This document shows, piece by piece, positions 1 through 64,000 of a stretch of DNA of 64,000 bases. The stretch comes from Spirochaetia bacterium. GTDB lineage: Bacteria; Spirochaetota; Leptospiria; Leptospirales; Leptonemataceae. How positions within the stretch are numbered: position 1 is the first letter of the stretch; each line of letters starts with the position of its first letter. A program made the position numbers and the translations under genes. The stretch is from positions 1 through 64,000 of the forward strand of contig VFLI01000026.1 of the NCBI GenBank assembly GCA_009885105.1, read 5' to 3'. Below the pieces are notes generated by a model. The model was not told the origin of the DNA. It searched no databases and saw only the letters and a program-made list of their open reading frames with translations.

Positions 1-1
1 C

Positions 2-418
2 GGGATCCTCGATGGCAAAGTCAAGAAAGGCCATGTCATCATCATCCGGGGCGAAGGACCGAAGGGCGGTCCCGGCATGCGCGAAATGCTGTCTCCGACA
101 TCGGCGCTTATCGGCAAGGGTCTCGGCGAATCTGTGGGTCTGATTACAGATGGAAGATTTTCCGGCGGTACGTACGGAATGGTAGTCGGACATGTTTCGC
201 CCGAAGCGTCTGTCGGCGGCCCGATCGCTCTGGTCCGCACAGGCGATACGATCACAATCGACGCTTTATCCAACCTGCTGCAGGTGCATTTAACTCAGGA
301 TGAACTGGACGCAAGACGCCTCGAATGGAAAAATCCTCGGCCTGTTACAGAGAAAGGCGTTATGGGAAAGTATGCGAAACTGGTCGGCTCCGCGCAGTTT
401 GGCGCTGTGACGGACTGA
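2..418 (+). CDS. ilvD: Dihydroxy-acid dehydratase, C-terminal part
   Basis: This is the last 138 codons of dihydroxy-acid dehydratase, cut by the left edge. The enzyme makes the 2-oxo acid precursors of valine, leucine and isoleucine in the cytoplasm using an iron-sulfur cluster. The reading frame is open from base 2, before the first ATG at 77. The family signature [14 protein letters not shown] and the following GHVSPEA segment are intact, and the protein ends normally with TGA at 416-418. The iron-sulfur cysteines lie in the missing part. The next gene is convergent, starting its stop codon about 93 bases away. The identification is firm because the IlvD/Edd C-terminal signature is very conserved and the IlvD form of the downstream residues fits better than phosphogluconate dehydratase. 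Confidence 0.95.
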
Positions 419-511
419 AGAGACAGGAATCGCTGATAGAAAATTGCGCGGCTCATTTTTGACTTTCCTGGCAGCGCCGGCGACTGCGGTTGTAGATCAG
501 CGGCCGGATCT

Positions 512-1945
512 TTATTTACTTTTTTCGGGAAGGGACGACCTGTTCCAGAAAAAATAGAACGGCAGCCCGGCAAGGATCAGACCCAGCCCGAAGGCCGCGT
601 CAACCGGTCTCTGTACGATTGTGATCACAACGAGCGCCACACAGAATCCAATGAAGGCCGCCGGCAGATACGGATATCCGAAAGCCTTGAATGTGCGCGG
701 CGCATCCGGCATGGTCCTGCGCAGAACAAAAACTCCGAGAGCGCCGGCGCCGTAGAAGAGAAATGCGGCAAACACCAGCCTGTCGGTCAGCTGATCGAAA
801 GTGCCGGTTATCACAAGCAGCGAGGCCCACACACCCTGGATGATCAGTGATTTTGAAGGAGTTCTGTACACCGGATGGGCGTTCTCCGCGCCCCGGAAAA
901 AAATGCCGTCCCCGCCCATCGCATAGTAGATGCGCGACGCCGTGATGATTGTAACGTGCAGAGTGCCCAGAGTGGAAAAGAGAATCAGAAACGTCATAGC
1001 CTTTGCGCCGCCAGGCCCGGATACGGCGCGGACCGCCTCGACGGCCACAATGACATTCTGTTTTTTTGCAAGGGTAGCAACCTCTTCGACAGGAAGTATG
1101 TAGAAATAAACAAAGTTGATCGCCAGATAAACTGTGATGATTCCGATAACTCCAAGGAAAATCGCAAGCGGAATGTTTCGTGTCGGATTTTTAACCTCGC
1201 CCCCGAGCGTCGTGACGCTGTTCCAGCCCTGGTAGGCCCAGAAGGCGGCCAGCATCGCTGCGAACATCGCCCCTGTCAGTCCGAACGGCGAATCAAACGA
1301 AGCGGAAGATGCGGCAGCCGTTGCAGCGGCCTCCGAATGACCGGCCGCATGACCGCCGAGCGTCAGGCCGACAAAGATCACGAGTGTGATGCCAAAAAGC
1401 TTCAAAATGGAAAAGAGATTCGAAATATAACCGCCCACGACTACGCCGCGCCGGTTCACCCAGGTCAGAATCAGTATCGCCGATACAGTCACGGCTTTTG
1501 TGCCGAAATTATCAAACGGCGTGATCACACCGGCAATGCCGAAGCCCTCGAGCGCCGGACCAAATCGCGGCAGTGTGTATATCTCATTGACGCATTCGGC
1601 GAAAACATAGCCGACGCCGGCAATCGTCGCCGATTCAATTACGGCGAAAGCCGACCACCCATAAAGAAATGCGAAGAGCCGGCCGTACATTTTACGGAAA
1701 AATGCGTACTGCCCGCCCGCCTCGCCTATAAGGCCGGCAACTTCCAGATTTGTGAGCGCGCCGACCAGTGTAACGAGGCCGGCCAGAATCCAGGCTGTCA
1801 TGACCAGTGACGTCGAATGCAGACCCGCAGCCATCGGACCGGCTTTCTTGAATACACCGGAGCCGATCACGGATCCAATCACAGCAAATATTGCCGTCCA
1901 CAGACCGATGCCGCGGTTGAGCGCTTCTTTATTCGAATTGGTCAT
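512..1945 (-). CDS. APC-family amino acid permease
   Basis: A 477-residue inner-membrane transporter of the amino acid/polyamine/organocation superfamily. The N-terminus carries the broken first helix of that fold (VIGSVIGSGVF at about residues 22-32), followed by about eleven further hydrophobic segments and the GEAGGQYAFFRKMYG stretch (about 75-89) typical of L-amino acid transporters. Length is normal for the family. It is the second gene of a reverse-strand pair: its ATG shares one base with the TAA stop of the adenylate cyclase upstream (TAATG), so the two are probably co-transcribed and translationally coupled. The substrate cannot be told from sequence; the closest look is to the LAT/SteT-like exchangers. 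A Thr/Ala-rich insertion near residues 205-215 looks like an external loop. Confidence 0.88.
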   Translation of the reverse strand: MTNSNKEALNRGIGLWTAIFAVIGSVIGSGVFKKAGPMAAGLHSTSLVMTAWILAGLVTLVGALTNLEVAGLIGEAGGQYAFFRKMYGRLFAFLYGWSAFAVIESATIAGVGYVFAECVNEIYTLPRFGPALEGFGIAGVITPFDNFGTKAVTVSAILILTWVNRRGVVVGGYISNLFSILKLFGITLVIFVGLTLGGHAAGHSEAAATAAASSASFDSPFGLTGAMFAAMLAAFWAYQGWNSVTTLGGEVKNPTRNIPLAIFLGVIGIITVYLAINFVYFYILPVEEVATLAKKQNVIVAVEAVRAVSGPGGAKAMTFLILFSTLGTLHVTIITASRIYYAMGGDGIFFRGAENAHPVYRTPSKSLIIQGVWASLLVITGTFDQLTDRLVFAAFLFYGAGALGVFVLRRTMPDAPRTFKAFGYPYLPAAFIGFCVALVVITIVQRPVDAAFGLGLILAGLPFYFFWNRSSLPEKSK

Positions 1946-4041
1946 TACCAGAGATCCGGCCTTTCCCCGGCGCTCATTCCTTCGCGCAGACGGAGCAAAC
2001 GCATCCCTCTTTTCTGCAGCGATCTGGCCGGTCCGTCTTCAGGATATTCAGCATTGATTGCGGCAAAGATTTTAGTAGAGTCTTCAATATTGCCGACTTC
2101 AAACTGGCTGACTGCCTTCTCGAAATCTGAGCGCGAGGCCAGCTTCTGTTCCTTTTTATGAGGCGGATCCGCGTCGAGCACCTCGAAGATCTGTACGGAC
2201 TCAGTTTTACCGAGAACATACTCAGTGCCCAGAAATCGCACCTGAAATTTCCGGCCTGCATCGTCTGATAGACTTTCCGCGCTTATGATCAGTCTGCATT
2301 CAAGAGCTTTGGTCAGATTTTCCAGACGGGAGGCAACATTCACTGCGTCAGAGATTACCGTAACATCCATCCGGTCTTTCTCACCGATTGTGCCGAGCAT
2401 CAGGCGGCCGGTATGAATTCCGGTACCGATACGCAGCGCATTTCCAGGATTTTCAGACAATTTTCTGCCCTCATCCAGAGATAGATGCATGGCAACAGCG
2501 CAGGATATCGCATCGCTGGCCCTGTCGGCGAAAAGGGCCATCATGGCATCACCAACATATTTATCTATGTACCCGCCGTTTTTGCGCACCAGAGGCACCA
2601 TTCCCGCCAGATAGGTATTCAAAAAACTGAAACTCTCCTGGGGTGTCATTTTTTCAGAAATCGTTGTGAAGGATCGAATGTCTGAGAATAGTACAGTCAT
2701 GATTCGCTCCGCAGAGTCGCCGAGTGAAACATCGGTAATTGACTGCCGGTTGAGAACAGATACAAACTCTTCCGGAACAAACCTGGCCGTCGCATCCAGA
2801 ATAGCATTTTTTTGAATAAGAGCCTCTCGCTGCGCCGACTCCTTATCGCGGCGAAATACATTGATTCGGTCGGCCAGCGCAAGAGAAAGAAGCGCCACTT
2901 CCGCCGCCGAACCGATTAAAAGCCCGTTATCCGTTAGTATACTGGAAGGCAGATAGCCCATGTTGCGAAGAATAAAGCTGAGCGATCCCAGAAGAAATAC
3001 AAACCAGGCTATGACAAAATACCGGGCCGGCTTATAGCCGGAAAGCATGCTTCGCACGCCGCCCACGATCAGCGAAAGAGTAAAGATGAGACCCAGAAGA
3101 TGAGTTACCCGGTTGAGCAGACCTCCAAAATATCCAAAGGCGCTCACAATTGCAGGCACGGCAGCAAGGACAGCCAGGCCAAAATAGAATTTATGAAACC
3201 GGGGCATTCTTTCCCCTGTATTCAGTAACTTCATTGAAAATGCCAGGCCGAAGGTAATTCCCAGACAGACAAAAGCCGGCAGGCTGCGATTTTGAAATTC
3301 AAGGCTATCCGGCCAGACATACTGCATGCCGAATCCCAGCAGATTGAAATTCATCAGTGAAATAACGCTGATATACAATATATAGAAAAGATAGGATACC
3401 GAACGAAGCGACAGGCTTAGAAAAAGATTGTAGAAAAACATGATTATCATGATTCCAAAGTATCCGCCGTACAGCAGCTGTTCCCAGGCGTCTTTCTCGC
3501 GGAAAGCAGTTTCAGAATACAGATGAAACGGAAGCACGACCGACGATCCGGTGCGGACACTGACATACAGTTCCAGGTTCTCTCCCGGATTCATGGCAAC
3601 AGGGAGCACGGGATTGTGGTGGGCAAACGGCCGAACCTGGAACGGTCGATAGTCGCCGGCCGTGTATTCTTCTGTTTTGTTGTCTCGAACAATATAGAAA
3701 TCCAGAAAATCTACGGCCCCGTATGTGAGCTCAAAGAAGTACTTTTGAATAGAGTTCTGCCTGTTTGTCAGCTTTATTCGGAACCAGAAATCGGATGCAG
3801 AGTGGCTCTGGTTAAAAATATCCCGGCCCACCGGCTGGAATTTCTCTGACATCAGACGGACATCGGGCAGATTCAATTTGGCCGATTCATCCTGAAGATA
3901 ATCCATATACGATCCGCAGACCGTATGTTCAAATGCCTCCGATAGAATGAGTCCGGCGCTGTTCTGAGCAGACAATGATCCTGTTGTGATGCACAATACA
4001 GCCCACAATACTGCGGCTCGAGAGGCTTTTCTACAGAGCAT
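1945..4041 (-). CDS. 7TMR-DISM receptor adenylate/guanylate cyclase
   Basis: A 698-residue membrane receptor with a class III nucleotide cyclase domain. From the ATG at 4041 it reads as a signal peptide ending near SLSAQ, an extracellular domain resembling 7TMR-DISMED2 (about 30-175), seven hydrophobic segments (about 185-395), a short coiled linker with FVPEEFV, then the cyclase domain (about 440-620) with VLFSDIRSFT, YVGDAMMALF and DAVNVASRLE, which hold the two metal-binding aspartates. A C-terminal tail of about 80 residues resembles a tetratricopeptide pair. It should sense a carbohydrate or other periplasmic ligand and make cyclic nucleotide in the cytoplasm. A TTG at 4104 would add 21 polar residues ahead of the signal peptide, so I prefer 4041. 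It is coupled to the permease downstream. The nucleotide specificity (cAMP or cGMP) is not decided here. Confidence 0.88.
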   Translation of the reverse strand: MLCRKASRAAVLWAVLCITTGSLSAQNSAGLILSEAFEHTVCGSYMDYLQDESAKLNLPDVRLMSEKFQPVGRDIFNQSHSASDFWFRIKLTNRQNSIQKYFFELTYGAVDFLDFYIVRDNKTEEYTAGDYRPFQVRPFAHHNPVLPVAMNPGENLELYVSVRTGSSVVLPFHLYSETAFREKDAWEQLLYGGYFGIMIIMFFYNLFLSLSLRSVSYLFYILYISVISLMNFNLLGFGMQYVWPDSLEFQNRSLPAFVCLGITFGLAFSMKLLNTGERMPRFHKFYFGLAVLAAVPAIVSAFGYFGGLLNRVTHLLGLIFTLSLIVGGVRSMLSGYKPARYFVIAWFVFLLGSLSFILRNMGYLPSSILTDNGLLIGSAAEVALLSLALADRINVFRRDKESAQREALIQKNAILDATARFVPEEFVSVLNRQSITDVSLGDSAERIMTVLFSDIRSFTTISEKMTPQESFSFLNTYLAGMVPLVRKNGGYIDKYVGDAMMALFADRASDAISCAVAMHLSLDEGRKLSENPGNALRIGTGIHTGRLMLGTIGEKDRMDVTVISDAVNVASRLENLTKALECRLIISAESLSDDAGRKFQVRFLGTEYVLGKTESVQIFEVLDADPPHKKEQKLASRSDFEKAVSQFEVGNIEDSTKIFAAINAEYPEDGPARSLQKRGMRLLRLREGMSAGERPDLW

Positions 4042-4305
4042 GATCAATTCTGGAGAGAGCGACCTGGTATGTCTATCGAAAACTGGCTCTGTCGAAGATA
4101 ACAAAAATATGATATGGATCAGGGAATTAACGTTGTTGCCTCACCTGATGTGTTTTGCCGAAACACGATTGCGAGAACTTTTTTTGTATCGGTCTGTCTT
4201 TTCTTGTTGACCTGCCTCGGGTCGATTTTCTTGTAAAATGACGGTATAAATGTGGAGAATAGCGTCCCCGGGTAATCCTGGGAATCCTTGACTGTAATAT
4301 TCTGT

Positions 4306-6738
4306 ATGGCTTTCACACCTTTCATTATCCTGATCTTGTTTTTCGGCAGCGGTTGCGCGGCGCTCATCTATGAGGTCGTCTGGCTCCAGATGCTGGAACT
4401 GGTGATCGGTTCGACGGGAGTTTCACTCGGAATTCTGCTCGGAACATTCATGGGAGGATTGTGCCTTGGCAGTCTGCTGCTTCACCGGTACATTTCTGCA
4501 GCAAGACATCCTCTGCGTGTCTACGCCGTCCTGGAAGCGGCCATTGGAGTATTCGGCGTTCTTGTTCTTATAGCTTTGCCTGTCGCCGGCCGGCTCTATG
4601 CTGCCGGTTCAGTGAGCGGTCTTCCCGGTTTCCTGCTGCGCGGATTGACATGCGCTGTGCTTCTCCTGCCGCCCACGATTATGATGGGCGCCACTCTCCC
4701 TGCAATCGCGCGATGGGTAAAAACAACTCCGGAAGGCATAAGACAGCTCGGGTATCTGTACGGAAGCAACATCATTGGAGCTGTGTTCGGCTGCCTGCTT
4801 GCCGGCTTCTACGTGCTCCGCGTTTACGATATGATGACTGCCACGTTTATCGCCGCGTCTGTAAACATTGCTGTGGCGCTGGCCGCCCTGGGTCTTACAT
4901 TGATCAATCCGCGCCTGCCGCAAGAGGCGGTTCCTGTCATTCCTGAATCTGCCGTATCGCATGAAACGAAAACGGTCTATATTGCCATCGCATTATCGGG
5001 AATGACCGCGCTCGGAGCCCAGGTTATCTGGACCCGTGTGTTATCGCTGATGCTCGGCGCCACAACCTATACTTTTTCTATCATCCTGGCCGTTGTGCTC
5101 ATCGGGCTGGGAACAGGAGGAGCTGCCGGAGCAGCGCTTTCGCGCAGATTGAAGCGTCCCCGCGAAGCTCTGGGCTGGGCGCAGCTCCTTCTTATTCCGG
5201 CCATAGCCTGGTCTTCCTGGATGCTCACAGATTGGCTTCCTTACTGGCCCATCGCTCCGGGTCTGTCAAAAAACCCCTGGATCGATTTTCAGATGGACTT
5301 CGTCCGATGCCTGTGGGCGCTTTTCCCGGCTACGGTTCTCTGGGGCGTCAGTTTCCCTTTTGCTCTGGCAGCCGCCGCATCGCCCGGTCAGGACCCGGGG
5401 CGCATTGTCGGCCGTGTGTACGCGGCGAACACACTGGGAGCTCTCGCCGGGGCATTGTTGTTCAGTGTGGTTCTAATTCGGCTGATCGGCACACAGCAAT
5501 CGCAGCGTCTCATGATCGTCTGTGCCGCACTTGCAGGTCTGCTTGCTCTCTGGCCGGTAATCTTTCCGATTGAAGTCAATTTGGCGCGCCGACGCCGCGC
5601 GCTGACAGCTGTAGCTGCGCTGATCCTGGCCGTCGTTCTCGCCATGAGTGTCGGACCCGTGCCGCCGGGCCTCATCGCCTACGGCCGCACTCTCCCCACA
5701 ATTCCTGTGCTGCCGGAATTTCTTTATGTCGGTGAAGGTATGAATGCGTCCGTGGCCGTAACAAAATTCAGGCCCAGGAGCGCGCCCCGCATGTTCCATG
5801 TGAGCGGCAAGGTCGAGGCGTCGAGCGAGTCCGGTGACATGCGAAACCAGCGGCTGCTCGGCCATCTGCCGGCTCTGATGCACAGAAAACCAAAATCGGT
5901 GCTGGTTGTTGGATTTGGCGCCGGCATCACAGCCGGATCGTTCGTTCTCTATCCCGAGGTGAAGCGGATTGTAATCTGCGAAATCGAACCGCTAATCCCG
6001 GCAAACGTCGCCCGGCATTTCACTAAGGAAAACTACAACGTGCTGCACGATCCCCGCGTTGAGATCGTGTACGATGACGCGCGCCACTACATTCTCACCG
6101 CTTCAGAGAAGTTTGATGTCATATCCTCCGACCCGGTCCACCCGTGGGTCAAGGGCGCCGCCGCTCTCTACACCCAGGAATATATTGCTCTCGCCAGAGC
6201 GCGGCTGAATCCCGGAGGTGTCATGGTGGAATGGGTTCCCCTTTACGAGAATTCGGTTCCGGGAGTGAAGAGTCTCGTCGGGACATTCTTCCAGGTCTTT
6301 CCCGATGCTTCAATGTGGACGCACATCGTCCGGCAGCGCCGCGGTGACGATGCCGTAATCATCGGCCAGGCCGGGCCGGCACAGATTGATATTGATGCGC
6401 TCAACACACGGCTTGCCAGTCCAGAATATGCGCGAGTCAGGCAGTCGCTGAGCGACATCGGCATAAATTCCCTGATCGATCTATTCGCAGGGTACACGGG
6501 GCAGCGGGCGGAACTTGCGCCCTGGCTCTCTGACGCCGAGATCAATCACGACTACAATCTGCGGCTTCAGTATCTGGCAGGATTCCAGAAATACACGATC
6601 GAGATTGAGGACATTTTTTTCGAACTCGATCGTCTCAGAACATTCCCGGATTCGCTCTTTGTCGCAAGCGACTCGTGGAAGGAAGAACTGCGCCGTGCCC
6701 TCGATCCATCGCGCCCCCTCACCGGCCATCGCCATTGA
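4306..6738 (+). CDS. Membrane-fused spermidine synthase-like protein
   Basis: An 810-residue protein of the fused transporter-like/spermidine-synthase family. The first 470 or so residues contain about a dozen hydrophobic segments beginning with the family-typical SGCAALIYEVVWLQ. The C-terminal 300 residues form a Rossmann methyltransferase-like domain with the SAM-type loop VLVVGFGAG (about 531-539) and the acidic EIEP further on, then YDDARHYI. The stretch SSDPVHPWVKGAAALYTQEY occupies the place of the polyamine-binding catalytic motif. Real polyamine synthesis by this family is unproven. A TTG at 4288 would add six residues; the ATG at 4306 places the hydrophobic start in the usual position. 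It is transcribed away from the cyclase pair across a 260-base AT-rich gap. Confidence 0.82.
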   Translation: MAFTPFIILILFFGSGCAALIYEVVWLQMLELVIGSTGVSLGILLGTFMGGLCLGSLLLHRYISAARHPLRVYAVLEAAIGVFGVLVLIALPVAGRLYAAGSVSGLPGFLLRGLTCAVLLLPPTIMMGATLPAIARWVKTTPEGIRQLGYLYGSNIIGAVFGCLLAGFYVLRVYDMMTATFIAASVNIAVALAALGLTLINPRLPQEAVPVIPESAVSHETKTVYIAIALSGMTALGAQVIWTRVLSLMLGATTYTFSIILAVVLIGLGTGGAAGAALSRRLKRPREALGWAQLLLIPAIAWSSWMLTDWLPYWPIAPGLSKNPWIDFQMDFVRCLWALFPATVLWGVSFPFALAAAASPGQDPGRIVGRVYAANTLGALAGALLFSVVLIRLIGTQQSQRLMIVCAALAGLLALWPVIFPIEVNLARRRRALTAVAALILAVVLAMSVGPVPPGLIAYGRTLPTIPVLPEFLYVGEGMNASVAVTKFRPRSAPRMFHVSGKVEASSESGDMRNQRLLGHLPALMHRKPKSVLVVGFGAGITAGSFVLYPEVKRIVICEIEPLIPANVARHFTKENYNVLHDPRVEIVYDDARHYILTASEKFDVISSDPVHPWVKGAAALYTQEYIALARARLNPGGVMVEWVPLYENSVPGVKSLVGTFFQVFPDASMWTHIVRQRRGDDAVIIGQAGPAQIDIDALNTRLASPEYARVRQSLSDIGINSLIDLFAGYTGQRAELAPWLSDAEINHDYNLRLQYLAGFQKYTIEIEDIFFELDRLRTFPDSLFVASDSWKEELRRALDPSRPLTGHRH

Positions 6739-6975
6739 TTGGATCGGCACCCCTCGTCTGCTGCTGATTCCTGCAGCGCGAAAAACTTATGTATTGTATA
6801 TAAATATAAAAGCAGCTTCATCGGACAGGCAATCTCAAAATTGGGGGCCCAACTCCGGATCTCAAAGAAATCCCAGGCGCTGTCCTCGTCTCAGCGTTAA
6901 ATTCCAGGCGCTCAGACCCCCATTTTTTACTGGCAACACGCAAAGCCCTTTCCCATTATGGAACCAGGCGCATGC

Positions 6976-8985
6976 ATGAGTGAAAACAATATCCACAGTA
7001 TTAAAAACGACGAGGGAAATGTCGTCCGGGACCCCCCCTGGATTTTTCGGACATACGCCGGGCACACAAATGCAAAGGCGTCCAACGAGCTGTACCGGTC
7101 CAATCTGCAGCGCGGCCAGACCGGGCTTTCCATAGCGTTTGATCTGCCCACTCAGTGCGGTTATTCTTCCGATCATCCGGTGGCCCGGCCGGAAATCGGA
7201 AAGGTCGGCGTGCCTGTCAATTCTCTCGACGACTTTCATGTTCTGTTTGAGGGCATTCCGCTCGAGAAAATGAACACTTCCATGACAATCAACGGCACGT
7301 CGATGTGGTTGATGGCGCTGTATGTGGCTCTGGCAAAAGAAAGAAAAGAAAATATTTCCGCTCTGCAGGGAACAACACAGAACGATATAATCAAAGAATA
7401 TCTGGCGCGAGGCACGTATATTTTTCCGCCGCAGGCCAGCATGCGAATCATCGCGGAAATGTACGAGTACTGTCTGGAGAATATTCCCGCCTGGAATGCG
7501 TCGAACATCTGCTCCTACCATTTACAGGAGGCGGGCGCCACGCCGGCCCAGGAACTGGCCTTTGCTCTGGCCAACGCGATTGGTATACTGGACCTGATCC
7601 GGGAACGCGGGCATTTTTCGCCGGAACAGTTTGAAAAAGTCGTGGGACGTATCAGTTTTTTTGTCAATTCCGGAATTCGTTTCATTGAAGAGATGTGCAA
7701 AATGCGGGCCTTCTCGGAAATGTGGGAAGAAATCACGCGCGACCGGTACGGCGTAAAAAATCCAAAGTACAGAACATTCCGCTACGGCGTTCAGGTGAAC
7801 TCTCTCGGTCTGACGGAGGCGCAGCCGGAGAACAATGCCTGGCGGATACTTCTTGAAACACTGGGCGTGACACTGAGCCGCAATTCTCGCTGCCGGGCTC
7901 TGCAGCTTCCCGCCTGGAATGAGGCCTTGTCCCTGCCCCGGCCCTGGGATCAGCAGTGGGCTCTTCGCCTGCAGCAGATTCTGGCATTCGAAACCGATCT
8001 TCTGGAATATCCGGATATTTTCGACGGCAGTCCTGTCATCGCATCCAAGGTTCAGGCTCTGAAAAAAGACGCGCAGAAAGAAATTGATAAAATACTCGAA
8101 ATGGGCGGAATCAAGTCCGCTGTGGAATCCGGATATCTGAAATCTTCACTGGTCGGATCCATGGCCGATCGTCTGAGTAAAATCAACTCGGGAGAAATGA
8201 CAGTTGTGGGCGTGAACAAATGGGGCGACGGTCTGCCCTCGCCGCTGATGGCCGGCGACGACGGCGGCATATTCAAAATCGATCCAAAATCGGCGCAGAT
8301 CACGCTGGATGCCATTGAGAAAACAAAAAAATCCCGCGACGCGAAACGCTCGGCACAGGCAATTTCCGCGCTCAAGCAAGCCGCAAAAGACGGCAAAAGC
8401 ATGATGGAATCTTCCATAGAATGCGCCCTGGCCCGCGTCACAACCGGAGAATGGGCCGACGCGCTTCGCGAAGTATTCGGAGAATATAGGCCCGCGACGG
8501 GAATCGAAGGACAGAAGCTGAATCTGGAGAACGGCCGCGTGGAGGCCCTGCGCGAAAGAGTAAAAAAATTTATGGACCGCTCCGGGCACAGGCCCCGTCT
8601 CGTTGTGGGCAAGCCCGGGCTGGACGGTCATTCCAACGGCGCGGAGATGATTGCCGTTTCCGCGCGCCACACCGGATTTGATGTCATCTATTCCGGAATC
8701 CGTCTGACGCCGGAGGAAATCGTGCAGAGCGCCGTGGAGGAGAATGCGGATATCATAGGCGTTTCAATTCTGAGCGGTTCACACATGGAGCTGGCGGAGC
8801 AGATTATGGACAGACTCAAAAAAAGCGGAGCGGACGGAGATATCCCTGTGGTTTTCGGAGGCATCATACCGCAGTCGGACTTTGAATCTCTACAGAAGAT
8901 AGGAATTCGTAAAATTTTCACTCCCGCGGATTATGAACTCATCGAGGTTATGGAAAAAATTATGGATGTGGTGGAAAAAAAATAG
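6976..8985 (+). CDS. meaA: Ethylmalonyl-CoA mutase (MeaA type)
   Basis: A 669-residue coenzyme B12-dependent acyl-CoA mutase. The substrate-binding barrel starts with PPWIFRTYAGH and contains GLSIAFDLPTQCGY, QGTTQNDIIKEYLARGTY, and CSYHLQEAGATPAQE. The C-terminal cobalamin domain has GKPGLDGHSNGAE, with the DxHxxG axial histidine at about residue 552. From memory of the family, the segments VNKWGDGLPSPL, TTGEWADALREVFGEYR and AWNEALSLPRPWDQQW match the single-polypeptide MeaA/Ecm clade better than the methylmalonyl-CoA mutase large subunit, so I assign it to the ethylmalonyl-CoA pathway. An alternative ATG lies six codons upstream at 6958; 6976 has an AGG at a better distance. It heads an operon that also encodes MeaB. 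It could still be a methylmalonyl- or isobutyryl-CoA mutase variant. Confidence 0.85.
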   Translation: MSENNIHSIKNDEGNVVRDPPWIFRTYAGHTNAKASNELYRSNLQRGQTGLSIAFDLPTQCGYSSDHPVARPEIGKVGVPVNSLDDFHVLFEGIPLEKMNTSMTINGTSMWLMALYVALAKERKENISALQGTTQNDIIKEYLARGTYIFPPQASMRIIAEMYEYCLENIPAWNASNICSYHLQEAGATPAQELAFALANAIGILDLIRERGHFSPEQFEKVVGRISFFVNSGIRFIEEMCKMRAFSEMWEEITRDRYGVKNPKYRTFRYGVQVNSLGLTEAQPENNAWRILLETLGVTLSRNSRCRALQLPAWNEALSLPRPWDQQWALRLQQILAFETDLLEYPDIFDGSPVIASKVQALKKDAQKEIDKILEMGGIKSAVESGYLKSSLVGSMADRLSKINSGEMTVVGVNKWGDGLPSPLMAGDDGGIFKIDPKSAQITLDAIEKTKKSRDAKRSAQAISALKQAAKDGKSMMESSIECALARVTTGEWADALREVFGEYRPATGIEGQKLNLENGRVEALRERVKKFMDRSGHRPRLVVGKPGLDGHSNGAEMIAVSARHTGFDVIYSGIRLTPEEIVQSAVEENADIIGVSILSGSHMELAEQIMDRLKKSGADGDIPVVFGGIIPQSDFESLQKIGIRKIFTPADYELIEVMEKIMDVVEKK

Positions 8986-8987
8986 AA

Positions 8988-9647
8988 ATGAAAATTGAAA
9001 AATATTTTTCTGTTTCAGACCGGGAAAAGATCAGACAGGCCGTCGCTGCGGCAGAGAAGAAGACTTCAGCGGAAATTGTCACATACTTCCGGGAAAGCAG
9101 CGATTATTACGAAGAAGCGCTCTGGAGAGCCGGCGCTCTCTTTGCTCTTCTTGCCGGGGGCGCAATATTCTGCCTGCGGCATTTCACTTCTGTCTGGTTT
9201 GAAATCGAGGCGCTTCAGTCGGGAATGATTATCGCGGCAGGTGGTCTGTCTGGCGTTTTTCTTGCGTTTCTGATACCGTCCATTCGCAGATTGTTTATCG
9301 GCAAACACCGGCTGGCTGAAACGACCATGCTTCGCGCCAGAGAGGCATTTCTCACCCAGGAAGTTTTCAACACAGACGGCCGGACCGGCATTCTGATATT
9401 TTTAAGTCTATTTGAGAGACGAGTTATAGTTCTGGGCGACACCGAGATCAATCAGAGAACAGACAGCAGGGACTGGATTGAGGCGACTGAATTGATAGTG
9501 ACCGGCATGAAATCCTCTCGTTGCGCTGAGGGTTTGATTCTGGCAATTGAACGCTGCGGAGAGATTCTGTTGAAAAGCGGCCTTGTTATTCAAAAAGGGG
9601 ACAGAAATGAACTGCCTGACAATATTCGATCCGGAGACCGCACATGA
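8988..9647 (+). CDS. TPM-domain membrane protein
   Basis: A 219-residue protein of the TPM (TLP18.3/Psb32/MOLO-1) family. The N-terminus AAEKKTSAEIVTYFRES is the usual first strand of the domain; two hydrophobic segments follow at about residues 45-65 and 75-100, and the rest of the domain resumes with IGKHRLAETTMLRAREAF and the REVIVLGDTEIN-like strand (here RRVIVLGDTEIN). This insertion of membrane helices inside the domain is seen in the short two-helix TPM proteins. Biochemical role is unknown; family members have been linked to phosphatase activity or membrane protein turnover. It starts two bases after the mutase stop and overlaps the next TPM gene by ATGA, so it is part of the same operon. 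Confidence 0.78.
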   Translation: MKIEKYFSVSDREKIRQAVAAAEKKTSAEIVTYFRESSDYYEEALWRAGALFALLAGGAIFCLRHFTSVWFEIEALQSGMIIAAGGLSGVFLAFLIPSIRRLFIGKHRLAETTMLRAREAFLTQEVFNTDGRTGILIFLSLFERRVIVLGDTEINQRTDSRDWIEATELIVTGMKSSRCAEGLILAIERCGEILLKSGLVIQKGDRNELPDNIRSGDRT

Positions 9648-10582
9648 AAGGAGCAAATCGTCCGCTGAAACTTTTGGCCGGTGTAATTCTAATAATGTCC
9701 GCTCTCGTTCCCGTTCTGGCGCTGGATGTGCCGCCGCTGGGCGGACGCGTCAATGATCTTGCCGGAATTGTTTCGCCTGAAACGGAATCGGCGCTCACGG
9801 CAAAACTGGCAGAGCATGAAAATGCTTCCTCGAACCAGATTGTAGTGTTGACGATTCCTTCGCTCGACGGTGAGATCCTTGAAGAATATTCGATCAAAGT
9901 CGCCGAGGCCTGGAAGATCGGACAGAAGGGAAAGGACAACGGCGTGATTCTGCTCGTCGCGCGCGACGACAGAAAGATCCGCATCGAAGTCGGTTACGGA
10001 CTGGAAGGCGACCTGACGGATGCAGTATGCTCCCGAATCATTCGCAATGAAATGGTGCCGCTGTTTCGCAGCGGCGATTTTGACGCCGGCGTGAAAAAAG
10101 GAGTTGAATCCATCCTGGGAGTTATTGCCGGTTCGTATACTCCGGCGGAGTCGTCGGATGAAGAATCTTCCGACGGTGTTCCGATAGGAATGAGAATCAT
10201 ATTTGGAATTATGTTCACGCTGGTTGTGGGTCTCTTTACCGCAATCGGTGTTTTCATAAAAGACAGAATGGGCTGGTTCCTGTATCTGTTTCTGATTCCC
10301 TTCTGGGCTGCTTTTCCGGCCGTCATAATTGGTTATCCTGGATTCCTATTCGCTCTTGGAAGCTACCTGGTCGGATTTCCGATTTTACGAACGATTCTGT
10401 CCCGGACTGATATTGGATCGAATTTTGCCGATAAATTTGGTTCATCGTCCAGCAGTTCTTCGAGTTATTCCAGCTCTTCCGGTTACAGCAGTTCTTCCGA
10501 TTCCAGCTCAAGTTCTTCTTCCAGCAGTTTCTCAGGAGGAGGCGGAAGTTTTGGCGGGGGCGGCAGTTCCGGCAGCTGGTAA
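9644..10582 (+). CDS. Secreted TPM-domain protein with serine/glycine tail (YgcG-like)
   Basis: A 312-residue exported TPM protein. It has a signal peptide cleaved near VLA-LDVPP, then a full TPM domain (about 25-160) containing GGRVNDLAGIVS, QIVVLTIPSL, GQKGKDNGVILLVARDDRKIRIEVGYGLEG. Two membrane segments follow (about 185-205 and 215-245), then a low-complexity tail of serine runs ending in glycine-rich GGGGSFGGGGSSGSW. That Ser/Gly-rich end is common in YgcG-type proteins. It overlaps the preceding TPM gene by four bases (ATGA) and is followed by meaB after nine bases, in the same reading frame. Two TPM proteins between a B12 mutase and its chaperone make an unusual neighbourhood, and their link to the mutase is unknown. 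Confidence 0.85.
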   Translation: MKGANRPLKLLAGVILIMSALVPVLALDVPPLGGRVNDLAGIVSPETESALTAKLAEHENASSNQIVVLTIPSLDGEILEEYSIKVAEAWKIGQKGKDNGVILLVARDDRKIRIEVGYGLEGDLTDAVCSRIIRNEMVPLFRSGDFDAGVKKGVESILGVIAGSYTPAESSDEESSDGVPIGMRIIFGIMFTLVVGLFTAIGVFIKDRMGWFLYLFLIPFWAAFPAVIIGYPGFLFALGSYLVGFPILRTILSRTDIGSNFADKFGSSSSSSSSYSSSSGYSSSSDSSSSSSSSSFSGGGGSFGGGGSSGSW

Positions 10583-10591
10583 GGTGCAGAT

Positions 10592-11566
10592 CTGGAGTCA
10601 CGACTGGACACAACAATAATAGACAAAGCGGTTGATCTGGACAAATGGTCGCTGGCCCGTTTGATTTCTCTTTTTGAGGACACAAGGTCCGCAGCCGCCG
10701 CTGAACGCGAAGACGTGCTCGCGAGCCTGAACAACAAAACGGGATCCGGCCGTGCAGTATTCATCGGCATCACAGGAACACCGGGCGCGGGAAAATCTTC
10801 CCTGATCGGCGAGATCGGCGCGCGGCTGCTCAATGCGTCTGGCTCCAGCTTTTCTGCAGCAATACTTGCGGTTGACCCTTCCAGCCAGATATCGGGCGGC
10901 TCGATTCTTGGAGACCGAACTCGTGTCCGTTTCCCCGTTGATGAAAGGCGGCTTTTTTTTCGCAGCCAGGCGTCGGATCTAGAACTCGGCGGCGTGGGAA
11001 GAAATACGTTCTCCGTGTGCCGGCTGCTGTATTATCTGTTCGATTTTGTGTTTGTGGAAACCGTCGGCATAGGCCAGAGTGAACTGGAAATCCAGCACGT
11101 GGCGGACAGAATCTATCTCGTCCTCCAGCCGATGGGCGGAGATCAGATTCAGTTCATGAAGGCGGGTATCATGGAAATCCCGGATGCTGTTATTCTCAAC
11201 AAGTGCGATGAGCATCGTGCGGCGCAGAAAAGCTACCACTCTCTTCGCTCCAGTCTGACCTTCGCGCGTCCGTCAGACGGCGAAAGTATTCCAATATTTA
11301 AAACCAGCGCGCATACCGGTGAAGGTCTGGAAGATCTCATGGAAAACATTTATTCGACGTCGGGAAACAGAAAATCCATGTCCGAAAAAGAAAAATATTT
11401 CTTTGAAAAATGGGTGCGCGATGAATACGGCCGAACCGGGCTGCGGCTGTTGAAAGAGAATACGGAATTGGATCTATTGTCCCGCACAGATTCATTCGAC
11501 CGGGCGCAGAAGCAGTTCTCGGAATTCTTTCTGGAAAAAATCGGCCGCGCGGATTGCGGAATATGA
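10592..11566 (+). CDS. meaB: MeaB-family GTPase, mutase chaperone (probable CTG start)
   Basis: A G3E GTPase of the MeaB/ArgK family, which protects and reloads B12-dependent mutases with cofactor. Reading from 10592 it has 324 residues, with Walker A GTPGAGKS (about 62-69), VDPSS, GGSILGDRTR, ETVGIGQSE and the base-recognition motif NKCD (about 203-206). The first TTG is at 10661, but the conserved N-terminal helix (DKWSLARLISLFED) begins before it. Between the in-frame stop of the previous gene (10580-10582) and that helix there is no ATG, GTG or TTG. A CTG at 10592 stands seven bases after AAGG, so I take that as the start; ATA at 10616 or 10619 is an alternative. Its place after meaA fits its role exactly. 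Confidence 0.88.
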   Translation: MESRLDTTIIDKAVDLDKWSLARLISLFEDTRSAAAAEREDVLASLNNKTGSGRAVFIGITGTPGAGKSSLIGEIGARLLNASGSSFSAAILAVDPSSQISGGSILGDRTRVRFPVDERRLFFRSQASDLELGGVGRNTFSVCRLLYYLFDFVFVETVGIGQSELEIQHVADRIYLVLQPMGGDQIQFMKAGIMEIPDAVILNKCDEHRAAQKSYHSLRSSLTFARPSDGESIPIFKTSAHTGEGLEDLMENIYSTSGNRKSMSEKEKYFFEKWVRDEYGRTGLRLLKENTELDLLSRTDSFDRAQKQFSEFFLEKIGRADCGI

Positions 11567-12330
11567 GGATTGACTTTTTCGAGGAATATCCGGATGAAAA
11601 GAACCTCTCCTTGATCGCCCGGACAGGCTTCGATTCCACAGTGTATCTCGCGGCGCATACCCTGGAAGAGTTCGGGAAAGCTGCGAAAATCTTAGAAAAA
11701 TATAAAGACCGCGCAAAAGCTGCCTGGTGGCCTCTGCTCGAAAAATCCTACTGGATTTCTCCGTTCAGTTATCCTGAGGAATTGAAGACGCTGGCCGCCC
11801 TGCTGGAAGAAAAAAAAACTCCGGAAGTGCTGCTCGATCAGGAGCTGCCGATAATCCGCAAAAATCTTTTTATAAAGAATTTATATTTATTTTATTATAA
11901 TAAATTCTTGATTTCAAGTCTGTACTGCCGGACCCGTGCCGCGGGCGTGGAAATCTCCACCGCAGAATATCCGGCCCCGGGTCCGCTAACCCAGAGAATT
12001 CTGTATGCGCTTGGAATTTCCAGAGATCCCGTTCGAACCAAACACAATAGAATCGTTATGTTCTACACAAGCATGATTCAGAGTGAAAACTTGAAGAACG
12101 GCATGCGGCGCATGATATTAAAAAATGCAGCTCTGTACGGCAATGCGTTTCGCGTGGGACTGGGAACCATCGCCCCTGGAGTTTTCGGAAACGAACCGGT
12201 TCTTTCGCCGGAAAATCTCAATAAAGATCTGGCATTCCTGCGCGAGGCCGGCGTGCAGACGGCCGTGATATTCCGCCTGGGAGGACTGACGGAGGAATAC
12301 ATCCATGTTCTGCGAAAATTTTCCGGCTGA
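11563..12330 (+). CDS. Conserved-looking protein of unknown function
   Basis: A 255-residue soluble protein that I do not recognise. The ATG overlaps the meaB stop by four bases (ATGA), so it is the last gene of the mutase operon. The sequence alternates short hydrophobic strands and helices (DSTVYLAAHTLEEF, AAWWPLLEKSYWISPF, GVEISTAEYPA, TKHNRIVMFYTSM, AVIFRLGGLTEEYIHVL), which looks like a barrel fold, possibly glycosidase- or xylose-isomerase-like. No catalytic signature stands out. A TTG nine bases earlier is possible but less likely than the overlapping ATG. The AT-rich stretch near 11870-11910 encodes KNLYLFYYNKF and differs in base use from its surroundings, but the frame stays open through it. 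Confidence 0.6.
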   Translation: MRIDFFEEYPDEKNLSLIARTGFDSTVYLAAHTLEEFGKAAKILEKYKDRAKAAWWPLLEKSYWISPFSYPEELKTLAALLEEKKTPEVLLDQELPIIRKNLFIKNLYLFYYNKFLISSLYCRTRAAGVEISTAEYPAPGPLTQRILYALGISRDPVRTKHNRIVMFYTSMIQSENLKNGMRRMILKNAALYGNAFRVGLGTIAPGVFGNEPVLSPENLNKDLAFLREAGVQTAVIFRLGGLTEEYIHVLRKFSG

Positions 12331-12362
12331 TAATACGCGAATGCCGTGCAGGTATAAAAAAA

Positions 12363-12402
12363 ATGTTTCACGCAGAGGGCGCAGAGAGACCACGCGGCGG
12401 CA
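12363..12402. repeat. CACGCAGAG-type dispersed repeat fragment
   Basis: The short gap between two convergent genes holds TTTCACGCAGAGGGCGCAGA followed by GAGACCACGCGGCGGCAC. The tandem CGCAGAG words resemble a repeat I remember seeing in many unrelated draft genomes. It has no coding role here. I cannot count its copies in the rest of this genome from this window, so the assignment as a dispersed element rests on recall. Confidence 0.35.
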
Positions 12403-12419
12403 CATAAATAACGGAACGG

Positions 12420-12755
12420 TTACCGGCGGGGGATTCCGTTTAATTCCAGCTGTTTTGAGATCTGCGCGGTCAGAATGTAGTAGTACATGATCCAGTCGCA
12501 CAGAAAAGACTTCAGCGGATGAGAAAAAGTGGCCGGGCGGTTCTTTTCTATCAGAAAATGTCCGGTCCAGGCGAGTCCGTAGCCGGGAACGGGCAGCCCC
12601 AGGAGTACCAGAGGAGTGTGGTAGTAAAGAGCGGCTATGATAAGAAGAATCACACCGGTCAAACCCATAAAGTGCAGAGTCCTGTTCAACGGATGGGAAT
12701 GTTCCGATAAATAATAAGGCCAGAACTCTTTTAGTTTTTTATATTCTTTTTTCAA
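12420..12755 (-). CDS. Mpo1/DUF962-family membrane protein
   Basis: A 111-residue small membrane protein of the DUF962 family, related to yeast Mpo1, an iron-dependent dioxygenase in fatty acid alpha-oxidation. It shows the family pattern: an N-terminal helix FWPYYLSEHSHPLNRTLHFMG with conserved histidines, a hydrophobic pair, then WTGHFLIEKNRPATFSHPLKS (last part conserved HP) and a C-terminal helix. Length matches the bacterial short form. The start is TTG at 12755, with no obvious better codon. It is convergent with the unknown gene at 11563-12330, and its upstream end faces proC divergently with an 80-base gap. Confidence 0.8.
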   Translation of the reverse strand: MKKEYKKLKEFWPYYLSEHSHPLNRTLHFMGLTGVILLIIAALYYHTPLVLLGLPVPGYGLAWTGHFLIEKNRPATFSHPLKSFLCDWIMYYYILTAQISKQLELNGIPRR

Positions 12756-12836
12756 TTTCAGTTCCAGATAATGGATAACTTAATTCCGATGAGGATATTT
12801 TTCAAATCCTTTTTTAAGTGAGCGGGGCGGACAACT

Positions 12837-13628
12837 ATGACGGAAAATGACGATCTAGCAAAATTGCGTATAGGAATCATCGGACTGGGCAAAATGGGCG
12901 CGGCCCTTGCCCGGGGATTGATCCAGGAAATTAAAAATCCGGTTCTCTTCGGATGTGATGTTGCGCCCGCCGCCGATATCGATGGGCTCAAAAGGCTTGA
13001 GAACGGACGAGAAGTCGAAAAAGCTTCCGACCTGATTCTGTTGTGTGTAAAACCGGCCGATATGGCTGGAACAATTCATGAACTGGAGGGCAGTAAACAG
13101 TACATATCCATTGCAGCCGGTCTCAGCACGGCGCGTCTGAACAGTTATTTCAAGACAAAAAAGGCGGCTCTGGCCCGTGTGATGCCGAATCTCTCCGCCA
13201 GCATCGGAAAGGGCGTCAGCGCTGTGTACTGCGGGCAAAAAGATCTCCGGGACCGAGCTCTGTCGATATTCTCTTCCATTGGTTTTGCCTTCCCCGTCGA
13301 AAAAGAGGACCTGATGCATGCCATAACCGGTCTTTCCGGATCAGGACCGGCTTATGTTTTTGCGTTCATCCACGCTCTGGCGGAGGGAGGCGTTCTCAGC
13401 GGGCTGTCCTATCCGAATGCACTCGAAATTGCCGCGCATACAGTTAAAAACGCAGCCATCATGCTGCTGGAAACCGGCAAACATCCCTCGGAATTGCGCA
13501 ACCAGGTTACCTCTCCTGGAGGAACAACCATTGCAGGCCTGTCCGAACTGGAAAAGGGAGCTTTTCATGGCACTGTTCTGACTGCGGTGAATGCCGGGGC
13601 GCAGCGCAGCCGTGAACTGGATGCATGA
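12837..13628 (+). CDS. proC: Pyrroline-5-carboxylate reductase
   Basis: A 263-residue enzyme for the last step of proline synthesis, reducing 1-pyrroline-5-carboxylate with NAD(P)H in the cytoplasm. The N-terminal Rossmann loop is GIIGLGKMGAA (about 12-22). The middle contains LARVMPNLSASIGKGVSAV and the C-terminal dimerisation domain has AITGLSGSGPAYVFAFIHALAEG with the active-site serine/threonine region, then LRNQVTSPGGTTIAGL, the most conserved family signature. Length is typical. It stands alone, with 78 bases before the next gene, so it may or may not be co-transcribed with the envelope cluster downstream. Confidence 0.96.
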   Translation: MTENDDLAKLRIGIIGLGKMGAALARGLIQEIKNPVLFGCDVAPAADIDGLKRLENGREVEKASDLILLCVKPADMAGTIHELEGSKQYISIAAGLSTARLNSYFKTKKAALARVMPNLSASIGKGVSAVYCGQKDLRDRALSIFSSIGFAFPVEKEDLMHAITGLSGSGPAYVFAFIHALAEGGVLSGLSYPNALEIAAHTVKNAAIMLLETGKHPSELRNQVTSPGGTTIAGLSELEKGAFHGTVLTAVNAGAQRSRELDA

Positions 13629-13706
13629 ACAGAAGCCAGGAGGCAGAGTTCCTCTCACAATAATGATTTCATTGCAGGAAAACCTGCACGGTCAAAAAGG
13701 TGCATC

Positions 13707-14315
13707 ATGGACTCTGCTTTAGCCGCCGGTATATTTGAACGGAGCATTGATGACTATCACAGGACTGATAGTGTGGATACTCCGATAAAAAATCCCTATC
13801 AGGACGGATCGATTGAGAATATGCTCTATAAAAAGAACTGGATCGATTCGGTCCAGTGGCATCTGGAAGATTTGATTCGCAGTCCGGACCTCACCGGTCC
13901 GGATGTCATAGCTATGAAACGACGTATTGACAAATCCAATCAGGACAGAACGGATATGGTCGAAAGAATCGACGACTGGTTTATGGATCTATTTCGGGGA
14001 GTTTCCGTAAAGCAGAACGCCCGATTGAATTCGGAGACTCCGGCCTGGCTGATCGACCGGATGTCAATTCTGTATCTGAAAATCTACCACATGCGCGAAC
14101 AAACTGCACGAAAAGACGCCGATGAAGTCCACAGAGTCAACTGCGAAAGAAAACTGGCAGTTCTGCTGGAGCAGAAAAAAGATCTGTCTCAGTGTCTGGA
14201 CGAGCTGATTCAGGATATAAAAAACGGTGACCGCGCGATGAAAGTGTACCGTCAGATGAAAATGTACAATGATGAAAAACTCAATCCAGTTCTGTATTCC
14301 AGGCCGGCAAAGTAA
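13707..14315 (+). CDS. DUF4254 protein
   Basis: A 202-residue helical, charged protein of the DUF4254 family. Recognisable parts are the N-terminal stretch LYKKNWIDSVQWHLEDLIRS (about 48-67), the conserved IDKSNQDRTDMVERIDDWF (about 81-99) and SETPAWLIDRMSILYLKIYHM (about 117-137). Function is unknown, but the family is often found beside LPS sugar genes, and here it sits three bases ahead of a glycosyltransferase 9 gene. No signal peptide or membrane segment is visible, so it is presumably cytoplasmic. Length is normal for the family. Confidence 0.8.
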   Translation: MDSALAAGIFERSIDDYHRTDSVDTPIKNPYQDGSIENMLYKKNWIDSVQWHLEDLIRSPDLTGPDVIAMKRRIDKSNQDRTDMVERIDDWFMDLFRGVSVKQNARLNSETPAWLIDRMSILYLKIYHMREQTARKDADEVHRVNCERKLAVLLEQKKDLSQCLDELIQDIKNGDRAMKVYRQMKMYNDEKLNPVLYSRPAK

Positions 14316-14318
14316 CTG

Positions 14319-15404
14319 ATGCGTCTTCTGGTTCTGCGTTTCTCCGCCATGGGCGATGTGGCTCTGCTCACGCCGGTCCTAAACGCGCTTGAAAAGGAGT
14401 ATTCGCACCTGAGCATAACGCTCGTGACGAGAAAGACCTTCAAGCCTTTCTTCTACAATATACCAGGCGTTGAAGTTATCGGCGTCGATGTCGACAAGGA
14501 TTACAGAGGACTGTACGGGCTGTACCGGCTTTATAGAGAATTGAGAGTACTCGGTCCCTATCAGCTGGGAATCGATGTCCATGGCAGCACTCGGTCGAGA
14601 ATCATAAAATTCTTTTTCAAATTTTCAGGACTTCGATTCGAGAGCATTGTAAAAGGGCGAAGGGAAAAACGAGCGCAGATCCGGAAACACCGCAAGGTTC
14701 TTGTGCCTCTGCCTCATGTCGTCGATCGATACATGCATGTATTTGAAAGAGCCGGCTATAAAGCTGACACGGGCCGCGGGCCCTGGATAAATCCGGATAC
14801 TCGATCGCGGTCTCTGGCAAAGGATTTTCTGGACAAATCGAAACTTCCGCGCAAAGAAAATCTATGGATCGGCATTGCGCCCTTCGCGGGGCACGCGCAG
14901 AAGTTGTGGCCCCTGGGGCATATGCGCGAACTTATCAGTCTCATCCGGCAGAATATCCCGTCTCAAGTTTTTCTTTTCGGCGGAGGTAAAGACGAAATCC
15001 TCCAGCTGCAGGAAATCCACGATGATTTTCCGGAAACCATTCTCGTCGCCGGCAATCTCAACCTGGAAGGCGAACTGGCGCTGGTTCTTCGTCTGGATGT
15101 GATGATTGCGATGGATTCGTCCAATATGCACCTGGCGGCTCTCCTGGGAATCCGCGTTCTCTCCATCTGGGGAGCGACGCACCCTTACTCCGGTTTCGGG
15201 CCGTACGGTCAGGACGAAAACAGCATTGTGCAGATCCCGGTGTCTCAGCTCCCCTGCCGTCCATGCTCCATATTCGGCAACAGAGCGTGTTTTCGCGGAG
15301 ACCTGGCCTGTTTGAACTGGATTACAGCCAGAGCTGTTTTCAACAGACTGCTGCCCATTTTGCAAAAATCGGGCGATTCGGAAAATATGCCCCAGACCGA
15401 TTGA
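14319..15404 (+). CDS. Glycosyltransferase family 9 (heptosyltransferase-like)
   Basis: A 361-residue GT-B glycosyltransferase of family 9, which transfers heptose from an ADP-sugar onto lipid A core or related acceptors. The N-terminus MRLLVLRFSAMGDVALLTP is the classic acceptor-side start. The donor half has GIAPFAGHAQKLWP (about 184-197), VFLFGGGKDE, and DSSNMHLAALLGI (about 267-279), followed by the cysteine cluster CRPCSIFGNRACFRGDLAC near the end. It lies three bases after the DUF4254 gene and 25 bases before the MFS gene, so the group looks like one transcript for LPS or cell-surface glycan synthesis. The exact sugar is not known. Confidence 0.9.
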   Translation: MRLLVLRFSAMGDVALLTPVLNALEKEYSHLSITLVTRKTFKPFFYNIPGVEVIGVDVDKDYRGLYGLYRLYRELRVLGPYQLGIDVHGSTRSRIIKFFFKFSGLRFESIVKGRREKRAQIRKHRKVLVPLPHVVDRYMHVFERAGYKADTGRGPWINPDTRSRSLAKDFLDKSKLPRKENLWIGIAPFAGHAQKLWPLGHMRELISLIRQNIPSQVFLFGGGKDEILQLQEIHDDFPETILVAGNLNLEGELALVLRLDVMIAMDSSNMHLAALLGIRVLSIWGATHPYSGFGPYGQDENSIVQIPVSQLPCRPCSIFGNRACFRGDLACLNWITARAVFNRLLPILQKSGDSENMPQTD

Positions 15405-15429
15405 AGTGCGCCGCCGATTCTAATAATTT

Positions 15430-16692
15430 ATGGCGGACAACAACCACGATCCCTACTCGGCGCTTCGCAGCAAAGAATTTGCCCTGTTCATCATCGGACG
15501 CATGTGCGTCTCCCTGGCGATCCAGATACAGACCGTGGTTGTCGGATGGCAGATATACGATCTCACCGGCGACGCTCTCTATCTGGGATTGATCGGACTT
15601 GTTGAAGCTGTTCCCAATATTAGTGTGGCGCTCTACGCCGGACACATCGCCGATAAATCCCGGCGGCGGACAATCATACTTGTCTGTCTGGGAATTCTGG
15701 CATTCTGTTCTTTCGCCCTGCTGACATTCACCATGGATATTATCCGGCAGCCGAATACGCGCCTGGTGTGGATGATTTTTTCCGTTATTTTTATTTCCGG
15801 CCTGGCGCGGGGTTTCATAAGCCCGGCCCTGTTCTCTTTTATGTCGCAGCTGGTGGCGCCGCGGCAGTATATGAATGCGATGACCTGGCATACCACCACC
15901 TGGCAGTTTGCCTCAATGGCAGGACCTGCCCTCGGCGGACTGCTGTACGGTTTCATTGGAATAAAGACAGCCTATACGGCCGATTTTTTCCTGGTTCTTA
16001 TTTCCATTTTCCTGATTCTGCAGACGAAGCACCGCGAGCTGCCCGCCGCTCCGGAAGGCAAAGCGGTGTCGATCTTCCATGAGCTTACGGCCGGCATCCG
16101 GTTCGTTTTCCGGCATCAGATTATACTTGGAGCTCTGAGTCTGGATCTGTTTGCCGTGCTGTTCGGCGGAGCGGCGGCGCTTTTGCCCATATTCGCGCGC
16201 GATATTCTGAAAACCGGTCCTGAAGGACTGGGTCTTCTGCAGGCTTCTCCGGCTGTGGGCGCTTTCCTGATGGCGCTGTTTCTGGCTCATCGTCCCATGG
16301 CAAAGAATGCCGGAAGAATTCTGCTGATGTGTGTGTCAGGATTCGGGCTGTGCATGCTTTTTTTCGCGCTTTCGCGGAATTTCTTTCTCTCAATGGGGCT
16401 CCTGGCGCTGTCGGGCGCTTTCGACAATGTGAGTGTTGTGATCCGTCATACCATCGTGCAGCAGAAAACGCCGGAACACATGAAAGGGCGTGTCTCTGCG
16501 GTGAACAATATATTCATAGGTTCGTCAAATGAAATTGGAGCCTTCGAATCGGGACTTGCGGCAAAATTGCTGGGTGTTGTGCCGTCGGTAATTATGGGCG
16601 CCGTTCTGACCCAGATCGTAGTTATGATGTTTTTATTTTTTGCTCCGAAGCTCCGAAATCTTGATATGAGTCCGCCCGGAGCCGAAGGTTGA
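15430..16692 (+). CDS. MFS exporter (EntS-like)
   Basis: A 420-residue major facilitator transporter with 12 predicted helices. The motif A region between helices 2 and 3 reads AGHIADKSRRRTI (about 75-87), and the second half carries IRHTIVQQKTPEHMKGRVSAV, typical of the EntS/macrolide-efflux (MFS_3) branch. Start is ATG at 15430. The gene overlaps its successor by TTGA (stop of this gene, TTG start of the next). Substrate is unknown; members of this branch export siderophores or drugs, but the neighbourhood would also allow a role in moving envelope precursors. Confidence 0.87.
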   Translation: MADNNHDPYSALRSKEFALFIIGRMCVSLAIQIQTVVVGWQIYDLTGDALYLGLIGLVEAVPNISVALYAGHIADKSRRRTIILVCLGILAFCSFALLTFTMDIIRQPNTRLVWMIFSVIFISGLARGFISPALFSFMSQLVAPRQYMNAMTWHTTTWQFASMAGPALGGLLYGFIGIKTAYTADFFLVLISIFLILQTKHRELPAAPEGKAVSIFHELTAGIRFVFRHQIILGALSLDLFAVLFGGAAALLPIFARDILKTGPEGLGLLQASPAVGAFLMALFLAHRPMAKNAGRILLMCVSGFGLCMLFFALSRNFFLSMGLLALSGAFDNVSVVIRHTIVQQKTPEHMKGRVSAVNNIFIGSSNEIGAFESGLAAKLLGVVPSVIMGAVLTQIVVMMFLFFAPKLRNLDMSPPGAEG

Positions 16693-18239
16693 AAGTAAAG
16701 CTTCAGCATATTGCGCTGTTTGCATCCGCGGGCGCTCTGTATTTCTATTTATTCATCATTCAACACCACACTCAGGATCAGATTTCATTCGGAGCGGATC
16801 AGGCAGATCTGATCGACACAGCTCTTCGCATACAGAGCGGCGTTTTTATCAAAACCGGATATCCAAGTGTTTATGGATTTAGACATCCCGGCCCCATGTT
16901 TCATTATTTCAACGCTGTGCTGCTGTTTTTCTGCGGCGGCGATATCGAACTTCTGCATCTTGTTTCATCCGCTTTCAAATGTCTGATGTTCGTTTTTCTT
17001 TCCTGTGTATTCTACCGCGTCTCCGGATCGATGATTGTCTCGCTTGCGCTTCCGTATTTTGCCGCGGGCGGAATCTATGCAAATCTGCTCATCAAGCTTC
17101 TGTGGGGACACGGCATGGCTTTACCGCTGCTGGCTCTTCTCCTCTGGCTCACGATTGCGATTGCGGAATACAGACTGCAGCTTCTATGGGTCTGGACGGT
17201 TGTGGTTACATTTCTTCTTCAGACGGAAATCTCTCAGGTTCCGGCAGCCGCTGCCTCCTTTTCAACGATCGCCGGTCTTCTAATCTTTCAGATTAGAAGA
17301 ATGGGAAGCAACGAAAGACTTTTTTTCATCCGGCAGCTTGGAAGGCAGTCGGCAATTTCCATAGTCTGCGCTCTCTTTTTATGGTGGCCGCCGATTTATG
17401 ATGCTCTTCGAAGCAATGCTTCCAATTTCCGCCGTATTGCCTCCAGTCTGATGTCAAATCCGGGACTGCACGGATGGGCCGAAATACACAGAGCCATGGA
17501 GCGATTTTTTGCGGAGCTTCTGGGCAGCCATGCGTCCTGGACGCTCATTCTTGCCGCCTGCCTGATTCTGATGGCGCTGAGAATTCTCGCGGCACGGTGG
17601 ATTTTTTCCAGAAATCCCGACGGGACTTCCCAGGATCGTGTTTTCATTATTTTCACCGTTTTCACAGCAGCTCTCTGGCTGTTTTCCTGCGCGGGCATGG
17701 CCAGAGCTCCCGGCGAAATCCAAACCTACTATCTGGTATTTCTGTGCATTCCTGTCCTGAATACTCTTGCCGGCGGCGTTTTTTCATTGATATATTTTGT
17801 ATATTTTATTTATTTATACATATCATATGTTATTTCAAAAAAAACCGATGCCGGCCTTCCCGCCCCGCGGACAATTCTGGATATCATCGCGGGGTTCGCC
17901 TTGATTTTTCTTCTGACTGGCCCGGCGCAGAGACAGCGCGATTTTTTTCGCGATGAATCCGGTTGGAATGCCTATCCGTTCGGTCAGATGAAACAGATTG
18001 CAGAGGCCGCAGTAATGAAAGCAGCCGGCAGTCCTGTTTCCATTGAGATTACCGGCGCGACATCGCCCGGAAGCGCTGCTGCCTTCTATTTCCTTCTGAA
18101 ACAGTCAGGATTAAAAATCTCACAGCCGGAAGGCAGTGCTCTTCATCTGATGATCGAATCTCCGAAAGAAAACCGCCAGGCTGATGAGATTCTGCAAACT
18201 CTGAAATTTCGGCTTCGTGCCGACAGACACTTCCCTTAG
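16689..18239 (+). CDS. Multi-spanning membrane protein, possible GT-C fold glycosyltransferase
   Basis: A 516-residue integral membrane protein with about ten to eleven hydrophobic segments and a soluble C-terminal 110 residues. After the first helix it has an acidic loop, SFGADQADLIDTALRIQSG (about 33-51), then GYPSVYGFRHPGPMFHYF, which resembles the DE/DD-containing first periplasmic loop of GT39-type mannosyltransferase-like proteins. I do not see a full family match. The start is TTG at 16689, sharing bases with the stop of the MFS gene (TTGA), so it is translationally coupled. Position at the end of an LPS-like cluster supports a sugar-transfer role, but this is inference only. Confidence 0.65.
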   Translation: MKVKLQHIALFASAGALYFYLFIIQHHTQDQISFGADQADLIDTALRIQSGVFIKTGYPSVYGFRHPGPMFHYFNAVLLFFCGGDIELLHLVSSAFKCLMFVFLSCVFYRVSGSMIVSLALPYFAAGGIYANLLIKLLWGHGMALPLLALLLWLTIAIAEYRLQLLWVWTVVVTFLLQTEISQVPAAAASFSTIAGLLIFQIRRMGSNERLFFIRQLGRQSAISIVCALFLWWPPIYDALRSNASNFRRIASSLMSNPGLHGWAEIHRAMERFFAELLGSHASWTLILAACLILMALRILAARWIFSRNPDGTSQDRVFIIFTVFTAALWLFSCAGMARAPGEIQTYYLVFLCIPVLNTLAGGVFSLIYFVYFIYLYISYVISKKTDAGLPAPRTILDIIAGFALIFLLTGPAQRQRDFFRDESGWNAYPFGQMKQIAEAAVMKAAGSPVSIEITGATSPGSAAAFYFLLKQSGLKISQPEGSALHLMIESPKENRQADEILQTLKFRLRADRHFP

Positions 18240-18286
18240 TACAACCGTCGAAAATCCCGGTTCCAGGTCGTATTTCATGCCTCATC

Positions 18287-18315
18287 TTGACTGAAATCCA
18301 GCATAGTGATACGCT
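18287..18315 (+). promoter_or_regulatory. Possible sigma-70 promoter for the sigma factor gene
   Basis: TTGACT at 18287-18292 is followed 17 bases later by TACGCT at 18310-18315. The -35 is five of six, the -10 only three of six. It stands 50-80 bases ahead of the sigma factor gene in a gap with no other feature. Confidence 0.35.
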
Positions 18316-18367
18316 CCCTTTACACCGGAAGTGAAGTTTCACCGGGAGTATCTTTGGAGGTTGGAAT

Positions 18368-19381
18368 ATGAAATCGAACAGCGGATCAGCTCTAAAGGCA
18401 AACAGCCGATCGGACGTAAAGACCAACATTGGGTCGGTCACAAAGACCAGAGGCGGCGAAGCTGTGAAGGCAAAAGTCCACTTCATTGAGGATTATCATC
18501 CCCTTGAAAAAAGAAAGGGGCACCCCCGCCAGAAGGCAGCCGACAACGACGTGGAATCGGCCAATTTCATTCTCTACCGGTATCTGAATGAAATTCATAA
18601 AATCCCTATGATAGAACGAGCCCGGGAGGCCCAACTGGCTCGACTCGCCAGGGACGGAGATCTGGAAGCCAGAAACCAGCTGGTGCTTGCCAACCTGCGT
18701 TTCGTGGTAACCGTAACCAGAAAATACCAGTCCTACGGTTTGAGTATGATGGACCTGATCAATGAAGGCAATATGGGATTGATCAAAGCAGCCGAAAGGT
18801 TCAATCCGGACCGGGGATTTCATTTCATTTCCTACGCTGTCTGGTGGATAAAACAGTCCGTGCTCTATGCCATTCGTCAGAAATCCCATCTGATACGGCT
18901 TCCCGTCAACCGAACAACCGAGCTTCGTCGTCTGGGTGAGGCCGAAATATCCGCGGATCTGATGCACAGCACATCAGCGGGGATGCATTCCCTTGCAGGC
19001 ATGCTCGATATGAAGGTTAAAGACCTCAACCATCTTGTTACAATGAGCCGAGATTTATTGAGCCTGGACGCGCCGATGGGCGAAGGCGAAGATTTTTCTC
19101 TGGGCGAGAACATTCCGGACACTTCCAGCAACAACCAGGAATCCTCTATGGAAAAAGATGAATTGCGGGAATATATCCGAACCTGCCTGGACCACCTGAG
19201 TGAGCAGGAAAAAGGAGTTCTACGGATGCGTTTCGGATTGGAAGGAACCGTGGTCCGGTCTCTTCAGAAGATAGGCAAAACGCTGAATCTTTCCAAAGAA
19301 AGAATCCGTCAGATTGAAAAAAAGGCCATACGGAAAATGAGAACTTGCCAGTGCAGCCAGCTGATGTCTGCCTATCTTTGA
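18368..19381 (+). CDS. RNA polymerase sigma-70 factor, group 2 (RpoD/RpoS-like)
   Basis: A 337-residue primary-like sigma factor. Region 1.2 begins at LYRYLNEIHKIPMI, region 2 has LANLRFVVTVTRKYQ, GLSMMDLINEGNMGLIKAAERF and FHFISYAVWWIKQSVLYAIRQ, region 3 follows IRLPVNRTTELRRLGEAE, and region 4 ends with VLRMRFGLEG and SLQKIGKTLNLSKERIRQIEKKAIRKMR. It lacks region 1.1 and is too short to be the housekeeping RpoD. A strong GGAGG lies at 18355-18359. The first 33 residues form four degenerate octads starting with lysine (KSNSGSAL, KANSRSDV, KTNIGSVT, KTRGGEAV). It sits alone, ahead of a LytTR regulator. It probably directs a stress or stationary-phase programme; that role is inferred. Confidence 0.92.
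   Translation: MKSNSGSALKANSRSDVKTNIGSVTKTRGGEAVKAKVHFIEDYHPLEKRKGHPRQKAADNDVESANFILYRYLNEIHKIPMIERAREAQLARLARDGDLEARNQLVLANLRFVVTVTRKYQSYGLSMMDLINEGNMGLIKAAERFNPDRGFHFISYAVWWIKQSVLYAIRQKSHLIRLPVNRTTELRRLGEAEISADLMHSTSAGMHSLAGMLDMKVKDLNHLVTMSRDLLSLDAPMGEGEDFSLGENIPDTSSNNQESSMEKDELREYIRTCLDHLSEQEKGVLRMRFGLEGTVVRSLQKIGKTLNLSKERIRQIEKKAIRKMRTCQCSQLMSAYL
18371..18466 (+). repeat. Four degenerate 24-base repeats in the sigma factor gene
   Basis: Four successive 24-base units (18371-18394, 18395-18418, 18419-18442, 18443-18466) each encode a lysine-led octad. They are in frame and diverged in sequence, so the similarity is mainly at protein level (K-x-N-x-x-S-x-x). Confidence 0.6.
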
Positions 19382-19486
19382 AAATCGGGGAGGATGAAAC
19401 AGGGAAAATATTTAAGGAAATAACACAATCCGCTTGACCTGATTTATGGTCTGCTCGACTGATCTCCCTGGATACTCAGAGAGAAG

Positions 19487-20227
19487 ATGTCAGCTTCAGT
19501 TAAAGACTTGCGCGTGGTGATCGTCGAAGACGAAGCTCCTACGCGTGATCTTTTAATAAAGTACATTCTCAAACGCCCGGAATTGAAGCTTGTAGGATAC
19601 AGCGGCGACGGCATGGACGCTCTGGAACTGCTGAAACAGACCGAGGTTGATCTTGTTTTTCTCGATATCAATCTGCCCCGGATGTCAGGGCTGGAAATTC
19701 TTAACAACCTGGAGAGACTTCCCTATGTTATTTTTTCCACGGCTCTGCCGGACAAAGCTGTGGAGGCCTATGAATTTGGCGCGATCGATTATCTCTTAAA
19801 ACCTTTCTCGCAGGATAGATTCGATAAATCCGTAAACCGGGCACTGCAGTTCTTCTCACAGAAAGAAGGCGAAAAGGATGCTGCAAAAAAGAATGCAATC
19901 GGTCTTTTCATAATGGAGAAAGGAAATCACTTCCTGGTGCCATATTCTGAAATCATTTACATTACCTCGCACGACAACAATTCGATTGTTCACACGACCT
20001 CCCGGGATTATGAAACCTACAGCAGTCTGAAAACGATGGAAGAGCGCCTGCCGGACACGGAATTCGTGCGAATATACAAAAAGTTCATCATAAATCTAAA
20101 ATTCTTATTTCGGATCGAAAGCGATCAGGCGGGAAACTATACTGTTTATTTAAAAGATGAGGATGAAACCAGCCTGCCCGTCGGCAGAAAATATATTGCA
20201 CGCATCAAGGAACTGATGTCTCACTGA
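19487..20227 (+). CDS. LytTR-family response regulator
   Basis: A 246-residue two-component regulator. The receiver domain (about 7-125) has the acidic pair VIVEDEA, the phosphoacceptor D60 in VFLDINLPRMSG, the threonine/serine at STALPD and lysine in YLLKPF. The C-terminal LytTR DNA-binding domain (about 140-243) has FIMEKGNHFLVPYSEIIYI, TYSSLKTMEERLPDTEFVRIYKKFIINL and LPVGRKYIARIKE. Its partner is clearly the PAS/LytS-type kinase encoded convergently, whose stop overlaps this gene's end by seven bases. A purine-rich GAGAGAAG precedes the ATG. Targets are unknown. Confidence 0.93.
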   Translation: MSASVKDLRVVIVEDEAPTRDLLIKYILKRPELKLVGYSGDGMDALELLKQTEVDLVFLDINLPRMSGLEILNNLERLPYVIFSTALPDKAVEAYEFGAIDYLLKPFSQDRFDKSVNRALQFFSQKEGEKDAAKKNAIGLFIMEKGNHFLVPYSEIIYITSHDNNSIVHTTSRDYETYSSLKTMEERLPDTEFVRIYKKFIINLKFLFRIESDQAGNYTVYLKDEDETSLPVGRKYIARIKELMSH

Positions 20228-21840
20228 TTCAGAAGGCGTTCTTTTTTCATCTGAATGACCACGGTCGCAATCACGCCTCCATCCGGATGATTTTCGATCC
20301 GTAAATCGGATCCTGGAAGATAATACCTGAGCCGCTCCGCTATGCCGCCCAGTGTCCCGGCAAAAATGTTGCTTTTCATCAATCCTACTCCGTTGTCCCG
20401 GACTTTCACCACAGCAATTTCGCCGTCAATCTGGGCCGTCACGGTGACCATGCCCCCTTCGCGCAGGCCGCGAAGCCCGTGCTTGTACGCATTTTCGACA
20501 AGAGGCTGCAGCGTCAGAAGCGGTATTTGAAATTTTGAGAAATCACCTGATTTGCTGATGTCAATTCCGATCATATCCATATGACGCAGACCGATCAGCC
20601 TGGCGTAGTTGGACATGAATTCCCAGGCGACTTCAAATGGAATCATCTCTTTATGAGAATTGTGGATCAGGAACCGATAGTTCTCAGCGAGCATTAGAAT
20701 GGCCTCGTCAGCCAGTTCCGGATTTGTTTCCAGGAAAGCATGAATTACGCTCAGAGTATTGAAAAGAAAATGCGGACTCATGCGGTCCTGTAAAACGCGA
20801 AGATGATTTGTGGTGTGATCGACGCGTGCTTCCGCTTCTTTACGCTGTGTGATGTCGCTGTGAATGGCCACAAAGCGCAGCGGTTTTCCAGACGAATCGA
20901 CAATGGGAGAAATCGTTGTGTCAGCCCAGTACATGGTTCCGTCTTTTTTTAGGTTGCGTATTTCTCCTTTCCAGATATTTCCCTGCGAAATTGTTTTCCA
21001 CATAGTGTCAAAAAATTCGCGCGGATGGTATCCAGAATTCATGATTCTGTGAGTCTGACCGATCAGCTCTTTGCGCGACCATCCGCTGATTCCGCAGAAA
21101 TTATCGTTCACCTCAATGATTTCCCCTTTTTCATCCGTAATGGAAACCATCGCAGCGGCGTTCAGCGCCTGGCGGAACCGCGCCATTTCTCCGTACGCGT
21201 CTCCCAGATTGCGGTAGGCTGTCTCCAGTTTCCGGGTCTGCGACTGAAGATCCGATTCGCGGCGGGTCAGAATTACATTCATGCTCTGCAGTCTTTCATT
21301 GGCAATTTCCAGTTCTCTTGTTCGCAGGAGAGCCTCCGCCTCCATTTTTGCCGCGCGTGTCTGGAGAGCTTTGTTCTGCACCGCTGCCTGCTCTTCCGTG
21401 GTTTTTTTTTCTGTGATATCAACAGTGTGAACCACAACCCCCTGGGGATGGGGTGTAATATGCACATCAAAAGAACCGGTTCTCCCGTCCGGGTAAGTGA
21501 ATACAGTCTGGAGGCTCTGCGGCTCTCTGTCGTGCATCACGGTTTCCATCTTGTGGAAGAGCGGCGTTGATTCGATGCCGGGATAGCATTCCATCATTGT
21601 CCGGCCGATGATCTCTTCACGTTTTTTTCTTGAATGTTCGACGGCCGTCCTGTTCAGATACAGATAACGCCAGTCACGGGTAATTATCTGACAACCCTCA
21701 GGCATGTCATCAATCACCGCGCGTATAGCGGATGCTTCAAGAGATTGAAATTCGCTGCCGGAATCCAGAGCTCCGGAGATGGCGGAAAAAATTGCGTCAG
21801 TCAAGAGGATAGTCCTCCCGGGATCCTTGGAAAAAATCAC
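20221..21840 (-). CDS. Soluble PAS sensor histidine kinase, LytS type
   Basis: A 539-residue kinase without visible membrane segments. It has a PAS domain at about 35-145, a long charged coiled coil at about 145-225, a second PAS/PAC domain at about 226-335 (ITDEKGEIIEVNDNFCGISG, then GEIRNLKKDGTMYW), the His_kinase domain with the phosphoacceptor H357 in MSPHFLFNTLS, and a HATPase domain with LQPLVENAYKHGL and VRDNGVGL. It should phosphorylate the convergent LytTR regulator. The start is GTG at 21840. The 3' ends of the two genes overlap by seven bases, so their transcripts run into each other. Because the protein is cytoplasmic, the signal is presumably internal, such as redox or a small ligand. 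Confidence 0.92.
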   Translation of the reverse strand: MIFSKDPGRTILLTDAIFSAISGALDSGSEFQSLEASAIRAVIDDMPEGCQIITRDWRYLYLNRTAVEHSRKKREEIIGRTMMECYPGIESTPLFHKMETVMHDREPQSLQTVFTYPDGRTGSFDVHITPHPQGVVVHTVDITEKKTTEEQAAVQNKALQTRAAKMEAEALLRTRELEIANERLQSMNVILTRRESDLQSQTRKLETAYRNLGDAYGEMARFRQALNAAAMVSITDEKGEIIEVNDNFCGISGWSRKELIGQTHRIMNSGYHPREFFDTMWKTISQGNIWKGEIRNLKKDGTMYWADTTISPIVDSSGKPLRFVAIHSDITQRKEAEARVDHTTNHLRVLQDRMSPHFLFNTLSVIHAFLETNPELADEAILMLAENYRFLIHNSHKEMIPFEVAWEFMSNYARLIGLRHMDMIGIDISKSGDFSKFQIPLLTLQPLVENAYKHGLRGLREGGMVTVTAQIDGEIAVVKVRDNGVGLMKSNIFAGTLGGIAERLRYYLPGSDLRIENHPDGGVIATVVIQMKKERLLNQ

Positions 21841-21945
21841 GCTCTATACCAAGAGTTTCCCTCAGCTCCCAATTGTAAAGAACATCCGCGAGCCGTAAAT
21901 CATAGCGCCGACGTCAGGATTTCGGACCAAACCGATCTCAGAAAA

Positions 21946-23622
21946 TCAATTTAAAATGAAATACAGGCCGGCATATGAGGCAGCCAAAACTCCGACAGAA
22001 ATCTGTGCGGCCCGCAGTCCGCGCGGCTCCCTGTTTTCCATCATCAGCAGAGGCAGAAGAGTCAGCGCGGCAAATTCCGAATGCACGAGATGATAGCCGT
22101 AAAGCAGCGGAAAAAAAAGAGCAAGCAGAAACATCCCCAGAAAATTTGCCGCATTGTTCTTCCTGTCTCCCGAAAAATAAGTATACAGCATGTATGCTGT
22201 GATGCAGGAAAAGAATAATAAACCAAGAATGCCGGTATCGCTCAGCAGACCGGAAAAAAAAGTTGCAGGATTGTCCGCCGGCAGAAGCGGACGGGATACT
22301 CGAAGCGGAGCGGTGAATACCATAAAACTATTCAGGCCGCTTCCAATGAAAGGGTGATCCAGAAATATTTTCCAGCCTGCCAGAAACAGCTCCACGCGCG
22401 GCGTATCCAGGGACCGCAGCGCGCGGTCAGCATTGCCCATCGATACAAACTCGATAATACGGCTTCCTTCATTCATCAATCGCGCCAGAGACGGAATATG
22501 CTGCACGGTGATGTACAATACTGCAGCCAGTGCAGGCAAAGCAGCCGTGATAATAGCCCGTATCAGGAATCCCTTGAAATGCATTTTATCAAGCTTTTCC
22601 GGCCTGCGCGGGGGAAGCAATGGTAGTTTAGTGATATATACAATTAATATTGTAAATATAATTCCAATGACAGTCAAATAGTAACCCCTTCCCTGATGAA
22701 TTCCCAGAAGCGCGGTAAGCAGGAAGGCTGAGAAATAATAAACTCCGCGCTTTTCACGGACCACAGGCGGCAAATACTTCTGAATAAAAAAAAGACAGTA
22801 TAACGACGAAAAAATCATGAACGGGATAAAGAGCGTGGCGGCGCCGGAATCAGAAAAAAGCCCCGGCAGACGTCCAGCCGACTGACTCAGTGCGCTGCCG
22901 GCATACAGCCTCCGGACACCGGCTTCCTCCATGAGCAGCGCGATGAACGCAAACACGGAACCAAAGCAGATTCCACGAATGAACGATTCGGCGGGCCCGG
23001 ATGATTCCTTTGCTGCAAAATTCATGCTTCTGTCGACGCAGAGGAAAACCAGGGGTCCCGTGCAGTGCAGTGTCGCAAGCAGACAGAGATAGAATGCATA
23101 ATTCGCGCTGACACCCGCTCCCAGATCTCTGTCCTGAAAAAGAGCCCCCGTCCGGAATGGAGCGAAAAAATCCAGATAGGCACGGACAGCAAGAAACAGA
23201 AAAAAAACGCAGAGGATTGCAGGAAAAAAGAATCTCTCAGGTATCTGACTGGCCCTCCGCATGTCAGATCTGAATATGAATTCATATCCGGCTCTTGCCG
23301 TCAGACCGGCGGCCATTCCGGAAAAAAAAGGAAACAGAAGATTGTGCGAATCATGACCCAGTATTATAGAAAATATTCTGGGAAGAGTGACAGCGGCGGC
23401 CGCTGCAAGAAAATATCGCAGGTTCGGCTTAAAAAAAACAATACCGCCGGCCGCCAGCCATTCAAGTGCACAAAGAATTTTAAAATTGCGCTCAGCCAGA
23501 TGACCGACCTTAAAAAAGAGGACAAGACAGACGATACCGGCCGCCTGAAAGAAAATCGCAAGGACTACGGCGGCTCTTCTGGCAGAATATTTATCCGGCT
23601 GTGATCCGCTGAAATAATCCAT
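21946..23622 (-). CDS. O-antigen ligase-like membrane protein
   Basis: A 558-residue inner-membrane protein with about twelve or more hydrophobic segments. The Wzy/WaaL-type signature is in the second half: ITKL loop, then the large periplasmic loop with RALRSLDTPRVELFLAGWKIF followed by DHPFIGSGLNSF, the usual ligase family landmark. It probably joins polymer or oligosaccharide to lipid A core or polymerises O-units. It follows the UbiD-family gene by a few bases, with GGGAG ahead of two possible starts; the ATG at 23622 has ideal spacing, the ATG at 23628 is too close. The pairing with a decarboxylase is odd, and the two may simply share a transcript. Confidence 0.78.
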   Translation of the reverse strand: MDYFSGSQPDKYSARRAAVVLAIFFQAAGIVCLVLFFKVGHLAERNFKILCALEWLAAGGIVFFKPNLRYFLAAAAAVTLPRIFSIILGHDSHNLLFPFFSGMAAGLTARAGYEFIFRSDMRRASQIPERFFFPAILCVFFLFLAVRAYLDFFAPFRTGALFQDRDLGAGVSANYAFYLCLLATLHCTGPLVFLCVDRSMNFAAKESSGPAESFIRGICFGSVFAFIALLMEEAGVRRLYAGSALSQSAGRLPGLFSDSGAATLFIPFMIFSSLYCLFFIQKYLPPVVREKRGVYYFSAFLLTALLGIHQGRGYYLTVIGIIFTILIVYITKLPLLPPRRPEKLDKMHFKGFLIRAIITAALPALAAVLYITVQHIPSLARLMNEGSRIIEFVSMGNADRALRSLDTPRVELFLAGWKIFLDHPFIGSGLNSFMVFTAPLRVSRPLLPADNPATFFSGLLSDTGILGLLFFSCITAYMLYTYFSGDRKNNAANFLGMFLLALFFPLLYGYHLVHSEFAALTLLPLLMMENREPRGLRAAQISVGVLAASYAGLYFILN

Positions 23623-23637
23623 AATCATCTCTCCCTG

Positions 23638-25551
23638 TCATGGTCGGGGCACGGAAAAAGGTTCCTCTGCGAACATTTCTTTCCACTTGTTGTCTACAAT
23701 GCGGATCGTTTTCCTATCCATAAGATTTTCAACAGGCCAGCTGCGATCGTAACCGTCATGGATATTTTTTGCGGTGCAGTCCACAATAAGGATGCGTCCC
23801 GTGGGACCGTCAACAAACAGAAGGTCCCGCAGAGGATCCGTATTTCCAAACAGTCTCCACAGAACCATTGAATCCTGCGTCACATCATCGCCTCCGGGAA
23901 CAACGATAACAATCTTATAAAATACACTTTTTCGTCTCAAATCCAGCGCTTTGAGAGTTTTTTCATGAATTTTTCCCATACCCGGCTTCTTATCAATGCT
24001 CAAAATTAAAACAGGATTGGCCAGACGCACTCCATAAAGCCTGGCCCCCGTGCAGATCAGTCCCTTCTTCTTCAGCGCGCTTTTAACAACGTTCATGTCC
24101 GGAGGTCGGACATCTCTTTTATTTTTCTTTTTCACTCTGACGATGCGGCCGGCGGCAGAAGATCCCGGCAATTCTTCGGTCATCTTGGTGGTCGCATCTA
24201 CGCCGAGCTTCCCTCCGTAGAGGGGTCGCAGCCCGCTGTGATCCAGCTGATCGAGGATCCCCTCCGTGAGGAAGAGATCGTTAGATAGATCGATTGTGTT
24301 AAGAATATGATCGAGCAGTTTTTTTCCCGAATGGATATCGACGCCGGCGTCCACGGTTACGATGGATTTGGCGAATGACATCTGGGAAAAACCCCAGAGA
24401 TGGCTCATCAGTCTTCGCGCCTGAAATGGAAAATGTTTCTGAATTGAAAAAACCGCGCAGTTGTGAAAGCAGCCGTCCCAGGGCAGCATCTGATCCTCAA
24501 CTTCGGGCGCGATGAACTGCAGCATCGGCAGAAAAAGGCGTTCCGTCGCCCGTGCCAGATAGCAGTCCTCCTGCGGACTCCGCCCGACAACGGTGGCGGT
24601 GTAAACGGGATCCTTTCGCATGGTTATTGCCGTGATATGAAACACGGGAAATTTTTCCACGGGCGTGTAGTAACCCGTATGATCGCCGAATGGGCCCTCA
24701 TCCGCAAAATCATCAGGGTCGACATAACCCTCAATTACGATCTCCGATTCGGCAGGAACCTCTAGATTGTTGGTTATGCAGCGGACAGTGCGCACGGGTT
24801 TTCCGCGGATGAAACCCGCAAGAAGCAGTTCGTTGATGCCCGGAGGCAGCGGTGCAGTCGCTGAGAAAATTATTGACGGATCCGCGCCGATCACAACGGA
24901 GACCGGCATACGACGCCCCGCTTCGCGATATTCGCTGAAAAAATGCGAGCCGTCCTTGTGGATCTGCCAGTGCATGGCCGTGCTGTTTTTATCCAGGACC
25001 TGCATTCGGTACATGCCAAGATTTTTCGCACCCGTGCGCAGCGACTGCGTGACGGTCAGTCCCAGAGTAATAAATCGTCCGCCGTCCAGGGGCCAGGTTT
25101 TCAAAACCGGAATCTCGTCAATATTGATCTGATTTCCCGTAAGAACAATCTCCTGGCAGGGCGCTCTGCCGAAGCGCAGTTTTCTGGGAGGGGCCTTCAG
25201 AACCGTTGACGCCTGAGAGAATAGAGTCATCATCTCCGCTGCAGACCCGGGCTTTCGCATATTCATAATCTTCAGGAGTTCCCGAATCTTCTGCGCGATC
25301 TCGTCGAGACCGCGTCCGCCGAAGGCGAGTTCCATTCGTCTGTCAGAGCCGAAGGCGTTGATCAGAACGGGCATCCGGCTGCCTTCAACATTTTCAAAAA
25401 GAAGCGCCCTGCCTCCTCCCGCAGAGCGAATCTGTCGAAAATAGATTTCCGAAATCTCCAGATCACGGCTGACCGGCGTTCTGATCCTTACAAGTTCTTC
25501 CGCCTTCTCCAGCGCGAGAATATATTCTTTAATATTTTTATAGTATTTCAT
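23638..25551 (-). CDS. UbiD-family decarboxylase
   Basis: A 637-residue member of the UbiD family, prenylated-FMN-dependent (de)carboxylases of aromatic or unsaturated acids. It shows the family landmarks: GGRALLFENVEGS near residue 47, the manganese/prFMN region MHWQIHKDGSHFF, GPFGDHTGYYTPVEKFPVFHI with the acidic site region, and LDHSGLRPLYGGKLGVDATTKM. It is longer than the 480-500 residues usual for UbiD, with a C-terminal extension of about 100 residues resembling the larger menaquinone-type group. The role could be in quinone synthesis, but no UbiX partner is present in the window. Start is ATG at 25551 with no clear Shine-Dalgarno. Confidence 0.88.
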   Translation of the reverse strand: MKYYKNIKEYILALEKAEELVRIRTPVSRDLEISEIYFRQIRSAGGGRALLFENVEGSRMPVLINAFGSDRRMELAFGGRGLDEIAQKIRELLKIMNMRKPGSAAEMMTLFSQASTVLKAPPRKLRFGRAPCQEIVLTGNQINIDEIPVLKTWPLDGGRFITLGLTVTQSLRTGAKNLGMYRMQVLDKNSTAMHWQIHKDGSHFFSEYREAGRRMPVSVVIGADPSIIFSATAPLPPGINELLLAGFIRGKPVRTVRCITNNLEVPAESEIVIEGYVDPDDFADEGPFGDHTGYYTPVEKFPVFHITAITMRKDPVYTATVVGRSPQEDCYLARATERLFLPMLQFIAPEVEDQMLPWDGCFHNCAVFSIQKHFPFQARRLMSHLWGFSQMSFAKSIVTVDAGVDIHSGKKLLDHILNTIDLSNDLFLTEGILDQLDHSGLRPLYGGKLGVDATTKMTEELPGSSAAGRIVRVKKKNKRDVRPPDMNVVKSALKKKGLICTGARLYGVRLANPVLILSIDKKPGMGKIHEKTLKALDLRRKSVFYKIVIVVPGGDDVTQDSMVLWRLFGNTDPLRDLLFVDGPTGRILIVDCTAKNIHDGYDRSWPVENLMDRKTIRIVDNKWKEMFAEEPFSVPRP

Positions 25552-25773
25552 TATTGATTTGACTCAAAACCGGCCTCATATTGATAGACGACGGCCCTGA
25601 AATTCGATTATCCAGACGACTTTCTTACTTATTTATGTCAATACTATTTCATTCCCCGGTTACTGTCTGGAAACAAAAGTCCGTGAGAGTCATAAATGAG
25701 TTTGATGAGCCGCCAGGCATCATATATTTATTAAAGGGGTTGCGCACACCGGTGCGATACGGACAGTCAGTTC

Positions 25774-26757
25774 ATGCTTCGAATTCTCGATTTTAATGTC
25801 TGGTCTGGCCTGACATATCTGGGCAGCTTCCACATGGGCCGTTACGGCGATCATGACTTCAAAATGAGAAGATACTCCGCCATGATGGCGCAGATCCGAA
25901 AATTGAAACCGGATATAATCTGCCTGCATGAGCTCAATCCCGTCGCCGCCATGTCGAAAGAAATCGCTCGAACCCTGGACATGGACTGCTTCTATCATCC
26001 GCATATGGGTGGGATTCGAATCGGCCCTGTCGGCATTCCCTGGAATCTACAGGAAGGGGATGCGATATTCGCCCGTCGAGAACTGAAGCTTCGTCCTCTG
26101 GGACGCGCACGACTGAGCGGCGGCTGGGTCAGCCGGTATGCGTCGTTTCATACTTCAGACACAACACAGATACTCGGAGCGCAGATACAGACGAGTGGCA
26201 GAACAATTCCAATTTTCAGCACTCACTGGCATGCTGGCGTGATACCCGGACCGGACATTATTAAGAAAGCGGAAGCAATTTTCCGAGATGAAAATATTTC
26301 CCGGAAGAGAATCGACAGAACTCTGAAGCTGCTTGAAAAAAACAGCGTTATTCGCGCGATGGAATCTGAAATAACTCTGCGCTTCATCGACCGTCATTCA
26401 AAGGGAGGCTGCATACTCACCGGAGATTTCAACGCCAATCCGGACACACCGGAGATTCAGAATCTAAAATCGGCCGGTTTTCGTGATGCATTCGCAGAGA
26501 AACATCCAGGTGTTTTCGGCGCGACATGGGACCGCAAAAACAATATTCATCATAAAAAATTCTATACGGAAGATGACAGTGATCTGTACCTGCGGCTTAA
26601 CTATACCCGCCTTAAAAATCCGCACAGATTTGATTATATTTTCTTCCAGACCGATTTCTTGAAGCTGAAGAAATGCGATATTGTAATGAAGAAGATTATC
26701 GACGGCGTGCAGGCCAGCGATCATTTCGGCATTGCCGCCGATTTTGAAGTTTCCTGA
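25774..26757 (+). CDS. Endonuclease/exonuclease/phosphatase family protein
   Basis: A 327-residue metal-dependent hydrolase of the EEP fold. Motifs appear in order: LRILDFNVWSGL at the N-terminus, CLHELNP with the metal-binding glutamate (about 51-57), IFSTHWHAG with the catalytic histidine (about 148-156), LTGDFNANPDTPE (about 214-226) and the final SDHFGI (about 316-321). The target may be a phosphodiester in nucleic acid, lipid or inositol phosphate; the sequence does not decide. No signal peptide is visible, so it appears cytoplasmic. It is transcribed divergently from the UbiD gene over a 222-base gap and seems monocistronic. Confidence 0.88.
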   Translation: MLRILDFNVWSGLTYLGSFHMGRYGDHDFKMRRYSAMMAQIRKLKPDIICLHELNPVAAMSKEIARTLDMDCFYHPHMGGIRIGPVGIPWNLQEGDAIFARRELKLRPLGRARLSGGWVSRYASFHTSDTTQILGAQIQTSGRTIPIFSTHWHAGVIPGPDIIKKAEAIFRDENISRKRIDRTLKLLEKNSVIRAMESEITLRFIDRHSKGGCILTGDFNANPDTPEIQNLKSAGFRDAFAEKHPGVFGATWDRKNNIHHKKFYTEDDSDLYLRLNYTRLKNPHRFDYIFFQTDFLKLKKCDIVMKKIIDGVQASDHFGIAADFEVS

Positions 26758-26815
26758 GCCAACAGTCCGGAATTACACCGGGTAAAAAACAAATTTTTAG
26801 GTTGACTGTACACTC

Positions 26816-26825
26816 GTCCGCGGAC
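26816..26825. other. Perfect ten-base palindrome upstream of the PilZ gene
   Basis: GTCCGCGGAC is a perfect palindrome about 60 bases ahead of the PilZ start, just after a TTGACT (26802-26807). It may be an operator or chance; no convincing -10 box stands at 17 bases from the TTGACT. Confidence 0.3.
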
Positions 26826-26884
26826 AAAAAGAAACTTAATAAGTATTATTTACTATTACTATGTTTGAGCACGGACGGTAAAGC

Positions 26885-27286
26885 ATGACGGATTCGATGA
26901 CAGGCAGTGCGGCAGAAAGACGAAAGTTTCACAGGGTAAAAAAAGAATTTATCACTTACTTTGAAATAGTGGAATCGGATCTCGATGTGAATCTTGCGGG
27001 TAAAATGAAATCGCAGGACATCAGCACGGGCGGTATGCTCTTTGAAGGTTCCACAATGCTCTCGATGGGCTCCGTGCTGAAACTGGATCTGCAGGTTCCG
27101 GAAAATAAAAAACCTCTGCGAGTTTTTGCCCGCGTTGTGCGTCTGGAGGAAATCACAGAAGATATAAAGTATGAAATTGGAGTTGTTTTCGTCAATCTGA
27201 CGGATGACCAAAAGCGGATTGTTCAGCAGATTCTGGGTCAGCAGACGGACACCTCGGCCCGCTCAACGCCGCTCCAGACTTCCTGA
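26885..27286 (+). CDS. PilZ-domain c-di-GMP effector
   Basis: A 133-residue stand-alone PilZ protein. It has both c-di-GMP binding motifs: RxxxR as R13-R17 within ERRKFHRVKK, and D/NxSxxG as D45-G50 within DISTGG. The rest is a beta barrel with VLKLDLQVPE and VFARVVRLEE, ending in a helix with DQKRIVQQIL. It is about the size of single-domain PilZ proteins, so it probably acts by binding a partner protein in response to c-di-GMP. The first ten residues are likely flexible. The 3' end overlaps the convergent gene by 24 bases. Confidence 0.9.
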   Translation: MTDSMTGSAAERRKFHRVKKEFITYFEIVESDLDVNLAGKMKSQDISTGGMLFEGSTMLSMGSVLKLDLQVPENKKPLRVFARVVRLEEITEDIKYEIGVVFVNLTDDQKRIVQQILGQQTDTSARSTPLQTS

Positions 27287-27712
27287 AAAATAGATGACCC
27301 TGCGGTTTTCACTGCATTTTTCCAGTATTGCGTGCATTCGTTTCTTATCAAGCGCCTGGAAAGTGCATCTCCATCCCCCCGTATCAAACACGGCCAGGTC
27401 CGGATCGATATGCACGCTTTCTGGAGCCGGCTTCAGCCTGATTTCTTCCTTCATATGATCCATTCTTGCTTTCTGTCTATTTTTATCCTGTGGTTTGAAA
27501 AAATGTATAAATTTTCTTAGAATGCCGGTTTTGTTTTTTTCCACCGAATGAAATCGAAAAAGAAAATTCTGCGACGACAGATTCATGCGAACGCGCATAT
27601 CCCACAGAGCGCTCAGATCCAGAATGCCGTGCAGACCCCGCCCCTGCCAGCTGCCCCGCAAATACTCGCTCAGATCATCAAGCGATGAAAAATGTCTGAA
27701 TATTACTTCCAT
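27263..27712 (-). CDS. Small protein of unknown function after LptF/G
   Basis: A 149-residue soluble, basic protein that I do not recognise. Short conserved-looking parts are an N-terminal EVIFRHFSSLDDLSEYLRGSW and DPDLAVFDTGGWRCTFQAL. It lies five bases after the stop of the LptF/G permease, so it is probably the last gene of that reverse operon. Its end overlaps the PilZ gene by 24 bases on the other strand. Codon and base use match the neighbours. I see no signal peptide or metal-binding motif. It may be specific to these spirochaetes. Confidence 0.6.
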   Translation of the reverse strand: MEVIFRHFSSLDDLSEYLRGSWQGRGLHGILDLSALWDMRVRMNLSSQNFLFRFHSVEKNKTGILRKFIHFFKPQDKNRQKARMDHMKEEIRLKPAPESVHIDPDLAVFDTGGWRCTFQALDKKRMHAILEKCSENRRVIYFSGSLERR

Positions 27713-27717
27713 GACGT

Positions 27718-28812
27718 TTATCTTTTAACCTGCCAGACAAGAACACCGGCCACGACAATAAAAATTCCCGTCGAACTCCAGGCTGCGACTGCGGGAGGGA
27801 CAATCCCGCCCGTGCCGAGATTCTGGCCGAGGCGAAACGTCAGCTGGTATACAAAAATCGTGATGATCATCATCAGCAGCGACTTGATCAGCGGCCCGCC
27901 GGAACGATGACTGCCGGCGCCGCCTGCGATCGAACCGATTACAGCCACAACAATGCACATGACCGGAAGCGCGATATTGGCATGAAACTGAACTCTGTAC
28001 GGCAGCGCTGTGTATCCCCGGCTTTCCCTGAACTCAATTTCTTCCCTCAATTCGATCAGGTTCAGCTCCATCGGATCCCGGGTCGGCGTGAAAAAAAAGT
28101 TGATATCATCCGGAAAAGACCTCCTGAGCTCAGGAATTCTTTCAATATTTTTCAGCCGGGGAGTATTTTCAAAATTCAGAAGCCGAACATCGCTCAAAAC
28201 CCAGTCCTGAGTCGCCGGAAAATACTGCGCTTTCGCCGCCTGTATCATCTGCACCGGCCTGTCCTCCTCCATATCGAGATAGTTGAATCCGCCCACGATC
28301 CTGTTGTTCGGCCGGTCAAAAAAATAGATGAAATAGTACCCTTTCTTTCCGCGAAGATTCTTCTGCCAGACAAGATCTTTGATCGTGCCGACGCCTTTTT
28401 TTACGATCTCCATTTCATTCGCGGCCGCCTCATTGGCGGGAGTCACAACAAAATTCTGAAAAAAAAACTGAATCATGCTGAGGAGAAAGCCGCAAATCAG
28501 AATGGTGGCGATGGCCCGGAAAAATGAAATACCGGCCGAATGGATCGCCACCATTTCCCGGGAAACCGTAAACTGAGCCACGGTAAAGCAGACCGCGAAC
28601 ATTAAGGCCATTGGTATAATGTGCGATGTCAGCTGCGGAATAGAATACAGAATGTACAGGTAAACATGAATTTTTGCCTGTTTCGTTTCTATGCGGAGGT
28701 TTTCAATCGCTGTAAAAGTCGTAAAAATAACGACCAGACCGACAAGCGAAAGAAAAAAAGATTTGAGGAATTCTGTTCCCAGATATCTGTCGAGAATCGT
28801 AATTTGTTTCAT
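27718..28812 (-). CDS. LptF/LptG-family LPS export permease
   Basis: A 364-residue permease of the YjgP/YjgQ family, which pulls LPS from the inner membrane for transport to the outer membrane. It has the N-terminal TMs after ILDRYLGTEFLKSFFLSLVG, a jellyroll-like periplasmic middle (about 110-250) and three C-terminal TMs ending with the usual GIFIVVAGVLVW. Start is taken as ATG at 28812; a GTG at 28833 would overlap the preceding gene by 11 bases. LptF and LptG cannot be told apart with confidence. The gene follows a polyprenol-kinase-like gene on the reverse strand and precedes the small unknown gene. Confidence 0.85.
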   Translation of the reverse strand: MKQITILDRYLGTEFLKSFFLSLVGLVVIFTTFTAIENLRIETKQAKIHVYLYILYSIPQLTSHIIPMALMFAVCFTVAQFTVSREMVAIHSAGISFFRAIATILICGFLLSMIQFFFQNFVVTPANEAAANEMEIVKKGVGTIKDLVWQKNLRGKKGYYFIYFFDRPNNRIVGGFNYLDMEEDRPVQMIQAAKAQYFPATQDWVLSDVRLLNFENTPRLKNIERIPELRRSFPDDINFFFTPTRDPMELNLIELREEIEFRESRGYTALPYRVQFHANIALPVMCIVVAVIGSIAGGAGSHRSGGPLIKSLLMMIITIFVYQLTFRLGQNLGTGGIVPPAVAAWSSTGIFIVVAGVLVWQVKR

Positions 28813-28822
28813 GAATAGTCTG

Positions 28823-29593
28823 TCAGAATACACCCGGGAATGGATTTATCAGAACGGCGCCGAACCGGACCCCGGAAATCACCGCGCCGGCGCTCAGCGT
28901 CAGAGCGCATGACAGTGGCACAATTAAATTATCGTCGAGAAATCCCATCCATAGTGTATGGGAAAAGAATTCAGAAACGGCGCCCGCCAGTCCGCCCGCA
29001 GCCACAATGAAAAACAACTCAATGTTCCAGCGGCCGTCTGCAAAATAGAGAGAGAAATCGTTGTGCGATGGAATTGATAAAGTATGGATCAGCAGGAACA
29101 AAAACGAGCCCAGACATCCGGAAAGAAAGAAAGCGGCCATGCCTTCCAGAGATTTTCCGTTTTTAAATCGCACCCGCCCCAGACTGCCGCCGATGAAAGC
29201 CGCCGTCGGATCTCCCACCATAAGGAAAATACAGCTTAAAAGAGCGATCTCTCTGCTGAAAAAAAATATCAGGATCACATTGGCAAAGAAGAATGGAATA
29301 GTCGCATTGATGATTTTTGCCTTCTCGTCTTTTTTAAGCATCACGCCGACTACCCGAAAAAAAAGATCGTTCACGGACTTCCATCGAAACCTGGCAAAAT
29401 CCAAAATCAGCAGAAAGGCGGTAAACGCGAAAACCAGCCAGAAAAGCAGCATCCGGCCTGAAATCCCGAACCACCGGCCCGGAGCATCAAAAGCATCCAG
29501 ATAATAGCATATGGGAATGACAAGACCGTTTACATGCCATATTTTTCTGTAAACATTGAATCCGGCCGGTTTCGAGATTCGAATAGTATTCAT
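28823..29593 (-). CDS. Polyprenol/dolichol-kinase-like membrane protein
   Basis: A 256-residue membrane protein with about seven hydrophobic segments resembling the SEC59/phytol kinase/CDP-diglyceride synthetase superfamily. The region LMVGDPTAAFIGGSLGRVRFKNGKSLEG (last part holds the conserved K-S-x-E-G) is the family signature, normally binding CTP or the lipid substrate. The true start is ATG at 29593; the longer open frame to 29809 would cover the divergent gene and lacks any membrane segment. Function may be phosphorylation of a long-chain isoprenoid alcohol. It lies next to LptF/G, so a link with the envelope is reasonable but not shown. Confidence 0.75.
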   Translation of the reverse strand: MNTIRISKPAGFNVYRKIWHVNGLVIPICYYLDAFDAPGRWFGISGRMLLFWLVFAFTAFLLILDFARFRWKSVNDLFFRVVGVMLKKDEKAKIINATIPFFFANVILIFFFSREIALLSCIFLMVGDPTAAFIGGSLGRVRFKNGKSLEGMAAFFLSGCLGSFLFLLIHTLSIPSHNDFSLYFADGRWNIELFFIVAAGGLAGAVSEFFSHTLWMGFLDDNLIVPLSCALTLSAGAVISGVRFGAVLINPFPGVF

Positions 29594-29626
29594 GGACCAA
29601 ACATCATTCCTGCTTGACCCGCTACA

Positions 29627-30058
29627 ATGCAACCATTTACTGGATATGTGAAATTGAAAGTGATCCACTTTCTGCGCCGGATGGATCGTATCCGCCGTGA
29701 CCTGGAAGAACTGGATAAACTCCAGAATGCCATACAGAAAGACCGGGAATACTCGCACCGACTGAAAGACACATTTCTGGATGAATCGCAGCGTTTGAAA
29801 AAACTTCAAAGTCGAATGCTGAATCTGATAGTCAAGAACCCGCCTGTATGGAAAAAAATTGGAGCTGATGCGACCATTGCATCATCAGAACTCGCCGCCT
29901 CAGCTTCCCCGGAAGTTATTCTGCCGGGAAAAGGCAGTAAGAGAAGATCCATTTCTAAAAAACAATCCGAGGATGCCGCCGGACTGCCTTCCGCCGAGCA
30001 GGAAAACAAGCAGGACCGCAAGTCAAAAGAAGCCCCGTTTCAATTTCGATACAATTAA
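29627..30058 (+). CDS. Coiled-coil protein of unknown function
   Basis: A 143-residue very basic protein with a helical N-terminal half (LRRMDRIRRDLEELDKLQNA, then LDESQRLKKLQSRML) and a disordered, Lys/Ser-rich C-terminal half. No signal peptide. It is divergent from the kinase-like gene by only 33 bases and 36 bases ahead of the lipoprotein gene. The ATG at 29627 is assumed; a second ATG at 29681 also fits the coiled coil. I cannot name a function. Confidence 0.5.
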   Translation: MQPFTGYVKLKVIHFLRRMDRIRRDLEELDKLQNAIQKDREYSHRLKDTFLDESQRLKKLQSRMLNLIVKNPPVWKKIGADATIASSELAASASPEVILPGKGSKRRSISKKQSEDAAGLPSAEQENKQDRKSKEAPFQFRYN

Positions 30059-30094
30059 ATCGGCCGAACAATCGACAGCCGTAAAGAGAGCCGC

Positions 30095-31561
30095 ATGATC
30101 ACCAAAAATCAGAATTTGACAGAAATAATCAAAAAGACAGCAGCCTTGATGCTTTTGCTGCTGCTGGCTTCAGGAAGCGCCTGCCGCCGGGACGGTGAGG
30201 TGCTGGCTGAATGGAATGGAGGGAATATGACCCGCCGGGAAATGCGGCTGCTCTTCCAGATGTTTCAGGGTCAGGATGCGGCAGGAGCTGCCACTGTTGA
30301 GGCCCAGGATCAAACAGTTCGCACATATTCACTGATGAAAATCGCGGCAGAAGAAGCGGTCAAGGAAGGTCTCGACAAAGACGCCGCTTTCCTGGAACGC
30401 ATGCGTTTGATAGATGAACAGGCGCTCCTGACAGCATTTGAAAATTATCTGCGTGCCAACGTTTCCTCGCAGAAATACCGCATGTTTGACTTGCAGTTTC
30501 TGATACTCTCATCACCCGATCCCAAAAGTCTGAGCCAGCGAAAACCGGAGGCGGAAGATCTTTTAAACAAACTCAATGCGCCGAATTTGTCGGACACTGA
30601 TATTGAGTCGATCATCCAGACAAAAACCGAGAACATGCTCTACAGACCACTGGCCGGTTATCTGGACCCGCACTGTGTTTCCTGCACTCCGAATCCTCTC
30701 AATTATCTGACCGATCCGCTTGATAAAGTTCCGGTTAAAAAATTCATTCTAGTGGAAACACCGACTGGACTCTGGCTGATTCGCAAAGTAAAGGAATACG
30801 AAGCCGGGCAGGACGATTTACAGGATATCTTTGAAACCTTCCATAAGACATCACAGCGGCTTGTCAGAAAATTCATGTCAGGGCCGGACGCGGCGGGACA
30901 GAACAAACAGTTCTACGATCGAGTCGTAAAGTCGGAACAGCAGATTGAGGAATATGCCAAAGAAGAAGCCAAAGAGCAGATCCGCCGGCAGTCAGGCACT
31001 CTGTTTCAAAGCCGCCTAGACAGTCTCAGACAGAAATATAAATTCGTTCTGGAAGAGAGAGGCAAACCTGTCGAAAAATTGAATCAGGCCGATTACAGAG
31101 ACGACACTGTGCTTTTCACCCTGGACGGAAAGCCGTACACATACAAGACCCTGAGAGAAAAAGCTCCTCCCGGAGCCGGCATCGATCAGCAGATACAGCT
31201 TCTGAACGGCGTGCTGATACCTTTTGAACTCATCAAGAATGAAGAAGATGTGGTAAAAGCAAGAGAATCTGATATATTTTCATTTTTTAAAGAATTGAAT
31301 CGATACGAAAGCCTGGCCAGAGTTTATTTTTTTAAGCATCAGGGCGATGTGACCGTTCCGGAAGAAAAAATCAGACAGATTTACGAACTCAGGAAAAACA
31401 ACGAATACAGCGGACAGGCATATGCGGCCGTTCGCAACGGCATCATGGAGCAGCTGCGAACTGAAGAACTGCAGAAGCGCGCCCAGGATATGCAGAGCAA
31501 ACTCATGGAAAAATATGCGGTGCAGATACACAGAGATCTGCTGAAACCGGGCAGCCTTTAA
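30095..31561 (+). CDS. SurA/PpiC-like lipoprotein
   Basis: A 488-residue exported lipoprotein. The signal peptide ends in a lipobox (ASGSAC, cysteine near residue 29). The N-terminal region (EWNGGNMTRREMRLLFQMF) and long helices resemble the chaperone part of SurA/PrsA. A central segment (about 130-240) looks like a degenerate PpiC rotamase domain: FDLQFLILSSPDP, LNKL repeats, then VKKFILVETPTGLWLIRKVKEYE. I see no intact parvulin active-site set, so it may act as chaperone only. It should sit in the periplasmic leaflet and assist outer-membrane protein folding. The neighbouring genes do not refine this. Confidence 0.7.
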   Translation: MITKNQNLTEIIKKTAALMLLLLLASGSACRRDGEVLAEWNGGNMTRREMRLLFQMFQGQDAAGAATVEAQDQTVRTYSLMKIAAEEAVKEGLDKDAAFLERMRLIDEQALLTAFENYLRANVSSQKYRMFDLQFLILSSPDPKSLSQRKPEAEDLLNKLNAPNLSDTDIESIIQTKTENMLYRPLAGYLDPHCVSCTPNPLNYLTDPLDKVPVKKFILVETPTGLWLIRKVKEYEAGQDDLQDIFETFHKTSQRLVRKFMSGPDAAGQNKQFYDRVVKSEQQIEEYAKEEAKEQIRRQSGTLFQSRLDSLRQKYKFVLEERGKPVEKLNQADYRDDTVLFTLDGKPYTYKTLREKAPPGAGIDQQIQLLNGVLIPFELIKNEEDVVKARESDIFSFFKELNRYESLARVYFFKHQGDVTVPEEKIRQIYELRKNNEYSGQAYAAVRNGIMEQLRTEELQKRAQDMQSKLMEKYAVQIHRDLLKPGSL

Positions 31562-31570
31562 AAATCGGGC

Positions 31571-32272
31571 ATGCCATTAGAACTGCTGCAGGCAACGGAC
31601 AACTACATCATCATTGCCAAGCAGGCCGGAGTTTCATTTCATTCAACAGGAAAGAAACCAGGTGTGATGCAGATTCTCCGAAAGATGGAGGAAGATGGTC
31701 TGCTTCCCGGCGGCGACCGCCTCTATCCCGTTCATCGCCTGGACGAACTGACATCGGGAATAATCCTTTTTGCCCGGGGCAGAAAGAATGCGGAAATTCT
31801 GGGCAATGCATTTCGCCACAGCCGGGTTGAAAAATTCTATATTGCGCTCAGCGACCGCCGGCCAAAACAGAAACAGGGAACCATTATAGGCGACATGGTT
31901 CGTTCCCGGCGCTCGTCATGGAAACTCACTCGAGACAAAAAAAATCCAGCCGTGACGGAATTCAAAAGCCGCACGCTCGGCTCCGACCGGCCTCTGGTTG
32001 TTTTTCTAGTCCGCCCGAAAACCGGAAAAACGCATCAGATCCGTGTCGCCCTTAAAAGCGTGGGAAGCCCGGTTCTGGGCGATCCCCTGTACGGCCGGTT
32101 TGACAGGGCGCGCGAAGAGGATCGGGCCTATCTGCATGCCTGCGCGATTCGTCTGAAGCTGGAGAATGAAACCATCAGCTGCGTCAACGCGCCTTCCGAC
32201 GGACGCGAATTTCTCTCTCCCTCTTTTGTTGAATTCTGGAAAAAAAATTCGGATCCTTTTAAGTGGTATTGA
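31571..32272 (+). CDS. RluA-family pseudouridine synthase
   Basis: A 233-residue RNA pseudouridine synthase of the RluA family. The catalytic motif HRLDELTSG is at residues 55-63, with the essential aspartate D58. Other landmarks are YIALSDRRP, RPKTGKTHQIRVALKSVG and the ending GDPLYGRFD. It lacks an S4 domain. The target (rRNA or tRNA position) cannot be told. It is nine bases after the lipoprotein gene, probably co-transcribed, and its stop faces the convergent SDR gene nine bases away. Confidence 0.9.
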   Translation: MPLELLQATDNYIIIAKQAGVSFHSTGKKPGVMQILRKMEEDGLLPGGDRLYPVHRLDELTSGIILFARGRKNAEILGNAFRHSRVEKFYIALSDRRPKQKQGTIIGDMVRSRRSSWKLTRDKKNPAVTEFKSRTLGSDRPLVVFLVRPKTGKTHQIRVALKSVGSPVLGDPLYGRFDRAREEDRAYLHACAIRLKLENETISCVNAPSDGREFLSPSFVEFWKKNSDPFKWY

Positions 32273-32281
32273 AAAACAGTC

Positions 32282-33076
32282 TTATCGCGCCAGCAGTTTT
32301 TCCGAATGATCCCAGAGCAGCTGCTGCAGTTCCTCGTTTCCGGCAATATCGACGCTTGAACTCTGAGCGCAGTTCACAAAATACTTACCGGTGACCCCCT
32401 CTGCCTGCGCGGAAGATGCAAGATAAACCGACGTGGCTGCGCCTTCCTTCAGGCTGCCCGCCGTATCCATGTTGAAACCTGTTTTCAAAAGTTTTGTCTG
32501 AATGACACCGGGATGCACGGCGTTTGAAAAAATGCCGCGCTCTCTTGCTTTTTCTGCCAGACAATTCGAGAAAAGAACATTGCAAAGCTTGCTCATTGCA
32601 TAGGAGGCATAACCGTTAAAGGATTTCTCCGCCTCAAGATTTTCAAAATCAATCTGCCCCCTGCGATGTGCGATGGAACTCAGAGTGATGATCCGGGCGC
32701 CATTTTTCAGGTGAGGCAGAAGTTCCCTGGTTAAGAGAAAATGCGCCAGATGATTCACGGCGAAGGTCATTTCCAGTCCGTCCGCGGTCAAAGTTTTTTC
32801 TTTCATAAACACACCGGCATTGTTGATCAGCACATCCAAAGGAAAGGCCGACAGCGCCTTCTCCGACAGTTTTTTTACTTCTTTCATAGAAGAGAGGTCC
32901 GCCGTCAGCGCCAGAGCGTCTCCGCCTTTCGCCTGAATTCTGGAAACAACATCGTCTGTCTTCTGGACGTTCCTCCCATGAACGAGAACTCTGGCCCCTG
33001 CCGCTGACAGTTCCATGGCTGTCTGCAAACCGATCCCGTCGGTGGCGCCGGTTATCAAAACTGTCTTGTTTTTCAC
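32282..33076 (-). CDS. Short-chain dehydrogenase/reductase (retinol dehydrogenase-like)
   Basis: A 264-residue classical SDR. It has the NAD(P)-binding loop TGATDGIG (about 10-17), an HGRN basic residue favouring NADP, NNAGVF (about 86-91), the catalytic serine in LSSIAHR and YAMSKLC with the catalytic YxxxK. The layout is that of retinol-dehydrogenase/WW-oxidoreductase-like SDRs. Substrate unknown. It appears monocistronic, convergent with the pseudouridine synthase gene. Confidence 0.9.
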   Translation of the reverse strand: MKNKTVLITGATDGIGLQTAMELSAAGARVLVHGRNVQKTDDVVSRIQAKGGDALALTADLSSMKEVKKLSEKALSAFPLDVLINNAGVFMKEKTLTADGLEMTFAVNHLAHFLLTRELLPHLKNGARIITLSSIAHRRGQIDFENLEAEKSFNGYASYAMSKLCNVLFSNCLAEKARERGIFSNAVHPGVIQTKLLKTGFNMDTAGSLKEGAATSVYLASSAQAEGVTGKYFVNCAQSSSVDIAGNEELQQLLWDHSEKLLAR

Positions 33077-33246
33077 AGATCAAAAGTTAATTCACAAAGC
33101 TGCTGGCGGCGAGCATTTAAGTACCGGTTAAAATCCAGCGGTCGGTTCGAATCGGGGCCCTAATGGAAAATCATATTTATGCCGTATATTGTATATAAAA
33201 GACAATGTACTACTATTACGGAATCTGCCATGCGTTTCTCGGTCTG

Positions 33247-34002
33247 ATGAGGGTGTTCAAACTGGCCGCCCTGATCCTTGTCCTGACAGCTCTCTTTGCC
33301 GCATTGCGATGCCTGCCGATTCATGCCCTGGAACGGGTCCCTCGTTACGATCCGCAGGGACAGCTTCGTGTGCTCGATGAACTGCTGGCCATGAAACCGG
33401 AACACTACAGGCTCACGCTGATCGACTCTTTTGAAAGAATGAGACCTTACAGAGCGCGCGCCGCCTCGAATTCGCACAGCGATATTTATTTCGTCCACCG
33501 CATTCCCCCAGGACGGGCATTTCGCACAGAGAGGAATTTGATTCACGGCTGGACAACAGGCGACACAACTTTTGAACAGAGTCTGTTGATTCATACGACC
33601 GTTGAAATTCCAGGCGAGCAGAATTTTCATATCATTCCCCAGGAAAACGTTATGATTTCCGGACAGCCTTTCCGGGCTTCCCTGTGGGTTCACAGCAATA
33701 TGTACAGACACAAACTGATTCTGCTTTTTGAGAATGCGGACGGTCAGGAAGTCCGCGTGACGGCGGGCAGGCTAGATTGGAATGGATGGCGGAGGCTCGA
33801 CATCCGCCTGCCGGAGGAACTCTACCGCCGGGGACTAGGACCCGGCCGGCTGTTCGGCGGGAAATTCACCGGTTTTCTGATCGAAACAAGTCCGCACAGC
33901 GAAGCGGGCGACATGGCTGTTATGCTCGACAATTTCCTCGTCGTAACGGATATACTGGCTCTCCAGTATCCAGGATCAGAGATCATGGATACCTGGAAAT
34001 AA
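33247..34002 (+). CDS. FlaA-like flagellar filament sheath protein
   Basis: A 251-residue exported protein of the spirochaetal FlaA family, which coats the periplasmic flagellar filament. From the ATG at 33247 there is a signal peptide cleaved near PIHA-LE, then LIDSFERMRPYR in place of the family's DNFED opening, VMISGQPFRASLWVHSNMY, LDWNGWRRLDIRLP and a C-terminal LDNFLVVTDI. These match the FlaA pattern of jellyroll strands, though the identity is from memory of the family. A longer ATG at 33205 would put 14 odd residues in front of the signal peptide. No other flagellar gene is next to it. It could instead be a FlaA-related protein with a different role. Confidence 0.72.
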   Translation: MRVFKLAALILVLTALFAALRCLPIHALERVPRYDPQGQLRVLDELLAMKPEHYRLTLIDSFERMRPYRARAASNSHSDIYFVHRIPPGRAFRTERNLIHGWTTGDTTFEQSLLIHTTVEIPGEQNFHIIPQENVMISGQPFRASLWVHSNMYRHKLILLFENADGQEVRVTAGRLDWNGWRRLDIRLPEELYRRGLGPGRLFGGKFTGFLIETSPHSEAGDMAVMLDNFLVVTDILALQYPGSEIMDTWK

Positions 34003-34016
34003 TCTTTCCCCGCCGA

Positions 34017-34589
34017 TCAGGCTGCGACTGCGTAAGCTTTCAGAGGTCCGCCCAGCGGACAAACTGAAGAATTGCAGACTTCAGTCTCTTTTACTTCCTG
34101 CCCCGGAACCACTGGAAATTGATTCATAAACTCATTGATCTGCTGCAGACCATACGTAATCGTTTCCACCTTCGTTTTACCCTCAAAGCAGGTATAGAAA
34201 CTGCCTTCGTCGTTCTTCAACCGGATTACGCCGGCATAGCCGCCGTTTTTGGCTTTTATGCACGAACAACCGGTCGAACACCCGCCTGAAGATGCGCAAA
34301 CCAGATCCCGCATTCTCTCTCTGTACAGTGTGCCCACAATCGTGGCATTCCCAACGCCATAAACCCCGAGCAGTTTCGCCTCTTCCGCGCTTTGTTTTTG
34401 AAAAGCTTTGTAGAAGTCACCGGCCTTTGCAGCGCCCGTATAGGCAAGAATCCCTGCGCAACCCAGAGCCAGGATCGGCACACCGACAAGCATCACTGTA
34501 TAGGCCAGAACAAACGTCAGCGGCATCAACACCACAGCGCCGACCATGATAATACCCGCCATTGAAACACTTCCATCGATTTCTTTCAT
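34017..34589 (-). CDS. Membrane-anchored cysteine-rich protein of unknown function
   Basis: A 190-residue protein with two close hydrophobic segments (about 10-55) and a C-terminal cytoplasmic or external domain containing CASSGGCSTGCSCIK (about 99-113) and CNSSVCPLGG near the end. The spacing of the first cysteines suggests a metal or iron-sulfur site, or disulfides. Start ATG at 34589 has AGGA at eight bases. A longer open frame exists to 34640 but has no better signal. I do not recognise the family. It lies convergent with the FlaA-like gene. Confidence 0.55.
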   Translation of the reverse strand: MKEIDGSVSMAGIIMVGAVVLMPLTFVLAYTVMLVGVPILALGCAGILAYTGAAKAGDFYKAFQKQSAEEAKLLGVYGVGNATIVGTLYRERMRDLVCASSGGCSTGCSCIKAKNGGYAGVIRLKNDEGSFYTCFEGKTKVETITYGLQQINEFMNQFPVVPGQEVKETEVCNSSVCPLGGPLKAYAVAA

Positions 34590-34768
34590 TTTTACCATCC
34601 TGGAAACAGCATCAAAGTTCCCCATTCTTAAGATACACATCGGATATTCCCGTCAGTGTTTTTTTTGTTGCGCACATTTTTTTTTGAGCATTCTGTAACC
34701 AGGATAGATTTATAATCAGTCTATTCTTATAACGCTTAAAACAGGTCCCGCCTGTCTGAGTTTTCTGC

Positions 34769-34797
34769 TTGCCTCCGAACTCGTAATAAAGTATATT
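34769..34797 (+). promoter_or_regulatory. Sigma-70 type promoter of the peroxiredoxin gene
   Basis: TTGCCT at 34769-34774 and TATATT at 34792-34797 are separated by 17 bases. GGAGGG at 34815-34820 follows as the ribosome site, five bases before the ATG at 34825. The arrangement gives a short leader of about 20 bases. Confidence 0.6.
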
Positions 34798-34824
34798 ATA
34801 GCATTTAATACATCGGAGGGTAAA

Positions 34825-35304
34825 ATGTCAGAAGAACTCCTGGGAACGATGCTGCCGACTGTGGAACTGGACAGCACAGAAGGAAAAAGAATAAAACTGC
34901 CGGAGGACCTCAAAGGCAGGTGGACGGTATTGTATTTTTATCCAAAAGACGATACACCAGGCTGCACGAAGGAAGCCTGCACCTACACGGACCAGCTGAC
35001 AAAATTTAAGAACATCGGAGCCATGATTTACGGTGTGAGCCTGGACGATGTAGACTCTCACAATAAATTCAAGGAAAAATACCGCATAACATTTCCCCTG
35101 CTTTCTGATACGGAAAAAACTCTGAGTGAGGCTCTGGGAGTTTACCAGAACACCAACTTCATGGGAAAACTGCTGAAAATGCTCTCACGCGATACATTCC
35201 TGATCGATCCGGAAGGAAAGATCGCAAAAATATGGAGAAAAGTAAATCCGGTTACTTCCGTTGACGACACCTACAACGAAATTGTGAATTTGAGCAAAAA
35301 ATAA
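34825..35304 (+). CDS. bcp: Thioredoxin-dependent peroxiredoxin (BCP type)
   Basis: A 159-residue peroxiredoxin of the BCP/PrxQ group that reduces hydrogen and organic peroxides in the cytoplasm. The active-site motif DDTPGCTKEACTYTDQ has the peroxidatic Cys47 and the resolving Cys52 five residues later, the PrxQ atypical two-cysteine arrangement. YGVSLDDVDSHNKFKEKY and TFLIDPEGKI are the other landmarks. It has its own promoter and strong ribosome site and seems monocistronic. Confidence 0.95.
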   Translation: MSEELLGTMLPTVELDSTEGKRIKLPEDLKGRWTVLYFYPKDDTPGCTKEACTYTDQLTKFKNIGAMIYGVSLDDVDSHNKFKEKYRITFPLLSDTEKTLSEALGVYQNTNFMGKLLKMLSRDTFLIDPEGKIAKIWRKVNPVTSVDDTYNEIVNLSKK

Positions 35305-35348
35305 AAACCGGATACAAAGATTTGATGAGCAGAAAGCTCACAGGATAT

Positions 35349-35897
35349 CTACTGATTTTTACTCTCCCAGCTATGGATTGAAGAAAGCAGTTCGTTCAGA
35401 TGCGCCTCCAGCCGTCGAAATCCCGAAGGGGCCGGCGGGAAGGAGGGATTGCTTCTGTGCAGAACTGTTTTGCTTCTGCCGTTCTGTGTTACCGTAATGG
35501 AATACGGATAGTATCGTTCGTTGGGCGGAGCTCCCGAAAACTCCGGCAGATTCCAGAAATTGACGCTCTGAATCAGTTTCTCCAGACGATCTCTCTGTGC
35601 CGCTGTAATTTCAGCGCTTCTTGTGACAATTTTGAACGATTCCGGAATCGAGCTGGCCGGATTGCTGTACTTTTCTTCTGTCTGGTATGAATTGGTGATT
35701 TTATTATTCTCTATAACAGTAGTCGCCGTCGGAGTCGAGAATCGCACGACCAGCGGCCGTGTCCGGTGAACCGGCTGAGAATCCGCCGTGCCGATTGCCA
35801 GAGTCAGAATGAGAAGCGGGCAGAACCTCACACTGAGACCGAGAATCAGGTGCGGAAACGGCCGGGATGCGGATTCCTGTCGGATTAGAAATTTCAT
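35349..35897 (-). CDS. Exported protein with emfourin-like C-terminal half
   Basis: A 182-residue protein with an N-terminal hydrophobic segment (about 14-40) and a likely cleavage near ADSQ. The C-terminal half (about 100-182) has RDRLEKLIQSVNFWNLPEF, YYPYSITVTQNGRS and PSGFRRLEAHLNELL, resembling emfourin-type protease inhibitor domains or DUFs of that shape. The assignment is from pattern only. It overlaps the YkvA-like gene by four bases (ATGA) and lies downstream of it, so the two form a reverse operon. Confidence 0.5.
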   Translation of the reverse strand: MKFLIRQESASRPFPHLILGLSVRFCPLLILTLAIGTADSQPVHRTRPLVVRFSTPTATTVIENNKITNSYQTEEKYSNPASSIPESFKIVTRSAEITAAQRDRLEKLIQSVNFWNLPEFSGAPPNERYYPYSITVTQNGRSKTVLHRSNPSFPPAPSGFRRLEAHLNELLSSIHSWESKNQ

Positions 35898-36376
35898 GGT
35901 TTCTGTTTCAGACTATTTTTTAATTTTTGCCAGAGTCCGCCTCCCAGAATTTGGTCTGCCTTGTCGAGAACACTTCTCACTTCGACGAATATATCCTGCT
36001 CACCCGCCCAATATTTTTTCACAATCTCCGGATTCTGGCCGTTGATCATTGAGTTGAGAACATACGAAGCCAATACCACATCATCCATGTAGCCAATAGG
36101 ACCGATAAATCCTTCCGGCATCAAATCGATCGGCAGAATAAAGTAGGCTATGGCCGTTGCCAGCGCCGTTTTTTCGTGCATGGGAATCTCTCTGGCAAGA
36201 GCCAGTTTACAGAGAAGATGAAACATATCCGGCGCCAGCAGCAAATACTCCGTCCACCGGGAGGAGGTCCCCTTTTCCCGCGCCCAGAGTCTCAGGCTGT
36301 GCCGAATTTTCTGGTAAAAATCCGCTTTCTCCGGATCCAGATCCTGTTCGTTCTGCTGCATTATTTTTTGCGGCAT
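35894..36376 (-). CDS. YkvA-family (DUF1232) protein
   Basis: A 160-residue protein with the DUF1232 core in its middle: ALATAIAYFILPIDLMPE (about 80-97) followed by GPIGYMDDVVLASYVLNSM. The core is a short membrane-associated helical hairpin of unknown function. From the start chosen at ATG 36376, AAGGA lies six bases ahead; longer starts up to 36430 exist but lack a ribosome site. It is the first gene of a two-gene reverse operon with the emfourin-like protein. Confidence 0.75.
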   Translation of the reverse strand: MPQKIMQQNEQDLDPEKADFYQKIRHSLRLWAREKGTSSRWTEYLLLAPDMFHLLCKLALAREIPMHEKTALATAIAYFILPIDLMPEGFIGPIGYMDDVVLASYVLNSMINGQNPEIVKKYWAGEQDIFVEVRSVLDKADQILGGGLWQKLKNSLKQKP

Positions 36377-36489
36377 TTCGTTTCCTTCCATTTCCATAGG
36401 CCATTCTAATACAATCTGAAAAAATAACAAGCAGGAAAAATCTCCTAAATAGCTTGACAGTGACGGAAAGCGCCTTCAATCTCAAATTC

Positions 36490-36891
36490 ATGAGCAAGAA
36501 AACAACCGCTGGGTTCATATTTCTGACCATCGTGCCGATTGCCACCGCGCTTCTCGCTTACAGCTTTTCAATAAAGCACACGGGATATCGCAGCTGGTCG
36601 GCTGGAGACTGTCAGGCAATCCTGCGTAAAAATGACGGATACTGCACGACCGGCGACTGTAAAGCCATACTCCGCGGAAACGACGGATACTGCGACACAA
36701 ATGACTGCAAGGCCGTTCTCAGGAACAATGACGGATACTGCGATTCCAATAACTGCAAAGCGGTTCTGAGAAATAACGACGGATACTGCGACTCAAACGA
36801 CTGCAAGGCCATTCTCAGAAACAATGACGGATACTGTGATTCTGGAAGCTGCAGAGCATTTTTGAGAAATAACGACGGTTATTGCGGGTAA
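36490..36891 (+). CDS. Membrane-anchored protein with six Cys-rich 16-residue repeats
   Basis: A 133-residue protein of unrecognised family. It has a short cytoplasmic start, a single membrane segment at about residues 7-29, then a tail of six near-identical repeats of 16 residues, each based on DCKAILRNNDGYCDSN with two cysteines ten residues apart. All the cysteines lie outside the membrane if the usual positive-inside rule holds, so intra-repeat disulfides or metal binding are possible. Start is taken as ATG at 36490; a TTG at 36454 would add 12 residues. It appears monocistronic between divergent and convergent neighbours. I know no function. Confidence 0.65.
   Translation: MSKKTTAGFIFLTIVPIATALLAYSFSIKHTGYRSWSAGDCQAILRKNDGYCTTGDCKAILRGNDGYCDTNDCKAVLRNNDGYCDSNNCKAVLRNNDGYCDSNDCKAILRNNDGYCDSGSCRAFLRNNDGYCG
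36607..36891 (+). repeat. Six tandem 48-base coding repeats
   Basis: Units begin at 36607, 36655, 36703, 36751, 36799 and 36847; the sixth is short. Each encodes the Cys-rich 16-residue module in frame. The units differ at synonymous positions (for example GCC/GCG/GCA and AAT/AAC), so they are older than a recent slippage and are held alike by selection on the protein. Confidence 0.9.
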
Positions 36892-36914
36892 CCGGATTTT
36901 CCGGTACAAACAGA

Positions 36915-37076
36915 TTATTTCAAAGCGGCTTCGATTTTGTCGGCCGTGGTGAAACCCAGTTTGACAAGAATTTCTCCCAGTTTGGAAGAGCTGTTGCTCT
37001 TTTGCTCTTCCAGCGCTTTGTTCAATTGATCCGCTGTGATTATTCCTTTACTGACAAGTGTTTCACCCATGGCCAT
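36915..37076 (-). CDS. Small MshEN-like (GspE N-terminal type) protein
   Basis: A 53-residue reverse-strand protein in a gap otherwise empty. It reads as two copies of the short motif of type II secretion ATPase N-terminal/MshEN domains: first ETLVSKGIITADQLNKALEEQ (about 4-24), then KLGEILVKLGFTTADKIEAAL (about 31-51). The L-G-x-x-L and G-x-x-x-x-x-x-L-x-x-A-L pattern binds c-di-GMP in true MshEN domains, though here the preceding Arg is Lys. ATG is at 37076 or 37070; no strong ribosome site is visible. The opposite strand has an open frame but with no protein-like features. Confidence 0.6.
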   Translation of the reverse strand: MAMGETLVSKGIITADQLNKALEEQKSNSSSKLGEILVKLGFTTADKIEAALK

Positions 37077-37243
37077 GGAAACATCAGATCAAACTCAACG
37101 GCTTCCTGTCAAATAGGATTTTAATCTCTTTAGATACTGTAAGCCAGGACATTCAAAAATCCCTCCATAAATTGGTTGATAAACGGCCATCCAGACAGAG
37201 CTCTGTCCAAAAGACAGAAGACCGGCATCCGGAGGAAGCAGAT

Positions 37244-38410
37244 ATGAGAGATGTTTGTATAATCGGCGCGTATGAAACCAAACACGGGTCGTTCAAAGAA
37301 AGGTCGCTCAGGGACCTTATCACGGAAGCAGGAAACGGCGCCATTCGCGATTCCCGCATGGACAGAAAGGAAATCCAGGCTGTCTATGTCGGAAATTACG
37401 CCGGCAATGAGTTCAACGGACAAAATACAATCGGTTCTCTGGCCGCCACCATTCTGGGCCTCGGGGACAAACCCGCCATCCGGTTCGAGGGCGCCTGCGC
37501 TTCCGGAGGCATCGCCGTGCGGCAGGCTTACTGGGCCGTGGCAACGGGTCAGTATGACACCGTTCTTGCGCTCGGCGTAGAGAAGATGAACGGACTGGAT
37601 CCGAACGGCACAATGCAGGTGGTTTCGCGCGGTCAGGATCAGGATTTTGAAGGAGGCTTCTGCATCAGCGGCCCGTCCGGTTTCGCGCTGAACGCCGTGC
37701 GCCACATGCATGAATTCGGCACGACAAAAGAACAGATGGGCATGATAGCGGAAAAAAATTACTACCACGGTTCTCTCAATCCTTTCGCCCACAAACAGAA
37801 GACACTGACTCTGGAACGCATCATCAAAGCGCCCATGATCAGCTATCCTTTCGGGCTGCACGATGTCTCTCTGGTAACGGACGCGTCCGCGGCCGTTGTG
37901 ATCACAACAATGGACAGAGCAAAAGGCATCCGCGACAAACTTGTGAAGATCGCCGGATCGGGCCAGGGGGGCGATTATTTTACAAGCGCTATGAAAGAAT
38001 CGTCCGTATCGTTTTCCGCCTCCGTGCGAGCGGCGAAGGAAGCGTACGCGATGGCCGGCGCAACAGCCTCCGATATCGACGTTCTCGAATGTCATGACTG
38101 TTTTACGGTGACGGAAATCATCAATATTGAAGACCTAGGTTTTGTGGAAAAAGGCCGGGGCGGACCTTTCACGGCGGAGGGTCACACCCGGCTGGGCGGG
38201 AAAATTCCGGTCAACACCTCGGGTGGTTTGAAAGCAAAAGGACATCCAATCGGCGCGACGGGAGTCGGTCAGGTGGTGGAAATGACATTCCAGCTCCGCG
38301 ACGAATCGGAAGGCCGTCAGGTAAAAAACGCAAAGACGGCGATGACACACGTCCTCGGCGGTCCGGGTGCCGTGAGTATCGTTCATATTTTGAAGCGGGT
38401 AGAAAAATGA
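37244..38410 (+). CDS. SCP2-type thiolase
   Basis: A 388-residue thiolase-fold enzyme. The nucleophile sits in EGACASGG (Cys85), followed by VLALGVEKMNG, and the C-terminal catalytic set LECHDCFTVTE and KGHPIGATGVGQ. This layout is that of SCP2/acetyl-CoA acetyltransferase-like proteins rather than FadA. The start is ATG at 37244, with GGAGG nine bases before it; an open frame from 37058 has no family match in front. It overlaps the OB-fold/zinc ribbon gene by ATGA. Such thiolase/DUF35 pairs act as complexes that condense or cleave acyl-CoAs, for example in HMG-CoA synthesis or sterol side-chain retro-aldol cleavage. Confidence 0.9.
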   Translation: MRDVCIIGAYETKHGSFKERSLRDLITEAGNGAIRDSRMDRKEIQAVYVGNYAGNEFNGQNTIGSLAATILGLGDKPAIRFEGACASGGIAVRQAYWAVATGQYDTVLALGVEKMNGLDPNGTMQVVSRGQDQDFEGGFCISGPSGFALNAVRHMHEFGTTKEQMGMIAEKNYYHGSLNPFAHKQKTLTLERIIKAPMISYPFGLHDVSLVTDASAAVVITTMDRAKGIRDKLVKIAGSGQGGDYFTSAMKESSVSFSASVRAAKEAYAMAGATASDIDVLECHDCFTVTEIINIEDLGFVEKGRGGPFTAEGHTRLGGKIPVNTSGGLKAKGHPIGATGVGQVVEMTFQLRDESEGRQVKNAKTAMTHVLGGPGAVSIVHILKRVEK

Positions 38411-38757
38411 CCACAACCACTGAAGAAAAACCAAAAATTTTTGAAGCTCTGAAATGCGGCAAGTGCGGAAAACTCAGCCTGCCGCCGGCATTCGCCTGTC
38501 CCTACTGCGGTGGAGATCAGCTGTCTCATGCGCCGCTCTCGGGCAAAGCGGAAGTATACACGTATACCGTTGTGCATATGGCATTTGGAGCCATGGCAAA
38601 AAAAGTTCCATACACTCTGGCCGTCGTGGAACTGCAGGAAGGCGTTCGACTGATGACGATCGTTTCTGATGCCGATCCGGCTAAAATCAAGATCGGCGAC
38701 CGAGTCCAGTTCAGCCACTTTGAAGAAGGCCAGGGCCCGATTTTCAAAATGGCCTGA
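38407..38757 (+). CDS. DUF35 OB-fold zinc-ribbon protein
   Basis: A 116-residue partner of the thiolase. The rubredoxin-like zinc ribbon has four cysteines as CGKCGK and CPYCGG (about 17-39), followed by an OB fold with GKAEVYTYTVVHMAFG and IGDRVQFSHFE. DUF35 proteins bind acyl-CoA and bridge thiolase-type subunits. It starts inside the thiolase stop (ATGA), so the two are made in equal amounts. No further gene in the operon is obvious; the next gene is small and 88 bases away. Confidence 0.9.
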   Translation: MTTTTEEKPKIFEALKCGKCGKLSLPPAFACPYCGGDQLSHAPLSGKAEVYTYTVVHMAFGAMAKKVPYTLAVVELQEGVRLMTIVSDADPAKIKIGDRVQFSHFEEGQGPIFKMA

Positions 38758-38845
38758 TCCTGATCTATGGCCGAATACGGAAGAATGTTGGTTTTCTGGC
38801 AGAAAAGCGCTATACAATTCGAGAATTTTTCGTCTAATTTAACAT

Positions 38846-39028
38846 ATGAACAGCAATGAAATAGCCGCTCATAGCAAACTTTATCTGAAATTTGGAAAAA
38901 ACGGTTTCACTGCCGTTGAGGCAGTCCGCGACTGCAATGTGGACATGGAAACACTCCATGCTCTTCTGGACGATAAAGCTCTGAAGAAGTCCGGAGATAA
39001 ATATAAAGTTGTCGAAGTGAAAAACTGA
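38846..39028 (+). CDS. Possible 60-residue protein
   Basis: A short open frame of 60 residues, acidic at first and lysine-rich at the end, without recognised motifs (VEAVRDCNVDMETLHALLDDKALK). It starts with ATG after AT-rich DNA and has codon use like its neighbours. No ribosome site is clear. It could be a real small gene or chance. Confidence 0.4.
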   Translation: MNSNEIAAHSKLYLKFGKNGFTAVEAVRDCNVDMETLHALLDDKALKKSGDKYKVVEVKN

Positions 39029-39058
39029 ATTCTCACCCCGCAATCAATTTCTGAATTG

Positions 39059-39121
39059 CTATTTCTTATCTTCTTTTTTCGGCTTCTTTTTTTCTTTTTT
39101 ACCTTTGTCTTTGCTTCCCAT
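39059..39121 (-). CDS. Possible 20-residue lysine-rich peptide
   Basis: An ATG-initiated frame of 20 codons gives MGSKDKGKKEKKKPKKEDKK, followed by TAG. The purine-rich strand explains most of it. GGAGGG lies about 20 bases upstream, too far for a normal ribosome site. Very tentative. Confidence 0.2.
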   Translation of the reverse strand: MGSKDKGKKEKKKPKKEDKK

Positions 39122-39234
39122 ACGCCGACATCTGCGCACACCCTCCATTCCGTCAAACGAAAAAATCTGGACGGGAGCCGGGACATCTGCAGAGATAAAC
39201 TAAAAACAGGCTCCATCTGAAAGACACAAAATTT

Positions 39235-42200
39235 ATGGCCGCCAGGACTTCCAAAACTAAAGAAACCGAAGATAGAGAGGAATTCACTCTCAATTTCTTC
39301 ATCAATGCCGATGCCCCTGCCCGGCGTAAGTTCATCACAGATATGATAAAATACGGGCGGGACCGTTATGTCATGTCCGGCCGGTGGATATTCATGGAGG
39401 CCCGCAAAACATCCCTGCGTCTTCAAGAAAGAGATGTGCCGTTTCAGATTCTGTATGACTTTGAAATGTTTCTGGCCCAGGCGCTGCATCCCAGAGCCAG
39501 AACTCATGTGGGAGCTGAAATTTTTCTGGACAGTCCCTTCAACAGCTATTTTGAGAAACGAGCCGCTCCCTACCGGTTTCAACTGTCGGAAATTGAACTT
39601 CGCACAATTACTGAGAACCGAAAAATCGCTGTTTCCGATCTGATGCCTCTTCTTGCTGAAATTGACAGAACGGACGGCCCCGCTATGGTCGAATATTTTA
39701 AAAGAAAAATTTCTCTGATTGAGCCGTTAAAAAGTGTTCCGGAGAAAATTCTCGCGGCGGCGTACGGAATTGAAGGCAGAGTGGCTCAGTTAAAAAAAAA
39801 TATTTCGCCTGACCCGGAAACAAACCGGAAGAAAGCGATTGAAAGTCTTGATAATTTTATCAATGCACACAACATTCGGAACGGGGAATATTTTGTTCGT
39901 CGCACAAAGATCGATGCCAAACTGTCTTCTCTGGCGCCTTCGCTGGAGCAGTATTTAAAAGAAAAGAAAATCGCCGCAGCTAAAACTGTGACTGAACCTG
40001 ACACTGAAACCGAGAATTCGGTCGACTCATCCTCTCCAGACAAATTTTCAGCCGACTATGCTTCCACGGACGCCCCCTATGAGGAAGAATATCAGGAAGA
40101 ATACCGGGAAACGCATCCTGGTGCTCAATTTTCCCCCGAGACAGAGACACCCCTGCAGCAATCTGAATCGGCAAATGCGGCGCCGGATACTGACACGGAA
40201 CAAAGTGCGCCTGTCTGGGCGGCGTCAGAGGCTGACCTGGAGCCCGGGCCGATTCAGAAAACTTCTCCTCCGTTCGAGACATCAGATACAGATGTAAGCC
40301 CCGGCGCGTTCCTGGATGAGGAAGTACAGATCGATTCTTTTCGCGCAGAACTTCTCACGATCCAGGAAAGACTCGAACCAATAAGACAGCGCATCTTCAG
40401 CGATAGAGACATTTCTTCCCGGCTCGATTCCCTGGAAGCAACAGGCGATATCCAGGAGGCAGTCCGGATCCTGGCGGAATTCCCGGAGGATCTCTTTGAA
40501 GCACACCGGAACATTGCGCTGCGAAAGATCGGCGAGATGGACGGCATGCTGGGCAAAATCATGGGCCATCTCTCACGTGTATCCAGACATCTGAAATCGC
40601 ATGACATGAGAGTCTATGTCGACTATTTAATACAGGTCCTGCGAGAAGGAAGAATTTTTGAAACTCACCCTCATATTGAAGAACGCCTGATCAATTACAG
40701 AAATTCATTTATCGATCCTCCGCCGGAACTGCTGAAAGAAATCCATGGCCGCCTTCAGGATCTGGAATCACAGCACCGCGCTGACCACAGAGCATGCGTG
40801 ATCGCTCAGGCTGATTACCTGGAAAGCTGCCTTGCAGACGAAAAATTCAAAATAGTCTGGCCGACATCATTCACAATACTGCACAATCTGCTTCGCGAAG
40901 AACTGGAATCCATGAGTGAAGGGGAAAGATCGGCGAACCCGGCCTGGAAACAGAGAATTGACCAGTTTGCCGAAGAAACGGCTCATCACAGAGATACGAT
41001 ACTGGCGCAGATCAAAACAGAATTGAAGGGCGAAACAGCCGTTTCGATATTGTCTTCGCTCGCCTTGCCAGCCGGGCCTGCGCCTGCAGCAGGGATGCCG
41101 CATTTTTCTGCCGCAGGCGATGTGGAAAAAATTTCCGCAGAGATCCTGGACAAAGATCCGCGCGAAATTGCCGCCGATATTTCAGGAATGTTTGAGCGGA
41201 AATTCTCGGAGAATCCGGAACAGGCTCTTGCCTGGGCGGCCACATTCATGAATTCACCTCAGACCGATTCTCTGGAGAAGGAAACTATTCTGGCTCTTTG
41301 CCGAAAACACTCGTCCAGGAGCCGGGAAGCGGCTGGGTTTTACTTTTTTCACAATTCTGTCGACAATGCTCCAGAAAACTTAAAGGATAGAATCATCAGC
41401 ATATTCGCAGGGATTCAGCCGAATTCGGCGCTGCTGGAAAAACGAAAAGCGCTTGAAGAGCAGAGAGCCTGCTTTACAGGCAAGAGTCTTTTTTTGAGTT
41501 ATGCGAAGGAAACAGATCCGGAAAGCAGAAAGCGCCTGGCTGAACAGATCGCCGCCGATGAAAGACTGCCCGCTTCGCTTCGAGCATCCATTTCGCACAA
41601 AGACAAATCCAATTTCGATGAGGTGATCAAGGCCATCACCACTTCCATTCATCCGGTGAAAACACGGCTGGAGATGCTTCGAGCCTTCGCATATCTTGCG
41701 GATAAGAAAGGAATGATGACTCCGGCGCGCAGAGAAAAACTCGATAGAATCTACAGACGCTATGAAGGATTTTTGAAAGAAAACCTGGCTGTCTTTACGC
41801 GCAACAAACCAAAGAATCATTTCTTTTTTTCCCATGGCGAATCGGTGGCCTCTTCCCTGGCGGCTGGAACTTCGCCATCAGAAATATTTTCGCGCGAGAT
41901 CGCGCATTCCCAGGACTACATTGCGGCATCGAGAGCCACTGCAGCGCTGGAAGCGATCGGGCAAAACGATCCGGATAACCCTGAGAGCCGGGCCATACTG
42001 GCCGCAGTGCCGGGAGAATTTGCAGCTCAGGTGCAGGCAACCCTGAAAAAAAAGAGCGCCGCACAGACGGAAGCCCTGAAACAGATTCGCAGCATTTCAG
42101 CAAAAGGGGGGCTTTCAGAAGCAAGCCTGGAATATTTACAGAATCCGAAGAATCGAACAGTCGCCATGCGCTGGTACGATTCACTGGAAGGCGAAGGCAG

Positions 42201-43317
42201 ATCAGCTCTTTTGGAAAAATCCGTTGATCTCCAGAAAAGGCAGCAGGTAGAATCACTGTTTTCTGCACTCGGCGAAGAAGTGCGTCTTACCGATGCACTG
42301 AAGGATACAAAATCCCTTGCCGCGGAAGACTGGGATGCTCTTCGTCAGACCTACTCCAGGCCGCATCAACTGGAAAAAATCAAAGCTGTTCAGACAGTCA
42401 TTTCAGCGGCCCAAAAACAGCCGGCAATGACGGCAGCTTCAGCAGAACCCACCGCGCCGCCGGAGAAAGATTCTCCTTCGCAGGAGAAGGAAATCAAGCC
42501 AGTTATGAATTTTGACGATCTGATCAATCAGGCAGTGAGTTCGGCCATCCCTTCTATGCACGATGAGGAACCGCCGGAACCGGATGAAATATTCAAAGAC
42601 AGACCCGAACGACGCAGAGAACCGGATCTTGAAATAACAGAAAGAGCCGCGCCCGGGCAGCGAAGCCCGGCAAAAGGAACAAGAGATGCTGCGGCGGCAG
42701 GCCGCGTTCCTATTCCGGATCGCACTCCCGCAAAAACAGCTCCGGCAGCAAAGAAAAAGCCGCCTCCGGCCGAGAAAGCAGGCGGCAGTATCATCGAATC
42801 AGTTTCTCAATCGCTGGGCGGACTGCTGGGTCGAATGAGTTCTCCATCGAAAAAGAAAGAGCAGGATGCGGCGAAGACAACAAAGACAGAGGCCGATCAA
42901 AAAGGAAAGGGAAAAGCAGGAAAAAAATCTCTTCTGCCGGTTACTGTATCAAAAACAATCTCTGACGCGGTAAAAGCCAAACTGAATGCGGGCGGCGGCA
43001 GTAAATATTTTTTCACAGAAAAAGAGAAAGAGGCGATGATGGATCAGGCCGCGGGAAAATTAAAAAGTTCACAGAAAGCTCTGTCGCCTGAAGTTCTGGA
43101 ACAGGAAGTAGCGAATCTATTCCGCGACTTTTCATACCTGATCCCCATGAATGAAAATGAACCCGACATCAAAAAAAGAAAGTATTTCAGCGCGGCCATG
43201 CTCAAAAGCAAAAAGCAAGAACTGATAAAGGAATATTACGATCTTTTTGACAGAGAAAATGAAAGACTGAAGAAACAGGAGTATTCCGACATTATTTCTT
43301 TCCTGAAGTCGCACTGA
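39235..43317 (+). CDS. Large multidomain protein of unknown function (1360 residues)
   Basis: A 1360-residue soluble protein that I do not recognise. Residues about 15-245 form a compact helical/mixed domain with two aromatic-rich segments (GRDRYVMSGRWIFMEARK and ISLIEPLKSVPEKILAAAYG). Residues 245-365 are a disordered, Glu/Ser/Pro/Thr-rich linker. Residues 370-1075 are long helices, with many Glu/Arg/Lys residues and few cysteines, looking like a TPR-like or coiled superhelix. Residues 1080-1240 are a second linker, Lys/Pro/Ala-rich. The last 120 residues are basic and helical, ending in YSDIISFLKSH. No transmembrane segment or signal peptide is seen. It stands alone, and its size and linkers suggest a scaffold. 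Confidence 0.6.
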   Translation: MAARTSKTKETEDREEFTLNFFINADAPARRKFITDMIKYGRDRYVMSGRWIFMEARKTSLRLQERDVPFQILYDFEMFLAQALHPRARTHVGAEIFLDSPFNSYFEKRAAPYRFQLSEIELRTITENRKIAVSDLMPLLAEIDRTDGPAMVEYFKRKISLIEPLKSVPEKILAAAYGIEGRVAQLKKNISPDPETNRKKAIESLDNFINAHNIRNGEYFVRRTKIDAKLSSLAPSLEQYLKEKKIAAAKTVTEPDTETENSVDSSSPDKFSADYASTDAPYEEEYQEEYRETHPGAQFSPETETPLQQSESANAAPDTDTEQSAPVWAASEADLEPGPIQKTSPPFETSDTDVSPGAFLDEEVQIDSFRAELLTIQERLEPIRQRIFSDRDISSRLDSLEATGDIQEAVRILAEFPEDLFEAHRNIALRKIGEMDGMLGKIMGHLSRVSRHLKSHDMRVYVDYLIQVLREGRIFETHPHIEERLINYRNSFIDPPPELLKEIHGRLQDLESQHRADHRACVIAQADYLESCLADEKFKIVWPTSFTILHNLLREELESMSEGERSANPAWKQRIDQFAEETAHHRDTILAQIKTELKGETAVSILSSLALPAGPAPAAGMPHFSAAGDVEKISAEILDKDPREIAADISGMFERKFSENPEQALAWAATFMNSPQTDSLEKETILALCRKHSSRSREAAGFYFFHNSVDNAPENLKDRIISIFAGIQPNSALLEKRKALEEQRACFTGKSLFLSYAKETDPESRKRLAEQIAADERLPASLRASISHKDKSNFDEVIKAITTSIHPVKTRLEMLRAFAYLADKKGMMTPARREKLDRIYRRYEGFLKENLAVFTRNKPKNHFFFSHGESVASSLAAGTSPSEIFSREIAHSQDYIAASRATAALEAIGQNDPDNPESRAILAAVPGEFAAQVQATLKKKSAAQTEALKQIRSISAKGGLSEASLEYLQNPKNRTVAMRWYDSLEGEGRSALLEKSVDLQKRQQVESLFSALGEEVRLTDALKDTKSLAAEDWDALRQTYSRPHQLEKIKAVQTVISAAQKQPAMTAASAEPTAPPEKDSPSQEKEIKPVMNFDDLINQAVSSAIPSMHDEEPPEPDEIFKDRPERRREPDLEITERAAPGQRSPAKGTRDAAAAGRVPIPDRTPAKTAPAAKKKPPPAEKAGGSIIESVSQSLGGLLGRMSSPSKKKEQDAAKTTKTEADQKGKGKAGKKSLLPVTVSKTISDAVKAKLNAGGGSKYFFTEKEKEAMMDQAAGKLKSSQKALSPEVLEQEVANLFRDFSYLIPMNENEPDIKKRKYFSAAMLKSKKQELIKEYYDLFDRENERLKKQEYSDIISFLKSH

Positions 43318-43332
43318 GGCCCGGGGCAGCGG

Positions 43333-43887
43333 TCATTTTCCTGACATCATCAGCGCAAACCGGTCCGATACCCGGCGTGACATCTCCAGGGTTTCTCTGC
43401 CTGTCAGATAAAGCATATCTTTTCCGAAAAGCTTTATTTCCGCGACCTTCAGTCCGTTTTGCATGTCAAAAACAGAAACATGCAGAACAACCTGCAGACG
43501 ATCTTCCAGAAGAGTCCGGGTCAGAATTTCTTCGAATCGTCCCTGGAGCAGAATTGTTACATCCGTAAGTCCGCTGAATCGAATCACTTCATTCTCCGTC
43601 AAGATTCGGTTGACCGCAAAATCATTTTTTGCCAGAAGCGAGGATATTTCCGCTGATTCTCTGGGATTGTAGCCTTTTTCTCTGAGCGCGAAAGCAAGCG
43701 ATTCGGTGAGGTTGATTCTGTTTGCCTGCGTTACGCCGATCGTTTCAAAATACCCGATGCCAATCTCCCTCTCTCCGCCCAGGCTGGAAATTTTCCAGGC
43801 GGCAGTCTGGACGAATGCGACTTCATAGGAACGGCAGCCCGCAAGAATGGAACAGAGAAAAATTGCAGGGAGGACTGAAAATTTCAT
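43333..43887 (-). CDS. CsgG/LpoB-like lipoprotein
   Basis: A 184-residue lipoprotein with a signal peptide and lipobox SILAGC (Cys about residue 18). The following domain has strand-helix pattern AFVQTAAWKISSLGG, EIGIGYFETIGVTQANRINL, LTESLAFALREKGYNP, VTILLQGRFEEIL, which reminds me of the CsgG/LpoB/DUF799 type alternating fold that builds outer-membrane pores or periplasmic regulators. The ATG at 43887 overlaps the SUMF1 gene stop (ATGA); an ATG nine bases earlier is less good. It ends a four-gene operon of exported proteins. Confidence 0.65.
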   Translation of the reverse strand: MKFSVLPAIFLCSILAGCRSYEVAFVQTAAWKISSLGGEREIGIGYFETIGVTQANRINLTESLAFALREKGYNPRESAEISSLLAKNDFAVNRILTENEVIRFSGLTDVTILLQGRFEEILTRTLLEDRLQVVLHVSVFDMQNGLKVAEIKLFGKDMLYLTGRETLEMSRRVSDRFALMMSGK

Positions 43888-44492
43888 AAACAGCATCGAA
43901 ATCCAATTTGATCATTTTTGGTTTCGGGCGAAAAATAATACGTTGTGAAGCAGTCGCTCTCGTCGCCCGAAGAATGCGAGCCTCCCGCAGCGGCGGCAAT
44001 TCCCGCGCTGTTATCGGATACCCATTCCATGACATTGCCGACCATATCGTGCACGTCTCCGTCGGCTCTGCAATCTTCTTTCCAGCCCGTAATCTCAATC
44101 TGCCTGCCCGAAGTGTTGCACCTGCCTCTTTCCAGCCGATTCGCGTAAGAAAACTGCCTTCTATGAATACCCAGGCAAGCGTTTCGCCATTCAGACAGCG
44201 TGCAGAGTGATTTTTCCTGACGCTCACAGATAGCGGCGGCATCCTGGCGAGAAACGGCGGTTCTTGGAATCTGGCTGGCAACAGAGAAAAAATCATTCTG
44301 CCTGAGTTCCGATACTTCATAACGGTCAATATAGAAAGTTCTGGCAGCTGTCTGCACGAGCGCCATATTTTCAATTCTGCTGCCATGCAGATCGCGCCGG
44401 CCGGGACTCCCAGAGCCGGATATCCCGATTCCTGCGCGCGCAGCACAGGACAGGTGAATCAGCAAAATAATGATGAACAGGCGCCCTTTCAT
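43884..44492 (-). CDS. Exported SUMF1/FGE-like protein
   Basis: A 202-residue protein with a signal peptide (likely lipobox at IHLSC) and one domain of the formylglycine-generating enzyme/SUMF1 family. Landmarks are FYIDRYEVS (about 53-61), CERQEKSLCTLSEWRNACLG (about 89-108) and DMVGNVMEWVSDN (about 148-160), then a C-terminal IGFRCCL. It is short for a full FGE, and the two catalytic cysteines of active enzymes are not obviously placed, so a role in binding or in a degenerate modification is likelier. Stop/start overlaps bind it to both neighbours. Confidence 0.78.
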   Translation of the reverse strand: MKGRLFIIILLIHLSCAARAGIGISGSGSPGRRDLHGSRIENMALVQTAARTFYIDRYEVSELRQNDFFSVASQIPRTAVSRQDAAAICERQEKSLCTLSEWRNACLGIHRRQFSYANRLERGRCNTSGRQIEITGWKEDCRADGDVHDMVGNVMEWVSDNSAGIAAAAGGSHSSGDESDCFTTYYFSPETKNDQIGFRCCL

Positions 44493-45106
44493 TCCTTTCC
44501 TGCCGTTTCCTGGATTCCTTCTCTGGTGCCGCCAAATTCGACACGAACGATCACGTCGTCTGGAATATCGGGATCTTCCGCAGGCGCCGCAGCTGAAATT
44601 TCCCGGATGAAATATGTCCTCTCTTTAATGATAGAACTGCCGGCATGAACATTGATCTGCAGAATATTGAGCGCATCCACGTGTCCTCGAATCAATCCGC
44701 CTTCCATGACAGTGACCGTGCACATGTCCGGAAAATAGTATGCTTTCCCGTTCCGGGTTAAATGCAATGTCCAGCTTTCGACTGTGAGAAAATGCATTTC
44801 TGAATATTTAATCGAGTATTTCTCCCCTCCTTCCCCGATCAGCATCATATATTCCTGAGCCATACGAATTGTTCCGCTGATTTGTCGCCCGGATTTTCGC
44901 GTCAACGAAGCACGAATCAATCTTGGATCAGCGGGCGCGGGCGCAGAATGCTCCACAGCATGGCTCCGAGGCCTTAGACTGCGCAATCCGATTTCCTGTT
45001 CCATAGCACGCAGTATGGCGCCCTCGCCTATTTCTTCATCACCCAGTTCCGCCCTTGCGGTTTGGAGTGCCAGAAGCGCTGTTAGAATCCAGATGATTCT
45101 TTTCAG
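44489..45106 (-). CDS. Secreted protein of unknown function, CTG start
   Basis: A 205-residue exported protein. The first ATG is at 45004, but upstream of it the frame stays open and encodes a clear signal peptide: KRIIWILTALLALQTARA then ELGDE. The only plausible start is CTG at 45106, which shares its last two bases with the stop of the gene before it (CTGA), and has GAGG seven bases ahead. The mature part shows a central fold with GTIRMAQEYMMLIGEGGE and YFPDMCTVTVMEGGLIRG. I do not recognise it. The stop overlaps the next gene start as ATGA. It is one of four exported proteins in this operon. Confidence 0.7.
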   Translation of the reverse strand: MKRIIWILTALLALQTARAELGDEEIGEGAILRAMEQEIGLRSLRPRSHAVEHSAPAPADPRLIRASLTRKSGRQISGTIRMAQEYMMLIGEGGEKYSIKYSEMHFLTVESWTLHLTRNGKAYYFPDMCTVTVMEGGLIRGHVDALNILQINVHAGSSIIKERTYFIREISAAAPAEDPDIPDDVIVRVEFGGTREGIQETAGKE

Positions 45107-45645
45107 GGGAATACCTCAAATGGATTCTGTCTTTTTATCAAACGTTGCATGAGTTCTTTTCTTCTTTCGGCATACATTCGCATAGCGGCCTCCTTCTGGA
45201 TGTCATCCGCGGATAGACGACTGACAGTCGGAAGATTTTGAGCCTTCTTAAAATAGTAGTATTCCTCCATGATTTTCTCGAGACGGGGCAGAATGAACTG
45301 TAGAGCTTCCAGGGAGCTGTACATATCTTCACGCATTCCCTCCTGAATGGCAGCGCGACGAAGAAGAAGTTTTTTTATAAATACTGCGCGTATTTCTGCC
45401 GGCATTTCCTTCAGCTGCCTCGCATCAACGCTTTCATAATCAGAAACAGCATAGAGAAAATCGCTCCTCCGAATCAATGTGTCTCCCGAACGACCGGCCG
45501 GCGACATATCGCCCCGGGACGATTCCGCATAGTATGCGGACGATTCGCGGTAGAAAGCAGAAACATCCGGCTCCCTTCCGCATGAGAGGATGATTCCGGT
45601 TACGAACAGCGACGCGGCGCAAATATTCTTTATTTTTTTCAGCAA
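45103..45645 (-). CDS. Lipoprotein of unknown function
   Basis: A 180-residue lipoprotein. The signal peptide ICAASLFVTGIILSC has a lipobox cysteine at about residue 20. The mature part is helical, with a Tyr/Ser-rich linker (AFYRESSAYYAESSRGD) and a heptad-like region LEALQFILPRLEKIMEEYYYF. The start is uncertain: TTG at 45645 gives an ordinary n-region, while GTG at 45711 would add 22 polar residues. It is the first gene of the four-gene reverse operon, and its stop overlaps the CTG start of the next gene. Confidence 0.6.
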   Translation of the reverse strand: MLKKIKNICAASLFVTGIILSCGREPDVSAFYRESSAYYAESSRGDMSPAGRSGDTLIRRSDFLYAVSDYESVDARQLKEMPAEIRAVFIKKLLLRRAAIQEGMREDMYSSLEALQFILPRLEKIMEEYYYFKKAQNLPTVSRLSADDIQKEAAMRMYAERRKELMQRLIKRQNPFEVFP

Positions 45646-45815
45646 CTGCAGATGCTTCCTTTCAGGCCTGTCTTTTTTATCAGCTTCAGGCTGTAAAGAA
45701 TTTGCCGTCACCTTTGCGCAATAACACTTAATTTATTTCGACTGATCCGCGCAGCGCTGTATTCAGATTAATATTTTTATATTTAATGATTTATGTCTCT
45801 TAATTATTTTTATTT

Positions 45816-45821
45816 TATAAT
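45816..45821 (+). promoter_or_regulatory. Possible -10 box for the TPR/efflux operon
   Basis: TATAAT, a perfect consensus, lies in the very AT-rich divergent gap ahead of the TPR lipoprotein gene. No good -35 stands at 16-18 bases, so this is only a suggestion. Confidence 0.25.
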
Positions 45822-45919
45822 TTCACAATAATACATGCGGCTGTTCTGTTTCTGGATGACGCGGCAGGCCGGCCTGGGAAATCGCCTCTGACATAAAAGG
45901 AGATCGGCGAAGATAGAGT

Positions 45920-46573
45920 ATGAAATTTTCCTCAGGACATGTGTATTTTGCGGCAATCACAGTTGCTTTCGCTGCGGCTCGTTGCGGCCCGGGGCCATTA
46001 TCAAGAGAGGACATTGAGACCTTTTCAAAGGCTCAGACTTTTTATTCAAATCAGAAATTCGCAGAAGCGGAGAATGTTCTGAAACCTGTGTATGAGAATC
46101 ATCCGGAAAGAATCGAATCCGGTGTTCTTCTCGCAAAAGTATATTTTTTCACAAGGAAGTTCAGAGAGTCGGAGGAGATTCTTCAGCGTCTTCTCTCGAT
46201 GCATGAATCGAACCCGTACGTGATGATATGGCTGGGAAAATTACTGGCCGTTCAAGAAACCCGTATGCCGGAAGCAGTAAAAATATTCCAGAAAGTATTG
46301 AAAAATGATCCGGAAAATTTCGCGGCGCACTACTATCTCGGACGGTGCCTGGAGGACAGCGGAAAAATAAAGGAGGCTCTGGCAGAATATCAGTCCGCAC
46401 TCGCCATGGAGCAGCAGCTGTCGAAAATCCATCTGCACATGGGATTGATGCTGCACGACCTGCAGATGGAGGACCGCTCCAGGGAGCACTTTGCGCATGT
46501 GCGATTCCTGAATATTCAGCATGATGTTTGGGTTCTGGATGGCAAGTCTTCGAACAGGAATGAGAGCAGATAA
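45920..46573 (+). CDS. TPR-repeat lipoprotein
   Basis: A 217-residue exported protein with a signal peptide and likely lipobox ending AAARC, followed by about five tetratricopeptide repeats (AQTFYSNQKFAEAENVL, VYFFTRKFRESEEIL, AHYYLGRCLEDSGKIKEALAEY). The repeat spacing is close to 34 residues. It would act as a scaffold on the outer or inner membrane periplasmic face. Its stop TAA is followed directly by the tolC start, so it is likely the first gene of the efflux operon. Confidence 0.78.
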   Translation: MKFSSGHVYFAAITVAFAAARCGPGPLSREDIETFSKAQTFYSNQKFAEAENVLKPVYENHPERIESGVLLAKVYFFTRKFRESEEILQRLLSMHESNPYVMIWLGKLLAVQETRMPEAVKIFQKVLKNDPENFAAHYYLGRCLEDSGKIKEALAEYQSALAMEQQLSKIHLHMGLMLHDLQMEDRSREHFAHVRFLNIQHDVWVLDGKSSNRNESR

Positions 46574-48073
46574 ATGGTTGCGCGATTTTTCTGTATTCTG
46601 ACCGCCGTATGGGCAGTTTTTCTGCCGGCAACCGCCTACCCTGAGGCACAGCCAATGACGCTTCAGCAGGCGGAACAGACCGCTGAAGAAAATAACTTTG
46701 AGCTCAGAATGCTCCGAGCCGAAAGAAAAGCCGCATCGGAAACAGAGAATGCCAGATTCCGCGATTTCTTTCCCTCTGCCTCCGTATCGTACAGACAGAA
46801 CCGCACCGTCGCTCAGCGTGATTATGATAATGGCACCTACTCCGTTCAGGTCACTCTCAGTCAGCCGATTTACGACGGCGGAAGAACCGCTCTGGCTCAC
46901 GAAATCGCCGAAATCGATGTGAAGATGGCAGGAGAAAATTTCACGGTGCAGAGGAATCGTCTCAGATTTCAGGTCCGTCAGGGTTTTCTCCAGCTGCAAC
47001 AGGCGCTGGACAATATCACGCTGGCCCGATTCAATATAAAGAGTGCGGAAACGATGCTGTCCCGTGCCGGAATAGAGAGATCCCAGGGAGCCATCACAGA
47101 ACTCGATTTTCGTCAGATTCAAAACGAACATTCGCGGCGTCTTCTGGAGAAGCGACGGCAGGAAAATCAGTTCAAGGACGCAAAGATCGACTTTCTGTTT
47201 CTTCTCCGCATGGAGCCGGGATCGGAAGTGGAGCTTTCCAGGCTGGATCTGTACAGTCTCGCAATAGATGACCTGGAGCTGGATGAAGAAACTCTCTACA
47301 ATGCGGCGCTTCTGAAAAGACCCGATATAAGGCAGGCCCGCATCGATGTGGAAAAAGCCAGGCGGGAGCATCTCATCACAGAATACTACTACCTGCCCAC
47401 CGTCGCTCTGACCGGGCGGTACGGAAAGACCGGGGATACCTGGCCTCCCACAACGAGCGAATGGGGGATCGGATTCAATGTAACTTTCAATATTTTTGGA
47501 AGCACCTTGAGGACAGACGCCGTCGACAATCGAACCAGGAATGAAACAGGCCGCGGGCTTTCGCAGGGAGGCCAGCTGGATATTTTTAACAATCCGGGGT
47601 ATTCGGCCGCGGCGCTTCGCAATGAAATCCAGCTGAGACGAACGCGGCAGAAGAATGAAGATCTTCTCTTCCAGATGCAGAATGAAGTCCATCGCCAGAT
47701 GCGGGATCTCAGGGAACAGAAAAAAGATCTGGAGCTCGCAGACGAAGCGCTGGCTGTGCGCGAAATGCGTCTGGAGCTCTCGAGGATGAAATACCGAAAC
47801 GGGGAGCTGAGTCTGCAGCTTCTGTTTGATGAAGAAATGAAAGCCATGCAGGCACGCTACCAGCTCGTCCAGCAAAGAGTACAGTCGGCGCTGGCTGTTG
47901 GGAAACTGGAGCTGGGACTCGGGCTGGAACTGGACGAACTCAATTTGCTCCATTTTTCTCAACTGGAGAATAATGCACAAAATGAGGGAAGATCCTGGCA
48001 GCCCCGGACCAGGATCGAAATTCCCAGGCCTGGAATTGAACAGGAGATGGAGCATTCGGTTCCGCGGCAATAG
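46574..48073 (+). CDS. TolC-family outer-membrane channel
   Basis: A 499-residue outer membrane factor with a signal peptide (TAYPEAQ). The first domain has the family opening MTLQQAEQTAEENNFELRML, followed by two long coiled-coil halves with conserved QPIYDGG (about 96-102) in the first and the second repeat from about residue 235 (NAALLKRPDIRQARIDVEKA). It should form the trimeric tunnel that takes substrate from the RND pump and HlyD adaptor downstream. Length is normal. The start abuts the TPR gene. Confidence 0.9.
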   Translation: MVARFFCILTAVWAVFLPATAYPEAQPMTLQQAEQTAEENNFELRMLRAERKAASETENARFRDFFPSASVSYRQNRTVAQRDYDNGTYSVQVTLSQPIYDGGRTALAHEIAEIDVKMAGENFTVQRNRLRFQVRQGFLQLQQALDNITLARFNIKSAETMLSRAGIERSQGAITELDFRQIQNEHSRRLLEKRRQENQFKDAKIDFLFLLRMEPGSEVELSRLDLYSLAIDDLELDEETLYNAALLKRPDIRQARIDVEKARREHLITEYYYLPTVALTGRYGKTGDTWPPTTSEWGIGFNVTFNIFGSTLRTDAVDNRTRNETGRGLSQGGQLDIFNNPGYSAAALRNEIQLRRTRQKNEDLLFQMQNEVHRQMRDLREQKKDLELADEALAVREMRLELSRMKYRNGELSLQLLFDEEMKAMQARYQLVQQRVQSALAVGKLELGLGLELDELNLLHFSQLENNAQNEGRSWQPRTRIEIPRPGIEQEMEHSVPRQ

Positions 48074-48120
48074 AACAAAATCAATTTTTTACAAACAATA
48101 TATTGTATGCATTTTTTTAT

Positions 48121-49593
48121 ATGAATTTTAATATTAATTTAATAATACAAACTGTTCGCAAAGTGACTCAGAACAAACTTCTGATCCATGCAAGGAGTTA
48201 TATTCGGTCCCACAGACTGATCTGTTTCGGCGTCGGAGGAATTCTGATTCTTGCTTCCCTTTCCGGATTCTTTTTTATACGGCAGACTCAGAACGCCGTC
48301 GACACTTCGATGCTCGTTCCACAAATCAAAACGAGAATTATCCGGCCCTCCCTTCTCCTGCATGAAATTCGCACACCGGGCAGTGTGATCCATCTGGAAA
48401 AGGCGTCGGTCGCTTCAAAGATTCTCGGCCGACTCCAGGCCTTCTATGTCAATCAGGGCGACCGCGTCTCAAAAGGACAGAAGCTCGCGCAGATGGAGAC
48501 ATTTGAATTGACTCTCCGGCTGCGTCAGGCGCAGGCGGCTCTGAGTTCCGCCTCGTCGCGGCTCAGTCTTTCAAGAGCGAGACATGCCGGCGCCCGTAGA
48601 AACATCGAGCGTCAGATCCGCAACCTCGACAGGATGCAGTCAAATATCATCGACGCAAAGGCGTCATATCTCAACGCGGAGCAGACTCTCAAAAACCGCA
48701 GAGAAATCTATGAAATGGGCGGCGCCTCGGAGATGGAACTGAAGACCACCTACGCGCAGTATATTTCGGCAATGAACCGCTACTACCAGAGCCGTGTCGA
48801 TTACCAGGCTGGACTGGTTGGTTTTAGAAACAGGGACCTCAACGCGCCTCTGCACGATTTCTCGGCCGAGCAGAAAAAAGAGGCCTTTGTCGCATTCAAC
48901 ACGGAGGTTGAAAGAAACGAGATCGATGTCGCTCTTTCCGCATACAACAGCGCCGCTCTGGAAGTGGAGACTGCCGGCATGATGCTTCGAGAGGCGTCAA
49001 TTCTGTCTCCCATCGCGGGAGTTGTCGTCAGCCGCGCTATTGAAATCGGCGAAGAAGTCAAACAGAATGAGCCAATCTTCACGATTGTCCGCACAGACAG
49101 ACTTCTTGTCTCGGCAAATGTTTCTGAGGAGGAATCCGGCGGCATTACACCGGGCCAGGACTCTCGATTCACGGTGGATGCGCGCAGGGACGAATCGGTG
49201 AACGCGAAGGTGCTCCGTATCTCTCCTGTCATTGATATACGCACACGGACTGCAGAAGTTCAGCTGGAATTCGATAACCAGAATATAAAATTAAGCCCTG
49301 GAATGTTTGTCCGCTGTTTCATTGCAAGCCGCAAAAAGATCGACGGAATTTCTCTGCCGGAAAGCTCCTTTGCCCGGCAGAGGGAGGAGCAGGGAAAACA
49401 CACAGCAGAGATTTATGTAATCCAGAACAATCTGGCATTTCAGAGGATTGTGACTCTGGGCGAAAAATACAATGATGAATTTGAAATAACAGAAGGTCTG
49501 AAGCCAGGCGAAGAGGTCGTTCTGGAGAATGCGCAGCTGCTGAAAGACGGCGCACCGGTAAAGACTGTCCGCGAAACGGAGAACCGGAATTGA
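48121..49593 (+). CDS. HlyD/RND efflux adaptor protein
   Basis: A 490-residue periplasmic adaptor anchored by one N-terminal membrane helix (about 38-58). It has the usual barrel-sandwich layout: IRTPGSVIHLEKASVASKILG with GRLQAFYVNQGDRVSKGQKLA (lipoyl half), a long coiled-coil hairpin (about 135-285), then SPIAGVVVSRAIEIGEEVKQNEPIF (second half) and a beta barrel ending in EITEGLKPGEEVVLENAQLL. It links TolC and the RND pumps downstream. A TTG at 48103 would add six residues. The stop overlaps the TTG of the next gene. Confidence 0.9.
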   Translation: MNFNINLIIQTVRKVTQNKLLIHARSYIRSHRLICFGVGGILILASLSGFFFIRQTQNAVDTSMLVPQIKTRIIRPSLLLHEIRTPGSVIHLEKASVASKILGRLQAFYVNQGDRVSKGQKLAQMETFELTLRLRQAQAALSSASSRLSLSRARHAGARRNIERQIRNLDRMQSNIIDAKASYLNAEQTLKNRREIYEMGGASEMELKTTYAQYISAMNRYYQSRVDYQAGLVGFRNRDLNAPLHDFSAEQKKEAFVAFNTEVERNEIDVALSAYNSAALEVETAGMMLREASILSPIAGVVVSRAIEIGEEVKQNEPIFTIVRTDRLLVSANVSEEESGGITPGQDSRFTVDARRDESVNAKVLRISPVIDIRTRTAEVQLEFDNQNIKLSPGMFVRCFIASRKKIDGISLPESSFARQREEQGKHTAEIYVIQNNLAFQRIVTLGEKYNDEFEITEGLKPGEEVVLENAQLLKDGAPVKTVRETENRN

Positions 49594-51107
49594 ATTTATA
49601 TGGACTCAGAGTCATTTTGTCGGCGGCGCTTCTGGCCTCGTGGGGGCTCACAATGTTCTGCAGCAAGGCGGCGGACATTCCCGGCCTGCTGCTTACATCT
49701 GGAGCAGCCGTCAGACCCAGGGTTTCGCTATCCAGTCCTTCCGAGCTCACACCGACAGTACCGGCTGACGTTCCAATTTTTGCGGAGTTCAATGTCTTCA
49801 TGGAAGAAGAATCGGCGCGCAGAGCCTTCATCCTGACAGGCACTTCACCATCAACCGGCACATTCTCCTGGGAAGGAAAAAGACTGAACTACATTCTGAA
49901 CCAGAACCTGACACCGGGCAACTCATTTCTTCTGCAAATCTCATCGACAGCAAAATCAAAAGATGGCTACACGATGGATGTGGATTACCTGGTGCACTTT
50001 GTTGTTGGCAGCCGGGTCGATGCCCCGGCAGTTCTTGCCGCAACACCCGGTGACGGCCAGCAGAATGTTGATCCGTCGTCCGTCATTCGACTGGTATTTT
50101 CACGTTCGATGGACCGCGCGTCGGTAGAAAATGCCTTTCAGATTTCGCCTTCGGCGCCAGGAGATTTTACCTGGGACACGGATTCCAGGGGCTTCACGTA
50201 CACACCTCGCAGTCCGCTTTCCTTCGCGGCGCTCTACACGGCTGTCCTTTCCACGGGCGCGAAGGATATGGAAGGAATTTCCATCTCCGATTCTTTCAGA
50301 ATGACATTCCAGGCGGGTATTGATTTTACCAGGCCTTTCGTGACAGCTGTTTACGAATCCGGCTCCGCCGCCGCCCTGACGGACGGGCAAACGGGCATTT
50401 ATAAGGACAGCTCCTTCATCGTAAATTTTTCCGAGCAGATGCAGTATTCGCGGACAGAGAATTCATTTTCTCTCGTAAAACTTCTGGACGGCTCGACAGT
50501 TACGGGTGCGATAAATTTCACCCCGTCATTCGCATCTCTTCTGTTTGATCCTGCCGCCGCTCTGGAGCCGGATTGCGCCTACAGACTCACCGTTTCCGCG
50601 TCTGCAGGGGATATCGCCGGAAACACTCTGCAGAATCCATTGACGCTGGATTTTACCGTGAACAATTCCGCCGGCGCTGTGAATTCAGATTATCTGGCTG
50701 TTGGCCGTATCGAAGAAATCGACGGAGTGAATCCTCCGGATTTGATCGCGATAGGGTCCGATGTTTCTATCGTCACCGTGAATCCGCTTTTTTCGACAAC
50801 GAATGTCCGAATCGCCGTTGTTTTAAATCATTCCCTGAGCCGCGGCAGCGCCATGGAGAATTTCAGCCTTACGAAGGTTCTGGGAACAAACGTCGGAAGT
50901 TCTTCGCGTCAGGGAATTTCTTTTGGAAGCGAAGGCTCCCTGGTCGACAATGTTCTGTATCTTGATTTTGCGGACCTGGGCTACAACAATGTTTACAGAC
51001 TGATTCTTTTCGGAGGACGAAACGCGCTGAAATCAAAATCATCCGGAAGCGAAACCGGAACCTGGATGTCCGGAGATACCACAGTATACTTTTCAATTCA
51101 GCCATAA
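49590..51107 (+). CDS. Ig-like (Big_5/SbsA) exported lipoprotein
   Basis: A 505-residue protein with a signal peptide and lipobox TMFC (about 21-24), then four tandem Ig-like domains of about 100 residues each of the Big_5/SbsA type. Repeated landmarks are AEFNVFMEEESARRAFILTG, RLVFSRSMDRASVENAFQISP, FIVNFSEQM and the closing LDFTVN. The start is TTG at 49590, overlapping the HlyD stop as TTGA. Such domains usually bind proteins or carbohydrate at the surface. Its place between the adaptor and the pumps implies a role in the export machine, or in surface anchoring of a substrate. Confidence 0.8.
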   Translation: MNLYGLRVILSAALLASWGLTMFCSKAADIPGLLLTSGAAVRPRVSLSSPSELTPTVPADVPIFAEFNVFMEEESARRAFILTGTSPSTGTFSWEGKRLNYILNQNLTPGNSFLLQISSTAKSKDGYTMDVDYLVHFVVGSRVDAPAVLAATPGDGQQNVDPSSVIRLVFSRSMDRASVENAFQISPSAPGDFTWDTDSRGFTYTPRSPLSFAALYTAVLSTGAKDMEGISISDSFRMTFQAGIDFTRPFVTAVYESGSAAALTDGQTGIYKDSSFIVNFSEQMQYSRTENSFSLVKLLDGSTVTGAINFTPSFASLLFDPAAALEPDCAYRLTVSASAGDIAGNTLQNPLTLDFTVNNSAGAVNSDYLAVGRIEEIDGVNPPDLIAIGSDVSIVTVNPLFSTTNVRIAVVLNHSLSRGSAMENFSLTKVLGTNVGSSSRQGISFGSEGSLVDNVLYLDFADLGYNNVYRLILFGGRNALKSKSSGSETGTWMSGDTTVYFSIQP

Positions 51108-51112
51108 ATCCT

Positions 51113-52609
51113 ATGAAGATATTAAGAATCGTTCTGATTGCGCTTGCATCCCTGCTTCACTGCAAAGAGGATACTCTCAACCGTCTCTTGCTTCCCGCCG
51201 GCGGCAGCAAACCCGGCGTGCTGGCAAGCTACCCCGCCGCGGGAATGACCGGTATCGGAAATGCGGAAAATCTCTGGGTCGTGTTCAACACAAAGATGGA
51301 CGAGCAAAGAACGCAGTCCGCGTTTCGAATTTCTTCATCGGCCGGACCAATACCCGGAGCCTTTCGCTGGGAAGGCCAGAAGATGATTTTTTCGCCGGCC
51401 CGTGGTTTGAACGGCACTCAGGAGTTCTCCATGGTAGTGGGAAAAGAAGCCGAATCCAGTTCCGGAATTGATCTGAGCGATGATTTTATTGTTCGTTTCC
51501 ATGCGTCAAACGACACAACAGAGCCGGTCTTTACCGGCTCGATTCCACAGAACGGGAGCACGGGATGGGCGGCAGGCGGGGACATTCTCCTCCGATTCAG
51601 CGAAGCAATGGACCTGGCCTCCGCCGGATCCGGCGTGACAATTTCGCCGTACATTGCCGTGACAAAAATTCAGGATGAAGACAGATCTCAAATCATTCTT
51701 CGCCCCGCCTCACCTCTTGCGAATGGAACATACTCAATTCAGATGACGACACAGCTCAAAGATGCCGCGGGAAACAGTCTGCGGGAGAACGCTTCCATTT
51801 CTTTCACAGTGGGATCAGATTTTTCAAGACCCACTGTGTTGCAGGCCTCATCCGGATTTACAAATCTAACGGAGGGCATCCGCACCGACGGAGTGGACCG
51901 CAGATCGAATCTGACTGTTACTTTTTCAGAGCCGATGGACCGGATCAGCGCGGAAAACTCAGTCTCAATATCTCCCGCAGCTCCCGGTATCAAAACCTGG
52001 AACACTGCCGGTGACATACTGACAATTGTATTTTCGCCCTATCTGAATTCGCAGACAGAATACACACTGACGATCAGCGGAGCAAAGGATGCGGCCGGCA
52101 ACTATCTGCTCAACGACTGTTCTTTCCCGTTTTTTACGAATGCCGGAACATCTTTGCGGCCGGAAATCCTGGAAATACGGCAGGAAATCGCAAGTCCATC
52201 CGGCATTGTTGACAATGCAGCCGGCTCGGGAGTTTTTTCGGCGTCATTTTCCGATTATGATGTTGTGCTGCTATCTGAGCAGATCGATGAGAATCCGGCC
52301 GCGGGTTCATCTGTTTTCACGATCCATCTGCGAATTGTGTTCAGCAATTCAATGGTGCGAACTTCGCTTCTGGCAAACACATATTTCACTCCCGTGATCG
52401 ATCCATCCGCCGCCAATGTGCAAATTTATGATATCCAGCTCGATGGCGGCAGCGTCGGGACGATCATGACATTGAAACTTCAGGGACCGTTTCCGGGCCT
52501 CACAGGGATTCCGGTTTACAAACTTCGATTCGCGGGCGGGTCCGGAGGGATCCAGGATACAAATGGAAATACTCTAATTTCGGACTTTGTGCTCTATGTC
52601 TCATTCTGA
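51113..52609 (+). CDS. Ig-like (Big_5/SbsA) exported lipoprotein, second copy
   Basis: A 498-residue paralogue-like neighbour of the previous gene. It has a signal peptide with lipobox SLLHC (Cys17), then Ig-like repeats with LWVVFNTKMDEQRTQSAFRISS, ILLRFSEAMDLASAGSGVTISP and LTVTFSEPMDRISAENSVSISP, and the final YKLRFAGGSGG. It starts six bases after the first Ig-like gene. The two proteins are similar in plan but not near copies, so the duplication is old or they came by recombination of repeats. Role is presumed the same. Confidence 0.8.
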   Translation: MKILRIVLIALASLLHCKEDTLNRLLLPAGGSKPGVLASYPAAGMTGIGNAENLWVVFNTKMDEQRTQSAFRISSSAGPIPGAFRWEGQKMIFSPARGLNGTQEFSMVVGKEAESSSGIDLSDDFIVRFHASNDTTEPVFTGSIPQNGSTGWAAGGDILLRFSEAMDLASAGSGVTISPYIAVTKIQDEDRSQIILRPASPLANGTYSIQMTTQLKDAAGNSLRENASISFTVGSDFSRPTVLQASSGFTNLTEGIRTDGVDRRSNLTVTFSEPMDRISAENSVSISPAAPGIKTWNTAGDILTIVFSPYLNSQTEYTLTISGAKDAAGNYLLNDCSFPFFTNAGTSLRPEILEIRQEIASPSGIVDNAAGSGVFSASFSDYDVVLLSEQIDENPAAGSSVFTIHLRIVFSNSMVRTSLLANTYFTPVIDPSAANVQIYDIQLDGGSVGTIMTLKLQGPFPGLTGIPVYKLRFAGGSGGIQDTNGNTLISDFVLYVSF

Positions 52610-52627
52610 CAACGGCCAGGCGGATCC

Positions 52628-55600
52628 GTGTTGAATTTTTTTGTTCGTCGACCCGTGGCCGTAACAATGATTTACGGAGCTGTTCTTCTTCTTGGAATTC
52701 TAAGCCTGCAGAGACTGAAGGTCAGTCTGTTTCCCGATATTGTTTTTCCCAGACTTCTTGTTCTGACTCCCTACGCTCATGCGGCTCCGGAAGAAATTGA
52801 GAATCTGGTGTCCATTCCAATTGAAGACGCTGTCGGAAGCGTGAGCGGTATAAAGAAGATCGTATCGCGCTCGGAGGAAGGGCTTTCCATTGTGGAAGTC
52901 TCTCTGGACTGGGGAAGTTCGCTCGATCTTGCCGTCATAAATATTCGCCAGAAAGTCGATCTGGCAAAGCAGATACTTCCCCAGGACACGGGAAAATCTA
53001 TAATCCTCAAATACGATCCCTCGAACGATTCCGTGATCACTCTCGTCGCCAGACCTCTCTCCATGCCTTTTGAAAATACAAGGGACTGCATAGAGAAAAA
53101 TATCAGGCCGCTTCTGGAGCGCGTGGACGGCGCCGCCTCTCTGTCTATTCTGGGCGGATACAAAAGAGAAATCCATGTCGATGTGGACGCCCGCAGACTA
53201 TACAGCCGGGGACTTTCTCTCGACGTCGTCAGCCGCGCTCTGACGAGCTCCAATTTTAATTTTCCCGCGGGAAATGTCCGCCGCGGCGACCGTGAGTTCA
53301 CCGTGCGCGTGACGGGAGAATTTCCGAATGTGGAGGAAATAAACAGAACCGTTATCTTCACGGGTGAAAATGGAGGACTGATACATCTCAGCGATATTGC
53401 CCAGGTGCGGGACGACTTCCGGGAACGGCGCGGCTCCGCTTATTACAATGGAGAACCGGCCGTTATCATCGGGATCAGAAAGGAGCCCGGGAAAAATACC
53501 ATTGCCACTGCGGCGAACATTCGAAAATCAGTATATGATATTAATAAATTATACGAACGTTCCCTCAGGCTTGACATCATACAGGACCGCTCCGAATACA
53601 TCAGTGATGCGATAGATTCTGTAAAATATTCCGCTCTCATCGGCGCTGTGATCGCCTTTGCCGTCGTTTACTTTTTTCTGAGAGATCTGCGCGCAGCTCT
53701 GATCATCAACATATCAATGCCTATGTCCGTGATTTCTACCTTCATTTTAATGCATCTTGAAAATATCTCCATCAATATCATGAGCCTTGGAGGCCTGGCG
53801 CTGGGTGTTGGAATGGTCGTTGATAATTCCATCGTCGTTCTTGAGGCAATATCACAGCTGAGAAACGAAAGACCAGACCTGTCGCTCCATGAATCGGCTG
53901 TTGCAGGAACCAGGCTGGTCTGGACATCCATGACTGCCTCCACATTCACTTCCATCATCGTTTTTGTTCCTATCATTTTTGTATCGGGTATCGCCGGTGA
54001 GGTCTTTCGTGACCTTGCGCTGACTGTCTCATTTTCGCTTCTTTCGTCGCTGGCCTGCGCCTTCACTCTTGTTCCCATGCTCAGCGCCGTTGACTGGCGG
54101 TCGGGAGGGCTTCTGGACAGAACAGAATTTTTCCTGAACCGTTTTCTTGCCCCTGTCTTCCACGGCGCAGAATTGATGCTGACGGCCGCCCAAAATACGA
54201 TACTCTCAATTCTGGATAAATCTTTAAGAAAACCCGGCTCTGTCCTGCTGATTTCCATTTCCTTTTCCGCAGCGGGATTGCTTCTTTTTCTGCCGCTTCG
54301 CAAATCGCTTTTCCCGGATATCGATCAGGGGATTGTAATATCGGAAACAGAAATGCCTGGAGGCACGGTTCTTTCACAGGCAGAAAACCGTCAGGCGAGG
54401 ATTCATGAATTTCTTCTAAAGAACCGTCTGGCGCTTCATGCAGTGACTGTTATCGGGCACGATGAGGATGATATTTCGTCAGCCGTTCGCGGAGTTAAAA
54501 AACCTGGATATGCAGAGACTCAGTACACAATAGACACACCCAGATTGAGTTCAAAACATTTTATAGAGACTGTGCGAAGCGCGCTTGCGTATGAAAATTT
54601 ATCCATGAATTTTCGCATCAAGGGCGATGTTCTGCAGGAGCTTCTGGGCGAATCGGCCTTCTCTCTTTTTGTCGACATTGAATGCGCTGACAGAGGAGCG
54701 GCCCGGAAGGCAGCTCAGTCTCTGTATGACAGACTCAGAAATCGGCCTGAAATTATTTCTCTGAAATCCACGGCCTTTGCCGGCAGCCCTGAAATACGAA
54801 TCCATCTGGACAGGGATAAACTATCTTCATTCGGGCTGACACCAGGAGGCGTTGGCGACCTGATACGCAGCGCTGTGGATGGTTCTGTTCCCACTCATTT
54901 TCGCGAAGCCGACCTTGAGATACCGGTGCGTGTGCGGCTCCAGGAGAAGGACAGAAAGAACACGGAATCTCTTCACAGTCTTTACATCCAGACAGGAGAA
55001 AAATCTCACACCGAGCTGGGAAATTTAATTCTGACTTCATCCGGGATGGGCCATGCCAGCATACTCCGGGAGAATCAGCGCCGGCTTGAGAGAATTCGCA
55101 TCGAATTTGTGCCGGAGCAGGAGAATGATTTACTTATTTATATAAATAATATTATTGATAAAACGGCTTCGGAATTCTCGTCGTTCCCTGCCGAAATTCG
55201 CCCCGTCTTGAGGATCGTCCGCGAAAACCAGGAAACAGGCGAATCTCTCAACTCTCTTTTTTACGCTTTTGCTCTGTCCATCGTGCTCATATACCTGCTT
55301 CTTGCCGGTCAGTTCGAGTCGCTTCTCCATCCTCTTTCGCTTGCTCTGTCAATTCCTTTGATGCTGTTCGGAGTCTCCGCATCGCTTCTTCTGACCGGCA
55401 ACGGCTTGAATATAACGTCCGGCATAGGCATGATTATGCTGGTCGGCATTGTTACAAATTCCGGTGTGATTCTTTACGAATATATCCAGCACAACAGAAG
55501 CAACGATGCGGCGGCAGATCTGGCATCGCTGCCTGAAATTATAAAGCGAAGCGTGAAGGACCGTATCCGGCCAATACTTCTGACAACGCTCACCACAATT

Positions 55601-55804
55601 ATGGGTCTCATCCCGTTGGCGATCCCCTCCGGGTCTGGAGGCGATCTGCAGGCCCCGATGTCCATTGCGGTGATGGGCGGTCTCACTGTATCCACGGCGC
55701 TGACAATGGTGGCATTTCCCTGTGTTTTCTTCTTGATGGAGAGCTCACGGCTTCGCAGAAAACTGAAATCCGACGTGTCCTCAAGCGCGGCGGATTCTCC
55801 ATGA
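52628..55804 (+). CDS. RND efflux transporter, first of two
   Basis: A 1058-residue RND transporter of the hydrophobe/amphiphile type with twelve TMs and two large periplasmic loops. Landmarks are VRRPVAVTMIYGAVLLLGI (TM1), SRSEEGLSIVEVSLDWG, the proton-relay TM4 motif GVGMVVDNSIVVLEAI with only one of the two Asp, and GIGMIMLVGIVTNSGVILYEY in TM10, which lacks the AcrB lysine. The start is GTG at 52628. It overlaps the second pump by ATGA, so the two are probably made together, like MdtB and MdtC. Substrate unknown. Confidence 0.9.
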   Translation: MLNFFVRRPVAVTMIYGAVLLLGILSLQRLKVSLFPDIVFPRLLVLTPYAHAAPEEIENLVSIPIEDAVGSVSGIKKIVSRSEEGLSIVEVSLDWGSSLDLAVINIRQKVDLAKQILPQDTGKSIILKYDPSNDSVITLVARPLSMPFENTRDCIEKNIRPLLERVDGAASLSILGGYKREIHVDVDARRLYSRGLSLDVVSRALTSSNFNFPAGNVRRGDREFTVRVTGEFPNVEEINRTVIFTGENGGLIHLSDIAQVRDDFRERRGSAYYNGEPAVIIGIRKEPGKNTIATAANIRKSVYDINKLYERSLRLDIIQDRSEYISDAIDSVKYSALIGAVIAFAVVYFFLRDLRAALIINISMPMSVISTFILMHLENISINIMSLGGLALGVGMVVDNSIVVLEAISQLRNERPDLSLHESAVAGTRLVWTSMTASTFTSIIVFVPIIFVSGIAGEVFRDLALTVSFSLLSSLACAFTLVPMLSAVDWRSGGLLDRTEFFLNRFLAPVFHGAELMLTAAQNTILSILDKSLRKPGSVLLISISFSAAGLLLFLPLRKSLFPDIDQGIVISETEMPGGTVLSQAENRQARIHEFLLKNRLALHAVTVIGHDEDDISSAVRGVKKPGYAETQYTIDTPRLSSKHFIETVRSALAYENLSMNFRIKGDVLQELLGESAFSLFVDIECADRGAARKAAQSLYDRLRNRPEIISLKSTAFAGSPEIRIHLDRDKLSSFGLTPGGVGDLIRSAVDGSVPTHFREADLEIPVRVRLQEKDRKNTESLHSLYIQTGEKSHTELGNLILTSSGMGHASILRENQRRLERIRIEFVPEQENDLLIYINNIIDKTASEFSSFPAEIRPVLRIVRENQETGESLNSLFYAFALSIVLIYLLLAGQFESLLHPLSLALSIPLMLFGVSASLLLTGNGLNITSGIGMIMLVGIVTNSGVILYEYIQHNRSNDAAADLASLPEIIKRSVKDRIRPILLTTLTTIMGLIPLAIPSGSGGDLQAPMSIAVMGGLTVSTALTMVAFPCVFFLMESSRLRRKLKSDVSSSAADSP

Positions 55805-58800
55805 AATCCGTGATTGCAGTTTTTCTGAAAAAACCGGTGATGAGCCTCATGCTTGCCGCCGGTATCTGTATTCTCGGGGGAGTATCCGTCGGACACATCC
55901 CGGTCGGACTTCTGCCGAATCTTGCAAGCCCAGGAATCACGATCATCACGCGCTATCCCGGAGTGGAGGCGGTGAAAATCGAGGAAATATTAACCATTCC
56001 GATCGAAAGGCAGCTCAGCGATATTTCGGAAATTGAAACCATCATCTCAGTTTCCAGCGAGGGAGAATCGAAAGTTAATCTGGTGTTTGATCACAGGGCC
56101 GATATCAAAATCAAAATTCTCGAAGCTACAGAGAAAATCTTTTATATTCGCGGCCGTTTCCCGCGCGAAGTTCAGGAGCCTTCCGTGATCCAGTACGATC
56201 CCGGTGACCGGCCGGTTTTTATTGTTTCATTTGAGTCTGACAGTCTGGATCTCAAAGAGCTGCGTGAATTGGTGGACCTGCGCGTCAAAGCGCACTTTGA
56301 GAGAATTGACGGGGTTTCTGAAGTGTATGTCGGCGGGGGATACGACAGAGAAATTCAGATTATCGCTGATCCTGATAGATTCGCCGCGGGCGGCGCCGCT
56401 CTGGACAGAGTTTCTTCTTATTTATCCGCGCTGAACCGTTACACACCGGGAGGCCTTCTACCGGGACAGCCCGCCAGAGCTCTGTACACGGAAGGCCGCT
56501 ACGGGTCGATCGGTGAAATTCGCAGGACTCTGATACGCCTGGACGCTGAAAAACCGCCGGTAAGCATTCTGGATTTCGCAGACGTTGTCGACGGTTTCCG
56601 TGACAGAGACACCATTTCGAGGACGGATGGGAAAGAAAGAGTCACCATTTATATCCAGAAAGCAGGCAGCGCGAACACTCTGGAAATTACTGATGAGGCA
56701 GAAAAAATCACCGGTTCAATTGACCGCAGGCAACTGCGCGTGTTTACAAATTACAATCAGGGGTCTTTCATCCGCACGGCTCTGAATTCCGTCATAGGCT
56801 CCTGCATATCCGGGGCTTTGATTGCAGTGATGATCCTCTATGCATTTCTGCGCAATGCAAAACTGACGCTTCTCATCGCTCTGACCATTCCCTGCTGCAT
56901 GATGGCGACTTTCTTTCTCATGTTCATGGCCGGCATTGAAATCAACGTCATCAGTCTTTCCGGACTGGCCCTGGGGGGCGGAATGCTGATCGACAACTCG
57001 ATTGTAGTTTCAGAAGCGTTCGAGTCTGCGTTGAAAAATGGAACAGAAAGACCTATCTTTGACGAGGCCCTTTCTGCCGTAAGCCGGATTTCCGGCGAAG
57101 TTGTATCGGCAACTCTGGCCACCGTGATTGTCTTTATTCCCCTGATCTTCACGGATCCTCAGACCAGAAAACTTTACTACGGACTGTCCATGACCGTGAC
57201 AATTTCGTTATTGGTGTCGATTGTCTTTTCGCTTACGGTTCTTCCTTCATTTATGCTTTTTATTTTTTCACGGCGGACAGCTCAGGCTCCACAGGCGCCG
57301 TTTAACAGACCTTCTTTTTTATTTAAACTTTCTCAATTTAAATGGTCAATGGATATAGGCCGACTTTCGCGCCTGATTCATTCCTGCACTCTGCCCCTCT
57401 ACCGTCATATTCGGGCAGTTATGATTGGTGTTCTGGTTTTCATCGTTCTGACACCCTTTTTGGTTTTGCAGCTCAAGAAGGAGGGACTCAATCCGGCCGA
57501 ATCCGGAGAAATCGAGGCCAACATCGATCTAACAACAGGAACTCATCTTGAGAAAACCGAGACCATCATTGGCCGGATCGAGGAGAGTCTGAAAAAGAAT
57601 CCCTTTGTTGAATCTGTTTCATCACGAATCGAAAAATGGCACGCAAGTCTTCATATCAAATTGAACGCGGACGGCAGATTACTCCGCCAGAATGAGTTGA
57701 TCGAAAGCCTTAGGACGGCTTCCGAACCGCACCGGGAAGCTTTTGTTCACTACACCGGTTCGTCGGAAGCGCAGAGCATCCACGAACTGGATATTGATTT
57801 TTTCGGCGATGACAATACAAAATTGAAGGAATTCGCAGCAGAAGCATCCACGATAATTCAATCCGGTGTTCCCGGAATAGAACAGGTGATTCTTCGTTTT
57901 CGCGAACCGAAGGATGGATTGAAAATTAATCTTGACAGAACAAAAGCGGCTCAGTCGGGAACCAGCGTTTCAGAGATCGGTTCCCAGCTTCGCGGCCTCA
58001 TTTCCGGCTCGATAATAACAAAATTCTACGACGGTCAGAGAGAAGTCGATGTGCGTTTTGCAGGAGAGAAAGAAGCGCTCTCCTCTCCCGAAAATATTCG
58101 CGCAATGAACATTGCCCTGGCCGGCCGCGCGCAGCCTCTGTCGACTCTGGCGTCTTTCCAGGAAGATACGAGCGAGACTCGTCTCTGGAGAAAAAACAAA
58201 AGAAAAACAGTGACCATCACAATAAAGACGACAGATCGATCTCTCGATCAGACAGCAGAAGACATTGTAAATCTTTTCCGAACGATCAATTTTCCAGCCG
58301 ACACAGTCTATTCATTCGGCGATGACTACAGACGAATGGAAAACAGCCAGAAAGAAATGGCGCTGGCTGTCCTCTTGTCTATTCTCATAATTTACCTGAT
58401 GCTGGGCGCCCTCTTTGAATCGCTCCTTCAGCCTCTGATCATTCTTCTTCCTGTTCCGCTGACCTGGACCGGTATACTCTGTTTTCTGTTTGCTGCGAAT
58501 TCTGCCCTGAACATGAGCGTTTACATCGGCATGATTATGCTGGGCGGTATCGTCGTGAATCAATCCATTCTTGTGCTGGCCACAATCAATCACTTCGTTC
58601 TGAATACCGGCCATTTCCGATCGGGCACGGAACTCATGCGAAAAATACTCAGAGCTTCCACGAACCGGCTGCGACCTATCATCATGACAGCCCTGACTAC
58701 AATTGCGGGCATGCTTCCGATGGTCTTTGACACCGGCGACGGATCTCATCTCTGGAGGCCGCTGGCTCTCACGGTGACCCTGGGTCTGGGCATATCGCTG

Positions 58801-58887
58801 TTTATCAGTCTTGCGCTTGTCCCTCTGTCCGCTTATTTGTATTATTATAGATTCTTTAATATTTCAAGAAATGGAGTCTGCAAATGA
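55801..58887 (+). CDS. RND efflux transporter, second of two
   Basis: A 1028-residue RND transporter. It has TM1 with LKKPVMSLMLAAGICILGG, TM4 motif ALGGGMLIDNSIVVSEAFE, and TM10 GMIMLGGIVVNQSILVL, again without the AcrB lysine. The two pump sequences differ clearly from each other, so this is a hetero-pair, not a recent duplication. Its ATG overlaps the first pump's stop, and its own stop overlaps the next gene (ATGA). The two probably form a mixed trimer fed by the HlyD adaptor. Confidence 0.9.
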   Translation: MKSVIAVFLKKPVMSLMLAAGICILGGVSVGHIPVGLLPNLASPGITIITRYPGVEAVKIEEILTIPIERQLSDISEIETIISVSSEGESKVNLVFDHRADIKIKILEATEKIFYIRGRFPREVQEPSVIQYDPGDRPVFIVSFESDSLDLKELRELVDLRVKAHFERIDGVSEVYVGGGYDREIQIIADPDRFAAGGAALDRVSSYLSALNRYTPGGLLPGQPARALYTEGRYGSIGEIRRTLIRLDAEKPPVSILDFADVVDGFRDRDTISRTDGKERVTIYIQKAGSANTLEITDEAEKITGSIDRRQLRVFTNYNQGSFIRTALNSVIGSCISGALIAVMILYAFLRNAKLTLLIALTIPCCMMATFFLMFMAGIEINVISLSGLALGGGMLIDNSIVVSEAFESALKNGTERPIFDEALSAVSRISGEVVSATLATVIVFIPLIFTDPQTRKLYYGLSMTVTISLLVSIVFSLTVLPSFMLFIFSRRTAQAPQAPFNRPSFLFKLSQFKWSMDIGRLSRLIHSCTLPLYRHIRAVMIGVLVFIVLTPFLVLQLKKEGLNPAESGEIEANIDLTTGTHLEKTETIIGRIEESLKKNPFVESVSSRIEKWHASLHIKLNADGRLLRQNELIESLRTASEPHREAFVHYTGSSEAQSIHELDIDFFGDDNTKLKEFAAEASTIIQSGVPGIEQVILRFREPKDGLKINLDRTKAAQSGTSVSEIGSQLRGLISGSIITKFYDGQREVDVRFAGEKEALSSPENIRAMNIALAGRAQPLSTLASFQEDTSETRLWRKNKRKTVTITIKTTDRSLDQTAEDIVNLFRTINFPADTVYSFGDDYRRMENSQKEMALAVLLSILIIYLMLGALFESLLQPLIILLPVPLTWTGILCFLFAANSALNMSVYIGMIMLGGIVVNQSILVLATINHFVLNTGHFRSGTELMRKILRASTNRLRPIIMTALTTIAGMLPMVFDTGDGSHLWRPLALTVTLGLGISLFISLALVPLSAYLYYYRFFNISRNGVCK

Positions 58888-59699
58888 ATTCTGATAACGC
58901 TCTCGAAGAAGAACTCGTAAATCCAGAGGATCCCCTGGCCGTTTACGCGATGCCGGAATTTCACGGCGAGGCGGCAACACGCTGGGATAAGCTGCGCAGG
59001 TTTTCCCACAGGCAGAAAAGAAAGGTCTACATCGCTCTGCTCCTCTCTCTGATTGCGGCCATTGCGGCGTCGATGCAGCCTGGCGGCGCGGCGATTAGAG
59101 ACATTCTGGCTGACTATTTCCAAAAAGAGGGTAATGCCTCATTGAACTCAGACTGGGCCTACACGATCGAAAATCATGTTTTTGATTCCGACACTATGAG
59201 GCTGCGATTTCCCATTCTGGCGCGATACACGTACGGACTGGATGGAGGGCGCGAATTAATGAAGGATCAGGAATTCTACACGAAGTTTGTCAACGATCAG
59301 TATGAAACAGATATTCTACTGTATGCGGCAGTCTCCGAAGGCGGCCTGGAAGAAGTCGAAGCACGACTGGTTCTGGAGAATGCCCTTCGCCGTGCAGCGG
59401 TGGAATACTACATCCACACAAAAATCAGAACTCTCATGCCGGATCTGCGGGCAGCTGCCGGGCGGACAGAGGCGCTGGCATATTACGAGAACAACAAGGA
59501 CTTTTATAAAAAGAATAATATCGAGAAAGAGAAGGCTCTCGAATTGATTGCGCAGACACTTACCGGGATCAAACAACAGGATTTAAGGGAAAAGCTCCTG
59601 CTGGTTCGCAGAACGCTTCTGGAAAATGCGCGCCGTCAAATCGCATCACGCACTCGAGTATCAGAGAATTCGCCGGCCGGCAGAGGAGTTCATCGATGA
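58884..59699 (+). CDS. Single-span membrane protein of unknown function
   Basis: A 271-residue protein with a cytoplasmic N-terminal tail of about 45 residues, one hydrophobic segment (IALLLSLIAAIAASM, about 51-65), then an extracytoplasmic helical domain with YTKFVNDQYETDILLYAAVSEGG (about 131-153) and VEYYIHTKIRTLMPDLRAAAG. It resembles the N-terminal chaperone part of SurA/PpiD in shape but has no rotamase domain. It lies inside the operon by ATGA overlaps on both sides. It may assist pump substrate handling. Confidence 0.6.
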   Translation: MNSDNALEEELVNPEDPLAVYAMPEFHGEAATRWDKLRRFSHRQKRKVYIALLLSLIAAIAASMQPGGAAIRDILADYFQKEGNASLNSDWAYTIENHVFDSDTMRLRFPILARYTYGLDGGRELMKDQEFYTKFVNDQYETDILLYAAVSEGGLEEVEARLVLENALRRAAVEYYIHTKIRTLMPDLRAAAGRTEALAYYENNKDFYKKNNIEKEKALELIAQTLTGIKQQDLREKLLLVRRTLLENARRQIASRTRVSENSPAGRGVHR

Positions 59700-60358
59700 A
59701 AATACAGAGTATTCTGCTCAATATTTATGAATCCACATTCCGGCCTGCGCGTTATTTTGGAAATATCGGCGCGGATCTACTGGCGGCGAACGCGCTTCGC
59801 AGTCTGCTCTTTCTTGTTTCCTTCGCAACGCTGGCCCTTTTTCTCACCGCAGTTATGAATATGGAAAAGCTGCGGATGGCAGGCCTTGCTGTTCAAAGTT
59901 TATCGCACGGTTCTACTCAGTTTTCAAGGGCAATTCCGTGGAATCGTCTTTTCCTCCCGATTGTAACGGCGCTGAATATTTTCATATCCGGGATTTCCCG
60001 TCATATAGCGACTGTTCTGTTCGGCGATGCAAGAAAATCTTTCACCACAGCGACATCCATCAGCGGACAGGCGGCAGTACCCTGGATTCTACTTTTGACA
60101 GTCTATGGCCTGTGGAATAATTTTTTTCCGGTGATTCCCGAACCCGGTAAAACAGAGCCGGGATATATATTCATAACGGGCATGTTTCTGTTCTTTGCTG
60201 CGTGGATATGGGAAGGATATATTTGCATGCGGGCCTTTCGCGCACAGTACGGTCAGAACCTGGGTCGGGCCGCTCTTACCTTCATTGCGCCTGTGCCGGT
60301 TTTTCTGGGATCCTGCTGCGGATCGGGAATCTTTCTGTATCTGCTGAATATGAAGTGA
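59696..60358 (+). CDS. Yip1-like multi-spanning membrane protein
   Basis: A 220-residue protein with about five or six hydrophobic segments: ALRSLLFLVSFATLALFLT, LFLPIVTALNIFISGISRHIA, VPWILLLTVYGLWNNFF, IFITGMFLFFAAWIWEGYI and a C-terminal VPVFLGSCCGSGIFLYLL. Arrangement resembles the bacterial Yip1/DUF1282 family. It ends the overlap chain that began with tolC. No function known; perhaps a membrane accessory of the exporter. Confidence 0.6.
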   Translation: MKIQSILLNIYESTFRPARYFGNIGADLLAANALRSLLFLVSFATLALFLTAVMNMEKLRMAGLAVQSLSHGSTQFSRAIPWNRLFLPIVTALNIFISGISRHIATVLFGDARKSFTTATSISGQAAVPWILLLTVYGLWNNFFPVIPEPGKTEPGYIFITGMFLFFAAWIWEGYICMRAFRAQYGQNLGRAALTFIAPVPVFLGSCCGSGIFLYLLNMK

Positions 60359-60388
60359 AATTGAGAATCTGTCCCAAACCTTTTTGCA

Positions 60389-60417
60389 TTGACACATTAC
60401 AGAACAGTCAATATTCT
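60389..60417 (+). promoter_or_regulatory. Sigma-70 type promoter of the SH3 lipoprotein gene
   Basis: TTGACA (60389-60394, perfect) and TATTCT (60412-60417) are spaced by 17 bases. The leader to the ATG at 60457 is about 33 bases. This breaks the efflux operon from the SH3 gene, or boosts it internally. Confidence 0.7.
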
Positions 60418-60456
60418 ATTATCGAATATGGGGCCGGCCATCTCAGAGAGAGTGAT

Positions 60457-61194
60457 ATGAAGCGGTTTTTTTTTACTGCGATTCTTTGTGCGCTCACCGC
60501 AACTCAGATATACTGTCATAAAATAGAAAACAGAGAACAGGATTGTTCGTCGTACAAAGACTATGTGGTAACAGTTGAAAGCTTGAATATTCGGGAGGCT
60601 CCCGGAAAAGACGCAAAAGTCATTGCCGGACTCAAACAGAGCGACCGTATTCAGGCCTGCGCCAGTCCTTCCAGAATGGACACAATCGACGGTAATGAAG
60701 CTGCGTGGTTTCGCGTGAAAATGGGCAACTCTACTGGATGGGTTTTTGGCGCCTATTTATTGGATACAAATCTGGGACAGGCAAGCGCAAACGTAATAGC
60801 GCGGCAGGAAGAAGGTAGGATTCTGATCGTCTCAAAGAATAATCCTGAACCGTGTATTGTTCCGGTGCCGCAGGGCGCGTCTGTCATTATTGATATTTCT
60901 GATAAGGACGATTTTGTTGCTCTGAGTCCTGGGACGGATGTGTTTCGCGCGCTTCTGTTTGTTGAGACTGCTTCATGCCGTATGATAAAAATTGACAGTG
61001 TCGTTGAACTGGGCAGTGGATCCGGACGCACAGAGTGGGAAGAAGGCGCATACCGGTACAGAAAAGTTTCCGCGATTCCAAGGAGGCCTGGTAACGACTG
61101 CCCCCGCTGGACAGGAATGAAATTTCAGAATGGGAAGGAAGAAGCCACTGGCGAATCAGGTATGTATCCGAAAGGAAGTCATATGTGTATGTAA
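60457..61194 (+). CDS. SH3-domain lipoprotein
   Basis: A 245-residue exported protein. The signal peptide ends in a lipobox near ATQIYC (about 14-19). An SH3_3-like bacterial domain follows (about 37-100): VVTVESLNIREAPGKDAKVI, DRIQACASPSR, AAWFRVKMGNSTGWVFGAYL. The second half has strand-rich sequence (GASVIIDISDKDDFVALSP) without a family match. The ATG has a GAGAG ahead and its own strong promoter. A longer open frame overlaps the previous gene, but carries no signal. Such SH3 domains usually bind peptidoglycan or peptides. Confidence 0.8.
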   Translation: MKRFFFTAILCALTATQIYCHKIENREQDCSSYKDYVVTVESLNIREAPGKDAKVIAGLKQSDRIQACASPSRMDTIDGNEAAWFRVKMGNSTGWVFGAYLLDTNLGQASANVIARQEEGRILIVSKNNPEPCIVPVPQGASVIIDISDKDDFVALSPGTDVFRALLFVETASCRMIKIDSVVELGSGSGRTEWEEGAYRYRKVSAIPRRPGNDCPRWTGMKFQNGKEEATGESGMYPKGSHMCM

Positions 61195-61219
61195 GATTGA
61201 ATTGCCTTCTCTTTTTCCT

Positions 61220-61241
61220 GGATGCCTGCGCAAAGGCATCC
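61220..61241 (+). terminator. Stem-loop terminator after the SH3 lipoprotein gene
   Basis: GGATGCCT (61220-61227), loop GCGCAA, AGGCATCC (61234-61241): a perfect eight-base stem, followed by an AT-rich stretch with several T runs. It lies 26 bases after the stop codon and fits an intrinsic terminator, though the T tract is interrupted. Confidence 0.65.
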
Positions 61242-61389
61242 TATGATTTCTATATTTTCAGATCCTTCATATCTGCAGCTAATTGATTTAATTTATTTTT
61301 TTTAATATTTTCGTTTTTCTGGCCATGATATTCTGAAATTCCTTCGTCGATATAATAGTAAGAGGATAATTTCCGCCGGTCGATTGATT

Positions 61390-61803
61390 ATGTCGTATTA
61401 TTTGAAAAGTATTGCTTCCCTTTCAGGTTTTCTCATTGCCCTCAACTTAGCAGCCTGCGCCAGTATTCACAGGGCGGGCTACTATAATTTTTCTGTCGGC
61501 CGCAATTCGGAGGAATTTTCTGTCGACTGCGCAAATCCCGTTATCCTGAAAAAATGGTACGCTGTATACGGAACTCTGGAAATCGGAAAGACAGATCTGC
61601 CGCTTCCCGACGGCAATACAGGATACCGCATTCAGGAATTTCGCGACGGCGGCGATATGGCAGTTTCAATTCTGCTGGGAGCTTTTACCTCCATCACCCG
61701 GAGCAGTCTGAGTTATTCCGAATGCAAACTGACGCCTAAAAATCAAAGCAGTAAAGCAAATATCGAGGAGGCTGTGCGAAAAATAATTGATGAATATTTC
61801 TAG
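61390..61803 (+). CDS. Small lipoprotein of unknown function
   Basis: A 137-residue exported protein with lipobox NLAAC (Cys about 23). The mature part has four or five strands with a Cys pair (VDCANP, SECKLTP), a DGGDMAVSILLGAFTSI stretch and a helical tail. Start is ATG at 61390 (a TTG six bases earlier is possible). It overlaps the following gene by 14 bases, so the two form a pair. The plan resembles Bor-type small lipoproteins, but that is a loose guess. Confidence 0.6.
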   Translation: MSYYLKSIASLSGFLIALNLAACASIHRAGYYNFSVGRNSEEFSVDCANPVILKKWYAVYGTLEIGKTDLPLPDGNTGYRIQEFRDGGDMAVSILLGAFTSITRSSLSYSECKLTPKNQSSKANIEEAVRKIIDEYF

Positions 61804-62944
61804 ATATATTATTATCTTTCTGTTTACGATTCAATTCGGCTGTGTGCCCATGTACGCCAGTCTATACAGTCTTCTGGGCGGAAGAAAGGACCCTTTTTAC
61901 TTCCTGCCTCCGCCCACATCGACACCGATCATCAATTCAGCATCTGATTTTGATTATTCAGTGATTATCAATGATAATGTGAATAAGGACACTCTGTTTC
62001 AGTCCATGCGTCCGATGGCGCTGTCGCCTGACAGAACGATGCTTTACGTCGCGTATATCAATCTTTCGCCCTATAAAGTCAAGGCATACCGCATTTTCGA
62101 TGGTACGGAGATTTATGCAGCTACTCTTGCAAATCCCCAGTTCCCGAAGGCGGCATCCGCGCATTCCAGTGGTCGCGTATATTACGCGCTGGCCGATGAT
62201 GACCGGCTTGTCGTCTTCAATTCGGATCTGTCGAATCCTATGTATTATGCGGTCGTCACCGCGGTCGGTCTGATCGACAATGCCGGCATTGATTTCGCTC
62301 CGGAAGGAATCACGGTATACAATAATTTTCTTTATGTTTCCAGCCGGACTCTCGGCCGGATATACCGATTCAACCTGAACGCCGGCGGCGATATTGCAGG
62401 CTGGGACAATTCCTGGGCCGGCGGCACAGGATTCATTCAACTGAAGAATTCATCCAGCGTGAACCTGGCAACGGCGGACAAACTCGTCGAACTGGAAGTC
62501 AATCCCGGCGACGGATCGGTCTGGGCGGCTGCTGAAACGTTAAACCAGGTATTCCGCATCGTTCCCGACGGAACTTCATACACAAATCCGCTGACTGTTC
62601 CTGCGAATGCAAGTCCTCATGATATCGATTTTATTTTTGGCAATTATGTTCTGATCACTTACGCGTCGTCTGGAGGAAAGGGTTACGTGACAACTGCCGG
62701 AGACACGCCGCACGGCATCGGTGTTTACAGTCTCATCTCGTATGCAAATATCACCACTCTGATCGATACGGGATCTGAGATGCGCAACATTCAGGGAATC
62801 GAAGTGGACGAGGCGGCGAGAATCATTTATGCATGCGACGGATTGTTCGGGGCACCGAACGATTTTTCGGTGCAGACGCCGATTACAACGTCGCCGCTTA
62901 AGAGCAGCAGAGACCTGGTGTTGAAGATGCGATACAACAAGTGA
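61790..62944 (+). CDS. Beta-propeller-like lipoprotein
   Basis: A 384-residue protein with lipobox TIQFGC (about 13-18), then repeats of the WD/YVTN type: LSPDRTMLYVAYI, HSSGRVYYALADDDRLVVF, APEGITVYNNFLYVSSRTLGRIYRFN (positions 184-209), and PGDGSVWAAAETLNQVFRI. Such NHL/YVTN propellers bind proteins or sugars at the cell surface. ATG at 61790 follows a TTG. It overlaps the previous lipoprotein gene. No enzyme motif seen. Confidence 0.72.
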   Translation: MNISRYIIIFLFTIQFGCVPMYASLYSLLGGRKDPFYFLPPPTSTPIINSASDFDYSVIINDNVNKDTLFQSMRPMALSPDRTMLYVAYINLSPYKVKAYRIFDGTEIYAATLANPQFPKAASAHSSGRVYYALADDDRLVVFNSDLSNPMYYAVVTAVGLIDNAGIDFAPEGITVYNNFLYVSSRTLGRIYRFNLNAGGDIAGWDNSWAGGTGFIQLKNSSSVNLATADKLVELEVNPGDGSVWAAAETLNQVFRIVPDGTSYTNPLTVPANASPHDIDFIFGNYVLITYASSGGKGYVTTAGDTPHGIGVYSLISYANITTLIDTGSEMRNIQGIEVDEAARIIYACDGLFGAPNDFSVQTPITTSPLKSSRDLVLKMRYNK

Positions 62945-62971
62945 GGACGATTTTACTTCAACGGCGCATTT

Positions 62972-63715
62972 TCATTTCAACAAAGCGTCGATCACGCTGG
63001 AGAGAATTTTCTTCTCGTTTTCCGGCAGGTTGGCAATATCCACAGGCTGTACATGACTTATTTTATCTGTATCCGTATAGACCATTAAGTATGTGTAGGC
63101 TTTAAACCTCACTTTTTTCTCGACCATCGGACTCCGGAAGTCGGATGCTGATAGTGGACATATCGATCGTCGGATCATTGACTCCGCAGATTATCCCGAC
63201 TGAAATATTTTCTGAAGCGCTCATTTTTGTCAGAACGACCATGAGATTGCAGGGTCCAATTATATTCTCAGCCACAAACCTGGAGACGCGGCTTGAGAAT
63301 GCTGATTCGATTTTCTCCTCATACACCTCCGCCTCAATAATCACTGTGTAAACAGTGCCTCTGCTCGACTCCTTCACGATTTCATATTTTTTACGTATCC
63401 GCTCGCCTGCGTTTTTATTTCAGTTTTTATAGATTGCGCGTCAGCCGTTGTGCTGTCCGTCTTGACCAGAATACCAACAGCTTTTTCGAGCGCATCCTGA
63501 AAGGCTAGATTCAGAGCTGTTCGTTTGGCCTGTTCAACATTGCCGTCAATGATGTCCGCTCTGCCCGTTCCAAAGTATGTCCGGGGTGTTTCTGCCTGTG
63601 AATATTTAGATGAAGCGAAGAGTATAATAAAGAAAATTACAGAAAATTTTGCTAATGCCTGCACAGTTATTTCTTGTGATGCGACAGACTGTGGGGTAAA
63701 TGGGGTAAGTATCAA
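62972..63715 (-). pseudogene. LPP20/FlgT-like exported protein, broken by two frameshifts
   Basis: A gene for an exported LPP20/FlgT N-terminal domain-like protein is split over three frames. The first part (63374-63715) has a signal peptide and TYFGTGRADIIDGNVEQAKR, NLAFQDALEKAVGILV, then TQASGYVKNMKS and stop. The missing continuation (KESSRGTVYTVIIEAEVYEE) is in the next frame (63102-63377), and the last part (AYTYLMVYTDTDKISHVQPV to the stop at 62972) is back in the first frame. A run of six A on the coding strand (63387-63392) would restore the first junction if it were seven; one extra base near 63122-63134 explains the second. The start is TTG at 63715 (overlapping the fliG stop) or GTG at 63664. 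It may be a sequencing error or a real disabled gene. Confidence 0.7.
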
Positions 63716-64000
63716 ACCACGAGCTCTTCTTCTCCGGCACGTGCGACAACGATCTCGCCGCCGTCTTCCAGTTTCCGGATGATATTAACAATCTTCTGCT
63801 GGCAGTCTTCTACGTCTTTCAATCTCACCGGACCCATGAAGTCCATATCTTCGCGCAATAGACTTGCGGCTCGTTTGGACATATTCTTAAAGATTTTTTC
63901 TTGAACTTCCGCTTCCACGGACTTAAGGGCCTTTGCCAGCTCCTGGTTGTCAACCTCTCGCAGAACCCGCTGGATGGCGCGGTCGTCGAGAAGGACGATA
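63712..64000 (-). CDS. fliG: Flagellar motor switch protein FliG, C-terminal end
   Basis: The last 96 residues of FliG, cut by the right edge. The typical C-terminal torque helix and end are visible: LLDDRAIQRVLREVDNQELAKAL, EAEVQEKIFKNMSKRAA, LREDMDFMGPVRLKDVEDCQQKI. The charged residues of the torque helix (R, E and D in DDRAIQRVLREVD) are present. It forms the rotor face of the flagellar motor beneath the MS ring. Its stop overlaps the start of the broken LPP20/FlgT-like gene (TTGA), so these were once one operon. Confidence 0.95.
   Translation of the reverse strand, partial: IVLLDDRAIQRVLREVDNQELAKALKSVEAEVQEKIFKNMSKRAASLLREDMDFMGPVRLKDVEDCQQKIVNIIRKLEDGGEIVVARAGEEELVV

Follow-up and report, generated by a model that had tools for sequence, protein, structure and literature searches.

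The window (the whole 64,000-nt stretch of DNA that was analysed) contains a minus-strand operon in which two lipoprotein genes flank the gene for a predicted secreted protein and that for an FGE-sulfatase-domain protein. The following features are relevant here.

45103–45645, minus strand: upstream gene, a lipoprotein of ~180 aa (syntenic homologues 27–35% identical)
45113–45117, minus strand: Shine-Dalgarno-like GAGGT, 6 nt before the CTG (the same GAGGT-N6-start occurs in relative G003)
45104–45106, minus strand: CTG, the predicted start codon for the 205-aa secreted protein (homologous column ATG or GTG in five relatives)
45103–45105, minus strand: the upstream gene's TGA stop, which overlaps the CTG as CTGA (TGA invariant in a seven-genome alignment, A2)
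44489–45106, minus strand: focal gene, a 205-aa protein with a signal peptide and no known family (homologues in seven of 21 other genomes of the taxonomic family)
43884–44492, minus strand: downstream gene, an FGE-sulfatase-domain protein (PF03781, E 4e-11), joined to the focal gene by an ATGA junction
43333–43887, minus strand: last operon gene, a lipoprotein weakly like NF033169 (LIC10494), preceded by an ATGA junction

No ATG lies near the signal peptide of the upstream lipoprotein gene (45640–45655, minus strand); TTG 45645 (AAGGA 11 nt ahead) is the likely start and CTG 45651 (AAGGA 5 nt ahead) a possible one.

On the minus strand, CTG 45106–45104 and the upstream stop 45105–45103 have TG in common. 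The upstream frame ends ...TTT GAG GTA TTC CCC TGA, and the focal frame reads TGA (45118–45116) GGT ATT CCC CTG AAA AGA ATC ATC TGG ATT CTA, then ACA GCG CTT CTG GCA. Downstream of the in-frame stop at 45118, the focal frame has no ATG, GTG or TTG until ATG 45004, 34 codons past the CTG. A GAGG (45117–45114) stands ahead of the CTG with a 7-nt spacer, a functional distance for a Shine-Dalgarno sequence. All coordinates that an earlier, sequence-only reading had given hold, and the ATGA junctions it described further down the operon are real (44492–44489 and 43887–43884). Translation from the CTG would yield 205 aa with the N-terminus (M)KRIIWILTALLALQTARA|E. Judged by eye, this N-terminus is a good signal peptide, as had been claimed for the frame before ATG 45004, and a conserved motif follows it; the 34 extra residues comprise the signal peptide and then ELGDEEIGEGAILRA, with ATG 45004 encoding the M of MEQEIG.

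The CTG had also been called the only usable start. It is the only NTG, but an in-frame ATT (45112–45110) exists, badly spaced at 1 nt from the GAGG. Initiation at this ATT, or at ATC 45097 or 45094, would have a parallel in infC, for which ATT is the natural start, and near-cognate starts may occur in this family (see below for an ATA in g4 meaB). We nevertheless regard it as very improbable: the ATT is far too close to the GAGG, a start at either ATC would leave the signal peptide without its KR, and the starts of relatives fall at the column of the CTG rather than at ATT or ATC.

Searches of Pfam and NCBIfam returned no family match for the focal protein. Its relatives, 26–33% identical over the matched stretch, were found only inside its own taxonomic family (uncultured Leptospirales), and the named GenBank records that match the protein family are mostly from Leptospiraceae/Leptospirales or other spirochaete MAGs. 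The search of genome contigs gave no close relatives, and alignment of the focal protein in that search gave no conserved stretch. The gene order (upstream lipoprotein, focal gene, FGE-sulfatase gene, lipoprotein) is kept in seven relatives, and the −4 junction was read in all of these but G006. It is ATGA in four (G018, G003, G015 and G005), GTGA in G004 and CTGA in G011, and thus five syntenic relatives carry A or G exactly at the focal C base, which makes the overlap more than a chance arrangement. The sharing of bases between stop and start is conserved within the operon, and a Shine-Dalgarno-like GAGG(T) or GAGAT is retained in several relatives. The G011 junction (L008:1369) has GGAG 7 nt ahead of its CTGA, but an ATG lies ten codons on; it is possibly a second CTG start at the same locus.

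The proteins of the relatives have hydrophobic, signal-peptide-like N-ends that align to the CTG-started focal N-terminus. Residues common to the aligned proteins are G22, I26, E28, I31, L32, E38 and G40, the first five of which precede the ATG at codon 35. A start at ATG 45004, the first ATG, GTG or TTG in the frame and the one that a gene finder limited to these codons would call, is a scarcely credible alternative, since it would cost the protein its signal peptide together with these five conserved residues (the G...I.E..IL motif common to all homologues). The sequence-only reading had asked for just this alignment; relatives appear to start at the CTG column with ATG (four) or GTG (one), upstream of ATG 45004, and homologues lacking a signal peptide and starting at ATG 45004 were not seen among them. 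The coding score also favours the longer, CTG-started form. The CTG thus occupies the position at which relatives have their predicted ATG or GTG starts. Four lines of evidence strongly support CTG 45106 as the predicted start of the 205-aa protein: ATGA or GTGA at the homologous column of five relatives, the kept order of genes, the presence of a signal peptide and the distance of the Shine-Dalgarno sequence from the codon.

Two further explanations address the junction itself. The deposited base could be wrong or polymorphic, the population carrying ATGA and CTGA being an assembly or consensus error. The source is a metagenome assembly (78% complete, one species representative), and a search for a second strain or close relative in which to check the base found none. 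Against the relatives of nearest pattern, however, three adjacent bases differ (AAATGA in G003 and G015, CCCTGA here), and the altered triplet still codes for an amino acid in the upstream gene, unlike a single miscall. The CTG pattern recurs in four further genes of the assembly and in dnaB and murB of independently assembled relatives, and an error of this kind carries little probability. The other explanation needs no start codon: a −1 slippage at TTC CCC TGA, where a run of four C directly precedes the stop, would fuse the protein to the upstream lipoprotein. The site does not match a −1 slippery heptamer, the fusion would bury a signal peptide inside a lipoprotein, and relatives have two separate genes, each with its own ATG or GTG; we consider slippage extremely unlikely.

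Given the sequence, the homologous column, the gene order and the other genes that lack canonical starts, the best explanation is that translation of the 205-aa secreted protein begins at CTG 45106 (probability about 0.88). The ordinary formyl-methionine initiator tRNA would read the CTG. The junction probably descends from a −4 overlap of the kind seen in relatives, ATGA or GTGA; a change in the last codon of the upstream gene (CCC here, AAA in the relatives of nearest pattern) would have turned the start into CTG. Two things may make the weak codon usable: the GAGGT near the upstream gene's 3' end, and ribosomes coming directly from termination at the overlapping TGA; termination-reinitiation and the Shine-Dalgarno sequence would place the initiator tRNA on the CTG. 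The protein yield is probably reduced, since CUG initiation complexes studied in vitro have lower stability than those on AUG, GUG or UUG and initiate poorly (PMC11497404). N-terminomics of 688 annotated starts in E. coli found 628 ATG, 50 GTG and 10 TTG (PMC13245402).

Among close gene arrangements in prokaryotes, −4 overlaps are the most frequent, and the survey that reports this names ATGA or GTGA only (PMC10666635). The focal junction resembles them in that two bases of the downstream start also belong to the upstream TGA, an arrangement conserved in the operon; it differs in its start letter, C, and its coupling is putative. A report of reinitiation at non-canonical starts (PMC4648390) was rejected as a precedent, the system being eukaryotic.

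Initiation at CTG is known in bacteria but rare. Proteogenomics by Baudet et al. in 2010 reportedly identified non-canonical start codons in Deinococcus deserti. Both cases concern bacterial genes with starts described as non-canonical, but that organism belongs to another phylum and the evidence there comes from peptides, whereas ours is comparative. The ATT start of infC serves the autoregulation of IF3. It shares with the focal gene a near-cognate start codon, a good Shine-Dalgarno sequence and evolutionary retention; the codon differs, and the focal gene gives no sign of autoregulation by an initiation factor.

In this Leptospirales lineage the focal CTG would belong to a small group of such starts. 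The sample analysed covered 1.16 Mb of the genome itself (895 ORF-genes) and ~0.4 Mb from each of G002 and G015. A scan for genes with a coding frame that opens ahead of any ATG, GTG or TTG gave four further candidates in the genome itself: dnaB, miaB, meaB and one membrane protein. In the first three, the conserved domain begins ahead of any ATG, GTG or TTG. The dnaB gene (L033:1727–3106, minus strand) reads TGA GGA GTA AAA TCT CTG GCA CTC AGC CTT CCA, that is, GAGGAG-N8-CTG; the match to the DnaB N-terminal domain (PF00772) begins at residue 5, and the alignments of 20 relatives begin at residues 2–5. In miaB (L038:93–1529, plus strand), the arrangement is GGAAGGAG-N10-CTG; the UPF0004 match starts at residue 31 with no canonical start before it, the first ATG being at residue 40. 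The third gene lies in the window.

10592–11566, plus strand: MeaB-like GTPase gene, the second CTG-start candidate in the window (AAGGTG-N5-CTG)

CTG 10592 is the only NTG before the conserved region of meaB, and the next ATG, GTG or TTG is 23 codons downstream, within that region. The list of open reading frames begins this gene at TTG 10661, which cuts off conserved residues. The membrane protein (L046), for which a family search found nothing, is less clear-cut: its CTGA column reads ATGA in several relatives, and GAGG abuts the first CTG, the spacing being better for a second CTG that lies two codons further along.

When non-canonical starts were sought ab initio, CTG gave five hits in 765 genes of this genome and one in 291 of E. 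coli (inside gcd). By itself this is too weak to prove enrichment; the argument for CTG is carried by the homologue columns. The sequence-only reading had proposed that the species uses CTG as a start in coupled operons. CTG does recur, in the four genes above, but the overlap rule fails. Where the downstream gene lies in the −1 frame, the base before TGA in these 1.16 Mb is A in 46 cases, T in 20, G in 10 and C in 15. C is thus depleted at −4 overlaps (15/91, against 127/317 control stops; Fisher P = 2e-5), which suggests that CTG is tolerated there, not preferred. Six of the 15 CTGA cases are CTGATG, several more have another nearby start, and only about four are without another plausible start; the other CTG starts lie mostly outside stop/start overlaps. 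CTG appears to be a sparse alternative start, used by perhaps 0.5–1% of genes with no coupled-operon rule.

What is new here is a concrete comparative set of predicted CTG starts in one spirochaete lineage, dnaB included. Gene finders limited to ATG, GTG and TTG would truncate such genes or miss their signal peptides, and even the replicative helicase gene has a predicted CTG start in at least two genera. With several CTG starts kept in evolution, such a lineage would be a natural system in which to ask how ribosomes come to accept a weak start codon and whether a stop/start overlap helps.

Relatives extend the set. In two species of genus g3 (G002 and G020), dnaB reads AAGGAGGAGCT(C/T)TT-CTG-ACA-GCT-CCA in intergenic DNA, with a near-consensus AAGGAGG ahead of the CTG (dnaB loci L137, L139 and L263). 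In G020 no ATG, GTG or TTG precedes the conserved motif; in G002 a TTG lies four codons past the CTG. In three g4 species whose murB is 59–73% identical (L239–L241, near 1500), the CTG is kept with AAAAGGA ahead; by comparison, internal conserved Leu-CTG codons of G015 are CTG in all three species at only 1/9. The murB CTG overlaps the end of the upstream frame, so its conservation may partly stem from that frame.

A broader reading is that start-codon discrimination is relaxed in this Leptospirales family, conserved CTG (dnaB, murB) and even ATA (meaB in the three g4 species) starts forming a regular low-yield class, perhaps through a changed IF3, initiator tRNA or 16S rRNA. We hold this to be unlikely. 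Loss of IF3 was considered as a cause of CTG use: infC was not found in the assembly (78% complete), but rplT is missing too, which makes the absence uninformative. In the sampled stretches of this genome no initiator tRNA was seen, the sole tRNA-Met(CAU) there being without the GGG/CCC stem. The ATA occurs in meaB of the three g4 species (L099, L101 and L103, near 1500), where no NTG precedes the conserved region. It is common to all three, with a Shine-Dalgarno-like sequence ahead (AAGGAG-N8-ATA-GAA-AAG in G015), and it is a possible conserved start of meaB in these species.
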